Assembly (NCBI RefSeq): GCF_002000365.1
Contig: NZ_MVBK01000018.1
Span: forward strand, 68,528-115,516
Origin: Thioalkalivibrio denitrificans
GTDB lineage: Bacteria > Pseudomonadota > Gammaproteobacteria > Ectothiorhodospirales > Ectothiorhodospiraceae
Direction: 5' to 3'
DNA: 46,989 nt
The first letter of the stretch is position 1. Each line of letters starts with the position of its first letter. Positions 1 to 46,989 of this stretch are shown here, piece by piece. The translations under genes and the position numbers were made by a program. The notes under the pieces were generated by a model. That model saw only the letters and a program-made list of their open reading frames with translations, made no database searches and was not told the DNA's origin.

Positions 1-201
1 CTCCCGGCAGATGGGTGCGGTCCTTGCCAAGGGCTTGCCATTGCCTTCGGCCCGCGCCTTGCCTTGGGTCTTGTGCGGGGCTCTGAAATGCAACGAATCT
101 CTGACTCAGGACACTAGCTTCGAAGGCAACATGCAGCGTCAGGCCCGGGCGTTCCGCTACAATCGGCTGCAATACACACCCGACCAACAGGAAACCCGGC
201 C

Positions 202-1245
202 ATGTCTCTGGGTCCCGTGATGCTGGATGTCGAAGGGATCTGCCTCACCGAGGCGGAACGCCGGCTGCTGTGCCATCCGCGGGCGGGCGGGGTGATCCTC
301 TTTACCCGCAACTTCGAATCCCTCGAACAGCTCACTGAACTGGTGGCTGACATCCACGCCCTGCGTACACCGCGTCTGCTGGTGGCGGTGGACCATGAGG
401 GCGGGCGCGTGCAACGGTTTCGGGAAGGTTTCACCCGCCTGCCGAGTGCGGCCCGTTTGGGAACGCAGTACGATGCCCATCACGGTCGCGGCCGGGAACT
501 GGCCCGCATGGCGGGGTGGCTGATGGCCGCGGAGTTGCGGGCGGCCGGCGTGGATTTCAGCTTCGCGCCGGTGCTGGATCTGAGTCACGGGATCAGTGGT
601 GTCATCGGGGATCGCGCCTTTCACCGGGACCCGGAAGTGGTGGCGGACCTTGCCCACCATTTCATGAGCGGCATGCAGCACGCCGGCATGGAAGCGGTGG
701 GCAAGCACTTCCCCGGCCATGGCGGCGTGCGCGAGGATTCGCACCTGGCCCTGCCCGTGGATTCCCGTCATCTGAATGAACTGGAGTCGGACATCCTCCC
801 GTTCGAACGCATGATCCGTTACGGACTCGCCGGGATCATGCCCGCCCATGTGGTCTACGCGCAGTGTGACCGCCATCCGGCCGGATTCTCGCCGTACTGG
901 CTGAACCAGATCCTGCGCCGCCGACTGGGTTTCGGGGGCGTCATCTTCAGTGACGACCTGAGCATGGCCGGCGCGGAGTGCATGGGTGACTATCCCGACC
1001 GGGCCCGGGCCGCACTGCGTGCCGGGTGCGACATGGTCCTGGTATGCAATCACCCGGACGCGGCGCGCCGCGTGATGGACGCCCTGGACGAGGACCCGGA
1101 CCCCGTGTCCATCGCGCGCCTCGCGCGAATGCACGGCCGCAGAAGTCCGGGATGGGAGGCGCTGCGCGCATCTGAGGCCTGGCGCCGCGCGCACGAGACC
1201 CTGGAAGGTCTGCACGATTCACCGCTGATGGAACTGGATGTCTGA
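202..1245 (+). CDS. nagZ: Beta-N-acetylhexosaminidase NagZ
   Basis: A 347-residue cytoplasmic glycoside hydrolase of family GH3 that removes N-acetylglucosamine from anhydromuropeptides during peptidoglycan recycling. The sequence shows the NagZ signature KHFPGHG at residues 168-174, the following DSH of the catalytic loop at about 179-181, the early substrate-binding stretch VAVDHEGGRVQRF at 61-73, and the FSDDLSM segment near 249-255 that carries the nucleophilic aspartate. Length equals that of single-domain NagZ. The start is preceded by AGGAAA at a good distance. It is followed by purine-salvage genes in the same direction, the neighbourhood seen in Pseudomonas. Identification is firm. 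Confidence 0.96.
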   Translation: MSLGPVMLDVEGICLTEAERRLLCHPRAGGVILFTRNFESLEQLTELVADIHALRTPRLLVAVDHEGGRVQRFREGFTRLPSAARLGTQYDAHHGRGRELARMAGWLMAAELRAAGVDFSFAPVLDLSHGISGVIGDRAFHRDPEVVADLAHHFMSGMQHAGMEAVGKHFPGHGGVREDSHLALPVDSRHLNELESDILPFERMIRYGLAGIMPAHVVYAQCDRHPAGFSPYWLNQILRRRLGFGGVIFSDDLSMAGAECMGDYPDRARAALRAGCDMVLVCNHPDAARRVMDALDEDPDPVSIARLARMHGRRSPGWEALRASEAWRRAHETLEGLHDSPLMELDV

Positions 1246-1356
1246 CTGAACACGCCCGACGGGGCTTGAGGGAGGTCCGCCGGGCCTCGGAACGGCTTGG
1301 CGCCATCGCGCTATAATGGGTCATCGTGACCCCGACTGCGGGCCCTGTCGGGCGAC

Positions 1357-1385
1357 TGGCCATGGTTTTGTGAGGCCCCTATAAT
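1357..1385 (+). promoter_or_regulatory. Sigma-70 promoter before the DsrE-like gene
   Basis: A perfect TATAAT lies at 1380-1385, with TGGCCA at 1357-1362 (4 of 6 to TTGACA) and a 17-bp spacer. It sits about 45 bp upstream of the DsrE-like start codon. A second TATAAT at 1312-1317 has no convincing -35 box. The gene therefore probably has its own promoter rather than reading through from nagZ. Confidence 0.55.
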
Positions 1386-1431
1386 GCCGCACTTTGCTTC
1401 AGACACGACCCTTTCCCGGAGATGAACCGCT

Positions 1432-1800
1432 ATGGCTGACAAGCTGCTGATTGTCATGGTCAACACCGACCCCACCAACCCGTCCGAACTGGGTGCGCCC
1501 TTTTTCCAGGCCACGGTGGCAGCCGCCATGGAATACGAGGTGGAAGTGGTGATGACGGGTCGTGCCGGGGAACTCGCCAAAAAGGGCGTGGCCGAGAAAC
1601 TGTTTGTACAGGAAGGCAGCCCCAAATCGGTATACGAGTTCATCAAGGATGCCGCGGAGGCCGGGGTCAAGTTCAAGGTATGTACCCCCACGCTGGATCT
1701 CTGGGGTGATGATCTGATTCCCGAGATCGAGGAAACCGTTGGCGGCGCTTACGTGATCAGTGAGGCCATGGACGACGACACGGTCACGTTTACCTACTGA
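1432..1800 (+). CDS. DsrE-family small cytoplasmic protein
   Basis: A 122-residue protein with no signal peptide and the alternating beta-alpha pattern of the DsrE/DsrF fold. It opens with a hydrophobic strand (KLLIVMVNTDP) and contains a VVMTGRAGELAKKG segment and a single cysteine in FKVCTPTLDLWG near residue 84. DsrE-like proteins carry or relay sulfane sulfur, or act as small oligomeric binding proteins. With one cysteine, a sulfur-relay role is possible but not shown. It has its own promoter and a clear ribosome site (CCGGAG). The downstream hpt probably begins 58 bp after its stop. Family assignment is fairly sure; function is unknown. Confidence 0.8.
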   Translation: MADKLLIVMVNTDPTNPSELGAPFFQATVAAAMEYEVEVVMTGRAGELAKKGVAEKLFVQEGSPKSVYEFIKDAAEAGVKFKVCTPTLDLWGDDLIPEIEETVGGAYVISEAMDDDTVTFTY

Positions 1801-1858
1801 TGGGCGTTGCTCGCCGCGCAGCGTGTTTGCTCTCGACGCGTCCGCGGACGACGGGCGC

Positions 1859-2416
1859 GTGACGGTCACCGCCGAACAGGCACTCCGGGTCTGGCAGGAG
1901 GCCGATTGCCTCCACGATCAGTCCGCAGTGGAAGCTGCCCTGGATCGCATGGGCCGTGAGATCACCGAAGCCCTTGCCAAACGCGATCCCCTGGTCCTGT
2001 GTGTCATGAACGGTGGCCTGGTGGCAGCTGGACATCTGCTCACACGCCTTTCGTTTCCCCTGCAAGTGGATTACCTGCACGCCACGCGTTACCGCGGAGA
2101 CGTGGAAGGTGCCGCTGAGCTTCACTGGCTGGTCAGACCACAGCTACCGCTGGCGGGTCGCACGGTCCTGGTGATCGACGACATACTGGACGAAGGCCGG
2201 ACGCTGGCGGGCATCCTGGATTATTGCCGTCAGCACGAAGCCGCCTCGGTGTACAGCGCGGTCCTCGTCCTCAAGCACCATGGGCGGCGCGACCCGCGCA
2301 TCCAGGCAGATTTCGTCGGCGTGGAGGTGGATGACCACTACGTGTTCGGGTACGGCATGGATTACAAGGAGTACCTCCGCAATGCCCCGGGCATCTACGC
2401 GGTGAAGGGGATGTAA
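1859..2416 (+). CDS. hpt: Hypoxanthine-guanine phosphoribosyltransferase
   Basis: Purine salvage enzyme that joins hypoxanthine or guanine to PRPP. The PRPP-binding motif VLVIDDILDEGRTL is at residues 103-116 counted from the chosen start, and the C-terminal FGYGMDYKEYLRN closely follows the gammaproteobacterial Hpt pattern. The frame is open further upstream (to 1760) and overlaps the DsrE-like gene. I chose GTG at 1859 because it gives a 185-residue protein that begins (VTVTAEQ) like known Hpt proteins; GTG at 1823 is an alternative. The ribosome site is weak, so translation may be coupled to the upstream gene. It sits next to the methylthioinosine phosphorylase, which yields hypoxanthine, its substrate. 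Confidence 0.93.
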   Translation: MTVTAEQALRVWQEADCLHDQSAVEAALDRMGREITEALAKRDPLVLCVMNGGLVAAGHLLTRLSFPLQVDYLHATRYRGDVEGAAELHWLVRPQLPLAGRTVLVIDDILDEGRTLAGILDYCRQHEAASVYSAVLVLKHHGRRDPRIQADFVGVEVDDHYVFGYGMDYKEYLRNAPGIYAVKGM

Positions 2417-2512
2417 TCACCCTGGCAAACGGAGTCTGCCGGATGCGTTATCCCGCTCATCCCCTTTCCTCCCGGCCCGGCCGCACCTCAAGCAGCCCAC
2501 GGATCCTGAACC

Positions 2513-3259
2513 ATGACTGATACCATCCTCGCCATTATCGGCGGTACCGGCCTGACCTCGCTCAAGGGGCTGGAAATCTCACGCCGGGAGGTCATGCATA
2601 CGCCGTATGGCGAACCTTCCGGTCCGCTGACCCATGGCATACTCGCCGGTCGCGAGGTGGTCTTTCTCGCCCGCCATGGCTACAGCCACACCATTCCGCC
2701 TCACCAGGTGAACTACAGGGCCAACGTGTGGGCCCTTAAGCACGCAGGTGTCAGCGCGGTGGTGGCGGTGGCGGCCGTGGGCGGAATCACCGCCGAGATG
2801 CGCCCGCGACGCCTCGTCTTTCCCAACCAGATCATCGACTACACCTGGTCGCGTGCACACACCTTCTTCAACAAGGATCTCACCCACGTGGTGCACGTGG
2901 ACTTCACCGAGCCCTACGATGCCGATCTGCGTCGCAAACTGATCGAGGCGGCGCGCACCATCAAGATCGATGCAGTTGAACAGGGTACCTACGGCGCCAC
3001 CCAGGGCCCGCGCCTTGAAACCGCGGCCGAGATCGATCGCCTGGAGCGTGACGGCTGCGACCTCGTGGGCATGACCGGAATGCCCGAAGCCGTGCTCGCC
3101 CGCGAACTGGAACTCCCCTACGCCACCTGCGCCGTGGTGGCCAACTGGGCCGCAGGTCGCGGCGAAGGCGTCATCACCATGGACGAGGTGAGGGAAAACC
3201 TGGATGCCGCCATGGCCAACGTGCGCCGTGTACTGGAGGCGACGATCAAAGCGCTGTAG
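2513..3259 (+). CDS. S-methyl-5'-thioinosine phosphorylase (PNP/MTAP family)
   Basis: A 248-residue nucleoside phosphorylase of the purine nucleoside phosphorylase/MTAP family, acting in methionine and purine salvage. It shows the N-terminal phosphate loop IIGGTGL, ARHG with the HTIPPHQVNYRAN segment, QGPRLET and the methionine pair in GMTGMPE. The purine-contacting stretch is VVANWAAG, whereas MTAP enzymes have aspartates there. That fits 6-oxopurine preference, as in the Pseudomonas methylthioinosine phosphorylase, whose gene also lies beside nagZ. A sequence this size could instead use guanosine or inosine, so the exact nucleoside is inferred. It ends just before an inverted repeat shared with the convergent AEC gene. 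Confidence 0.85.
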   Translation: MTDTILAIIGGTGLTSLKGLEISRREVMHTPYGEPSGPLTHGILAGREVVFLARHGYSHTIPPHQVNYRANVWALKHAGVSAVVAVAAVGGITAEMRPRRLVFPNQIIDYTWSRAHTFFNKDLTHVVHVDFTEPYDADLRRKLIEAARTIKIDAVEQGTYGATQGPRLETAAEIDRLERDGCDLVGMTGMPEAVLARELELPYATCAVVANWAAGRGEGVITMDEVRENLDAAMANVRRVLEATIKAL

Positions 3260-3427
3260 AAGTAAGAAGAAGTAAGAAGTGTGAATTGGGAAGTGGGAAT
3301 AGAAGCCACCCTCACCCCAACCCTCTCCCTGAGGGAGAGGGAGCGAAAAACCATGTCCGGCTCTTACCAGCGGGTGGTTGCAGGCCCCGGCATTACTTCT
3401 CACTTCCCAATTCACACTTCTTACTTC
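3260..3427. repeat. Composite inverted repeat filling a convergent gene gap
   Basis: The 27-bp outer arms at 3269-3295 and 3401-3427 are exact reverse complements and begin GAAGTAAGAAGTGTGAATTG on the plus strand. A partial extra GAAGTAA copy precedes the left arm. Inside lies a second palindrome at 3321-3341, CCCTCTCCCT then AGGGAGAGGG around one G. The element runs from the phosphorylase stop to the stop codon of the AEC gene, overlapping it by 2 bp. It has no coding potential. It may serve as a bidirectional terminator and resembles the low-complexity elements in the other convergent gaps of this window. Confidence 0.9.
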
Positions 3428-4325
3428 ATAAAACCGCAAGCCATATCGGCAGTGTCACGATCGCCGCGATCATGTTGACGGCCACGATGGACGCCACCAG
3501 GGGGCCGTCGCCGCCCATGCGGACGGTCAGGATATAGGCGGAGGAGGCGGTGGGCAGCGCGGCCATGATGACGGCAGCCGCCAGGTACTCGGCCCGCAGA
3601 CCGAACATCCCGCCCACCCACCAGGCGACAGCGGGCAGGGCCAGCAGCTTGATGGCCGTGAGGTAGGCCACGGCGCCCATCTGGCGCCCGGAAATCACCA
3701 GGCGCAGGCCGGCGCCCACGGCGATCAGACCCATGGGCAAGGCCGTGTAGCCGAGAAACTCCAGCGTCGTGTCCACCATGGCGGGCAACGGCAGGCCCAG
3801 CGCTGACCAGACCAGTCCCGCGAAGGTGGACAGGATCAGCGGATTGCCGATGATCTCCCGCCACATCCGTCCCTCGCCGTGATGGGCGAGGGCCCACACG
3901 GATGCCACATTGGCCAGCGGTACCATGAACCCGGTGAGCAGACCAAAGGCTGCGATGCCGTCCTGGGCATAGAGCGCGCCCAGAACGGCAAAGCCGATAT
4001 AGCCGTTGAATCGAAAGGCGCACTGGAAGGCGGAGGCGAAAGAGATCGCCGACAGTCCGAACCACCAACGTGCACCGTAGCCCAGCACGATCCCCAGCAC
4101 GATGAACGTTACGCCGGTGTAGATCATCGGGCTGGCCTGATCCAGTTGAAGGGGGCGACTGGCCAGCGCCCCGAATAGCAGGGCAGGGAACAGAACGTAG
4201 TAGATGAGCCGTTCCAGGTCTGACCAGAAGGACTGGCTGAAGCCGCCATAGCGGCGCAGCAGGTACCCCATCAGGACAAGGGTGATGGTCGGGACGAGGA
4301 GGGAGGCCACGCTCACCGGCGGCAT
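3426..4325 (-). CDS. AEC-family transporter (auxin efflux carrier-like)
   Basis: A 299-residue integral membrane protein with roughly ten hydrophobic segments split into two halves, as in bacterial AEC carriers. The first half contains LIYYVLFPALLFGALA, the typical family motif after helix 1, and an RFNGYIGFAVLGALY segment. The second half contains an LPMGLIAVGAGLRL segment and ends with an MAALPTASSAYIL helix. AEC carriers move organic acids such as malate or malonate, and some may export them. It is convergent with the nucleoside phosphorylase and lies 36 bp after the GntR regulator in the same direction, so it is probably co-transcribed with it and may handle a product of the sulfonate island. 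Substrate unknown. Confidence 0.87.
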   Translation of the reverse strand: MPPVSVASLLVPTITLVLMGYLLRRYGGFSQSFWSDLERLIYYVLFPALLFGALASRPLQLDQASPMIYTGVTFIVLGIVLGYGARWWFGLSAISFASAFQCAFRFNGYIGFAVLGALYAQDGIAAFGLLTGFMVPLANVASVWALAHHGEGRMWREIIGNPLILSTFAGLVWSALGLPLPAMVDTTLEFLGYTALPMGLIAVGAGLRLVISGRQMGAVAYLTAIKLLALPAVAWWVGGMFGLRAEYLAAAVIMAALPTASSAYILTVRMGGDGPLVASIVAVNMIAAIVTLPIWLAVL

Positions 4326-4361
4326 CCCCCACGCGCACGGCTATGCAGGCATGCTTGCCTC

Positions 4362-5111
4362 TCAGCCAGTGGCTTCCTGGTCACTCTGGTAGACGTGGCG
4401 GGAGGTGTTGACCAGCGAGCGGCGATACTCCACGGGCTTGGAGTGATAGGTGAAGGCGATACGGTCCACCTGGAGCACCGGCGCGTTGACCTCGATATCC
4501 AGCAGGTTTGCCTCGCTCTCGTCCACTGCCACGGCACGCAACTGCTCGGAGGTGCGGATGATATTGAGGCCGAAACGCTCCTGGTAGAGCTGGTATATGG
4601 TGCCGGGCCGGTTGCTGAAGGTGTCGCGGTCCAGACCCTCGAACACCTCCGCATCCACGTAGATGTCATTCACCTCGACAGGATACCCTTCGATGCGCAA
4701 CAGGTTGCGCGCATGGATCACGCGTGCACCCTTGTCGAGCCCGAGCCGCGTCGCCACGTTCTGCTCGGCGCGGATACGCCGGAACTGCAGGAGTTCCGGT
4801 GTGGGGAATCGCTTGATGCCGTCTTCGTCGACAACATGATAGAAGTGATAGAGAAAGCGGCTCTGGGTGTGCGCGGCCACGAAGGTGCCGCGGCCCTGCT
4901 GGCGCACCAGGATGCGCTCGGCCGTCAGTTCGTCGATGGCCTTGCGCACCGTGCCGATGCTGACGTCGAAACGTTCTGCCAGGCGCGATTCGCTGGGTAT
5001 GGCCTCATTGGGTTTCCACTCGCCGTCGGCGAGGCTCTGGGTCAGGAGGCTCTTGACCCGCTTGTAGAGGGGCCCCCGACCGATATCCGCTGCGCTGATC
5101 GTCCCGTTCAT
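4362..5111 (-). CDS. GntR-family regulator, HutC subfamily with UTRA domain
   Basis: A 249-residue transcription factor. The N-terminal winged helix (about residues 12-78) reads PLYKRVKSLL, then IPSESRLAERFDVSIGTVRKAIDEL and the wing VRQQGRGTFV. The remainder is a UTRA ligand-binding domain (about 95-240). HutC regulators are usually repressors released by a small acid or amine. It is transcribed alongside cuyA and lies beside the sulfonate genes, so it is the likely regulator of both arms of the island, possibly through the CTAGGTCAT-type repeats in the divergent promoter region. That link is inference. The start ATG at 5111 follows a weak ribosome site. Confidence 0.9.
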   Translation of the reverse strand: MNGTISAADIGRGPLYKRVKSLLTQSLADGEWKPNEAIPSESRLAERFDVSIGTVRKAIDELTAERILVRQQGRGTFVAAHTQSRFLYHFYHVVDEDGIKRFPTPELLQFRRIRAEQNVATRLGLDKGARVIHARNLLRIEGYPVEVNDIYVDAEVFEGLDRDTFSNRPGTIYQLYQERFGLNIIRTSEQLRAVAVDESEANLLDIEVNAPVLQVDRIAFTYHSKPVEYRRSLVNTSRHVYQSDQEATG

Positions 5112-5257
5112 CGATGCAGGATCTCCGTGTCCGTGTTAGAGATGGGTCTTGCGGAAAGTACCGGAAAATCCATCTGACTCAGCTATGTTACCCGAATCAT
5201 TCAGATACGTGGAAACCGAGGTGACCGCAGATCAGCTGCTGCGGCAGAGCATCCGCT
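5112..5257. other. Spacer between gntR and cuyA, possible autoregulatory site
   Basis: This 146-bp gap contains ACTCAGCTATGTTA at 5177-5190. It resembles ACTCAGCTAGGTCA at 9779-9792, part of the operator-like repeat in front of suyA. It is placed where a gntR promoter should be, so an autoregulatory site is possible but weakly supported. No terminator with a T-run was seen after cuyA. Confidence 0.3.
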
Positions 5258-6253
5258 TCAAGCGAACAGGTCCGGGTACCCGAATAGCGCCGCACTGCCG
5301 CCGGTGTGCAGGAAGACGACGTTCTCGTCCTTGCGGAAGCGGCCGTTTCGCACGAGGTCGATCAGACCCGCCATGCCCTTGCCCGAGTAGACCGGGTCCA
5401 GCAGGATCGCCTCGCTGGTGGCAAGTAGTTTCACGGCCTCCACCATGCCTTCGGTGGGCAGGGCATATCCCTCGCCCACGTAATCGCAGTTGGCGACCAC
5501 GTCCTCCCGGGCAATGATGTCGCCGAGCCCCATGTAATCAGCGGTATGGCAGGCCAGGTCGAACACGGCCTTCTCCTGCGCTTCCCGTGGCGCACGCACA
5601 CCGATTCCGAGCACGGGGATACCGCTGCGTGCGCCGCTCAGGCCGGTGACCAGCCCCGCCTGGGTGCCGGCGCTGCCGGTGGCGTGCACCACGTGGTCGA
5701 TACGCAGCCCCATGCTGTTGGCCTGGGCCAGCAGTTCGAGGGCGGCGTTCACGTAGCCCAGGGCACCCACGGGGTTGGAGCCGCCGCCCGGAATGATATA
5801 GGGCTTGTGTCCACCCTCGCGCAGCTGCTCCGCGAGCATGTCCATCTCCCTGGCCATGTCCGAACCGCCGGGGCGCAGGCTGACACTCGCACCGAACAGC
5901 CTGTCCAGGAGCACATTGCCGTTGTCCAGGTAGTCACGATCCGAGGCCCCGGTGCGGTTTTCCAGCAGGATATGGCACTTGAGTCCCAGCCTGGTTGCGA
6001 TGGCCGCCGTCTGCCGGGCATGGTTGGACTGCACCGCGCCCTGGGTGATGACGGTGTCGCATCCCTGCTCCAGGGCATCGGCCATCAGGAACTCCAGCTT
6101 GCGTGTCTTGTTGCCCCCCGTGGCCAGTCCCGTGCAGTCGTCTCGCTTGATCCACAGCCGCGGACCGCCCAGCAGCTTCGAGAGAGACTCCATGGGCTCC
6201 AGCGGGGTGGGGAGGTGCGCAAAATGCAGGCGCGGGAATCGGGACAAGTGCAT
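5258..6253 (-). CDS. cuyA: L-cysteate sulfo-lyase CuyA (PLP-dependent)
   Basis: A 331-residue PLP enzyme of the D-cysteine desulfhydrase/ACC deaminase fold. The PLP lysine lies in [11 protein letters not shown] (Lys49), followed by the substrate-handling [10 protein letters not shown] at 75-84 and the phosphate-binding loop [14 protein letters not shown] near 190-203. The N-terminus ([18 protein letters not shown]) and the [18 protein letters not shown] segment match what I recall of CuyA from marine Rhodobacterales. CuyA splits L-cysteate into pyruvate, ammonium and sulfite. D-cysteine desulfhydrase is the main alternative from sequence alone, but suyAB, slcC, comC and a TauE exporter nearby favour cysteate. 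It is the last gene of the transporter operon, 36 bp after tctB. Confidence 0.88.
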
Positions 6254-6289
6254 TAACTGGCTACTCCTCGGTCAAGAGATCAGGGGTCA

Positions 6290-6769
6290 TCACATCAGGA
6301 TGCCGCGTGGCAGCGGCACGTACAGGTACTTCGTGAATATGAAGTGGAAACTGCCCACCAGCAGAACGGTCACCACTGCGGCGCGCAGGTAGGCGAACAG
6401 ACTGATGGGGGAGGTATCCCCCTCGACCTTCTTGGCGGCACGGGTCACGTACCACCAGAAGCCATAGAACACCAGGACACTGGTGACCATGAAACCCAGA
6501 TGCTCGATCAGGGACGCCCAGAGGATCAGCAGGGCCGCCGCGATCAGCATCCGGAGTTTGCTGCCTTCATCGAAGATCGGGCCCCGTTCGGGCCTGATGA
6601 AGGCACGCACCAGGAGAAAGGCGGCACTGGCAAAAATGAACACGAGAATGGCGTTCGGCCAGCGGGCGCTGAGGGGTGTCCAGGGCTCCCTCGCAAACCA
6701 GAACACAAGGGCCAGGCCCAGCGCACCGAGACCCGCGATGATGTCCGTGTTGAAGTTCTTGGCATTCAT
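6290..6769 (-). CDS. TTT transporter small membrane subunit (TctB family)
   Basis: A 159-residue membrane protein with four predicted helices, typical of TctB, the small integral subunit of tripartite tricarboxylate transporters. Hydrophobic stretches include IIAGLGALGLALVFWF, AILVFIFASAAFLLV, MLIAAALLILWASLIEHL and the C-terminal AAVVTVLLVGSFHFIFTKYL, ending in LPRG as in many TctB proteins. It follows tctA with 7 bp between them. By position it probably corresponds to a sulfolactate-type carrier such as the SlcHFG set described in Chromohalobacter, but TTT substrates cannot be read from sequence. Confidence 0.85.
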   Translation of the reverse strand: MNAKNFNTDIIAGLGALGLALVFWFAREPWTPLSARWPNAILVFIFASAAFLLVRAFIRPERGPIFDEGSKLRMLIAAALLILWASLIEHLGFMVTSVLVFYGFWWYVTRAAKKVEGDTSPISLFAYLRAAVVTVLLVGSFHFIFTKYLYVPLPRGILM

Positions 6770-6776
6770 GATGAGA

Positions 6777-8303
6777 TCACTCCACTGAGCCGGACGTCAT
6801 GCGCTTGCGGCCCCGGCGGTTCTGAATGGCGGGCCAGACGAGTGTCAGCACTGTCAGGGCGATGAGCATCCAGGACAGCGGGTTGACGAACAGGGCCAGC
6901 GCCGCCTGATCCGGTCCGAAACGTGCCGTTCCCTGGAGCATGGCCATGCCGAATCCGTCCTCGGCGATGGGCCCAAGAATGAGGCCCAGCGCGATGGGCG
7001 CCGCATGGATACCGAAATAGCGCACCACGTAGGCGAAGATACCCAGCCCGACCATGATGAACACATCCACCAGGCTGTTGCGCATGGAGTAGGCGCCCAG
7101 GATGGTCATGAACGCGATGGTGGGCACCAGGAACCCCAGGGGTACGGTACAGACGGCACGGCAGATGATACGGCCGCCGATGACACCGACGATCAGCAGC
7201 GCCAGCGCAGCCAGGCCAAGTGAAAAGATGAAGCCGTAGGCCAGGGTGCCGGTCTCGACGAAGAGGGCAGTGCCGGGACGTATGCCATGCAGCATCAGGG
7301 CGCCCAGCATGACCGCCGCGGGCGGTGAGCCCGGCACGCCCAGCGTCAGCAGGGGCACCACGCTGCCGGCGACGGCGGCGTTGTTGCTGGACTCCGAGGC
7401 GACCACGCCCTGGGCGTTGCCCTTGCCAAAGCTGGCGGGGTCCCTGTCGGCGCGCTTGGCCTCGTTATAGGCCACCAGCCCCGCCACGTTGTTGCCGGCA
7501 CCGGGGATGATGCCCACGATCAGGCCGATGACTGATGACCGTATGACGTTGAAGGGCCTGCCGCACGTGATCCAGAACACGTGAGACAGCTTTTCACCGC
7601 CCTTGGAGTAATCGATGCTCACGGTGCGCATGGCCGTGGCCGACAGGCGGATGAGTTCCGGCACGGCGAAGATGCCGATCAGGGCCACGATCAGGTTGAC
7701 GCCGCCCTGCAGTTCGGAGGTGCCGAACAGGAACCGTGATTCGCCGCCCAGCGGGGAGACGCCGACAGTGCCGATCAGCATGCCGATGGCGCCGCCCATG
7801 AGTCCCTTGACCAGGGAGCCGGTGGACAGGGCGCCGATCAGGCTCAGCCCGAGCACGGCAACCCAGAAGTATTCTGCCGGGCCGAAGCGGATGGCGATCT
7901 CGGTCAGCGGGGCGGCCAGCAGCAGGACGAAAATGACACTGATGACGCCGCCCACCACCGATGCGACGGTGGCGGTGAGGATGGCAAGCTCGGCCTTGCC
8001 CTGTTGCGCCATGGGATAACCGTCGAGGCTGGTGGCAATGGCACCCGGCGTCCCCGGCGTATTGATCAGGATGGCGGTGAACGCGCCGCCATACATGGAA
8101 GCCACGTAGACCGCGCCCAGCAGCACCATGGCACTGAGCGGATCCATGGTAAAGGTGAACGGAACCAGCAGGGCCAGTGCCATGGTGGCCGTGAGCCCCG
8201 GGACCGAGCCGACAAACAGCCCGACCACCGTGCCTATCAGGACCAGCAGCAAGGCTTCCCAGCCAAGTACGGCCATCAGACCGGATATAACGGATTCGAA
8301 CAC
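6777..8303 (-). CDS. TTT transporter large membrane subunit (TctA family)
   Basis: A 508-residue permease with about twelve helices. It carries the two TctA hallmarks: the early glycine-rich VGSVPGLTATMALALLVPFT near residue 30 and the later IIPGAGNNVAGLVAYNEAKR near 265. ESSNNAAVAGSVVPLLTLGVPG also lies in the middle, all features of the family. TctA uses a cation gradient to move carboxylates delivered by the TctC binding protein. Transcription comes from tctC through an intrinsic terminator-like hairpin (8385-8424), which would lower expression relative to the binding protein. Linked to cuyA and divergent from suyAB, it is probably a C3-sulfonate importer. Confidence 0.92.
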   Translation of the reverse strand: MFESVISGLMAVLGWEALLLVLIGTVVGLFVGSVPGLTATMALALLVPFTFTMDPLSAMVLLGAVYVASMYGGAFTAILINTPGTPGAIATSLDGYPMAQQGKAELAILTATVASVVGGVISVIFVLLLAAPLTEIAIRFGPAEYFWVAVLGLSLIGALSTGSLVKGLMGGAIGMLIGTVGVSPLGGESRFLFGTSELQGGVNLIVALIGIFAVPELIRLSATAMRTVSIDYSKGGEKLSHVFWITCGRPFNVIRSSVIGLIVGIIPGAGNNVAGLVAYNEAKRADRDPASFGKGNAQGVVASESSNNAAVAGSVVPLLTLGVPGSPPAAVMLGALMLHGIRPGTALFVETGTLAYGFIFSLGLAALALLIVGVIGGRIICRAVCTVPLGFLVPTIAFMTILGAYSMRNSLVDVFIMVGLGIFAYVVRYFGIHAAPIALGLILGPIAEDGFGMAMLQGTARFGPDQAALALFVNPLSWMLIALTVLTLVWPAIQNRRGRKRMTSGSVE

Positions 8304-8384
8304 GTCGGCTCGCCTCTTGGATCAGGATGGGAAAGTATCGCTACGCACAGGGATCGAGTTTTCGAACGTGATGGACACACGTCC

Positions 8385-8424
8385 AAAAAACCGCTGCACG
8401 AAGCCATTGGACTTCATGCAGCGG
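8385..8424 (-). terminator. Intrinsic terminator or attenuator between tctC and tctA
   Basis: Read on the minus strand, a stem of CCGCTGCATGAAG (8424-8412) and CTTCGTGCAGCGG (8403-8391), with one mismatch and an 8-nt loop, is followed at once by TTTTTT (8390-8385). This is a textbook intrinsic terminator placed inside the operon. It would let the binding protein be made in excess over the membrane subunits and CuyA. Confidence 0.8.
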
Positions 8425-8451
8425 CCGGTTTTCACAAGCTTGGACAGAGGA

Positions 8452-9411
8452 TTACCGAAGCATCCCCAGTTCATCGAGCAGCTCGCGGTATTCCACCTTC
8501 AGGCGCTCTACCAGTGCGGCGCTTTCCTCCGGGCCGTAGTAGTGCATCTGGAAGCCCATTTCCTGCTTGCGCTCGGCCTGGGCACGGTTGACCTTGTCCA
8601 GCGCCTCGGCGATGCGGTTAACGGCTTCGTCAGGCATGCCTGCCGGACCCAGGGCGCCGCGATAGATGGCTTCCACCACGTCATAGCCCAGTTCCTTGAA
8701 GGTGGGCACGTCCGGCAGGAAGTCGACGCGCTCCTCGGTGGACACTGCCAGTGCCCGGAACCGGTCCTTGTTCTGCACGTACATGGTGGAGTTGGTCATC
8801 AGCGCACCCACGTGGCCACCCTGCAGCGCCGGAATGGTCGGACCGGAGCCGGGGAAGGGGATCCAGGTAAGGCGGATGTCGGCGGCCCGCATCAGGCGTA
8901 CGGCACCCAGGTGGTTGCCGCTGGCGGTACCGGTACCACCCACGGTGATGGAACCGGGGTTTTCCTTGGCGGCATTGATGAAGTCCTCGAGGGTCTGGAA
9001 GGGGCTGTCATTGCGCACCACCAGGACCTGGGGGGTGGAGTGGTAGGTGTAGATGACCTTCAGGTCGTCGGTCTGATAACCGGGATTGCGGGTCATCGGC
9101 TGGGCGATGATATGCGGGATGCTGAAGCAGGCGAACGTGTACCCGTCTGCGCGCTGACGGCTCACATGGGTCCAGCCTACGGCGCCGCCGCCGCCCTCAC
9201 GGTACTCAATGACTACATCGACACCCAGTTCGCTCCTGAGGGGTTCCTGCTGCATGCGCTGCACGATGTCGCATTCACCCCCCGGGCTGAAGGGGTTTAC
9301 GTAGGTCACGGTGCGCTCGGGGAACGAGGCCGCGGCGGGACCCGCCGCCATGCCCAGTGCACCCGCCAGGCAGGCGCCGACCAGGGCGGATCGTTTCAGT
9401 AGCTTGAACAT
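8452..9411 (-). CDS. TTT transporter periplasmic binding protein (TctC/Bug family)
   Basis: A 319-residue extracytoplasmic solute receptor. A signal peptide (KLLKRSALVGACLAGALGMA) ends near a PAAASFPER cleavage site. The mature protein has the Bug-family pattern: PFSPGGECDIVQR, the VIEYREGGGGAVGW loop, GYTFACFS, then VGGTGTASGNH and IPFPGSGPTIPALQGGHV. Two possible starts lie 6 nt apart. The ribosome site GGAGG touches the first ATG directly, so the second ATG (9411) is preferred. It is the first gene of the minus-strand operon, with its own promoter at 9616-9643. The ligand is likely a small anionic sulfonate, by context. Confidence 0.9.
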   Translation of the reverse strand: MFKLLKRSALVGACLAGALGMAAGPAAASFPERTVTYVNPFSPGGECDIVQRMQQEPLRSELGVDVVIEYREGGGGAVGWTHVSRQRADGYTFACFSIPHIIAQPMTRNPGYQTDDLKVIYTYHSTPQVLVVRNDSPFQTLEDFINAAKENPGSITVGGTGTASGNHLGAVRLMRAADIRLTWIPFPGSGPTIPALQGGHVGALMTNSTMYVQNKDRFRALAVSTEERVDFLPDVPTFKELGYDVVEAIYRGALGPAGMPDEAVNRIAEALDKVNRAQAERKQEMGFQMHYYGPEESAALVERLKVEYRELLDELGMLR

Positions 9412-9595
9412 GATCATCCTCCAATACCTTCTTTAAGAAGAGATGCCAACCGGTCGTGACGATTGGCTGTTTTGCTGCGGAGCGGGGCCGGGAGGGACTC
9501 CCGGCGGTTGCCGCGCCGCGTTCACTGGATCCATCCTCGGTACTCCCAAAGGAGTCTTCCTCCCCGCCAAATCGGGTCTCAGGAACCTAGCACGA

Positions 9596-9626
9596 GTCAT
9601 CTAACAAGTCTAGGTCATATAGTTGA
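9596..9626. promoter_or_regulatory. Operator-like repeats over the tctC -10 region
   Basis: CTAGGTCATATAGTTGA occupies 9610-9626, and a partial copy with GTCATCTA lies at 9596-9603. The full copy overlaps the tctC -10 hexamer, a position suited to repression. The same 17-mer with one change recurs at 9785-9801. The adjacent GntR protein is the obvious candidate binder, which is inference. Confidence 0.6.
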
Positions 9627-9643
9627 TATGGTTGTTTTGTCAA
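9616..9643 (-). promoter_or_regulatory. Sigma-70 promoter for tctC
   Basis: On the minus strand a perfect TTGACA (9643-9638) is followed by a 16-bp spacer and TATATG (9621-9616, 4 of 6 to TATAAT). Transcription would start near 9609, leaving a leader of about 200 nt before tctC. Confidence 0.6.
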
Positions 9644-9784
9644 CCAGTGGGACCTGGCTGGCAGGTGTCGGATTCCCCATCGGCCTTAAGAGTGTAGACC
9701 GCCCGGGGATGATTTCCGTGCATCGCTGAACAGTTCCTGAATGGGGCCGCGGGTACAATCTGCGGGGAAGGTCACATTACTCAG

Positions 9785-9826
9785 CTAGGTCATCTAGTTG
9801 AATTTTTCTCAGGGACGTACTAGGCT
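9785..9826 (+). promoter_or_regulatory. suyA promoter with overlapping operator-like repeat
   Basis: CTAGGTCATCTAGTTGA at 9785-9801 is the second full copy of the repeat found in front of tctC, differing at one base. It overlaps a TTGAAT -35 box (9798-9803). The -10 is poor: TAGGCT at 9821-9826 with a 17-bp spacer. The weak -10 suggests an activator-dependent or tightly controlled promoter. Confidence 0.5.
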
Positions 9827-9938
9827 ATTTCGAGTGCCGCCGCCGAACCGGTACTGGCCCTCGTCGCCGCGGGGTCCCAAAGGCAGGTTTTCGTGCGGAA
9901 GGGTTCCAGCTGTACAACGCTAAGGTACCGGAGGAAAC

Positions 9939-10220
9939 ATGATTCACTTCATCGTGCACGACCAGCATGACTCCGTGGGAGTCGTGGTGGTCGAAGGGGT
10001 CGAGGCCGGCCAGGAAGTCACTGGCTGGATCATGGACCAGGACAAGGAACTCAAGGTCAAGCTCCTGAACGACATCCCCATCGGACACAAGTTCGCCATC
10101 CGTGATCTCAACGAGGGCGACACCGTCATGAAGTACAACACTGACATCGGGCGCATGGTGCAGCCGGCCAAGGCCGGCGAGCACGTGCATGTTCACAACC
10201 TCAAGACGAAACGGTGGTAA
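9939..10220 (+). CDS. suyA: (R)-sulfolactate sulfo-lyase small subunit SuyA
   Basis: A 93-residue protein of the UxaA N-terminal (SAF) family. It is the small subunit of sulfolactate sulfo-lyase, which cleaves (R)-3-sulfolactate to pyruvate and sulfite. It starts [19 protein letters not shown], where altronate dehydratase has a related beta-rich start, and keeps the [20 protein letters not shown] pattern and the [16 protein letters not shown] ending typical of SAF domains. The ribosome site is strong (GGAGGA, 7 bp before ATG). The large subunit gene starts 6 bp after its stop, which supports a heteromeric enzyme. It is the first gene of the long plus-strand operon. Confidence 0.93.
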
Positions 10221-10225
10221 CAGCC

Positions 10226-11392
10226 ATGCTTGATCAGACTATTCTCGGTTATCGCCGTGAGAACGGCCGCGTGGGCGTTCGCAACCACGTGATCATCCTT
10301 CCCCTGGACGATCTGTCCAACGCCGCCTCCGAGGCGGTGGCCAACAACATCAAGGGCTGCATGGCGTTGCCCCATCCCTATGGGCGCCTGCAGTTCGGCA
10401 AGGACCTGGAACTCCATTTCCGGACGCTGATCGGCACCGGCCGCAACCCCAACGTCGCCGCCGTCATCGTCATTGGCATCGAGCCGAACTGGACCAGGAA
10501 GGTGGTCGACGGGATTGCCGAGACGGGCAAGCCCGTGGCCGGTTTTCATATCGAGCAGAACGGGGACATCAACACCATCGCCGCCGCTTCGCGCAAGGCG
10601 AAGGAATTCGTGCAGTGGGCCAGCGAGCTTCAGAAGGAGCCTTGCCCCATCAGCGAGCTGTGGGTGTCCACCAAGTGCGGTGAGTCCGACACCACCTCCG
10701 GCCTGGGTGCGAACCCCTGCGTGGGTGCCGCGTTCGACCGCCTCTATGAGAACGGCAACACCCTGGTGTTCGGTGAGACCTCCGAGCTGACCGGCGGTGA
10801 GCACCTGGTGCGTGACCGGTGCGTCAATGAGCAGGTTGCCAAGCACTTCATGGAGACCTGGAGCGCCTACAACGACTTCATCAACGAGAACAAGACCAAC
10901 GATCTCTCCGATTCCCAGCCCACCAAGGGCAACATCGAAGGCGGCCTGACCACCATCGAGGAGAAGGCGCTGGGCAACATCCAGAAGATCGGCAAGAAGT
11001 GCAAGGTGGACGGCGTGCTGGAACCAGCCGAGGAGCCGACCGGTGGCAAGGGCCTGTACTTCATGGACTCCTCGTCCGCCGCTGCGGAGATGGTCACCCT
11101 GTGTGCCGCCGCCGGCTATGTGGTGCATTTCTTCCCCACGGGCCAGGGCAACGTGATCGGAAACCCGATCCTTCCGGTGATCAAGATCACCGCGAATCCG
11201 CGTACCGTGCGCACCATGGGTGAGCATGTCGATGTGGACGTGAGCGGCATCCTGCAGAAGGAAATGAACATGGAAGACGCGGGCCAGAAGCTCCTCGAGT
11301 GCATGATCAGCACGGCCAACGGCCGCATGACCGCTGCCGAGGCCCTGGGTCATCGCGAGTTTGTGCTGACGCGCCTGTATCGCAGCGCGTAA
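10226..11392 (+). CDS. suyB: (R)-sulfolactate sulfo-lyase large subunit SuyB
   Basis: A 388-residue UxaA/D-galactarate dehydratase-type large subunit. Diagnostic stretches are [19 protein letters not shown] at the N-terminus, [16 protein letters not shown] in the middle, [20 protein letters not shown] and [15 protein letters not shown]. The cysteine motif KCGES and other cysteines are expected to bind iron, as in the family. Similarity to the Paracoccus SuyB sequence, as I remember it, is high throughout, which separates it from altronate dehydratase. ATG at 10226 is preferred over GTG 10214, which overlaps suyA. It yields pyruvate for growth and sulfite, for which a TauE-type exporter is encoded in the same operon. 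Confidence 0.95.
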
Positions 11393-11402
11393 TCCCGACG
11401 GA

Positions 11403-11434
11403 AACCGGCCCGGCCGCGTTCGGCCGGGCCGGTT
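11403..11434 (+). other. Strong hairpin between suyB and the iron-sulfur subunit gene
   Basis: A perfect 14-bp stem pairs AACCGGCCCGGCCG (11403-11416) with CGGCCGGGCCGGTT (11421-11434) around a CGTT loop. No T-run follows, so it is more likely a processing or mRNA-stabilising structure than a terminator. It could allow suyAB to be expressed above the downstream genes. Confidence 0.7.
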
Positions 11435-11478
11435 GCCCGTGCAGGGCCGTTTTCCAATCCATCCGGAGTAGAACACCC

Positions 11479-12195
11479 ATGTCGGATTTCCTCACGGTGC
11501 GGGTCTGGCGAGGGGACGAGCAGGGCGGGTTCCAGACGTTTGAGGTGCCGCGCCTCGAAAGCCAGACGGTGCTTGACGTGGTGAGCCACATACAGCGCCA
11601 ACTGGATCCCACGCTGGCTTATCGTTTCGCGTGCCGTGTCGGCATGTGCGGTTCTTGTGCCATGACGGTCAACGGCAAGGCCCGCTGGACCTGCCGCACC
11701 CACGTCGCCAAGGTGGCCGCGGACGGCAACCTGGAGCTGGCGCCACTGGCGCACCTGCCCGTGGTCCGCGACCTGGTGACCGACATGTCGGCGTTCTTTG
11801 ACAAGTGGGCGAGGGCACGCGGCCAGTTTCACCCCACCGCAACCCGCAAGGATCCGTTTGCACGGATCCGACCGGACTCTGCGCAGCGCATCAACGCCGA
11901 TGCCGGCATTGAGTGCATCGGCTGCGGTGTGTGCTACGCGTCCTGCGATGTGGTGCAATGGCGCCCCGACTACCTGGGACCGGCGGCACTCAACCGGGCC
12001 TGGACCCTCGTCAACGACGAACGAGACGGCGCGCAGGCCGAGCGCCTGCGCGCGGTGGCCGGCGATGCCGGCTGCCATGCGTGCCACACGCACCTGAGCT
12101 GTACCGAACGCTGTCCGAAACACATTTCGCCCACGGCCGGCATTGCCGGCCTCAAGCGCGCCGCCATGAAGGCCGCGCTGCGGGGCGACCTGTGA
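11479..12195 (+). CDS. Succinate dehydrogenase/fumarate reductase-like iron-sulfur subunit
   Basis: A 238-residue electron-transfer subunit of the SdhB/FrdB family. The [2Fe-2S] ligands are Cys52, Cys57, Cys60 and Cys72 (CRVGMCGSC ... C). The C-terminal ferredoxin half has CIGCGVCYASC at 146-156 and a second cysteine group, CHACHTHLSCTERCPKH, at 199-214. The second group contains one more cysteine than the standard SdhB pattern. It would pass electrons from the flavoprotein, encoded 3 kb downstream, to the two membrane anchors that follow directly. Its position after suyAB suggests a substrate feeding into sulfolactate, not the ordinary Krebs cycle enzyme. The start at 11479 has GGAG 10 bp upstream. 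Confidence 0.9.
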   Translation: MSDFLTVRVWRGDEQGGFQTFEVPRLESQTVLDVVSHIQRQLDPTLAYRFACRVGMCGSCAMTVNGKARWTCRTHVAKVAADGNLELAPLAHLPVVRDLVTDMSAFFDKWARARGQFHPTATRKDPFARIRPDSAQRINADAGIECIGCGVCYASCDVVQWRPDYLGPAALNRAWTLVNDERDGAQAERLRAVAGDAGCHACHTHLSCTERCPKHISPTAGIAGLKRAAMKAALRGDL

Positions 12196-12530
12196 ACACG
12201 CGCACGGAAGTGCGGCTCTGGGCGGCACAACGCATCAGCGCCATGGTGCTTGGTGTCTGCGTATTCGTACACCTGATCACCATCATGGTGGCCATGCGCG
12301 GAGGACTGTCGGCAGCCGAGATCCTGGAGCGCACCCAGGGCAACTGGGCGTGGTTCGTCTTCTACGTTGTGTTCGTCGCCGCCGTGGTGGTGCATGCGCC
12401 CATCGGGCTTCGCACCATCATTGAGGAGTGGCTCGGATGGCGGGGCACCTGGCTTGATATCCTGCTGGTGGTGCTTGCGGCCGCCCTGGGTCTCTGGGGT
12501 CTGCGCGCCGTATGGGCGGTGTTCGCATGA
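12192..12530 (+). CDS. SdhC/FrdC-like membrane anchor subunit
   Basis: A 112-residue membrane protein with three helices, starting at GTG 12192, which overlaps the stop of the iron-sulfur gene (GTGA). Histidines occur in VFVHLITIMVAMRGG (helix 1) and AVVVHAPIGLRTIIEEWL (helix 2), placed like the haem b and quinone-site residues of succinate dehydrogenase anchors. With the next gene it should form the membrane base that passes electrons to quinone. An isolated short open frame of this kind would be weak evidence, but the exact overlaps on both sides and the helix pattern support it. No hydrophilic domain is present. Confidence 0.85.
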   Translation: MNTRTEVRLWAAQRISAMVLGVCVFVHLITIMVAMRGGLSAAEILERTQGNWAWFVFYVVFVAAVVVHAPIGLRTIIEEWLGWRGTWLDILLVVLAAALGLWGLRAVWAVFA

Positions 12531-12871
12531 AGACCGACTGGCGCGCCCGCAATCACCCGGCCTGGTGGGCCTTCCTGGTGCACCGCATCTCGGGCATCGT
12601 GCTCACCCTGTTCCTGCCGTTTCATTTCTGGGTGTTGGGCATGGCCCTGAACGACGCCGCCCGGATGGACGATTTTTTCGCCTGGGCCGATCGTCCCCTG
12701 GTGAAGGTGGCCGAGGCGGGACTCGTGATCCTGCTGGCCGCACACCTGACCGGCGGCCTGCGACTGATGGCCCTGGAATTCCTTGCCTGGCGGGGCTGGC
12801 AGAAGGACCTGTTGGCAGTGGCCGCCGGCCTGACGGTGATCGCCGGTGTGGTCTTCGCCTATGTGGTTTGA
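12527..12871 (+). CDS. SdhD-like membrane anchor subunit
   Basis: A 114-residue membrane protein with three helices, starting at ATG 12527 in a 4-bp overlap (ATGA) with the previous gene. It reads HPAWWAFLVHRISGIVLTLF near the N-terminus, the HRxSG pattern of SdhC/SdhD anchors, then FHFWVLGMAL and VILLAAHLTGGLRLMALEFL, giving candidate haem histidines in the helices. It should pair with the preceding anchor. Its end overlaps the start of the TauE-type exporter gene, tying the exporter to this enzyme complex in translation. Confidence 0.85.
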   Translation: MKTDWRARNHPAWWAFLVHRISGIVLTLFLPFHFWVLGMALNDAARMDDFFAWADRPLVKVAEAGLVILLAAHLTGGLRLMALEFLAWRGWQKDLLAVAAGLTVIAGVVFAYVV

Positions 12872-13592
12872 GATCGGGGTACTGGTCTTTGGCGCGTTTG
12901 CCGCATCCCTGGCAGCCGGTGCCTCCGGTTTCGCCTTCGGGCTCGTGGGCATGGCGATCTGGCTGCACGCCATCTCTCCGGCCCGTGCCGTGCCGCTGGT
13001 CATTCTGTGCTCGATCCTGCTGAACATGGCACTGATCTGGCGGCTGTGGTCTTCGGTGGACATGAAGCGCCTCAAGCCGTTTCTTGTCGGTGCGGTGGTG
13101 GGCGTGCCCCTGGGTGTGGCGGCCCTGAGACATGTCGAACCCGGCGTGATCCGTCAGACAGTCGGTGCACTGCTCATCGTCTACAGTCTGTACATGGTCA
13201 CCCGGGCGACCATGCCGGTGCTGCCGCTGTCGCCCCGGGCCGGTCGCACGATGGACACCGGCGTCGGCGCCCTGGGCGGATTCATGGGCGGTTCCACCAG
13301 CCTGAACGGAATCTTTCCCACACTCTGGTGCGGGATTCGCGGCTGGACCCCGCGGGAGCAGCGGGGCGTGTTCCAGCCCTACGTGCTGCTGGTACACCTC
13401 TACACCCTGGCGTGGCTTGGCGGCACGGGCACGCTCGGCAGGCAGACACTGCACGACATCCTGTGGTGTGTGCCTTTCGTGGCCGCCGGCGGCTATATCG
13501 GCCTGCAGCTGTTTCACCGGACCAGCGAGGCCGGATTCCGGCGCCTGATGCTGGGCCTTTTCATTGTCTCGGGTGTCCTTCTGCTCATCTGA
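12861..13592 (+). CDS. TauE/SafE-type (TSUP) sulfite exporter
   Basis: A 243-residue membrane protein with about eight helices and the TSUP-family layout: a glycine and alanine-rich first helix (GAFAASLAAGASGFAFGLVG), a VGAVVGVPLGVAALRHVEP segment, then MDTGVGALGGFMGGSTSLNG starting the second half. TSUP members near sulfonate lyases are generally assigned to sulfite export; others move sulfoacetate, thiosulfate or organic acids. The start ATG 12861 overlaps the sdhD-like gene by 11 bp; a GTG at 12846 is less likely. Placement between the anchors and the hydratase of a sulfonate operon strongly favours removing sulfite released by SuyAB and CuyA. Confidence 0.85.
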   Translation: MWFEIGVLVFGAFAASLAAGASGFAFGLVGMAIWLHAISPARAVPLVILCSILLNMALIWRLWSSVDMKRLKPFLVGAVVGVPLGVAALRHVEPGVIRQTVGALLIVYSLYMVTRATMPVLPLSPRAGRTMDTGVGALGGFMGGSTSLNGIFPTLWCGIRGWTPREQRGVFQPYVLLVHLYTLAWLGGTGTLGRQTLHDILWCVPFVAAGGYIGLQLFHRTSEAGFRRLMLGLFIVSGVLLLI

Positions 13593-13620
13593 GACAGGAC
13601 ATCGGGCGCCTCCCGGAATC

Positions 13621-13645
13621 CCGGAGCGGACTCACATCGCTCCGG
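13621..13645 (+). other. Short hairpin before the hydratase alpha gene
   Basis: CCGGAGCG (13621-13628) pairs with CGCTCCGG (13638-13645) in the 114-bp gap between the exporter and hydratase genes. No T-run follows. It may be an mRNA processing site. The rest of the gap shows nothing recognisable apart from the GGAG ribosome site at 13695-13698. Confidence 0.5.
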
Positions 13646-13706
13646 GGCGAACTCACCGAAGGGCCGATTGCCCGGCACGGCCCCGGATACAGATGGAGTG
13701 ACAGTC

Positions 13707-14582
13707 ATGAACATTGATCCGAACATTGTGGAGGACGCTGCACGGGAGCTCTACATCAGGGCCCTGAAGGTGCTTCCCCCCGATATCAAGGCGGGTTTCG
13801 ACCAGCTGAGCGAACGCGAAAGCTCCGAGACGGGCAAGGCCGTGCTCGGCACCATGATCCGCAACATCGCCGTGGCCGAGGACACCAACAATCTGCTGTG
13901 CCAGGACACGGGGGTGCCCATTTACAACGTCACCATCGGGCGCAACGTGGACTTCGACGGCGCGACCCTGAAGGAGGCCATTCGCAAGGGCTGCGAGCGG
14001 GCGACGAAAGAGCATCCGCTGCGTTCCTCCGTGGTGCATCCCATCACGCGCAAGAACGAGCACACTTCGACAGGCATCCGCGTGCCGGTGATTCATTTTG
14101 ATTTCAGCGATCAGCCCGACGAGTTCCGCCTGGAGATGATTCCCAAGGGCAGCGGTTCGGAGAACAACTCCTGGCTGCGCATGGCCATACCCGCCGAGGG
14201 CATCGACGCGGTCAAGACCTTTGTCGTGGATTGCGTGCTGGAGGCGGGCGGCAAGACCTGTCCGCCCACCATCGTCGGCGTGGGCGTAGGCGGCACCTCG
14301 GAACTGTGCGTGCACATGGCCAAGATGGCCGCCACGCGGCCGCTGGGTTCCCATTGCGAGGATCCGGAAGGGCGCAAGCTGGAAGAGGAACTCTCCGCCG
14401 TGGTCAACAAGCTGGGCGTCGGTGCCCAGGGTCTGGGCGGCGATGCCACGGCCTTTGCCGTACACGTGGAACTGGCCGCAACGCACATCACCATGAATCC
14501 GGTGGCCGTGAACATGCAATGTCACTCGGCGCGGCGCGCCTCGGCACAGATCACGGCTGACGGTGTCAGCTACGGCTTCTGA
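13707..14582 (+). CDS. Class I fumarase-like hydratase, alpha subunit
   Basis: A 291-residue protein of the iron-sulfur fumarase/tartrate dehydratase alpha family (FumA N-terminal domain, TtdA). The three expected cluster cysteines are visible: LCQDTGVPIYNV, GGKTCPPTIVGVGVGGTSE and VNMQCHSARRAS. KGSGSENNSWLRM is the conserved basic loop. These enzymes add water to a trans double bond next to a carboxylate. The gene is translationally close to the beta subunit (19 bp) and sits between sulfite-export and flavoprotein genes. I infer it hydrates 3-sulfoacrylate to sulfolactate; fumarate or tartrate as substrate cannot be excluded. ATG 13707 is chosen for its GGAG; the frame is open upstream to 13668. 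Confidence 0.88.
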   Translation: MNIDPNIVEDAARELYIRALKVLPPDIKAGFDQLSERESSETGKAVLGTMIRNIAVAEDTNNLLCQDTGVPIYNVTIGRNVDFDGATLKEAIRKGCERATKEHPLRSSVVHPITRKNEHTSTGIRVPVIHFDFSDQPDEFRLEMIPKGSGSENNSWLRMAIPAEGIDAVKTFVVDCVLEAGGKTCPPTIVGVGVGGTSELCVHMAKMAATRPLGSHCEDPEGRKLEEELSAVVNKLGVGAQGLGGDATAFAVHVELAATHITMNPVAVNMQCHSARRASAQITADGVSYGF

Positions 14583-14601
14583 TCGAGAGGGGAGAACACA
14601 C

Positions 14602-15216
14602 ATGGCACATCATGACATCACCACTCCCGTCACCGAGGAAACCGTTCGGAGCTGGCGGGTCAATGACACGGTCACGCTCAACGGCACGTTGTTCGGCATC
14701 CGTGACGCCACCCAGATCCACATGTTCGATCGCGGGCGTACTACGCGCTTCGATCTGAACGGTCATGCGGTGATCCATACCGCACCCAACGTGCGCAAGG
14801 TGGAGAAGAGCGACGAATACCCGGCGGGCTACGCCCCCGTATGCATCGGCACAACCACCAGTGCGCGCATGGAGCGTTTCTCGCGTCCGCTCATGGAGCA
14901 GTACGGCGTGCGCATGATCATCGGCAAGGGCGGCCTGCTGGACGATTCCCTCAAGGCCTTCCAGGACCTGGGTGGCGTGTATCTGGCCATCGTGGGCGGC
15001 ACTGCGGCCCTGGAGACCACCTGGGTGGAAGCCATCGAGGACGTGGACCTGGACGACCTCAACCCGGAGTCACTCTGGAAATTCCGCATCAAGGGATTCG
15101 GTCCGCTGCTGGTGGCCATGGACAGTCACGGCGACAGCCTCTACAGCCACGTGCGCGAGGAAGGCGCCAGGCGGCGCTCGGACGTGCTCGCCGCGCTGGG
15201 CGTGGCCGCCAAGTAG
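14602..15216 (+). CDS. Class I fumarase-like hydratase, beta subunit
   Basis: A 204-residue partner matching the FumA C-terminal domain/TtdB. It shows the swivelling beta-barrel features of the family: LNGTLFGIRDATQIHMF near residue 28, the loop VCIGTTTSARMERF near 83-96, GVRMIIGKGGL and LAIVGGTAALET. In ordinary fumarases the loop reads GPTTSxRMD, so the Pro-to-Thr and Asp-to-Glu changes here may indicate a shifted substrate. This comparison is from memory. It has a strong ribosome site (GAGGGGAG). The flavoprotein gene starts 42 bp after its stop. Confidence 0.86.
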   Translation: MAHHDITTPVTEETVRSWRVNDTVTLNGTLFGIRDATQIHMFDRGRTTRFDLNGHAVIHTAPNVRKVEKSDEYPAGYAPVCIGTTTSARMERFSRPLMEQYGVRMIIGKGGLLDDSLKAFQDLGGVYLAIVGGTAALETTWVEAIEDVDLDDLNPESLWKFRIKGFGPLLVAMDSHGDSLYSHVREEGARRRSDVLAALGVAAK

Positions 15217-15258
15217 GCGCACCTCGTTCACTCAATCGCATCCGCGGGAAGGGCCGTC

Positions 15259-16989
15259 ATGGACACCGTCAAGACCGATATTCTGATCCTGGGCTCAGGT
15301 GGGGCCGGGCTGTTCGCCGCGCTGCATGCCAAGCGCGCCGCACCGGACCTGACGGTCACGGTGGCCGTGAAGGGCCTGCTCGGCAAGTGCGGCTGCACGC
15401 GCATGGTGCAGGGCGGCTACAACGTGGCCCTGGCGCCGGGTGACTCCATCGAACGCCATTTCATGGATACCATCGAGGGCGGCAAGTGGCTGCCCGACCA
15501 GGATCTGGCCTGGAAGCTTGTCACCACCGCCGTCGAACGGGTGCATGAGCTGGAGAACGAGCTGGGTTGCTTCTTCGACCGCAATCCTGACGGTTCCCTG
15601 CACCAGAAGGCCTTCGCCGGCCAGACCTTCGATCGCACGGTGCACAAGGGCGATCTCACCGGCATCGAGATCATCAACCGGCTGGCGGAGCAGGTCTGGG
15701 CCCGGGACGTGCAGCGCATGGAAGAGCACAGGGCAGTGGCCATCGTGCCCGCCAACGACGGCTCCGGCGTCGCCGGTGTGCTGATGATCGACATGCGCGA
15801 CGGCGAGTTCCGATTCGTGCAGGCACGGGCGGTGCTGCTGGCCACCGGCGGCGGCCCTACCATGTACAAGTATCACACCCCGAGCGGCGACAAGAGCTGC
15901 GACGGCATGGCCATGGCCCTGCGTGCGGGCCTCGCCCTGCGCGACATGGAGATGGTGCAGTTCCATCCCACGGGTCTGCTGGCAGGCGATCACACGCGCA
16001 TGACCGGCACCGTGCTGGAAGAGGGGCTGCGCGGGGCCGGCGGACACCTGCTCAACGGTAACGGCGAGCGCTTCATGACGAACTACGATCCGCGCGGCGA
16101 GCGTGCCACCCGCGACATCGTCTCGCGCGGCATCTACAGCGAGATGCGTGCCGGGCGCACCACGCCCAACGGCGGCGTGCACATCCGCATGAGCCACCTG
16201 GGTCCGGACGACGTGCGCGTGCGCTTCAAGGGCATGGTGGAACGCTGTGCCGACTGCGGCTTCGACCTGGCGGGCGGCCTCGTGGAAGTGGTGCCCACCG
16301 CGCATTACATGATGGGCGGCGTGATGTTCAACCCGGATTGCAGCACCGCCATGCCGGGTCTGTTCGCCGCCGGCGAGGATACCGGCGGTGTGCACGGCGC
16401 GAACCGACTCGGCGGCAACGGCGTGGCCAACTCCACCGTGTTCGGCGGCGTGGCGGGTGACGCCATGGCCGACTGGGTGCCCGTGCAGGGTACCTATCGT
16501 GATCCGGACCACCGTGTCATCGATCAGGTGGTCGAGGAGTGCATGAGGCCGCTGGGGCGTCCCATGTCCGACCTGAGCCCGCTGCGCGAGGAACTCTTTT
16601 CGGTCATGTGGGACCGTGTCGGGATCATGCGCAACGAGGTGGACCTGCGGCGCGCGCTGGGGGAACTGGATGACCTGGCCACCCGGCTGGAGGATCTGGG
16701 CGTCGGTTCCGGTTCCCGCGCCTACAACGTCAGCTGGCACGACTGGATGAATCTGCGCAACCTGATCATGGTCAGCCGGGCCATCGCCACGGCCGCCTTC
16801 CGGCGCGAGGACTCCCGCGGCGCCCACTACCGCGAGGACTTCACCGACACCGGCGAACTGGCCGGCTCGGAGTTCACGCGCATCCGATATCGGGACAACC
16901 AGTTCGTGATGGACACCGAACCCGTACGCTTCACCCGCGTCGCGCCGGGCCAGTCGCTGCTCGACGACGAACAATCCACAGGAACCTGA
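15259..16989 (+). CDS. Succinate dehydrogenase/fumarate reductase-like flavoprotein with altered active site
   Basis: A 576-residue FAD subunit of the SdhA/FrdA family. The dinucleotide loop ILGSGGAGLFAA is at 10-21, the capping-domain active-site residues are His236 (QFHPTG), Arg285 (TRDIVSR), His349 (PTAHYMMGG) and Arg383 (GANRLGGNG), so C=C/C-C redox chemistry is expected. Two deviations stand out. The histidine that binds FAD covalently (SHTxxxQGG) is Cys46 here (GCTRMVQGG), so FAD is probably not covalent. The substrate-contacting Thr of TEGxRGEGG is Glu254 (EEGLRGAGG). Both fit a substrate other than succinate; I propose 3-sulfopropionate. No signal peptide, so cytoplasmic face. It probably assembles with the anchors and iron-sulfur subunit upstream. 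Confidence 0.9.
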   Translation: MDTVKTDILILGSGGAGLFAALHAKRAAPDLTVTVAVKGLLGKCGCTRMVQGGYNVALAPGDSIERHFMDTIEGGKWLPDQDLAWKLVTTAVERVHELENELGCFFDRNPDGSLHQKAFAGQTFDRTVHKGDLTGIEIINRLAEQVWARDVQRMEEHRAVAIVPANDGSGVAGVLMIDMRDGEFRFVQARAVLLATGGGPTMYKYHTPSGDKSCDGMAMALRAGLALRDMEMVQFHPTGLLAGDHTRMTGTVLEEGLRGAGGHLLNGNGERFMTNYDPRGERATRDIVSRGIYSEMRAGRTTPNGGVHIRMSHLGPDDVRVRFKGMVERCADCGFDLAGGLVEVVPTAHYMMGGVMFNPDCSTAMPGLFAAGEDTGGVHGANRLGGNGVANSTVFGGVAGDAMADWVPVQGTYRDPDHRVIDQVVEECMRPLGRPMSDLSPLREELFSVMWDRVGIMRNEVDLRRALGELDDLATRLEDLGVGSGSRAYNVSWHDWMNLRNLIMVSRAIATAAFRREDSRGAHYREDFTDTGELAGSEFTRIRYRDNQFVMDTEPVRFTRVAPGQSLLDDEQSTGT

Positions 16990-16992
16990 GTC

Positions 16993-17919
16993 ATGCCCCG
17001 TATTGTCATCACCGAATTCATGGACACCGAGGCAGTCCAGTGGCTGTCCGGGCGTCACGAGACGCACTATGACCCCAAGCTGGTGGACGAACCCGACAAG
17101 CTTGCACCGCTGCTCGCGGACTGCGAGGCGCTGATCGTGCGCAATCGCACTCAGGTGCGTCCCGACCTGCTGGGCAAGGCGCCCGCGCTCAAGGTGGTGG
17201 GACGCCTCGGCGTCGGCCTGGACAACATTGATCAGGAGGCCTGCAAGGGGCGTGGTGTGCAGGTCATTCCCGCGACGGGCGCCAATGCCCTGGCGGTGGC
17301 GGAATACGTCATCTGCACGGCCATGATGCTGTTGCGCGGAGCCTATCTCTCCAGCGACCAGGTCGCCGCAGGCGAATGGCCGCGACCCGCGCTGTCAAAG
17401 GGACGCGAACTGTCCGGCAAGACGCTGGGCCTTGCCGGTTTCGGCGGCATCGGTCAGCTGACGGCGCGTCTGGCCCGCGGCCTCGGCATGCACACCGTGG
17501 CCTACGATCCCTATCTCAAGCCCGACGCCCCGGCCCTGAAGGAGACCGACACGCGTCTGGTGGATATGGACGGCCTGCTGGCGGAATCCGACGTGATCTC
17601 CCTGCACATCCCGCTCACCGACGAGACGCGCAATCTCTTTGATGCGAAGCGCATCGCCGCCATGCGCAAGGGCTCTGTGCTGATCAACTCCGCGCGCGGT
17701 GGCATCGTGGACGAAGTGGCCCTGGCAAGTGCGCTGAAGGAGGGTCATCTGGCCGGTGCAGCCCTGGACGTCTTCAACGATGAACCGCTGGCGGCCGGCA
17801 GTCCGCTGGCCGACATCCGCAATCTGGTCCTGACACCGCATATCGCCGGTGTCACAGAGGAATCCAACACGCGGGTCAGCCGCCTCATCGCCGAGCGGGT
17901 GGCCGAAGCCCTGGGCTGA
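16993..17919 (+). CDS. slcC: (S)-sulfolactate dehydrogenase SlcC
   Basis: A 308-residue member of the D-2-hydroxyacid dehydrogenase family. The Rossmann motif GLAGFGGIGQLTARLA is near 140-155, the substrate arginine is in LINSARGGIVDE near 235, the glutamate is in FNDEPL, and the histidine in LTPHIAGVTEES. In Chromohalobacter, SlcC oxidises (S)-sulfolactate to sulfopyruvate and ComC reduces it to (R)-sulfolactate for SuyAB. The presence of comC next door supports the same pair. By sequence alone it could be a phosphoglycerate or other hydroxyacid dehydrogenase. It starts 3 bp after the flavoprotein stop. Confidence 0.88.
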   Translation: MPRIVITEFMDTEAVQWLSGRHETHYDPKLVDEPDKLAPLLADCEALIVRNRTQVRPDLLGKAPALKVVGRLGVGLDNIDQEACKGRGVQVIPATGANALAVAEYVICTAMMLLRGAYLSSDQVAAGEWPRPALSKGRELSGKTLGLAGFGGIGQLTARLARGLGMHTVAYDPYLKPDAPALKETDTRLVDMDGLLAESDVISLHIPLTDETRNLFDAKRIAAMRKGSVLINSARGGIVDEVALASALKEGHLAGAALDVFNDEPLAAGSPLADIRNLVLTPHIAGVTEESNTRVSRLIAERVAEALG

Positions 17920-17961
17920 CCCGCTCCCATTGGCGCACATAGCCTGCTGCAAAAGACATTT

Positions 17962-18068
17962 GCCACAGAGGTCACAGAGGTCACAGAGGTCACAGAGACA
18001 GGCATTGGATCTAGGGTCGTCTAAGATTCCACCTCGTATTTCTCTGTGACCTCTGTGACCTCTGTGGC
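17962..18068. repeat. Inverted repeat of GTCACAGAG tandem units between slcC and comC
   Basis: The left arm (17962-17998) contains four units of CACAGAG, spaced as GTCACAGAG nonamers, beginning GCCACAGAGG. The right arm (18041-18068) is the reverse complement with one unit fewer. The loop is 42 bp. The element lies in a co-directional gap, just upstream of the comC ribosome site. Very similar low-complexity elements recur in the convergent gaps of the window. Function unknown; a folded transcript here could dampen comC expression. Confidence 0.9.
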
Positions 18069-18099
18069 TTAAGAATTCTAAGACACGTCGAGGAACACC

Positions 18100-19104
18100 A
18101 TGACACAGATCGCCCTGCAAGAACTGACCTCTCTGGTCACCCGTGCCTTTGAGAAGTGCGGTGCAAACCCCGCCATGGCCGCCAGCGCGGCCCGTGCGCT
18201 GGTGGATGCCGACGCCCAGGGGCTTGCCTCCCACGGCGTGTCCCGCACACCCCTGTACTGCGCGCACCTGAAGAACGGGCGCACCGACGGCAAGGCCGAA
18301 CCAAAAGTGGTGCACGAGCGCGGCGGCGCCTGTCTGGTGGACGCGGCCTGCGGCATGGCCTATCCGGCCTGTGCACTGGCGGTGGAAGAGGGCATACGCC
18401 GCGCCAGGGAACACGGCGTGGCCTTCGTGGGGGTCACCAACAGCAACCATTTCGGCGCCGCGGCGCTGCACCTGCGCCCTGCCGCCGAGGCGGGCATGGT
18501 GGCCCTGGCCTTCGGCAACTCGCCTGCGGCGATTGCCCCGTGGGGCGGACAGACGCCCTTGTTCGGCACCAACCCCATCGCCGCCGTGTTCCCCCGCAAG
18601 GATGGAGAACCGCTCATGGTGGATCTGTCACTGTCACAGGTTGCGCGGGGCAAGATCATGGTGGCGGCGCAGAAGGGCGAATCCATTCCCGAAGGTTGGG
18701 CCCTGGATGCGCAGGGCAACCCGACCACGGACGCAAACGTGGGCCTGAAGGGCAGCATGGCGCCGGCGGGCGGCGTGAAGGGAGCCATGCTGGCGCTGGT
18801 GGTGGAACTCATGTGCTGCGCCCTCACGGGCGCCGCCTATGGCTTCGAGGCCGATTCCTTCTTCAGTGACGAAGGCAACCGGCCCCGCATCGGACAGGCC
18901 TTTCTGATCATCGACCCCGAGGCACTCGCGGGTCGCGCGGTCTATCTGGATCGCGTCGAGACCCTGATCATGAAGATGCTGGAAGACGAGGGCGTCCGGC
19001 TGCCCGGAGCACGGCGCTTCAAGCTCGAAGCCGGGGCGCGGGAGCAGGGCGTGGACGTTCCCGATAATCTGCTGGAGAAGATCCGGACTTTGGCACAGGG
19101 CTAA
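18100..19104 (+). CDS. comC: (R)-sulfolactate dehydrogenase ComC (LDH2/MDH2 family)
   Basis: A 334-residue NAD(P)-dependent dehydrogenase of the unusual LDH2/MDH2 (malate/L-lactate dehydrogenase type 2) fold. Typical stretches are ADAQGLASHGVSRTPLYC near residue 40, FVGVTNSNHFGAAALHLRPA near 110-130, FGTNPIAAVFPR near 155 and the glycine-rich KGAMLALVVELM. ComC homologues interconvert (R)-sulfolactate and sulfopyruvate. Together with SlcC it would turn either enantiomer into the SuyAB substrate. The substrate is assigned by context; ureidoglycolate or malate dehydrogenases share the fold. Last gene of the plus-strand operon, convergent with the ArsR-rhodanese gene across a repeat. Confidence 0.87.
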   Translation: MTQIALQELTSLVTRAFEKCGANPAMAASAARALVDADAQGLASHGVSRTPLYCAHLKNGRTDGKAEPKVVHERGGACLVDAACGMAYPACALAVEEGIRRAREHGVAFVGVTNSNHFGAAALHLRPAAEAGMVALAFGNSPAAIAPWGGQTPLFGTNPIAAVFPRKDGEPLMVDLSLSQVARGKIMVAAQKGESIPEGWALDAQGNPTTDANVGLKGSMAPAGGVKGAMLALVVELMCCALTGAAYGFEADSFFSDEGNRPRIGQAFLIIDPEALAGRAVYLDRVETLIMKMLEDEGVRLPGARRFKLEAGAREQGVDVPDNLLEKIRTLAQG

Positions 19105-19160
19105 AAGCGACTCACTGGCGCCGCAAGTAGGACACGAGGGTTTTCTTTCAAGGCAAGGCC

Positions 19161-19344
19161 TTTCTCTCGCAAAGCGCGCCAAGTACGCCAGGAAATTCCT
19201 GAGATTTCGTAGGTTGGGGTGAGCAGCGCGAACCCCAACGCCGTTGCCCCGGATCGCCACTGCATGTTGGGGTTCGTTCCTCACCCCAACCTACGTGATA
19301 TTTCCAGATTTTCTTGGCGTACTTGGCACGCTTTGCGAGAGAAA
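19161..19344. repeat. Nested inverted repeats in the convergent gap after comC
   Basis: Three palindromes sit inside each other. The outer arms are 19161-19190 and 19315-19344 (29 of 30 match, beginning TTTCTCTCGCAAAG). The middle arms are GTAGGTTGGGGTGAG at 19209-19223 and its complement at 19280-19294. The inner arms are CGAACCCCAAC at 19229-19239 and its complement at 19266-19276. The gap, 19105-19383, has no gene. It lies between stop codons of two convergent genes, and likely acts in transcription termination or is a mobile palindromic repeat. Confidence 0.9.
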
Positions 19345-19383
19345 TCTGTTTTAAGTCTTTCTGCCGGAGCTCCGCTGCCGGCA

Positions 19384-20061
19384 TCAGGCGGACTTCTTTT
19401 CGACCGGGTGACGGGCGGCACGCCACTGGGGGTAACCGTCCTCCAGACGCCGTGCCTGATAGCCCTCGCGGCGCAGTTTCTCCACCGCCTCGAAGGCCAG
19501 CATGCAGTACGGGCCGCGGCAGTAGGCGACGATCTCGCGATCACGCGGCAGCTCGGCGAGCCGTTTGCCGAGTTCGCTGACCGGGACATTGACAGCCCCC
19601 TTGATATGGCCGGCCCTGAACTCCTCCGGGGGTCGCACGTCGATCACTGTGACCTCACCGGCACGCGCGCGCTTGAGCAGTTCGCGCTGGCTCACCGGCG
19701 TGAGCGAATCGCGGCTGTCAAAGGCCTCGCGCACGATACGCTCCACCTCTGCGAGCTGTTCCTCCGCCACGTGCTGGATGTCCGACGCGATACGCAGAAT
19801 GCGTTCCTCGTCGCTCAGGCGGTAAAACACCTGCACACCTTCGCGGCGCGAGTGCACCAGTCCGCCGTCTCGCAGCACCTGCAGATGATGGGAGGCGTTG
19901 GCCATGGGCATGCCCGTGGCCCGCGCCAGTTCATCGACACTGCGCTCGCCCTGGGCCAGCGCCTCGATCAGGTCCAGACGCTGCGGGCTGGCCAGTGCCT
20001 TCGCGACGCGTGCGAACTGTTCAAGAAGGAGCCGCTTGGGTGAGGCATTGTTCCGTTTCAT
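19384..20061 (-). CDS. ArsR-type regulator fused to a rhodanese domain
   Basis: A 225-residue fusion. The N-terminal winged helix (about 13-90) carries VDELARATGMPMANASHHLQ with the ASHHLQVLRDGGLV recognition helix. The C-terminal rhodanese domain (about 122-222) has VIDVRPPEEFRAGHIKGAVN and an active-site loop of Cys181 in AYCRGPYCML. The second cysteine, Cys186, is five residues later. Such fusions probably sense sulfane sulfur: persulfide on the rhodanese would alter DNA binding. It follows the MFS gene in the same direction with a 117-bp gap that contains an inverted repeat fit for its own operator. No classical ArsR metal site is obvious. Confidence 0.92.
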   Translation of the reverse strand: MKRNNASPKRLLLEQFARVAKALASPQRLDLIEALAQGERSVDELARATGMPMANASHHLQVLRDGGLVHSRREGVQVFYRLSDEERILRIASDIQHVAEEQLAEVERIVREAFDSRDSLTPVSQRELLKRARAGEVTVIDVRPPEEFRAGHIKGAVNVPVSELGKRLAELPRDREIVAYCRGPYCMLAFEAVEKLRREGYQARRLEDGYPQWRAARHPVEKKSA

Positions 20062-20098
20062 GGCAAATACTCCGGGTCACAGGGCCGTTGACGGCGAT

Positions 20099-20124
20099 GA
20101 TTCTCATTTCATTATAAGAGAATC
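20099..20124. promoter_or_regulatory. Inverted repeat upstream of the ArsR-rhodanese gene
   Basis: GATTCTC (20099-20105) and GAGAATC (20118-20124) form a 7-bp inverted repeat around 12 bp of AT-rich sequence, 38 bp before the start codon. ArsR proteins bind such sites. An autoregulatory operator is the likely role. Confidence 0.55.
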
Positions 20125-20178
20125 CACGGATCGGAACCTGTTTCCCGGCACGCGGTAAGGTCATCTGAGGCGGCAGGG

Positions 20179-21372
20179 TCAGGCGGGCACTTCGCGGTTC
20201 CGTCTGTGCAGCAGCCAGAGGCTGGCCAGGGCTGTGGCGAGGACAAAGGGCAGGGCGGTCAGGTTGAGTGCGGCCCAGCCGATGGTGTGGAGCAGTGCGC
20301 CGGCGAGAAATGAGGCCGTTGCCACCGAGCCGAACACCAGCAGGTCGTTGACACCCTGCACCTTGCCGCGTTCCGACATGTGATGGGTGGTGGTCAGCAG
20401 GGTGCTGCCGCCGATGAACAGGAAGTTCCAGCCCACCCCCAACAGGATCAGGGCAATCAGGAAATGGGGCATCGTCTCCCCGCTCACCGCCACGGCAATC
20501 GAAGTGAACAGGATCAGGGCCCCGGCGAGCAGGACGCGCTCGACGGAGAACCGGGCGATCAGACTGCCGGTGAAGAACGACGGCACGAACATGCCAAGCA
20601 CATGCCACTGCATCACGAACGCAGCCTCCCCACGGGAAAAACCCGCCGACTGCATGGCCAGGGGCGTCGCGGTCATCAGCATGATCATCACCGCGTAACC
20701 CACGGCCGCGGCCAGCACCGCGACGGCAAAGGCCGGCTGTTGCGCGATCTCGCCGATCGGGCGCTGCTCCTGGGCCAGGGCCGCCTGCTCGCCGGGGATG
20801 CGCAGCAGCGTGAGCAGGCCGAAAGCCAGAAGCGCGAGCACGGTGATCACCACGTAAGGCCCCAGGTCCGGAACCGTGGGGATGAGCGCCCCGGACAGTC
20901 CCGCATTCCAGGGACCCAGAAAGGCGGAGATCACCCCTCCGGCCAGCACCAGCGAGATCGCCCGGCTGCGGAAGGCGTCGCTGGCCGCGTCCGCCGCGGC
21001 GAAGCGGTAATACATGGCAAATGCCTGATAGATGCCAAGCAGCAGGCTGGCCAGAACGAACAGCCAGAAGGCGGACTGCGTGATCGCCACGACGCTCAGT
21101 GCGCCCCCGGCCGCTCCCGCCAGCGTCCCGACAAGAAAGCCCGCCCGGCGACCGATGCGTTTCATGAGTAGCGACGCAGGCAGCGTGGAGAGCAGTGTGC
21201 CGAGCATCATCGCCGAAACGGGGAGCGTGGCCAGTTCAGGGGAGGGTGTCAGGCGCTGGCCCACCAATCCGCTCAGCGTCATCACCGTGACGGCCGTGGT
21301 GAGGAAAAGCGCCTGGCCGATGGCAAGCAGCAGGACGTTGAACTTCTCGTGGCCGAGCAATGTACGTTTCAT
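20179..21372 (-). CDS. MFS transporter, 12 helices
   Basis: A 397-residue major facilitator with two sets of six helices. It contains the loop 2-3 motif LLMKRIGRRAGFLVGTLAGA, a variant of the MFS signature, and a central basic loop near residues 195-210. Substrate cannot be inferred. It precedes the ArsR-rhodanese gene on the same strand and diverges from a small exported protein. The shared direction suggests regulation by sulfur species and a role in exporting a sulfur compound, which is speculative. The AT-rich upstream region holds a possible operator motif. Confidence 0.88.
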   Translation of the reverse strand: MKRTLLGHEKFNVLLLAIGQALFLTTAVTVMTLSGLVGQRLTPSPELATLPVSAMMLGTLLSTLPASLLMKRIGRRAGFLVGTLAGAAGGALSVVAITQSAFWLFVLASLLLGIYQAFAMYYRFAAADAASDAFRSRAISLVLAGGVISAFLGPWNAGLSGALIPTVPDLGPYVVITVLALLAFGLLTLLRIPGEQAALAQEQRPIGEIAQQPAFAVAVLAAAVGYAVMIMLMTATPLAMQSAGFSRGEAAFVMQWHVLGMFVPSFFTGSLIARFSVERVLLAGALILFTSIAVAVSGETMPHFLIALILLGVGWNFLFIGGSTLLTTTHHMSERGKVQGVNDLLVFGSVATASFLAGALLHTIGWAALNLTALPFVLATALASLWLLHRRNREVPA

Positions 21373-21412
21373 CAGGCACCCGGATGAGTGTTAATGGAAT
21401 AGACTCAAACGG

Positions 21413-21503
21413 ATATTAGAATAATTGTCAATGGGTAGCTGGCAAAGATGGCGGAAACCGCTGACATCGTGTTGACAAACTCAAGCGATCATATTAGTAA
21501 TTG
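21413..21503. promoter_or_regulatory. Repeated ATATTAG-TAATTG motif in the divergent region
   Basis: ATATTAGAATAATTG (21413-21427) and ATATTAGTAATTG (21491-21503) are near copies in an AT-rich spacer between the MFS gene and the exported-protein gene. TTGACA on the minus strand (21431-21426) and TTGACA on the plus strand (21472-21477) mark likely divergent -35 boxes. The motif may bind the ArsR-rhodanese protein. Confidence 0.45.
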
Positions 21504-21550
21504 AAACGAGGTTTGATGTACTGGCCGGGAACCGGCCCCGGAGGGACACA

Positions 21551-21919
21551 ATGGCGATGAAGACATCAGTGTGGATGACGGGCGTCGTGCTCGCGCTGTC
21601 GCTGTGGACGGGCGGGATCGCCGGCGCGGACGACACAATGCCCACGTGGGAAGGCTGGATCGTTGGCGGACCCTGCGCGGGGGAACTGCGTATTGCCGAT
21701 TGTCCGCTTCGTTACGTCGACCAGCCGGTGCTGCTGCTGGAGGACGGCGACGCGGTACCGTTCCGTTACGGCGAAGGCACCGGCATCCGTGACGTGGACA
21801 TCGACGAGAGCTACACCATGCTCGTGCGCATCACCGGCGAGCGCGAGGACGGTGTGATCCAGTCGGTGCGGCTGGACCGCCTGGAGGACAGTCCCGACAG
21901 GACCTTCTTCAAGGGTTGA
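21551..21919 (+). CDS. Small exported protein of unknown function
   Basis: A 122-residue protein. A signal peptide (MKTSVWMTGVVLALSLWTGG) is followed by cleavage near GIAGADD. The mature part is about 95 residues, has two cysteines (GGPCAGELRIADCPLRY) close enough to form a disulfide, and is predominantly beta strand (FRYGEGTGIRDVDI, YTMLVRITGEREDG). It looks like a small periplasmic beta-barrel such as an OB-fold, but I do not recognise the family. ATG 21551 has GGAGGG upstream. It lies 51 bp before selA in the same direction and diverges from the MFS gene; a hairpin follows it. Confidence 0.78.
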   Translation: MAMKTSVWMTGVVLALSLWTGGIAGADDTMPTWEGWIVGGPCAGELRIADCPLRYVDQPVLLLEDGDAVPFRYGEGTGIRDVDIDESYTMLVRITGEREDGVIQSVRLDRLEDSPDRTFFKG

Positions 21920-21923
21920 CTCT

Positions 21924-21955
21924 GAGTCCACGGCCCCCGGCGGGGGCCCCGACTC
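21924..21955 (+). other. Hairpin between exported-protein gene and selA
   Basis: The inner stem pairs GGCCCCC (21932-21938) with GGGGGCC (21942-21948), and outer GAGTC/GACTC arms (21924-21928 and 21951-21955) extend it. There is no T-run. It could be a weak terminator or a control point ahead of the sel operon. Confidence 0.45.
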
Positions 21956-21970
21956 CACAAGGGAAAGGCG

Positions 21971-23365
21971 ATGATGGCCGAATCCATGACACGGGACGGC
22001 GCGGCGGCGCTGCCCGCGGTTTACGAGGTCCTGGGGCAACGGGCCGTTATTCGCCTTCTGGAACACACCGACCATCAGGTGGTGGTGGCGGAGATTCGGG
22101 CGGCGCTGGCCCGCCACCGGGGCGTGCTCCTGGCAAACGGCACGCCGCCGCCCGACGCCGCCGCGGTGGCCGCGGAGGTGGCCGGCCGGCTCTCGGCATT
22201 TCGCCAACCGGCCCTGCGCAAGGTCATCAATCTCACGGGCACCCTGCTGCACACCAACCTGGGCCGTTCGCCCCTCTCGCGCGAGGCGAAGGCGGCCGTG
22301 GCGACCGCCGCGGCCACCACCAATCTGGAATACGATCTCGATACGGGGCGGCGCGGTGACCGCGACAATCTCGTGTCCCGCCTGCTGACCCGCCTGAGCG
22401 GGGCTCCGGCGGCCACCGTGGTCAACAACAACGCCGCCGCCCTGTGGCTGACCCTGAACACGCTGGCGCCGGGCCGCGGCGTGGTGATCTCCCGGGGCGA
22501 ATTGGTGGAGATCGGCGACAGCTTCCGCATGCCCGACATCATCACCGCCAGCGGCTGCCGCCTGATGGAGGTGGGGACCACCAACCGCACCCATCTGCGC
22601 GATTACGAAAACGCCCTGGACGCCGGCGGCAGCGTGCTGCTCAAGGTGCATACCAGCAACTACCGCATCGAGGGTTTCACACGGGAAGTGCCGCTGGAAC
22701 AACTCGTGGAACTGGGTCGCCGCCGCGGTGTGCCGGTGGTGGCCGATCTGGGCAGCGGTGCGCTGGTGGATCTCGCGTGCTACGGCCTGCCGGGCGAACC
22801 CACGGTGCAGGAGACGGTACGGGCCGGGGCGGACGTGGTGACCTTCAGCGGCGACAAGCTGCTGGGCGGTCCCCAGGCCGGGCTGATCGTGGGCAGCCGC
22901 GATCATCTGCAGGCCATCCGGCGCAACCCGGTGCGCCGGGCCCTGCGCTGCGACAAGCTGCGCCTGGCGGCGCTGGAGGCCACCCTGCGCGCCTATCTGG
23001 ATCCGCGCTCGCTCTCCGCCGCCTTGCCTGCCTACCGGATACTGGGGCGCAGCCGCGAGACGGTGGAGCGGATCGCCCGGCGCATGATGCCCTTCATCGC
23101 GGAGTGGGCCGGTGACGTGGCGCGAGTGGAGATCGTCACCGGTGAATCCCAGGTGGGCAGCGGCGCCCAGCCGTGCGCCGGGCTTCCGACCGCGCTGGTG
23201 GCCCTGACGCCCCGGGACGCCGACGCAGGCGCGCTGGCCCATGCACTGCGACGGCTGACGCCGCCGGTCATCGGCCGGGTGCACAAAGGCCGGGTGCTGC
23301 TCGACATGCGCGCACTGCTCGAACCGGCCGCCCTGATCGCCGCCCTGCGCGGAGTGACGCGATGA
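21971..23365 (+). CDS. selA: L-seryl-tRNA(Sec) selenium transferase SelA
   Basis: A 464-residue PLP enzyme, full SelA length, that converts seryl-tRNA(Sec) to selenocysteinyl-tRNA(Sec) with selenophosphate. Typical sequences are RKVINLTGTLLHTNLGRSPLS, NLEYDLDTGRRGDR, VNNNAAALWLTLN and the PLP lysine segment VTFSGDKLLGGPQAG near residue 295. It acts as a large ring in the cytoplasm. The stop overlaps the selB start (ATGA), so the two are translationally coupled. Whether ATG 21971 or 21974 is used cannot be decided. No selenoprotein gene was recognised in this window. Confidence 0.97.
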   Translation: MMAESMTRDGAAALPAVYEVLGQRAVIRLLEHTDHQVVVAEIRAALARHRGVLLANGTPPPDAAAVAAEVAGRLSAFRQPALRKVINLTGTLLHTNLGRSPLSREAKAAVATAAATTNLEYDLDTGRRGDRDNLVSRLLTRLSGAPAATVVNNNAAALWLTLNTLAPGRGVVISRGELVEIGDSFRMPDIITASGCRLMEVGTTNRTHLRDYENALDAGGSVLLKVHTSNYRIEGFTREVPLEQLVELGRRRGVPVVADLGSGALVDLACYGLPGEPTVQETVRAGADVVTFSGDKLLGGPQAGLIVGSRDHLQAIRRNPVRRALRCDKLRLAALEATLRAYLDPRSLSAALPAYRILGRSRETVERIARRMMPFIAEWAGDVARVEIVTGESQVGSGAQPCAGLPTALVALTPRDADAGALAHALRRLTPPVIGRVHKGRVLLDMRALLEPAALIAALRGVTR

Positions 23366-25263
23366 TCATCGGTACCGCCGGCCATATCGACCACGGCAAG
23401 AGCGCCCTGGTGGAACGGCTCACCGGCATCGATCCCGACCGCTGGGAGGAGGAGAAGCGCCGGGGCATGACCATTGACCTGGGCTTTGCTCATGGTGATC
23501 TGCCGGGATTCGGGCCGGTGGCGCTGGTGGATGTGCCCGGCCACGAGCGTTTCGTGCGCAACATGGTGGCCGGCGCCACCGGCATCGACGTAGTGCTGCT
23601 GGTGGTGGCGGCCGACGACGGGATCATGCCCCAGACCATCGAACATCTGGATATCGTCCACTTGCTCGACATCCGCCGGGGCGTGGTGGCGCTCAACAAG
23701 GCCGATCTGGTGGATGAAGAACGGCTGCGCCGCATCGCCGCCGATCTGCGCGCCCTGCTTGCGGACACCGCGCTCGCCGCTGCGCCGGTGGTGCCGGTAT
23801 CCGCACGTACCGGCAGCGGTCTCGATGCGCTGCGCGAACACCTGGCCCGGGCGTGCGCCCAGGCCGGCGGCCGCGAGTGTGATGCATGGTTCCGCATGCC
23901 GGTGGATCGCGCCTTCAGCCTGCCGGGCATCGGTACCGTGGCCACCGGCACGGTAGTTGGCGGGGAGGTGTGCGAGGGCCATGAACTGCGCCTGCTGCCC
24001 GGGGGAAAGATCGTGCGCGTGCGCGGCATCCAGCAGCACAACCGGGCGACGCGCTGCGCCGGCGCCGGTGAACGCTGTGCCGTGAATCTGGCGCGCATCG
24101 AGCCTGCAGAACTGGAGCGCGGCTGCGTGCTGTCCGATCCCGGGCTGCGGCGTGCCACGCGCACCGTCGATGCCTTGGTTACTCTCTCGCGGCATGCACG
24201 AGAGGCCCCGGCGGCCAGCCGCAGGCTGCACCTGCACACCGGCACGGCGCGGGTGGCCGCCCGGTCCCTCTGGCTGCGAACCCCGCCCCGGCCGGGGCAG
24301 ACGGCGGTGGCCCAGTTGCGTCTCGAACAGCCCGTCGCGCTGCTCTACCGCGACCGTTTCATCCTGCGCGATGGTGGCGGCACCACGGTGGCGGGTGGCG
24401 TGGTGCTCGACCCCTTCGCGAGCCGCCGGAAGGTGCGCGACGCCCTCCGGCTGGCACGGCTCGACCGCCTGGCCCGGTTCGACGCCGAGGAGGCGCTGGG
24501 TTGCTGGTTGGAGGCACGCGGCCCCGCCGGATGGCGGTTGGACGAACTGGCCGAGCAGCTCGCCCGGCCCACCGACGGCGTGGCGCGGCAACTGGAGAAC
24601 CGGGCGGACCTGTTGCGCCACGGGGAGGGGGTACGGGCGTGGATCGCGCCGCGCGGCGCGGTGGAGTCCCTGGCCCGGGAACTGGCGGCGATCGTGGGCC
24701 GGTGGCTCGCGGAAAACCCGCGCCGCTCGGCCCTCTCCGAGGCAACCCTCTACCACCTCTGCCCGGAGCGGATCGACCGGCGCGTCTTTCGCCGCATCGT
24801 CGATCGCCTGGTCGAGCGCGGGGAACTCGTGCGCGCCGGGGACGGCCTGCGCACACCGGGTCACCGCCAGCAGTTCTCCCCCGCCGAGCAGCGCCGGGCG
24901 GCCGAGATCGGCCGTCTGCTGGACGCCCGGCGCGGCACGCCGCCGCGACTGGGGGATCTGGCGCAGGCTCTGTCCATGCCGAAACCGATACTGGAAGACT
25001 TTCTCGGTGAACTGGAATACGCGGGCGAGGTGGTCCGGCTCGATCAGGACATCTACGCAACACGGCGCGACGTGGACACCTGGCGCCGCCTGGTTCCGGA
25101 ACTGGCGAAGGAGGGGGACGGTTTCACGCTGGCGCGCTTTCGCGATGCTGCCGGCGTCGGGCGGGAGTTCGCGCTCAAGGTGCTCGAGCATTTCGACCGT
25201 TGCGGCGTCACCCGCCGCCACGGGTCGCTGCGCAGCGCCGCGCGGTCGGAGGCCAGCGCATGA
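23362..25263 (+). CDS. selB: Selenocysteine-specific elongation factor SelB
   Basis: A 633-residue GTPase that carries selenocysteinyl-tRNA to UGA codons marked by a SECIS element. The GTP motifs are [21 protein letters not shown] (N-terminus, with G1), [12 protein letters not shown] (G3) and [13 protein letters not shown] (G4). Beta-barrel domains follow, and the C-terminal third carries the winged-helix repeats that bind SECIS. ATG 23362 overlaps the selA stop; the open frame continues upstream but the N-terminus matches SelB only from here. Ends in overlap with selD. Confidence 0.96.
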
Positions 25264-26282
25264 ATACGCCGCCGCGTCTGACCCGCTGGGCGCGCTGCGG
25301 CGGCTGCGCCGGCAAGCTCGACGCCGGCCGCCTCGATGCGCTGCTGCGCGGCTTGCCGAGCAGGCCCGACCCCGACCTGATCGTCGGCACCGAGACCGGC
25401 GACGACGCGGGCGTGTACCGCATCGGCGCGGATCTCGCCGTGGTGAACACGGCGGATTTCATGCCGCCGCCGGTGGACGATCCCCGGACCTTCGGGCGCA
25501 TTGCCGCCGCCAACGCGCTGTCCGACGTCTACGCCATGGGCGGCAGGCCGATCACGGCCATGAACCTGGTGGGCTTTCCCCGCAGCGGGCTCGCCGACGA
25601 GGTGCTGCACGCCATACTGCGCGGCGCGCTGGAGGTGCTCGATTCGGCGGGCGTGGCGCTCGTGGGCGGCCACTCGGTGTACGACGAGGAGGTCAAGTAC
25701 GGCCTGGCCGTGACCGGGCTGATCCACCCGGAACGGGTGGTGCGTAACGGCGGCGCCCGCCCGGGAGACCGTCTGGTGCTTACCAAGCCGATCGGCACGG
25801 GCGTGGTGGTGGATGCGATCCGCCGCGAGTGCGCCGACGAGGCCCTGATCCAGGCCGCCGTGGGGAGCATGACCCGGCTCAACCGCGAGGCGGCGGAACT
25901 GATGATCGCCCAAGATGCCCGCGCCTGCACCGATGTGACGGGTTTCGGTCTCATTGGACACGCGCGGGAGATGGCGTTCGCCTCGCGGTGCCGGCTGCGT
26001 ATCGACCACCGGACCGTGCCGCTGCTCCCGGGCGTGGCGGCCCTTTGCGCCGACGCGCCGGTCGTCCGGCCCCCCGGTGGCGTCGCGTTCGGGGCGGCCG
26101 TCACGGCGCCCTGGCGGCGGCTGCTGACCGACCCGCAGACCTCCGGGGGGCTGCTCATCGCGGTGAACGAACATGGCGCGCGGGCCATCGTGGAAGAGCT
26201 CGCGGCGAGGGGGCAGGCGCAGGCCGCAGTCATCGGCGAGGTGCTGCCGGCACACGGGGACAGCCTGGTCGAGGTCGTGTAG
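25260..26282 (+). CDS. selD: Selenide, water dikinase SelD
   Basis: A 340-residue ATP-dependent enzyme that makes selenophosphate. It starts in a 4-bp overlap with selB. The catalytic segment reads RCGGCAGKLD, with Cys and Lys spaced as in SelD (Cys-type, not Sec-type). GDDAGVYRI, NALSDVYAMGGRPITAMN and GGHSVYDEEVKYGLAVTG are the ATP and metal binding stretches. It is about the usual SelD length. It lies 18 bp before selC, which completes the selenocysteine pathway in one transcript direction. Confidence 0.97.
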   Translation: MNTPPRLTRWARCGGCAGKLDAGRLDALLRGLPSRPDPDLIVGTETGDDAGVYRIGADLAVVNTADFMPPPVDDPRTFGRIAAANALSDVYAMGGRPITAMNLVGFPRSGLADEVLHAILRGALEVLDSAGVALVGGHSVYDEEVKYGLAVTGLIHPERVVRNGGARPGDRLVLTKPIGTGVVVDAIRRECADEALIQAAVGSMTRLNREAAELMIAQDARACTDVTGFGLIGHAREMAFASRCRLRIDHRTVPLLPGVAALCADAPVVRPPGGVAFGAAVTAPWRRLLTDPQTSGGLLIAVNEHGARAIVEELAARGQAQAAVIGEVLPAHGDSLVEVV

Positions 26283-26300
26283 CCGGCGCAATAGAATCGA

Positions 26301-26395
26301 GGAGAGGATGGTACCCGGTGGTATTCACGGGCTTCAAACCCGATGGGGGGCGGTGAAACCGTCCCTGGCAGGTTCGACTCCTGCCCTCTCCGCCA
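26301..26395 (+). tRNA. selC: tRNA-Sec (UCA anticodon)
   Basis: A 95-nt long tRNA with encoded CCA (26393-26395) and discriminator G. The anticodon TCA is at 26334-26336 in a CTTCAAA loop. The D stem has 6 bp (26310-26315 with 26320-26325) and a 4-nt loop, and the variable arm is long (stem GGGCGGT/ACCGTCC), both tRNA-Sec hallmarks. The 3' strand from T-loop to discriminator is 12 nt, so the acceptor/T branch is 7+5 (or 8+4 with an A-C mismatch) instead of the usual 8+5. The top of the anticodon stem has an A-A mismatch. Placement directly after selD supports function. Confidence 0.95.
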
Positions 26396-26409
26396 TATCC
26401 TGAGACCCC

Positions 26410-26574
26410 ATGAAGGCAGAACCCGATGGGCTGAACGCGGCCCGGCGCTACGAGCGGTGGTACCACACGCCGCGCGAACCGTCTGCCTTGGGGCGGCTTT
26501 CTTGCAGTCGGCTTGTCTCGCGGCGCACCCGGATGAAACGAAACACAATCCGGGGCCTCGCTCTTCACGCCTGA
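26410..26574 (+). pseudogene. Possible truncated methyltransferase N-terminus
   Basis: A 54-codon frame starts MKAEPDGLNAARRYERWYHT, reminiscent of the N-terminus of class I SAM methyltransferases (a YxxWYxTPRG start). It then becomes basic and low-complexity and stops before any SAM-binding motif. It lies between selC and a convergent DsrE gene. A decayed remnant is the simplest reading; it may also be a chance frame. Confidence 0.25.
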
Positions 26575-26586
26575 CGCCTGACGCGC
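26567..26586. repeat. Short ACGCCTG tandem repeat abutting the DsrE stop
   Basis: Two copies of ACGCCTG plus ACGCGC occupy 26567-26586 and end exactly at the minus-strand stop codon (26589-26587). This parallels the larger ACGCCTC array that abuts the tolC-like stop at 35770. Confidence 0.7.
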
Positions 26587-26937
26587 TCAGAAAACCAACA
26601 CCTGATCCGCGGTCTCCGTCCACTCGGCCAGTTCATCCAGCGTGCCGCGACGTGTCCCCTCGGCCAGTTCCTCGTCGGTGATGCCGCGGGCATCCATGCA
26701 CGTGCCGCATACCGCCACCGCATGGCCGCGGCGCGTGACGATCGACAGCATGTGCTCGATGTTGTAGTAGCCCTGCGGCACCTTTTGGCCGCGCTTGGCG
26801 CAAGGGGCCGCATCGCCCATCAGGAATATCCGCACCGTGCCGTTGCCCCGTTTTGCCAGAGCACCCGCAATGCGCAGGGCGTTGAAGCTGCGCTCTGTGC
26901 CGTAAGGGCCGTCGTTGAGGATGAAGAGTGTGTCCAT
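26587..26937 (-). CDS. DsrE-family protein with conserved-type cysteines
   Basis: A 116-residue cytoplasmic DsrE-fold protein. It opens with TLFILNDGPYGTERSFNALR and carries a cysteine in MGDAAPCAKRGQKVPQGYYN and two in VCGTCMDARGI, the positions where sulfur-carrying DsrE relatives place their reactive cysteines. Such proteins accept and pass sulfane sulfur, often near rhodaneses. It diverges from the thioredoxin-rhodanese-molybdoenzyme operon and shares its control region, suggesting a linked role in sulfur handling inside the cell. The ribosome site AGGAGA is strong. Confidence 0.88.
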   Translation of the reverse strand: MDTLFILNDGPYGTERSFNALRIAGALAKRGNGTVRIFLMGDAAPCAKRGQKVPQGYYNIEHMLSIVTRRGHAVAVCGTCMDARGITDEELAEGTRRGTLDELAEWTETADQVLVF

Positions 26938-26959
26938 ATGGGGTTCTCCTGAAGGTTAG

Positions 26960-26981
26960 TTGTCACAGATCAACTATTGAT
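26960..26981. promoter_or_regulatory. FNR/Anr-like site between dsrE and the molybdoenzyme operon
   Basis: TTGTCACAGATCAA (26960-26973) matches TTGATNNNNATCAA at 8 of 10 positions, and ATCAACTATTGAT (26969-26981) adds a second inverted repeat. Oxygen or nitric-oxide responsive control of a respiratory enzyme would fit, but this is inference. Confidence 0.4.
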
Positions 26982-27023
26982 CGGAAAAGTCGTTTAACCC
27001 CTCTCCTCCATACATAGCAGAAC

Positions 27024-27051
27024 TTGACAGATATTCAAAGGATCATATGAT
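27024..27051 (+). promoter_or_regulatory. Strong sigma-70 promoter for the molybdoenzyme operon
   Basis: A perfect TTGACA (27024-27029), 16-bp spacer and TATGAT (27046-27051, 5 of 6) lie about 50 bp before the first gene. Transcription would begin near 27058. Confidence 0.7.
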
Positions 27052-27098
27052 TATTCACACGGATGGTATCCGAACAACCACCCGAGGAGGAACGGACA

Positions 27099-27560
27099 AT
27101 GACAACGAAGCTGCATTCCCCGATGTTTACCCCCATGGCCTGGCTGGTGCTGCTCGCCCTGCTGGTTTCTACCGGCTTATGGAGCAGTGTTGCCCTGGCG
27201 GGTCCACCCGGCCCCACGGAGATCAACGGCCACAAGGTGCTGACGCTCATCAGCCGTGATCCCCCGGCCTTGCGCTGCAACAACAACATCCAGGTGGCCG
27301 CGGAACTCTCCAACATTTACAAGCTGCCCATCATAGTGATCCCGGTGACCGCCGCCGGACCCGGTGCGCGGGCCCCGGCCGTCTATTACGGCAGCGAACT
27401 CGTCACCGTGGACGGCGGTGCCGGCAACGGCATGGTCCATTACACCGAACTGGCCGACATCCTCGAACTGGAAGGCGTGCCGCTGCAGGAGGAAGAGGGA
27501 CTCCTGATCCGGCTGAGTGACCCCTTCGAGAAGCTCAAGGCGGCAATTCGCGGAGACTGA
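27099..27560 (+). CDS. Exported protein of unknown function
   Basis: A 153-residue protein with a signal peptide (hydrophobic FTPMAWLVLLALLVSTGLWS) and cleavage near VALAGPPGP. The mature part starts PTEINGHKVLTLISRDPPA and contains a single cysteine in LRCNNNIQVAAELSNIYKLP, followed by a strand (IIVIPVTAAG). The single cysteine followed by a helix and a strand suggests a thioredoxin-like fold or sulfur-binding site, but no family is recognised. ATG 27099 is preferred because GAGGAACGG precedes it; the frame extends upstream. It is the first gene of the operon and the thioredoxin gene starts 2 bp after its stop. Confidence 0.8.
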   Translation: MTTKLHSPMFTPMAWLVLLALLVSTGLWSSVALAGPPGPTEINGHKVLTLISRDPPALRCNNNIQVAAELSNIYKLPIIVIPVTAAGPGARAPAVYYGSELVTVDGGAGNGMVHYTELADILELEGVPLQEEEGLLIRLSDPFEKLKAAIRGD

Positions 27561-27562
27561 AC

Positions 27563-28126
27563 GTGGCGGCCTTGCGGCATTCGTTGATCGCGGGTGCCGT
27601 GCTGTGGCTCTGTCTCGCCGCGGCACCCGCCCAGGCCAGCGGAGGTGCCGCCGACCTGGCCGAGGCCGCCGGTCTGCGCGCTTATCCGGTCCCCATGCGT
27701 GCCCCCGAATTCCGTCTTCCCACCCTTAAAGGCGGCACCGCGGGCATCGCCGAGTACCGCTGCCGGGTGGTGCTGCTGGCCTTCTGGGCGAGCTGGTGCT
27801 CCGTGTGCCGCGGTGAGCTGCCGTCGCTGATCGAGCTGCAGAACGACTACGGCGGCGAACGCTTCACCGTGGTGATGGTGGCGGTGCGCGACGATCCCCG
27901 CGATGCGGCGCGCGTGTTGCCCGAAGACGTCGCCTTTCCGGTGTTGTTCGACGATGCCGGGAGGGTGGCCGAGCGCTATCGCGCGGCCGGTGTGCCCGTC
28001 AATTACGTGCTCGACGGCCGGGGGCGCATGCTGGCCGGCCAGGCCGGCGCCTTTCACTGGAGCGATGAGCCCGTGCGGCGCCTGATCGAGCACCTCATGG
28101 ACACCCTGGAGGAGGAGAGACCATGA
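27563..28126 (+). CDS. Periplasmic TlpA-like thioredoxin
   Basis: A 187-residue thiol-disulfide protein with a GTG start. The signal peptide ends near APAQASGG. The thioredoxin motif is Cys79-Ser-Val-Cys82 in LAFWASWCSVCRGELP, typical for TlpA/ResA, with FRLPTLKGG upstream and the cis-proline region AGVPVNYVLDGRG near 150. It probably reduces or exchanges disulfides or persulfides in the periplasm, for example on the rhodanese encoded next (4-bp overlap). It may also serve cytochrome c maturation, but its location in a sulfur/molybdoenzyme operon points to a dedicated role. Confidence 0.9.
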   Translation: MAALRHSLIAGAVLWLCLAAAPAQASGGAADLAEAAGLRAYPVPMRAPEFRLPTLKGGTAGIAEYRCRVVLLAFWASWCSVCRGELPSLIELQNDYGGERFTVVMVAVRDDPRDAARVLPEDVAFPVLFDDAGRVAERYRAAGVPVNYVLDGRGRMLAGQAGAFHWSDEPVRRLIEHLMDTLEEERP

Positions 28127-29001
28127 AGCGCCTTTATGTCCTGTTGGCCGGTGCGCTGCTGCTGTGTGCGGGCGCCGCCCAGGCCGACGAGATCCTCATC
28201 TCCATTGAGGACCTGCTGGCGCGCCAGGCGGCGCAGCCGGAGCTGGTCCTGATCGATGCCGAGATTCCCGACCGATTCGCCCGCGCCCACATTCCCGGCG
28301 CGGTCAACCTGCCCCACATGGAACTGGAGGACGCCGAGGAGAATGCCGAGACCGGGCGTCCCATCTTCCCGCAGCTGGCCGCCAACCGGCTTGGTGAAGC
28401 CGGCATCGCTGTGGACACGCCCGTGGTGGTCTACGACGGTGGCGACGGACGCGCAGCCTCCGCCGTGTGGTACATCCTGCGCTACATCGGCCACCAGGAC
28501 GTGCGCATTCTCGATGGCGGTTTCCGCAAGTGGCTTGCACAAGGTCATCCGGTCACCCAGCAGGCACGCGCAGTGGAGCAGATGCGCTACATCCTGCCCG
28601 ACCGGGAGCGCAAGGAGTGGGAGCTGACCACCGACCGGCTGCGCGAGCTGCTGGACCGGGGCGAGGCCGTGCTGGTGGACACGCGCTCCATCGCCGAGTT
28701 CGCCGGCAAGGAGACCGGCGGCGCGCGCCGCGCGGGCCACATTCCCGGGGCGGTGAGCCTGCCGTGGACCCGGCTGGCCGGCGAGCCGGAGACCTTCGCC
28801 GACGACGAGATCCTGCGCCGGGCGCTGGAGCGCGCCGGACTGAGTCCCGATCAGACCATTGTCACCTACTGCAACCCCGGGCTCGGACGCTCCACCTTCC
28901 TGCTGGCGGCACTCACGCGCCTCGGTTTCGAGAACGTGATCGTCTATCCCGGTTCCTGGAACGAGTGGGCGGCCGATCCGCGCCTGCCCGTGGCGAGGTG
29001 A
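28123..29001 (+). CDS. Periplasmic two-domain rhodanese (thiosulfate sulfurtransferase-like)
   Basis: A 292-residue exported protein. A signal peptide (MKRLYVLLAGALLLCAGAAQ) precedes two rhodanese domains. The first (about 24-145) lacks a cysteine at the active site (VVYDGGDGRAAS) and the second (about 165-288) has Cys250 in VTYCNPGLGRS. This matches SseA-type sulfurtransferases, which move sulfane sulfur from a donor such as thiosulfate or 3-mercaptopyruvate to a thiol or cyanide. It overlaps the thioredoxin gene and precedes the molybdoenzyme alpha gene by 4 bp, so it likely prepares or processes that enzyme's substrate or product. Confidence 0.93.
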   Translation: MKRLYVLLAGALLLCAGAAQADEILISIEDLLARQAAQPELVLIDAEIPDRFARAHIPGAVNLPHMELEDAEENAETGRPIFPQLAANRLGEAGIAVDTPVVVYDGGDGRAASAVWYILRYIGHQDVRILDGGFRKWLAQGHPVTQQARAVEQMRYILPDRERKEWELTTDRLRELLDRGEAVLVDTRSIAEFAGKETGGARRAGHIPGAVSLPWTRLAGEPETFADDEILRRALERAGLSPDQTIVTYCNPGLGRSTFLLAALTRLGFENVIVYPGSWNEWAADPRLPVAR

Positions 29002-29005
29002 TCCC

Positions 29006-31782
29006 ATGGACCGGCGTGAATTTCTCAAGGGCACCGGCTATTGCGGGCTGGCGCTCATGTTCGGCGGGCCGCTGACGGCGCTGGCCGTGAACAACCCGGC
29101 GCAGGCCGCCGCCGCGGCTGCCCGGGGCGACCGCGCCTGGGAGGCCCTCTACCGCGAGGAGCTGCTTGGCACCCTGGGCGACGCACAGGGTTTCGCCTTC
29201 CACTGCTCCAACTGCCAGGGCAACTGCGCCTGGAAGGTCTACGCCCGGGACGGCGTGGTGACCCGCGAGGAGCAGGTGGCCGGTTATCCGCAGATCCATC
29301 CGCGTATCCCCGACGCCAACCCGCGCGGCTGCAACAAGGGGATCATCCATTCCAAGGAGATGTACCAGGGCGACCGGTTGCTCTATCCCCTCAAGCGCGG
29401 CGGCGAGCGGGGCAAAGGGCAGTGGCAGCGCATCACCTGGGAGCAGGCCTTCGAGGAGATCGCGGAGAAGGTCGTCGAGACGCTGGACGAGAAGGGTCTG
29501 GAGGCGCTGATGGTCTACACCGGCACCGGCATCCTCTCCCAGGGCCGGCGCGCGGGTCCGCTGCGCCTGGGGGCATTGCTCGGTGCCCAGCGCATGTATC
29601 CGGCCAGCGCCGTGGGCGACATGTTCACCGGTGCATCCCTCGCCTACGGCGTGACCAACATCGGCCATTCTCTGGACGCCTGGTTCGAGGCAAAGACCAT
29701 CTTCCTCTGGGCCATGAACCCGATCGTCACCCGCATCCCGGACGCCCACTACCTGACCGAGGCGCGCTACAACGGGGCGCGCATCTACACCATCACCCCG
29801 GACTACAATCCCAGCGCGCGCAGCGCCACTGACTGGGTGCCGGTGCGCCCAGGCACGGATGCGTATCTGGCCATGTCGCTGCTGCACGTGCTGCTGCGCG
29901 ACAACCACATCGACGAGGCCTTCGTGCGTGAGCAGACGGACCTGCCGTTTTTGGTGCGCACTGACACGGGCGAACTGCTGCGCCACCGGGACCTGCGCCC
30001 GCGCGGGCGCGACAACGTCTTCTATGCCTGGGACGAGGCCGCCGATCGCGCCGTGCCCATGCCCGGCACCGCCGGCCACCACCGCGAGACCCTGCGCCTG
30101 GGCGACATCCGTCCGGCGCTTGGCGGCACCTTCGAGGTGCAGGGGCGCGACGGCGAAACCATCGAGGTGACCACGGTGCTGGAGCGGGTGCGCGCCGAGG
30201 CGGCCAGGTACCCCCCGGAAGAGACCCGGGAGATAACCGGTGTGCACCCGGAGCTCGTGGAGCGCATGGCGGCCGACCTGGCAGGCGCCGAGCGCGCCAT
30301 CATCAACATCGGCTTCGCCATGCACAAATACGTCTCGGGCACCATGACCTGCTGGGCGGCGGCACTCGCCTGCGCGCTCACCGGACATGCCGGGGACCGG
30401 GGCGGCCTGGACACCGAGAACAACTGGAGCCTCGGGGGCCTGGGCGATCTGTCCAACCCGAAACCGGCGCGCTTCGGTTCAGGGTTCTTTACCGAGTGGC
30501 TCAACGGCGACATGGAAAAAAGCATGCGCCGCCATTACCCGGATGAGCACCTGCGCAAGACCGCCGGGTATGACAGCGACGACGTGCGCCGGCACGTGGA
30601 GGAGAAAAAGGCGCTCGGTACGTCCTATTTCGGCCGCCCCAGCGCGCTGCTGCTCTTTGCCGACAACATGTTCCGGCGCAACAAGGACGAGAGTCATTAC
30701 CGCGAGACCATGCTCTCCGGGCTGGACATCTTCGTGAACATCAACCACCGCATGGACTCCACCGCCCTGTGGGCCGACTACGTGCTGCCGGCCAAGAGCC
30801 ACTACGAGAGCTGGGACATCCGCGGTGAGCTGGGTTATCACCGCTACTGCAACATCACCGTGCCGCCGAAAGGACTGGCCCCTGTCGGTGAGACACGCTC
30901 GGAATGGGAGATCTGTCTGGGTCTCGCCCGGGCCATCGCCCGGGCCGCGAAACAGCGTGGCATCGAGCAGATCGCCGACCCGGACTTCCTGGAGCAGGAA
31001 GGCGACATGGCCGCCCCGGTAATCCGCGATCTGGCGCGCCTGGAGGAGGACTTCACCCTGGGCGGCACACTCCCCGACGACGAGGCCGTGGTGCGCTGGA
31101 TCATGGAAAACGTCCCGGCCATCGCGCCGTGGACACCGGAGGACGGGGCAAAGCACGGATTCGTCATCCTCAACGAGCAGGCCGGCTACACTTCACCGCT
31201 GGCCGCCAACCGGCCCTACTACTCCTTCGAGCGCAACGTCTACCTGCGCGAGCCCTACAGCACCGAGTCGGGGCGCCAGCAGTTCTTTGTGGACCATCCC
31301 ACTTTCCGCAAGCTGGGGTGCACCGTGCCCACGGCCATGGGGCCGCTGCGCCCACCGTCCTTCCCGCTGGCCTTCTACACACCGCACACCCGCCACGGCA
31401 TCCACTCCCAGTGGCGCGGCAACCAGGAGCTTCTGCGTCTGCAACGGGGCGAGCCCTACATCTGGCTCAATCCGAACACGGCAGCAGAGCGGGGCATCGG
31501 TGAGGACGACCCGGTGCGGGTGTTCAACGACGTGGGCGAGTTCCACTGCAAGGTGAAGCTGGTGCCCGGCGTGCCGCCGGGGGCCGTGGTCATGGACCAC
31601 GCCTGGGAGCCCTACCAGTTCCGCAAGCGCCTCGGGCTGAACAACGCGGTGGCCGGCGTGCTGTCGCTGGTGGAGCTCGTGGATGACTGGGGCCATCTCA
31701 CCTTCAGCCCCAACTGGGACGGCAACATGATCGCGTTCGAGACCTCGGTGGAAGTGGAACGCAGCGACGGAGGGGTTCAGTG

Positions 31783-31783
<1 letters not shown>
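29006..31783 (+). CDS. Type II DMSO-reductase-family molybdoenzyme, alpha subunit
   Basis: A 925-residue periplasmic molybdopterin oxidoreductase. A Tat signal (DRREFLKG) is at 2-9. The N-terminal Fe-S motif is His66-Cys67-x2-Cys70-x3-Cys74 with Cys109 in NPRGCNKG, the His-first type II pattern of NarG, DdhA and SerA. Asp205 in ASAVGDMFTG is the likely Mo ligand. YTPHTRHGIHSQWRGNQELL near 790 also fits type II. Candidate substrates are dimethyl sulfide, selenate, chlorate or a sulfur oxyanion; rhodanese and thioredoxin neighbours favour a sulfur or selenium compound. Not a nitrate reductase: too short and exported. No dedicated chaperone gene was found nearby. Confidence 0.9.
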
Positions 31784-32779
<996 letters not shown>

Positions 32780-32787
<8 letters not shown>

Positions 32788-33991
32788 GGCGAAGCCACTT
32801 TTTTTCGCAGATCGGGCCTCAACCCGGCAACAGTGGCTTCCACAGGCACCGCGTTGTCGGGCTGAAGCCCGACCTACAGGGCGAACAAGGCAAGGTAACA
32901 TCCGGCACACGGCGCCGGACCTTCACGGATTCGTGTCGCTTGTCCTCCCTGGGCTCGCCGGTTTCATTCTGGTTGCGCTGTTCATGCTGCCGGCGGCGTT
33001 CGCGCAGGATCTGCCGCCCGACGCGCAGGCCCTGCAAGACGCGGGCCGGCTCTCCGTGGCCGGGCCCGGCGCGCCGCCGCTTGCCGTGGACGATCCGCGC
33101 TGGGACGCCGCCGCGGCGGCGCGGCTTTCGCTTCATCCGCAGATCGCCATCACGCCGGGGAGCGAACCGGTGCCCGCTCGCACCGCTGAGCTGCGCGCCA
33201 TCAGCGACGGGCAATCCATCGCATTACGGGTTCAATGGCAGGATCCGAGCCCGGATCACAGCGACGGCGGCCGCACGGATCACTTCGCCGATGCCGTCTC
33301 GGTGCAGTTTGCGCACCCTGAAGGGGACGGGGTGCTGCCCTACATCGGCATGGGTGAACCCGGACGGCCGGTGACCGTCTGGTACTGGCAGGCGGGGCGG
33401 GGCGCCGAGCATTTGATGGCGCATGGCTTCGGAAGTCTTGAGAAGACCGCCGGCACTGCCCCGGAACACGACGCCCGCCATGACGGCGAGGGCTGGACGG
33501 TGGTGCTGCGCGGCCCGCTGGCCGATGCACCGCTGCCCGTGGCCCTGGCCGTATGGGACGGCGCCGCCAACCAGCGCAACGGCGACAAGCGCCTCTCCGC
33601 CTGGCATCTGGTTCACGTGCCGGGGGCCCCCGTGGAACGCGAGCGTTATGGAGCGCTGCTGGCGCAGCAGAAGGTGGACGGTGATCCCGACCAGGGGCGC
33701 CGCCTGTTCACAGCGCACGGCTGCATCGGTTGCCACCGTGTGCCGGGCGGAGCGGACGTGGCCGTCGGCCCCGACCTGCGCTTGGCCGGCGCGCACCACT
33801 GGCCCGGCTACCTGCGGCGCATGATCGAGGATCCCTCGGCCTTCATCGTGCCGGGCAAGGGCTACGGGATACCCGGCGCCGACGGCACCCTGCAGTCCCT
33901 GATGCCGCGCCAGGCACTGGACGCCGAAGAGATCGAACACATCATCGCCTGGCTTGCCGGACTTGGCGAGAAGGGGGGTGTCGGGAAGTGA
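32780..33991 (+). CDS. Haem gamma subunit fused to a cytochrome c domain
   Basis: A DdhC-like subunit with an ethylbenzene-dehydrogenase haem domain (SVQFAHPEGDGVLPYIGMG, then VTVWYWQAGRG) and a C-terminal c-type cytochrome with a CIGCH motif (Cys315-His319, counted from 32780). The fusion could pass electrons directly to a periplasmic carrier. Start is unclear. ATG 32780 has a strong ribosome site (GGGAGGGCAGGG), but its first 51 codons include the GTCGGGCT palindrome and are not signal-like; GTG 32933 gives a clean signal peptide (VSLVLPGLAGFILVALFMLP). A repeat element seems to have inserted at the N-terminus. Confidence 0.88.
32856..32878. repeat. GTCGGGCT-type palindromic repeat inside the gamma gene 5' end
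   Basis: GTCGGGCTGAAGCCCGAC (32856-32873) is a perfect palindrome, with CTACA following. Elements of this form are common dispersed intergenic repeats in sulfur-oxidising gammaproteobacteria (from memory). Here it lies between the strong ribosome site and the signal peptide of the cytochrome subunit. Confidence 0.75.
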
Positions 33992-34492
33992 GGTTTAATA
34001 AGCGATCCGTGAGGCATCGCGAGATCATGTCGCCGGACTCTTCGGTTAAAACGCCCGACACCTTTGATCGACGACCAATGTACCTCGATTACTGCATGGC
34101 CGAACGGTGTGCCCTGATCGGCACGAGCATCCTCCACGCCCCAGCGTACGTCACCAGGGTGAACAGTTTATACCGAGCAGCGTCGGATGATGTCCGGCAT
34201 CTACACCCACCCGTGCCGGAGTCTCACTATCATCGCGAGTTTCATCACAGAACCCGCAGCCTTACTGCATTTCGTCAGGAAATCCGTGCGCTTTCCGCTC
34301 GGTGTCACTTTTTCCGGTTTCTTATGAGCTAGTCTCCCTTCCACCAACCGATCGCAGGTGTCGACGGTTGCCTACCGGCTGCGTGCACATGGGATGTGAC
34401 GAACGTCTCGATATCCCGGGCACGATGAGCCGGGCAGAGAAACACCCACAGTCGTTTTACAACGTTCGGGCGCAAGCCCTGGGAGTGTCGCC
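33992..34492. other. 500-bp gap after the molybdoenzyme operon
   Basis: No convincing gene in either strand; the open frames here lack codon bias and ribosome sites. A hairpin (TCCGGCA 34193-34199 with TGCCGGA 34214-34220) may end the operon. GGAAA-N9-TTTCC at 34278-34296 recurs upstream of the next paralogue. Confidence 0.5.
34278..34296. promoter_or_regulatory. GGAAA-N9-TTTCC inverted repeat, copy 1
   Basis: GGAAA (34278-34282) and TTTCC (34292-34296) are embedded in a 27-bp block (34274-34300) that is 21 of 27 identical to 35022-35048. Both lie 194-197 bp upstream of paralogous small genes, so they may be co-duplicated control sites. Confidence 0.4.
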
Positions 34493-34843
34493 ATGATTAC
34501 ATGGAAGTCGGAATTCGTTGTTCTTTCAGTTGCCGTCGCCCTTGCCATGGGGGGTGCTGTCATTCACGCCAGAGATTCGGCACCGGCCACCGATCTGACG
34601 GCCCAGAAGCCACCGGAAATCGTGCAGGAGATTGAGCGGGTGGTGAGCCGTGCAGAGGAACGCGCCACGCTGCCCCTTGATCTGTCCCGATCCGATTTCG
34701 AAAGGGAGCTGAGCGAGCGCTACGTGGGTACGCATACGCTTTACCGGGCGCTGAGCGAACAAGCCCAGATGGAGGTGTATGAACACTACCAGCAGGACAA
34801 TCGGATCGAGAGCATCCGCCGCGTAGTCGCCTACGCCATGTGA
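34493..34843 (+). CDS. Small exported protein, FERELxxR family, copy 1
   Basis: A 116-residue protein with a signal peptide (VVLSVAVALAMGGAVIH) and cleavage near HARDSAP. The C-terminal half matches two other genes in the window (35242 and 44674): FERELSERYVGTHTLYRALS, then a VYEHYQQDN and IESIRRVVAYAM ending. The conserved block has mixed charge and aromatic residues but no cysteine or histidine motif, and looks helical. Family unknown to me. It is close to copy 2 in both signal peptide and mature sequence, consistent with recent duplication. GGGAG precedes the ATG. Location after a sulfur/Mo operon hints at a periplasmic accessory role. Confidence 0.85.
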   Translation: MITWKSEFVVLSVAVALAMGGAVIHARDSAPATDLTAQKPPEIVQEIERVVSRAEERATLPLDLSRSDFERELSERYVGTHTLYRALSEQAQMEVYEHYQQDNRIESIRRVVAYAM

Positions 34844-34850
34844 TCGAATC

Positions 34851-34885
34851 GTGAGGCGCGGGCGAGGTGTCTGCCCGCGCCTCAC
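34851..34885 (+). other. Hairpin after copy 1 of the small exported protein
   Basis: GTGAGGCGCGGGC (34851-34863) pairs perfectly with GCCCGCGCCTCAC (34873-34885) over 13 bp with a 9-nt loop, 8 bp after the stop. No T-run follows. It is probably a termination or 3'-end stabilising hairpin. The gap to 35241 otherwise holds the second GGAAA-N9-TTTCC copy. Confidence 0.65.
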
Positions 34886-35025
34886 GCCACAGGTTGCCTG
34901 ATTCCTGAATCGCCGCGCAGGTCCGCGGAAGAGGCCGATTTCTCAGGCCGTCTCCTGACCGTGCCGGCGTCACAGTATGTCCGGGATTCCCATCACATAA
35001 TCCCTATGCCCTGTGCACTCCGTCC

Positions 35026-35044
35026 GGAAATTCGTCCGTTTTCC
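35026..35044. promoter_or_regulatory. GGAAA-N9-TTTCC inverted repeat, copy 2
   Basis: GGAAA (35026-35030) and TTTCC (35040-35044) form the second copy of the block described at 34278, here with longer arms, CCGGAAA and TTTCCGG. It lies 198 bp before copy 2 of the small exported protein. Confidence 0.4.
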
Positions 35045-35241
35045 GGGCAGCCCGCCTTTGCCGAAATGCCACTCGGCTAACCTCAATGATCAACAGCCGC
35101 GCGCCGAATGCGCAGTTGGTGTTCGGGGGTGTGCAAGGGAGGTGGACGGGCATTTCCATCACCCGGGTATGACCCTCCTGACGATGAACAGTGCAGGATC
35201 CATGAATCCATGTTCGGGCAATCCGCCCGAGGAGAACCGCC

Positions 35242-35598
35242 ATGATCACAAGGAAGCCGGGTTTCATTATCTTTTCAGTTGCAGTTGCCGTCGCCATGGC
35301 GCTGGGCGGAGCCGCCATTCATGCGCGGGATACGGGTCCCATGCAGCATGCTGCGATGGATGCGTCCGCAGGTGCCGCGTCAGGGGTGGAACGCGTAGCC
35401 GCTCCACAGCAAGCGCGCACGGAGATGACGCCCGGTCTGACCCGGGAAGAGTTTGAACGCGAACTGGAGGTGCGATTCGCAGGCACTCATATGCTGTACC
35501 AGTCGATCCCCGAAGAGGCCAAGGCGGAGGTTTATGCCCAGTACCAGCGCGACAACGACATCGCGGGTATCCGTCGACTTGCGGCCTTCTCACTGTAG
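35242..35598 (+). CDS. Small exported protein, FERELxxR family, copy 2
   Basis: A 118-residue paralogue of the previous gene. The signal peptide (FIIFSVAVAVAMALGGAAIH, then ARD) is almost the same, the linker is rich in Ala and Glu, and the C-terminal block reads FERELEVRFAGTHMLYQSIP then VYAQYQRDN and IAGIRRLAAFSL. The conserved core is shared with 44674. Starts at ATG with GAGGAG upstream. Its stop is followed at once by the repeat element that fills the convergent gap with the outer-membrane channel gene. Function not recognised. Confidence 0.85.
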   Translation: MITRKPGFIIFSVAVAVAMALGGAAIHARDTGPMQHAAMDASAGAASGVERVAAPQQARTEMTPGLTREEFERELEVRFAGTHMLYQSIPEEAKAEVYAQYQRDNDIAGIRRLAAFSL

Positions 35599-35608
35599 TC
35601 GACGTTCA

Positions 35609-35768
35609 GGCGTGAGACGTGATGTGTGAGGCGATAGGTGATAGGCGTTAAACCATCCCTGGCCCTCCCCCATGAGGGGGAGGGGATTGATACTCTGGAC
35701 GCCTCACGCCTCACGCCTCACGCCTCACGCCTCACGCCTCACGCCTCACGCCTCACGCCTCATGCCTC
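35609..35768. repeat. Composite repeat with ten ACGCCTC heptamers in a convergent gap
   Basis: Nine perfect ACGCCTC units plus one ATGCCTC run from 35699 to 35768, ending one unit short of the tolC-like stop at 35770. The left side (about 35609-35648, GCGTGAGACGTGATGTGTGA and on) is a degenerate complementary copy, so the whole is an inverted repeat. In the middle CCCTCCCCC (35663-35671) pairs with GGGGGAGGG (35676-35684). Architecture matches the repeat at 3260-3427. Confidence 0.92.
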
Positions 35769-35769
35769 A

Positions 35770-37449
35770 CTACAGCACCACTTCCTCATCACCGGGCGCG
35801 GCGATCCCGCGTCGCATCAGGAGGGTTCCGCTCTGGCGATAAAGATCCGCCAGGGCCTGGCGGTGACGGATGACGGCCTCCACTTCCTCAAGCTGACTTT
35901 CCAGCAGGTCCCGCTGGGCCTGGGCAAGGGCCAGCGCGGTGCCTGTCCCCACGCGGAAGCGGGCCTGTTCCGCGCGCAGCACCTCTTCCTGCAGTTCGCG
36001 CGTCACGCGGGTGGCGCTGATCTGCTCCCTTGTTCGCTCCGTCTCGAGCCAGGCTGTCTGCACGTCCAGTGCCGTCAGCTGCGCCAGATTGGCCACTGCC
36101 TCGAGTGACTGCTGCCGGGTGAGGCGGGCGCGCCGTGATTCGGCCTGTGCGGCCCGGTTGCCGAAAGGCACCTCGAAGCGCAGCCCCAGCCGGTAGTCGT
36201 ACCCCGGGCCGTCCAAGTCACGCCAGGCTCGGCCGAAGGCGCTGGCATAGCCCGATTCCCCGAGGGTGATGAACAGGTCCAGGCGGGGCAGAAGGCCCTG
36301 CCGGGTCCGGATGACTTCCAGTTCACCCCGACGGGCGCGAATGCGGGCTTCGTTCAGTTCCGGACGCAACTGGTGCGAGAGCCGCACGTGAAGGTCTACC
36401 GGATCCAGGGGAAACGTCATCGGTTCTGGCGTGTCCTCGAGGACAATTTCCGTGTTCCAGTCGGCACCCGCAGGATTGATCAGCTGCAGGAGGCGCATGC
36501 GTGCGGCCGCCTTCTGGGCACGCGCATTGATGAGCCCCTGGCGGCGCAGCGCCACCTCGGCAAGGGCAGCGGTCTCCTCGGTCTCCGGGCGCTGGCCCAC
36601 GGCAATGCGGCTGCGCGTTTCAGAGAGCTGCTGCTCGGCCACGGCCAGGGCCTCGGCAAAGATCTCGGTGCGCCGGTCCGCGAGTACGTACTCCCAGTAG
36701 GTCTGCTCCACATCGGCCACGAGCGCCTCGGCAAAGCCGCGCAGTTCGTATTCCGAAGCCAGGGTATCCAGTTCCGCCTGGCGCAGGCGGGCCAGATTGG
36801 ACTCCACCCGTGCACCGCGCAGCAGTGCCTGGGTGAGGGTGATGCCGGCGCGCGCACTGAACTGCTCCTCCTCTACGCGGGTGGAGTCGCTACGCACGCT
36901 GCGCAGACTGAGTTCCACCTCGGTACCGGTGGGAAAGCGCTGCCGTGCACCCGCCTCCAGCAGATCCCGATCGGTGGTGATGAGATCCACCTGGCCGACT
37001 TCTTCCAGTTGTCGGACCACACGTTCACGGCCCACGCTCGCCTCGGCAAAGAACACGGGGTCGAACAGTGCCCGCTCGGTGGCCTCGAACGTGCCGGTGA
37101 TCAGGGGACGCAGTTGCTCCACGGAGAGGCTGCGATTGTGGCGCAGCGCCAGGTAGACCGCGTTCTCGATGGACAGCTCGAGTGTCCGGCCCGGTGTCAC
37201 CGCCGGCGCCCAGTCCTCCGGGAGTTGCAGGCGCAGCCCGGCTTCACGCTCCCCGTCGCCGGGCATTGTGGCGTGCTCATCGAGCCGCACGGGCCGCTGT
37301 TCGGCGCCCCGGCTGTCGATAGTGACCTCGCGGGTCTCCAGCTGGCTGCGTCCTGCGTCGCCCGGACGCGGGCCGGTGGGAAGATCCTGGGCGACGAGGG
37401 GAAGAGGGACCAGCAGTGTGACAAACAGCGGGATCAGTTGCTGGCGCAT
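35770..37449 (-). CDS. TolC-family outer-membrane channel
   Basis: A 559-residue outer-membrane efflux protein. A signal peptide (MRQQLIPLFVTLLVPLPLVA) is followed by two repeats of the TolC fold with long coiled-coil helices, for example AEALAVAEQQLSETRSRIAVG and LAQAQRDLLESQLEEVEAVI. It forms the outer channel for the RND pump encoded upstream. The start ATG overlaps the permease stop by 16 bp, so the complex is translated as a unit. The frame continues upstream but no start there is credible. Ends against the heptamer array. Confidence 0.9.
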   Translation of the reverse strand: MRQQLIPLFVTLLVPLPLVAQDLPTGPRPGDAGRSQLETREVTIDSRGAEQRPVRLDEHATMPGDGEREAGLRLQLPEDWAPAVTPGRTLELSIENAVYLALRHNRSLSVEQLRPLITGTFEATERALFDPVFFAEASVGRERVVRQLEEVGQVDLITTDRDLLEAGARQRFPTGTEVELSLRSVRSDSTRVEEEQFSARAGITLTQALLRGARVESNLARLRQAELDTLASEYELRGFAEALVADVEQTYWEYVLADRRTEIFAEALAVAEQQLSETRSRIAVGQRPETEETAALAEVALRRQGLINARAQKAAARMRLLQLINPAGADWNTEIVLEDTPEPMTFPLDPVDLHVRLSHQLRPELNEARIRARRGELEVIRTRQGLLPRLDLFITLGESGYASAFGRAWRDLDGPGYDYRLGLRFEVPFGNRAAQAESRRARLTRQQSLEAVANLAQLTALDVQTAWLETERTREQISATRVTRELQEEVLRAEQARFRVGTGTALALAQAQRDLLESQLEEVEAVIRHRQALADLYRQSGTLLMRRGIAAPGDEEVVL

Positions 37450-40400
37450 GGCACCTGTCCTTGAACCGACTCCGGACGGTCGCGATGGAACAACGTATAG
37501 AGTGCGGGGATCAGCAGCAGCGTGATCAGCGTGGAACTCAGGAGACCACCGATCACGGCGCGGGCCATGGGTGCCTGGGCATCGCCGCCTTCCCCGAGCC
37601 CGATGGCGAGCGGCATCAGGGCGAGAATGGTGGTGAGCGAAGTCATGAGAATGGGACGAAGGCGGCGGCGCGCGGCCTCGCGCACCGCGTCCCCGACAGT
37701 CCATCCTTCGCCACGATGCAGGCGCGCGCTCTGGTCCACCAGCAGGATGGCATTATTCACAGCGATACCCACCAGCATGATCACACCGATCATGGACTGC
37801 ACATTGATGGTGGAGCCGGTGGCCAGCAGGATACTGACCACCCCGATCAGCGCCAGGGGCACGGACACCATCACGATCAAGGGGTCCCGGAAGGATTCAT
37901 ACAGACTCGCCATGACCATGTACACCAGCGCAATCGCCATAATGAGGGCCAGGGAAAGCTCCGAGAAGGCCCTCTCCTGGTCCTCGACATCGCCGGCAAA
38001 GATCACGTCGACATTGCGTGGTATAGGCAGTTCGGACAGTTCGGTCCGGGCGTCCGCCACCACCGAGCCCAGGTCGCGACCCGCGATGTTGGCCGATACC
38101 GTGGTGATGCGTTGCTGCTCCTTGCGCTGGATGGTGACGGGACCCGTGCCCGACTCGAAACTCACCAGATTGCGCAGGGATACGGGCTCTCCGTTGCGCC
38201 CGGGAAGGGTCAGTCCGAGGATGTCATTGAGCGACAATCTTTCGGCGTCGTGGAGCTGCACCCAGATACGGGTCTCGGTCCCGCCGGCCCGGAACTCGCC
38301 CGCGCCGCCGCCGCTCAGTGCCGTCTCCAGCGTGCGTGCCACCTGAGCGACACTGATGCCCAGATCCGCGGCTCGTGCCCGATCGATCCGAACCAGTTGC
38401 TGAGGCTGGGCATCGTCACGGCCCCGGCGCACATCGGTCACACCGTCGATGCCCTGCAGCAGGGACTCGATCTCCATGGCAATCCCGTCGATCTGCAGCA
38501 GGTCAAAACCGCGCACCTCCACGGTGAGCCGTTCACCTTCCTCGCCACCCAGGCCGCGAATGACCATGCCCTCGCCGGCGCGCACCCGTACGGTGGCTCC
38601 GGGTACGGCGGTGAGATGGCGCCGCAGATCCGCGGCAATGGCTTCGCTTGAACGGTTGCGTTGGGACAGGGGAGCCAGGGCGATCTGGATGCGCGCCCGC
38701 GCCGGCGATGTGGCCCACATCCCGGTGGTGCCCACGTTCACCACCGTGCTGCGCAGTTCCGGCACCCGCTCCGCAATGATTCCCTCGACGCGCCTGACCT
38801 GGGCATCCATCAGTTCCAGCCGGGTACCGGGTTCCATCTCGATCCCCACCCTGATTTCACCCTCATCCGTCGGCGGCATGAACTCGCTGCCCAGTCGGGG
38901 AAGGAGTGTCAATGCAAGCGCAAAAAGCCCGATGCTCACCACGATGATGAACCATCGCTGGCGCAGGTTGACGTCCAGCAAACGCAGGTAGCCGGACTCC
39001 AGGGCCCCCACCATGCGCCCCGCGCCAGCCCCCAGCGTGGAGAAGGGCGCGGGCAGGGGACGCGCAACCGTCGTGGCGCGGCGTCCCATGAGCATGGGCA
39101 CCAGCGTCAGGGCCACCAGCAACGAGCAGAACAACGAGAACGCCACGACGAAGGCCAGCTGCTTGAACAGCACACCCGCCAGTTCCTGCGCAAAAAACAT
39201 GGGCAGGAAGATGGCCAGTGTGGTCAGCGTGCTGGCCACGATGGCAGCGGAAACATCCCCCGTGCCCTTTACGGCGGCTTCGGCCGGCTCCAGGCGGTCT
39301 TCAGCGCGCCGCCTTGCGATGTTCTCGATGACCACGATGGCGTTGTCCACCATCAGTCCGACGCCGAGAGCGAGGCCGCCCAGCGTCATGAGATTGAGGG
39401 TGAATCCGCCGAAATAGATGAGACCGAAGGTGGCGATCACGGACACCGGAATGGCTGTCGCCGCCACCAGCGTGAAACGCAGATTGCGCAGGAAGAACAG
39501 TAGCACCAGCACGGCGAGGCTGCCGCCATAGAGTATCGAGCGACTGACGTTCTCGATGGAACGCTCGATGTAGCGTGCGTTGTTGATGGGCACGGAGATA
39601 CTCAACTGCGGGAAGTCCGCGTTGAGCCGCAGCACTTCGCGCTCCACCGCCCTGGCCACCTCGACGGTATTGGCGTCGGATTGCTTGCGTACCGCAAGCC
39701 GAATGCCCGGTTCCCCGTTGATGCGGATAATGCGTGTGATCCGGCGATGGGTGTCGCGCACCTGGGCCACCTGGTGAAGCGTTACGGGCGCGCCCTCGCG
39801 CACTGCCACCACGGTGCTGCGGAGTTCCTCCAGCGTCTGAAACTCTCCCGGCGTGCGCAGGCGCAGGTCCAGACGTCCTTCCGCGATATCACCGGCCGGA
39901 ATACTGACGTTGGCATCGCGCAGGGCAGTGCGGATGTCCTCCAGGCTCAGACCCAGCGCCTGCATTCTCTCGGGAAGGACCTCGACACGGACCTCGCGCT
40001 GCAGGCCGCCCCACACATCCACCACCGCCACACCCGGTATGCGCTCGAGCCGGGGACGAATGCGGTCGTCGATGATCTCGCGCATGTCTATGGGATCCAT
40101 GCGTGCGGCCACCCCCACCAGCATGACCGGTGACTGGGCCGTGTCGAACTTGCGCACCCGGGGGCGTTCGGCATTGTCCGGCAGTCTGTTGACGATGCGT
40201 TCGAGGCGGTCCCGTATGTCGTTGCTGGCCTCGTCCAGGTTGGCGCCCCAGCCGAACGATACCCGAACATTGCTGCTGCCCTCGGCGGACGTGGACGTGA
40301 TCTCCTGCACACCCGGTACCGCCGCCACCGCTTCCTCCACCTGGCGGGTCACCAGCTGTTCCACTTCCTCGGGTCCGGCATTGCCGTAAGGCGTCGCCAC

Positions 40401-40541
40401 CGTGATGGTGGGGTAGGTGATATCGGGCAACAGATCGATGGGCAGGCGCAGCAGCGCCATGAGGCCCAGGGTCACCACGATCAGGGTGACCATCACGGTG
40501 AAGACGGGCCGGGGAACGGTGAACTGCGCGATATTCATCAC
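37434..40541 (-). CDS. RND efflux permease (HAE1/AcrB-like)
   Basis: A 1035-residue inner-membrane pump with 12 helices and two large periplasmic loops. It starts MNIAQFTVPRPVFTVMVTLI like HAE1 proteins, and GLALGVGLMVDNAIVVIENI carries the Asp proton-relay segment of helix 4. The late half contains IGVIMLVGIAVNNAILLVDQ. Proton-driven export of drugs, metals or metabolites is expected; substrate is not evident and neither a heavy-metal motif nor a regulator is adjacent. Encoded between adaptor and channel with 4-bp and 16-bp overlaps. Confidence 0.95.
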   Translation of the reverse strand: MMNIAQFTVPRPVFTVMVTLIVVTLGLMALLRLPIDLLPDITYPTITVATPYGNAGPEEVEQLVTRQVEEAVAAVPGVQEITSTSAEGSSNVRVSFGWGANLDEASNDIRDRLERIVNRLPDNAERPRVRKFDTAQSPVMLVGVAARMDPIDMREIIDDRIRPRLERIPGVAVVDVWGGLQREVRVEVLPERMQALGLSLEDIRTALRDANVSIPAGDIAEGRLDLRLRTPGEFQTLEELRSTVVAVREGAPVTLHQVAQVRDTHRRITRIIRINGEPGIRLAVRKQSDANTVEVARAVEREVLRLNADFPQLSISVPINNARYIERSIENVSRSILYGGSLAVLVLLFFLRNLRFTLVAATAIPVSVIATFGLIYFGGFTLNLMTLGGLALGVGLMVDNAIVVIENIARRRAEDRLEPAEAAVKGTGDVSAAIVASTLTTLAIFLPMFFAQELAGVLFKQLAFVVAFSLFCSLLVALTLVPMLMGRRATTVARPLPAPFSTLGAGAGRMVGALESGYLRLLDVNLRQRWFIIVVSIGLFALALTLLPRLGSEFMPPTDEGEIRVGIEMEPGTRLELMDAQVRRVEGIIAERVPELRSTVVNVGTTGMWATSPARARIQIALAPLSQRNRSSEAIAADLRRHLTAVPGATVRVRAGEGMVIRGLGGEEGERLTVEVRGFDLLQIDGIAMEIESLLQGIDGVTDVRRGRDDAQPQQLVRIDRARAADLGISVAQVARTLETALSGGGAGEFRAGGTETRIWVQLHDAERLSLNDILGLTLPGRNGEPVSLRNLVSFESGTGPVTIQRKEQQRITTVSANIAGRDLGSVVADARTELSELPIPRNVDVIFAGDVEDQERAFSELSLALIMAIALVYMVMASLYESFRDPLIVMVSVPLALIGVVSILLATGSTINVQSMIGVIMLVGIAVNNAILLVDQSARLHRGEGWTVGDAVREAARRRLRPILMTSLTTILALMPLAIGLGEGGDAQAPMARAVIGGLLSSTLITLLLIPALYTLFHRDRPESVQGQVPCASN

Positions 40542-41746
40542 CGGGCACCCACGGTATCCACCTGCTCCGGATCCACCAGCTGCACGGGACTCCCGTCGCT
40601 CAGAAGGTGCTGGCCCAGTGTCACCACGCGGCCATCCAGTTCAGGGGAACGGATCTCCACCCAGTTGCCATCGCGCACGCCGGTGCCCACCGGCACGAAC
40701 CGTACCCGGGGACCTTCGTCATCATCCATGATGCGGAATACCCCAGGTGCTCCTCCGCGCTCCACCAGGGCATCCACCGGCACGATGGTGGCGTTTTCAA
40801 TGTGACGGACCCGTATCGATGCCTCCACGAACATGCCCGGCCGTAGCCGAAGGTCCGGATTGGGCACGTTGATCTCGACGCGGGCCTGGCGCGAGGTTTC
40901 CCGGAATTCCGGTGCCAGTCGGGAGACGATGCCGGCAAATGTTTCTCCCGGATAGGCTTCCGTGGTGAGCACGACCTCCTGTCCGGGCCGGAGCCTGGCG
41001 TAGTCACGTTCCGTGACGAACACCACCGCCCGCAGCGGATTGGGTTCCACCAGGGCAAGCACCGGCATGTTGGCCTGCAGGATCGCCCCTTCGTCGGCAA
41101 AGCGTTCGGCCACCAGCCGTTCGGAATCCTCGCCGTGCCAGACGGCGAACAGTTCCGTGTAGGAGAGACGGATCTGCGCGCCCCGCACGGCCGCCTCGCG
41201 CTGGTCGATCTGGGAGCGTGCCAGTTCGACACGCGCCTCCTGCGCCTGGACCTCTGTTTGTGCGGCGTCCAGTTCGGACTGGGAGGCGACGCGCTGTTCG
41301 CGTAATTCCCGGGTGCGTGTCAGGGCTCGCCGCGCAGCCTCCAGGGACGCCTGCGCCTCCGACAGACTGGCACGGGCGACAGCCAGTTCGGCGCGCGCCT
41401 GCTGAAGTTCCTGTTCGAAAAGCTCCGTGTCCAGGCTTGCCAGGCGGTCTCCGCGGCGCACCGTGTCTCCGATGTCCACGTAGATCCGATCCAGCCGACC
41501 GGATACCCGCGGCGTTATCTCGACCCGGCTGGCCGCGGTGAGGGAACCGGTGAAACGCGTCGCCTCGCGGATGTCCCTCGTCTGCACCTCGGCCACCGTG
41601 ACCGCCACCGCCCGAGTCGAACCCCGGACCGCCGCACCGGGGCTGTTGGCCGGGGAGACAGCCGGATCGTCACCCGGCGACAACCACAACCACAACCCCG
41701 CGCCGGCAAGGGCAATCACGATCAGGGGGAGCAGCAATCGATTCAT
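40538..41746 (-). CDS. RND periplasmic adaptor (membrane fusion protein)
   Basis: A 402-residue adaptor with an N-terminal anchor (MNRLLLPLIVIALAGAGLWL), a lipoyl/biotinyl-like half motif (VSGRLDRIYVDIGDTVRRGD), a long coiled-coil (about residues 115-190) and the beta-barrel and membrane-proximal domains to the end. It bridges the permease and TolC-like channel. First gene of the RND operon. No lipoprotein cysteine is present. The 241 bp upstream (41747-41987) show no gene; they include the promoter region but no clear box. Confidence 0.92.
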   Translation of the reverse strand: MNRLLLPLIVIALAGAGLWLWLSPGDDPAVSPANSPGAAVRGSTRAVAVTVAEVQTRDIREATRFTGSLTAASRVEITPRVSGRLDRIYVDIGDTVRRGDRLASLDTELFEQELQQARAELAVARASLSEAQASLEAARRALTRTRELREQRVASQSELDAAQTEVQAQEARVELARSQIDQREAAVRGAQIRLSYTELFAVWHGEDSERLVAERFADEGAILQANMPVLALVEPNPLRAVVFVTERDYARLRPGQEVVLTTEAYPGETFAGIVSRLAPEFRETSRQARVEINVPNPDLRLRPGMFVEASIRVRHIENATIVPVDALVERGGAPGVFRIMDDDEGPRVRFVPVGTGVRDGNWVEIRSPELDGRVVTLGQHLLSDGSPVQLVDPEQVDTVGAR

Positions 41747-41987
41747 GGGAAATACGTGGGCAGCGGTGCGGATCGCAAGGGCGATACTGACATAAACGCG
41801 TGAGACCGTCGCCGGGTTGACCGCCCCTCATCGGGTCGGGGCCGAAGGCCACGCACCCCGGGCGGCCCGCTCATACCCCATCCGGTTCGCCGGCAAGGGA
41901 TTCCGGGCCAATGCTCATTCGAGACGCCACGGGGCCGCGAGTTCCCGCACGTCATGGAGCAGTGCGGTCCGGTGCGCTCAGCGTTGA

Positions 41988-44267
41988 TCAGGCGGTTTCC
42001 TTTTGCGCCTCCACCACGGCGAGCGCGGTCATGTTGATCAGGCGGCGCACCGAGGCGGTTTCGGTGAGGACATGGACGGGGCGGGCGGCACCGAGCAGCA
42101 CCGGGCCCACGCTGACACCCTGGCCGCTGGCGGCTTTGAGCAGGTTGAACGAGATATTGGCCGCGCCCAGGTTGGGCATGATCAGCAGGTTGGCTTCGCC
42201 CTTGAGTTTGCAGCCTTGGTAGATGCGTTCGCGCAGTTCTTCCTTGAGGGCCGCATCGGCGTGCATCTCGCCATCCATTTCCAGCTCCGGATCCATGCGT
42301 TCAATCATCCCCCGCGCCAGGCTCATCTTGCGCGCGGCGAGCGACTGGGAGCTGCCGAAGTTGGAATGCGAGACCAGGGCCACCTTCGGCGTCAGGCCGA
42401 AGCGGCGCACCTCCTCGGCGGCCATGATCGTGAACTCGGCGATGGTCTCCGCGTCGGGATCCTCGTTGACATAGGTGTCACAGATAAACAGCGTGCGACT
42501 GGGCAGCATGAGCACGTTCATGGCGGCAAATGTCCGCCGTCCGGGCGCGAGGCCGATGACGTCCGAGACGTGCTGCAGGTGGGTTGCGTGGCGCCCGGCG
42601 ACGCCGCAGATGAGCGAATCCGCGTAGCCGTGGCGCAGCAGCATGCACCCGATCAGTGTGTTGTCGCTGCGCATGAGCTGCTTGGCGATCTCGGGCGTGA
42701 CGCCCTTGCGGCCCATCAGTTCGTGGTAGTCGGTCCACAGCGGCCGGTAGCGGGGATCGGAATCCGGATTCACCAGTTCGAAGTCCTCGCCCGGTTTCAG
42801 CCGCAGACCGATGCGGTCAATGCGCATCTGCACGACATCCGGACGACCGATCACCACGGGTTCCGCCAGCCCTTCCTCGAGCACGGTCTGGATGGCCCGA
42901 AGCACGCGCTCCTCCTCACCCTCGGCGAACACCACGCGCTTCGGCGCCGCCTTGGCGGCGGCAAACACCGGCTTCATGATGAACCCGGACTGGTAGACAA
43001 AGTTGTTGAGGTGATCGCGGTAGCTGCGCAGATCCTCGATGGGCGCGCTGGCCACGCCCGACTCCGTGGCCGCCTTGGCCACCATCGGGGCGATCTTGAC
43101 GATCAGGCGCGGATCGAACGGCTTGGGAATCAGATATGACGGACCGAAGCGCAGGCCCTCGTCGCTGTACGCCTTGGCCACCAGCTCCGATGGCTCCGCC
43201 CGGGCAAGGTCCGCCAGGGCCTTGACCGCCGCAACCTTCATCTCGTCGGTGATGGCCCGGGCCCCCACATCCAGCGCACCGCGGAAAATGAATGGGAAGC
43301 ACAGGACATTGTTCACCTGGTTGGGATAGTCCGAGCGGCCGGTGGCCACCATGGCGTCGTCGCGCACCTCGGCCACGTCCTCGGGCAGGATCTCCGGATC
43401 CGGGTTGGCCAGGGCGAGGATGAGCGGGGAGGGCGCCATCCGGGCCACCATGTCCTTTTTCAGTATCCCGCCCGCGGAGAGGCCCAGGAAGACGTCGGCC
43501 CCCTCGATCACGTCCGCCAGCGTACGGGCATCCGTGGCCTGTCCGTAGCGTGCCTTGAACGCGTCCATGCCCTCGGATCGTTCCGTATGGACCACCCCCT
43601 GGCGATCCGTCACCCAGATGTTTTCGGGCGAGAGGCCCAGGGTGACGAGCAGGTCCAGGCACGCCAGTGCCGCTGCTCCGGCTCCCGAGGTCACAAGCTT
43701 CACCCGGGAGAGATCCTTGCGGGCAAGGGTCATGGCGTTGAGCACCGTTGCCGCCACCACGATGGCCGTGCCGTGCTGATCGTCATGGAACACCGGGATG
43801 TTCATGCGCTCGCGCAGCCGGCTCTCGATGTAGAAGCACTCCGGCGCCTTGATGTCCTCAAGGTTGATGCCCCCGAAGGTGGGCTCCAGGGCAGCGATCA
43901 TGTCCACCAGGCGATCCGGGTCCGACTCGCTCAGTTCCAGGTCGAATACATCGATATTGGCAAATTTCTTGAAAAGAACCCCTTTGCCCTCCATGACCGG
44001 CTTGGCAGCCAGCGGCCCCACCGCACCCAGCCCCAGAACAGCCGTGCCATTTGTAATCACCCCCACGAGGTTGCTACGCGCCGTGAGGCGTGCGGCCTGC
44101 GCGGGATCGGCCGCGATGGCCCGGGAAGCGGCCGCCACGCCAGGGGAGTAGGCCAGCGCGAGGTCACGCTGGTTGGTCAGTCCCTTGGTGGGTACCACGG
44201 AGATCTTTCCCGGGGTGGGGAGTTGGTGGTAGTCGAGAGCGGCCTGGTCGAGGCTGGTCTTGTCCAT
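41988..44267 (-). CDS. maeB: NADP-dependent malic enzyme with phosphotransacetylase domain
   Basis: A 759-residue two-domain enzyme, the length of E. coli MaeB. The N-terminal malic enzyme part (about 1-420) has [36 protein letters not shown] and the [20 protein letters not shown] Rossmann loop. The C-terminal part (about 430-759) is phosphotransacetylase-like ([15 protein letters not shown]) and probably regulatory. It decarboxylates malate to pyruvate with NADPH. ATG 44267 is chosen because it yields the normal N-terminus; the frame is open to 44387. It could balance pyruvate and C4 acids, but no direct link to the sulfonate genes is seen. Confidence 0.95.
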
Positions 44268-44673
44268 TAGGGTCCTTTGGAATCGGTATTGCGTGACTTG
44301 GAAGTGGCCGGTTTTCTTCTTCCGGAACCTCATTATGGGTGATCCGAAGGATTTAGATAAGTCAGGGGGCGCAGTCGGGTCGGGCACAGCCCCCTCACGG
44401 GTCTCCGACGCCCGAATTCATGCCGTTCGCCCTCCGGTTCTGACCGCTCGTCCCGACCCGCCTCAATTCATTGACGCAGGTCATCAATATCCCTGCAATT
44501 TGTACCCTATTTTGTGATGGCTCCCTCAGACAAGGAAGGCCATAACCGCCCGTTCAGAGGGACCAAGTGGGCCTTCCAATGACCGTCTTGCCGCGTGTTC
44601 GTCGGGGAATCACGGGAGTATGAGCGGCGGTGGGCGGAAAGGGAGCCCGTCAGCAGGGGAGTAGGAGACGACA
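44268..44673. other. Control region before the third exported-protein gene
   Basis: This 406-bp gap has no gene. TTGACGCAGGTCAT at 44471-44484 resembles an Anr/Dnr/FNR site, and TACCCT at 44503-44508 may be the -10 of a class II promoter centred near -41 of a start at about 44518. The rest is unremarkable apart from GGTT-AACC palindrome-like pieces near 44308-44327. Confidence 0.45.
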
Positions 44674-45075
44674 ATGATGATGACGCTTTACAGAAAATGG
44701 AACAGACCCGGAACCCGGGTGCCATCCGCCATCCTCATCCTTTGGCTTTTGGCCGTCACGGCCGTGAACGCCCAGGGAACCGGCGATGCGTATCTCGATG
44801 CACTCGAGACCGAGGCCCGGGCCATCACGCACCTGGAGAACGCGGAGCGCCTCGATACGTCAGGAGGAACCCGATCCGAGGCCGTGATGGAGCGCAAGTA
44901 TGTGACGCCCGGCCTGACCATGGAGGAGTTTGAACGGGAACTCGATCAGCGCTTCGGCGGGACCAGCATGATCTATCAAAGGCTGTCGGATGAGGCCAAG
45001 CAGTCCATCTACAACGATTACCAGGACGATAACAGGATATCCGTCATTCGGAGGAACGTCGCGTTCTCCCTGTAG
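44674..45075 (+). CDS. Small exported protein, FERELxxR family, copy 3
   Basis: A 133-residue protein. The signal peptide (SAILILWLLAVTAVNA) is cut near NAQGTG, and the mature C-terminal block reads FERELDQRFGGTSMIYQRLS then IYNDYQDDN and ISVIRRNVAFSL, homologous to 34493 and 35242 but more divergent in the signal and linker. Three in-frame ATG codons start at 44674, 44677 and 44680. GGAG lies upstream. It is followed 47 bp later by a periplasmic rhodanese, so the family appears linked to extracytoplasmic sulfur transfer. Function unknown. Confidence 0.85.
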   Translation: MMMTLYRKWNRPGTRVPSAILILWLLAVTAVNAQGTGDAYLDALETEARAITHLENAERLDTSGGTRSEAVMERKYVTPGLTMEEFERELDQRFGGTSMIYQRLSDEAKQSIYNDYQDDNRISVIRRNVAFSL

Positions 45076-45122
45076 GCCACAGGCTGATGGCGGAGCGACT
45101 GATAACTAGAGGATCTTGAACG

Positions 45123-45869
45123 ATGAAAAGGCTTTGGAAGCACGTACCGGTAGTTGCAGCTGTCCTGATTCTGGGTGTCTCGGGGGCCACCCATGCCGGA
45201 AACCAGGTGCGCATCACCGAGGACAGACCCTACATTTACGTAACACATAATGATCGCCTGGTGCGCGTACAGCGTATCCAGGATGAGCAGCACGAGCTGT
45301 CCGGTGGTTTCGCAAGGACATCACGAAAGTGCCCACCGTTCTGCATCACCCCGAAGATCCCCGCACCCGGGGTCAACGCAATGGGCGAGTTGGAACTGTT
45401 CGAGTTCCTCCGTTTCACGGTGGACGCCGGCCGCGGACTGCTCGTTGACGCCCGCACCTCCAGCTTCTTCGAACGCGGCACCATACCGGGGTCAGTCAGC
45501 ATTCCCTTCACCCGCTTCGAAGAAGATCCGGAATCCGACGGAATGCGCGATCTGCTCATCAAGCTGGGGGCGAAACCCGTCAGCGAGCAGAGCCGATCGT
45601 GGTGGAATGGCCTGTGGGCCAGGGTGCGAAACATCATCGGGTCCGCCGAGGCGTCGGAGCAGGGTGCCTGGGACTTCAGCGAGGCCAAGGAACTGGCCCT
45701 GTGGTGCAACGGTCCCTGGTGCGATCAGTCTCCACGGGCGATCAAGGCGCTGGTCGACCTGGGCTACCCACCCGAGAAGCTCCACTACTACCGTGGCGGG
45801 ATGCAGAACTGGCAGATGCTTGGTCTGAGCGTCATCCTGCCGGATGTCAGCGAAGTGGCGCAGTGGTGA
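45123..45869 (+). CDS. Periplasmic rhodanese-domain protein with extra Cys pair
   Basis: A 248-residue exported protein with signal peptide (VVAAVLILGVSGATHAGN). The mature part opens with a segment that holds a CPPFC pair (Cys70 and Cys74), then one rhodanese domain (about 88-242) with VDARTSSFFERGTIPGSVSI and the active-site loop ALWCNGPWCDQSPRAI (Cys195, with Cys200 nearby). It likely carries sulfane sulfur in the periplasm; the CPPFC pair could exchange it. Partner of the small exported protein 47 bp upstream. Ends 43 bp before a strong terminator. Confidence 0.92.
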   Translation: MKRLWKHVPVVAAVLILGVSGATHAGNQVRITEDRPYIYVTHNDRLVRVQRIQDEQHELSGGFARTSRKCPPFCITPKIPAPGVNAMGELELFEFLRFTVDAGRGLLVDARTSSFFERGTIPGSVSIPFTRFEEDPESDGMRDLLIKLGAKPVSEQSRSWWNGLWARVRNIIGSAEASEQGAWDFSEAKELALWCNGPWCDQSPRAIKALVDLGYPPEKLHYYRGGMQNWQMLGLSVILPDVSEVAQW

Positions 45870-45912
45870 AGCCCCACGCAGGGGACCCGCTTTCATCAAC
45901 CCCATGACCTGC

Positions 45913-45952
45913 TGCGCCCCTCCAGCCACATGGCTGGAGGGGCGCACGTTTT
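45913..45952 (+). terminator. Strong intrinsic terminator after the rhodanese
   Basis: A perfect 16-bp stem (TGCGCCCCTCCAGCCA at 45913-45928 and its complement at 45931-45946) has a 2-nt CA centre and is followed by CGTTTTGG. It ends the exported-protein and rhodanese transcript. Confidence 0.85.
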
Positions 45953-46098
45953 GGTAGCAATTACCAAATAGAGTGCAATATTAATCAATAGGCTATGAGA
46001 AGTTATTAACCCTAGTGGTTAAGTGAATGCGGATGAAGCACGGAGCGTGCATTGAGGAGGGGGAGGCCTGCCGACTCACCTGTCTGGTTTAATATCCG
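45953..46098. other. AT-rich gap before dif
   Basis: No gene here. TTAACC-CTAGT-GGTTAA at 46006-46022 is a 17-bp palindrome. The area is much more AT-rich than its neighbours, as expected beside a dif region. Confidence 0.5.
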
Positions 46099-46126
46099 AT
46101 TTAACATAATATACATTATGCGAACT
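46099..46126 (-). other. Chromosome dimer resolution site dif
   Basis: On the minus strand this 28-bp site reads AGTTCGCATAA, TGTATA, TTATGTTAAAT, that is XerC arm, 6-bp centre and XerD arm. The centre and XerD arm match E. coli dif exactly and the XerC arm differs at two positions. XerCD resolves chromosome dimers here, which places the window end at the terminus. A second, altered copy lies at 46815. Confidence 0.92.
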
Positions 46127-46133
46127 AGACGAT

Positions 46134-46158
46134 GGGGCTGACGCCACCCGATCCCCCG
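46134..46158. repeat. Element-end repeat after dif, copy 1
   Basis: GGGGCTGACG then CCACCCGATCCCCC starts 13 bp after the CGAA of the dif XerC arm. The same sequence, with a G for C after the first ten bases, starts at 46850, also 13 bp after CGAA of the second dif-like site. It marks repeated ends of an integrated element. Confidence 0.75.
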
Positions 46159-46253
46159 GGATTTCAGGCGCTTGCGGCACCGATCTTCTGGGCTTGTCTA
46201 TATTTAAACAAAGGGGAAATTCAGGGGGACCGGAAAGCCTGCGCGGGGTGCCG

Positions 46254-46989
46254 ATGCGGGCCCTGCAGCATCCCGAGTACCGGGATCTCAAGGATCTGCG
46301 CTGGCGACACCTCGGGCTCAACCTCGAACAGGCGGCCGAGCGCTGCGGGGTGTCTCCCCGGGTGTTCCAGCGCTGGGAGCGGCAGAACAAGGCTCCCGAG
46401 CTGGCATTGCGCCTGCTGCGCCTCCTGGGCGGGGAGCTGGGCCTGATCGATCCGGCCTGGCGGGACTTCCACCTTGTGCGCGGGCGGCTGTTCTACGGCG
46501 AGGACCCCCGGGGCTATGAGCCGGGTCATGTGGCGCTGCTGTCCTCATTGCTGGCGGATCGGGCTGTGACGGCGGCTGAACGGCGGAAGGGCTGCGGGGC
46601 GGGGATTGGCAAGGCCCTGCCGCCAACCCCCGCCCCCGAGGCTTCTGACGGGCTACCACCCTCCTCTCCGGAGTCACCATCGGACTCGTGGCCACGATCG
46701 AACTGGAGTCTGGTCGGCCAGTCCACGCCGACCCCCCTTGGAGACCGAGCCCATGCCCGGGCGTCCTCGAAGGGACAAGCTGCCGCGAAAGTCGGGGAAC
46801 GCGGGCCGAACGTGCTTAACACTGCCTATACATTATGCGAAATATACTCCGGGGCTGACGGCACCCGATCCCCCGCTGGTTCAGGCACAGACCGGGGCAT
46901 TGCGCCCAGGCACGCCGCGGTGCCGGATCCCATGCAATGGGTTGCTGTTGGCCTTGCGGGGATTCCGTTGGGGACTGTAATTAAATCTG
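46254..46989 (+). CDS. Xer recombination activation factor-like protein (partial, open at window end)
   Basis: A frame from ATG 46254 open to the window edge (245 codons). Residues 1-105 resemble VC1465/XafT-type Xer activation factors: YRDLKDLRWRHLGLNLEQAA, a helix-turn-helix GVSPRVFQRWERQNKAPELA, then LRLLRLLGGELGLIDPAW and GYEPGHV. These phage-encoded proteins drive XerCD recombination without FtsK to integrate at dif. From about residue 105 on the sequence is proline and serine-rich with no known domain, and the frame runs through the second dif-like site and on to a hydrophobic end (MQWVAVGLAGIPLGTVIK). The natural C-terminus is therefore uncertain. Placement between dif sites strongly supports the call. 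Confidence 0.75.
   Translation, partial: MRALQHPEYRDLKDLRWRHLGLNLEQAAERCGVSPRVFQRWERQNKAPELALRLLRLLGGELGLIDPAWRDFHLVRGRLFYGEDPRGYEPGHVALLSSLLADRAVTAAERRKGCGAGIGKALPPTPAPEASDGLPPSSPESPSDSWPRSNWSLVGQSTPTPLGDRAHARASSKGQAAAKVGERGPNVLNTAYTLCEIYSGADGTRSPAGSGTDRGIAPRHAAVPDPMQWVAVGLAGIPLGTVIKS
46815..46842 (-). other. Second dif-like site with degenerate XerD arm
   Basis: On the minus strand it reads ATTTCGCATAA (XerC arm), TGTATA (centre), then GGCAGTGTTAA. XerC arm and centre match dif, but the XerD arm is largely lost. Attachment sites of TLC-type phages share this asymmetry. It is 716 bp from the first site and probably separates two tandem element copies. Confidence 0.8.
46850..46874. repeat. 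Element-end repeat after dif, copy 2
   Basis: Second copy of the GGGGCTGACG repeat at 46134, at the same distance from the XerC arm. Similarity between copies fades after about 45 bp, so the two elements share their ends but not necessarily their cargo. Confidence 0.7.

Follow-up and report, generated by a model that had tools for sequence, protein, structure and literature searches.

The right end of this 46,989-nucleotide stretch of DNA (hereafter the window) carries the chromosomal dif site, the place at which bacterial chromosomes normally come unlinked, together with one short gene and what looks like a second, damaged dif, which raises the question of whether so little DNA can constitute a mobile element that uses the host Xer system and, if so, of which class. 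A system to compare it with is TLCphi, a satellite phage of Vibrio cholerae that is reportedly a TLC-type IMEX (integrative element exploiting Xer) carrying the protein XafT, and that is said to have been described by Midonet et al. in 2014 and 2019. We consider it likely that the region forms the left-hand portion of an array of TLC-type IMEXs, arranged in tandem at the host dif, in which unit 1 comprises one attachment site and one gene for a XafT-like activator. The features on which this reading is built are as follows.

46099-46126, plus strand: intact chromosomal dif, the left end of the inserted array (ATTTAACATAA-TATACA-TTATGCGAACT; XerD arm ATTTAACATAA, centre TATACA, XerC arm TTATGCGAACT)
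46110-46826, plus strand: unit 1, a 717-bp cassette measured from the centre of the first site to the equivalent position in the centre of the second
46110-46988, plus strand: xafT frame without a stop over 293 codons; it runs from the TAA in the XerD arm of dif across xafT and its tail, passes the second site and reaches the contig end
46254-46589, plus strand: XafT-like activator core of 112 aa (HTH, beta-hairpin and long helix, from profile match and structure model)
46596-46636, no strand assigned: strong hairpin immediately following the xafT core, with an 11-nt loop between 15-nt arms that are 93% complementary
46816-46843, plus strand: TLC-type attachment site, at which unit 1 ends on the right and unit 2 starts (TTAACACTGCC-TATACA-TTATGCGAAAT)
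46827-46989, plus strand: start of unit 2 in tandem; over its first 60 nt it shares 83% identity with the beginning of unit 1, and the contig end truncates it

The dif at 46099-46126 is of the proteobacterial type, with the XerD arm reading on the left, and was the sole match in the 3.64-Mb genome in a scan allowing up to 3 mismatches, confirming the near-perfect dif proposed in the initial annotation. The order of the genes to its left is shared with the dif loci of genomes of the same genus. At the second site the XerC arm is intact and the centre matches at 6/6 positions, while the XerD arm (TTAACACTGCC) is lost, with 3/11 matches; its recognition as a TLC-type site therefore holds, but the site lies one base to the right of 46815-46842, where it had first been placed. 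The sequence GGGGCTGACG does follow both sites at the same offset, as had been noted, and the repeat extends beyond it to 60 nt with 83% identity (46110-46169 and 46827-46886). The 15-mer TATACATTATGCGAA occurs twice, 717 bp apart, against a chance expectation of 4.5e-6 for a window of this composition. Since the 60-nt repeat recurs at 717-bp spacing, a second unit begins at 46827, so that the claim of at least two element copies in tandem was correct, while the unit length of 716 bp given with it has to be replaced by this start-to-start spacing. A search of 30 other dif loci, most of them from the same family, turned up no second half-site.

The one gene of unit 1 encodes an HTH core. The reading frames of the unit include no recombinase gene, and the visible 717-bp unit has no packaging gene, no Rep and no autonomous replication module of the kind found in TLCphi, unit 2 continuing beyond the contig end. 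No sigma-70-like promoter was found within the unit, and the ATG at 46254 is a guess for the xafT start, with GTG or TTG codons upstream also possible. The GC content of the core by codon position (0.80/0.46/0.84) follows the pattern of a real gene. An AlphaFold2 model built on a 12-row alignment predicted, with confidence, an HTH, a beta-hairpin and a long helix to residue 116, followed by a low-confidence tail, and fold searches gave weak matches to XRE-type HTH domains and nothing else. The hairpin at 46596-46636 is possibly an origin or packaging signal.

Profile searches covered about 1,400 genomes. A first search with the window protein in 96 genomes gave two distant matches, both beside dif. 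With a four-row profile, 13 loci below 1e-8 were found in 369 genomes and 11 of these adjoin dif, while among the weaker HTH matches of the same search 1 of 17 lay beside dif, and that one (G306) proved to be a true relative. Later searches added further relatives, including two proteins with homologues in Vibrio phages (Vf33 and fNo16-like). The relatives were found solely by profiles run over whole genomes; searches with single proteins or close pairs against phages, plasmids, viral contigs and GTDB contigs returned no relative, or one that was weak or already known. The best PHROG match of the window protein was phrog_1668 (4e-7), which proteins of other dif-inserted elements match too, and a relative in G003 passed the Pfam cut-off for DUF3653 (3e-11), the window protein itself falling below the Pfam cut-offs. 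The protein family is thus bound to dif. The initial annotation had likened the gene to XafT-type activators and had counted a lack of similarity to XafT in profile searches among the results that would speak against it; the profile searches and the association with dif in many genomes both support the likeness. The label XafT-like denotes a profile relation to the XafT-like/DUF3653 proteins of dif-inserted elements, as distinct from the sequence of TLCphi XafT itself, which we take to be an HTH protein of the same kind.

Small complete att-to-att units at dif were found in the following genomes.

G170: 1582 + 1605 bp, tandem units, single-contig genome
G152: 1417 + 1507 bp, tandem units
G370: 1213 bp
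G003: 1663 bp
G841: 1763 bp
G785: 1810 bp
G845: 1131 bp, single-contig genome
G195: 930 bp, followed by a truncated second copy
G295: 1212 bp

Among the units with examined reading frames none had a recognisable Rep, the family searches covering genes other than those of G841 and G785 and the second genes of G152. Complete units of this kind, which span 0.9-1.8 kb and include two tandem pairs, lend weight to the early idea of a very small, satellite-like cassette. With a protein family bound to dif and complete units below 2 kb, some in tandem, the window element is best read as a miniature TLC-type IMEX, and such units recur at dif across Gammaproteobacteria. The two XafT-bearing units of about 1.6 kb in G170 (locus L079, 4430-7645) are 97% identical; those of G152 (L087, minus strand) also bear XafT and measure 1.4-1.5 kb. 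Both tandem pairs would make good experimental models, that of G170 in a genome of a single contig.

Two sequence elements are shared among these units, neither of which is present in the window unit: an origin-like motif, CCCCGTAGTCCAC, common to G170, G370 and G054, and a hairpin, GGCGGTCCYTGTAACACCGCC, common to G170, G003 and G002 (with one change in G002). In the form GGCGGTCCYTGTAACACCGCC-CTTA the hairpin lies at 4883 and 6465 of L079 (plus strand), 8410 of L039 (minus) and 7842 of L038 (minus), in distant hosts and in elements with no recognised Rep. It is a candidate replication origin or regulatory element, and its sharing among units that lack a Rep gene would be in keeping with satellites that are replicated in trans.

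The xafT frame runs through the degenerate site, which has lost the TAA of the XerD arm, and with a unit of 717 = 3 x 239 it would never end on an excised circle. Within one XafT subclade the complete units, four of four (717, 930, 1131 and 1212 bp), are divisible by three and keep the xafT frame open round the whole circle, att included, compared with 0/8 units outside it. The fourth case, G845, was found after the pattern had been noted in the window, G195 and G295; its 1131-bp unit has one frame without a stop and 8 to 16 stops in each of the other five, and the frame ends three codons past the GAA of the right XerC arm, inside flanking DNA. In G295 the orientation of xafT is opposite to that of att. 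In a tree of 22 XafT cores, the four closed units and a remnant in G412 clustered together (90/86, which is not full support), with branches of about one change per column.

Dinucleotide shuffles gave a product P of 6e-8 for the stop-free tails; the open 5' parts (0.004) and the lengths divisible by three (0.012) together gave P 5e-5 for closure. The tails have no codon-position bias, so any selection looks directed against stops rather than for protein sequence, and the stop-less frame is kept across deep divergence despite unrelated tail sequences. Three observations temper the pattern. An antisense HicB-like gene overlaps the tail in G295, and such an overlap can itself hold a frame open; in G412, 82% identical to G195, a stop follows soon after the core in a unit left incomplete by the contig end; and G785, without closure, has an open xafT frame of 330 codons, so long open tails occur outside the subclade too. 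The gene in G295 is of the HicB/Arc-like ribbon-helix-helix type, antisense to the xafT tail (L088, minus strand, within 136-1348), and adjoins repeated ATATCGTTGTGATATC-like sequences; an RHH-like gene is present in G785 (L097) as well.

A frame that is closed on the circle, with no stop and a length divisible by three, leaves the excised form without a translation end of its own. On a circle or in a tandem array, translation would have no end inside the element, and integration would supply the frame borders, namely the TAA in the XerD arm of dif and a stop codon within flanking DNA. We raise, tentatively and as a rather doubtful proposal, the idea that one-gene Xer cassettes of this kind form a lineage whose activator frame is endless on the circle: in the excised or tandem form ribosomes would pass through att without stopping, with concatenated XafT or non-stop translation as the outcome, and the frame would gain borders solely by integration at dif. 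If this is true, frame topology would report, and could control, the integration state. We know of no earlier case of a stop-less circular frame in a DNA mobile element.

The most serious alternative is that unit 1 is an immobile remnant, left by an internal deletion in a larger TLC-like phage that kept the end and the activator, and that its open frame simply follows from high GC. There are indeed truncated copies (unit 2 of G195, and G306, G412 and G002), and for the window unit alone a stop-free frame is only modestly unlikely by chance (P 0.04). It sits poorly with the recurrence of tiny complete units in several families, some in tandem, with the normal codon-position bias of the xafT core and with the four subclade units, all closed and in frame, and we regard it as unlikely.

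Comparison within the genus bears on a further alternative, that the gene is a host-domesticated Xer regulator retained beside dif for chromosome dimer resolution. In G004 and G001 dif is empty, closely followed by a symporter gene and with no second site. In G003 a 1663-bp insertion lies exactly at dif: the intact dif comes first, next a DUF3653 protein encoded on the opposite strand, and last GCGGAAGATCA-TATACA-TTATGCGAACT. G002 carries a decayed relative of this element. With two genomes empty and two occupied, dif is a repeated target in the genus. The position of the window gene directly at dif, with no other gene between the two sites, is what a domesticated regulator would also show, but the presence of the gene is patchy (a detectable homologue in 2/47 genomes of the host's order), the same site holds different elements within one genus, and the second site is TLC-like with units in tandem, which makes domestication very improbable. 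An assembly artefact, in which unrelated pieces were joined at the contig end to give a chimeric second site, is hardly credible even for a feature less than 900 bp from that end, as the second site has its own diverged 60-nt context rather than a copy of the first and the same architecture occurs inside long contigs and in single-contig genomes.

The window is the right end of a 115516-bp contig (C18) in a genome of 167 contigs; the rest of unit 2, and any third (outer) site or phage genes to the right, would lie beyond it. Another contig of the same genome, C141, carries the symporter gene that follows dif in relatives and probably sits to the right of the array, the join being missing. C141 was also considered as the right end of the array itself and rejected: its first 460 bases share merely chance-level 9- and 10-mers with the unit and contain no XerC arm. 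A small coiled-coil-like gene lies between the contig start and the symporter (L048, 1-463). The amidohydrolase gene that comes next in G003 and G004 did not turn up in this genome.

How a miniature TLC-type IMEX might move is suggested by TLCphi, whose attP keeps the XerC arm and the centre but has lost the XerD arm, and which integrates XerD-first and independently of FtsK (PMC4246890, PMC5357621); XafT is its XerD-activating factor (PMC9765430). By analogy, the chemistry here would be XerD-first and XafT-driven: the window protein would activate XerD as XafT does, contacting it and bringing about strand exchange without FtsK between dif and a site consisting of the XerC arm and centre alone. 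Because such an exchange pairs an intact dif with a site lacking the XerD arm, integration would regenerate an intact dif on one side, with the degenerate site remaining on the other; run in reverse, the exchange would excise the circle. The window element resembles TLCphi in its insertion at the host dif with an intact dif regenerated (the locus being empty in G004 and G001), in a second site whose XerD arm has degenerated beside an intact centre and XerC arm, in its XafT-type activator and in its tandem arrangement. Dependence on other phages, known for TLCphi, is suspected here, and our preferred guess is that the cassette spreads as a satellite through the replication or packaging of a co-resident filamentous or TLC-like phage. 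TLCphi differs in having an autonomous replication module (PMC4246890), whereas the window unit is 717 bp long with one gene, no Rep and a stop-less xafT frame.

Distant members of the protein family are carried by Vf33, fNo16-like and other Vibrio phages, but these are full phages of 8-15 kb, and the window unit has no structural genes. Acinetobacter dif (pdif) modules are, like the window unit, short stretches of genes between Xer sites. Most of them are found on plasmids, where the pdif sites alternate in orientation; their cargo includes resistance genes, and they are not known to carry an activator. Integron cassettes are non-replicating one-gene circles with one recombination site that insert in tandem at a fixed site, as the window unit would. 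They use the integron integrase and attC hairpins, in contrast to XerCD, dif and an activator of its own in the window element. Elements of this class have been described before; what appears to be new in this one is its size, its content of a single gene and its stop-less frame. These features extend Xer-exploiting elements down to one site and one activator gene, near the imaginable minimum for a self-activating mobile cassette, and make two questions testable: what a Xer-exploiting element needs at the least, and whether integration can control a gene through frame topology.

An endless frame has a precedent in neo of the DRT2 defence system, a never-ending ORF formed by concatenation through rolling-circle reverse transcription of an ncRNA (PMC11100668). 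In both cases a repeat unit has a frame open across its junction, so that concatemers encode an endless ORF. The likeness is one of frame topology: in the window case Xer recombination would produce the circle or tandem array, which would consist of DNA, and the unit contains no reverse transcriptase gene or template ncRNA.

Two further features of the window may be recorded: a predicted selenocysteine tRNA at 26300-26394 and, between a rhodanese-like gene and dif, a strong terminator-like hairpin with a 15-bp stem at 45913-45946.
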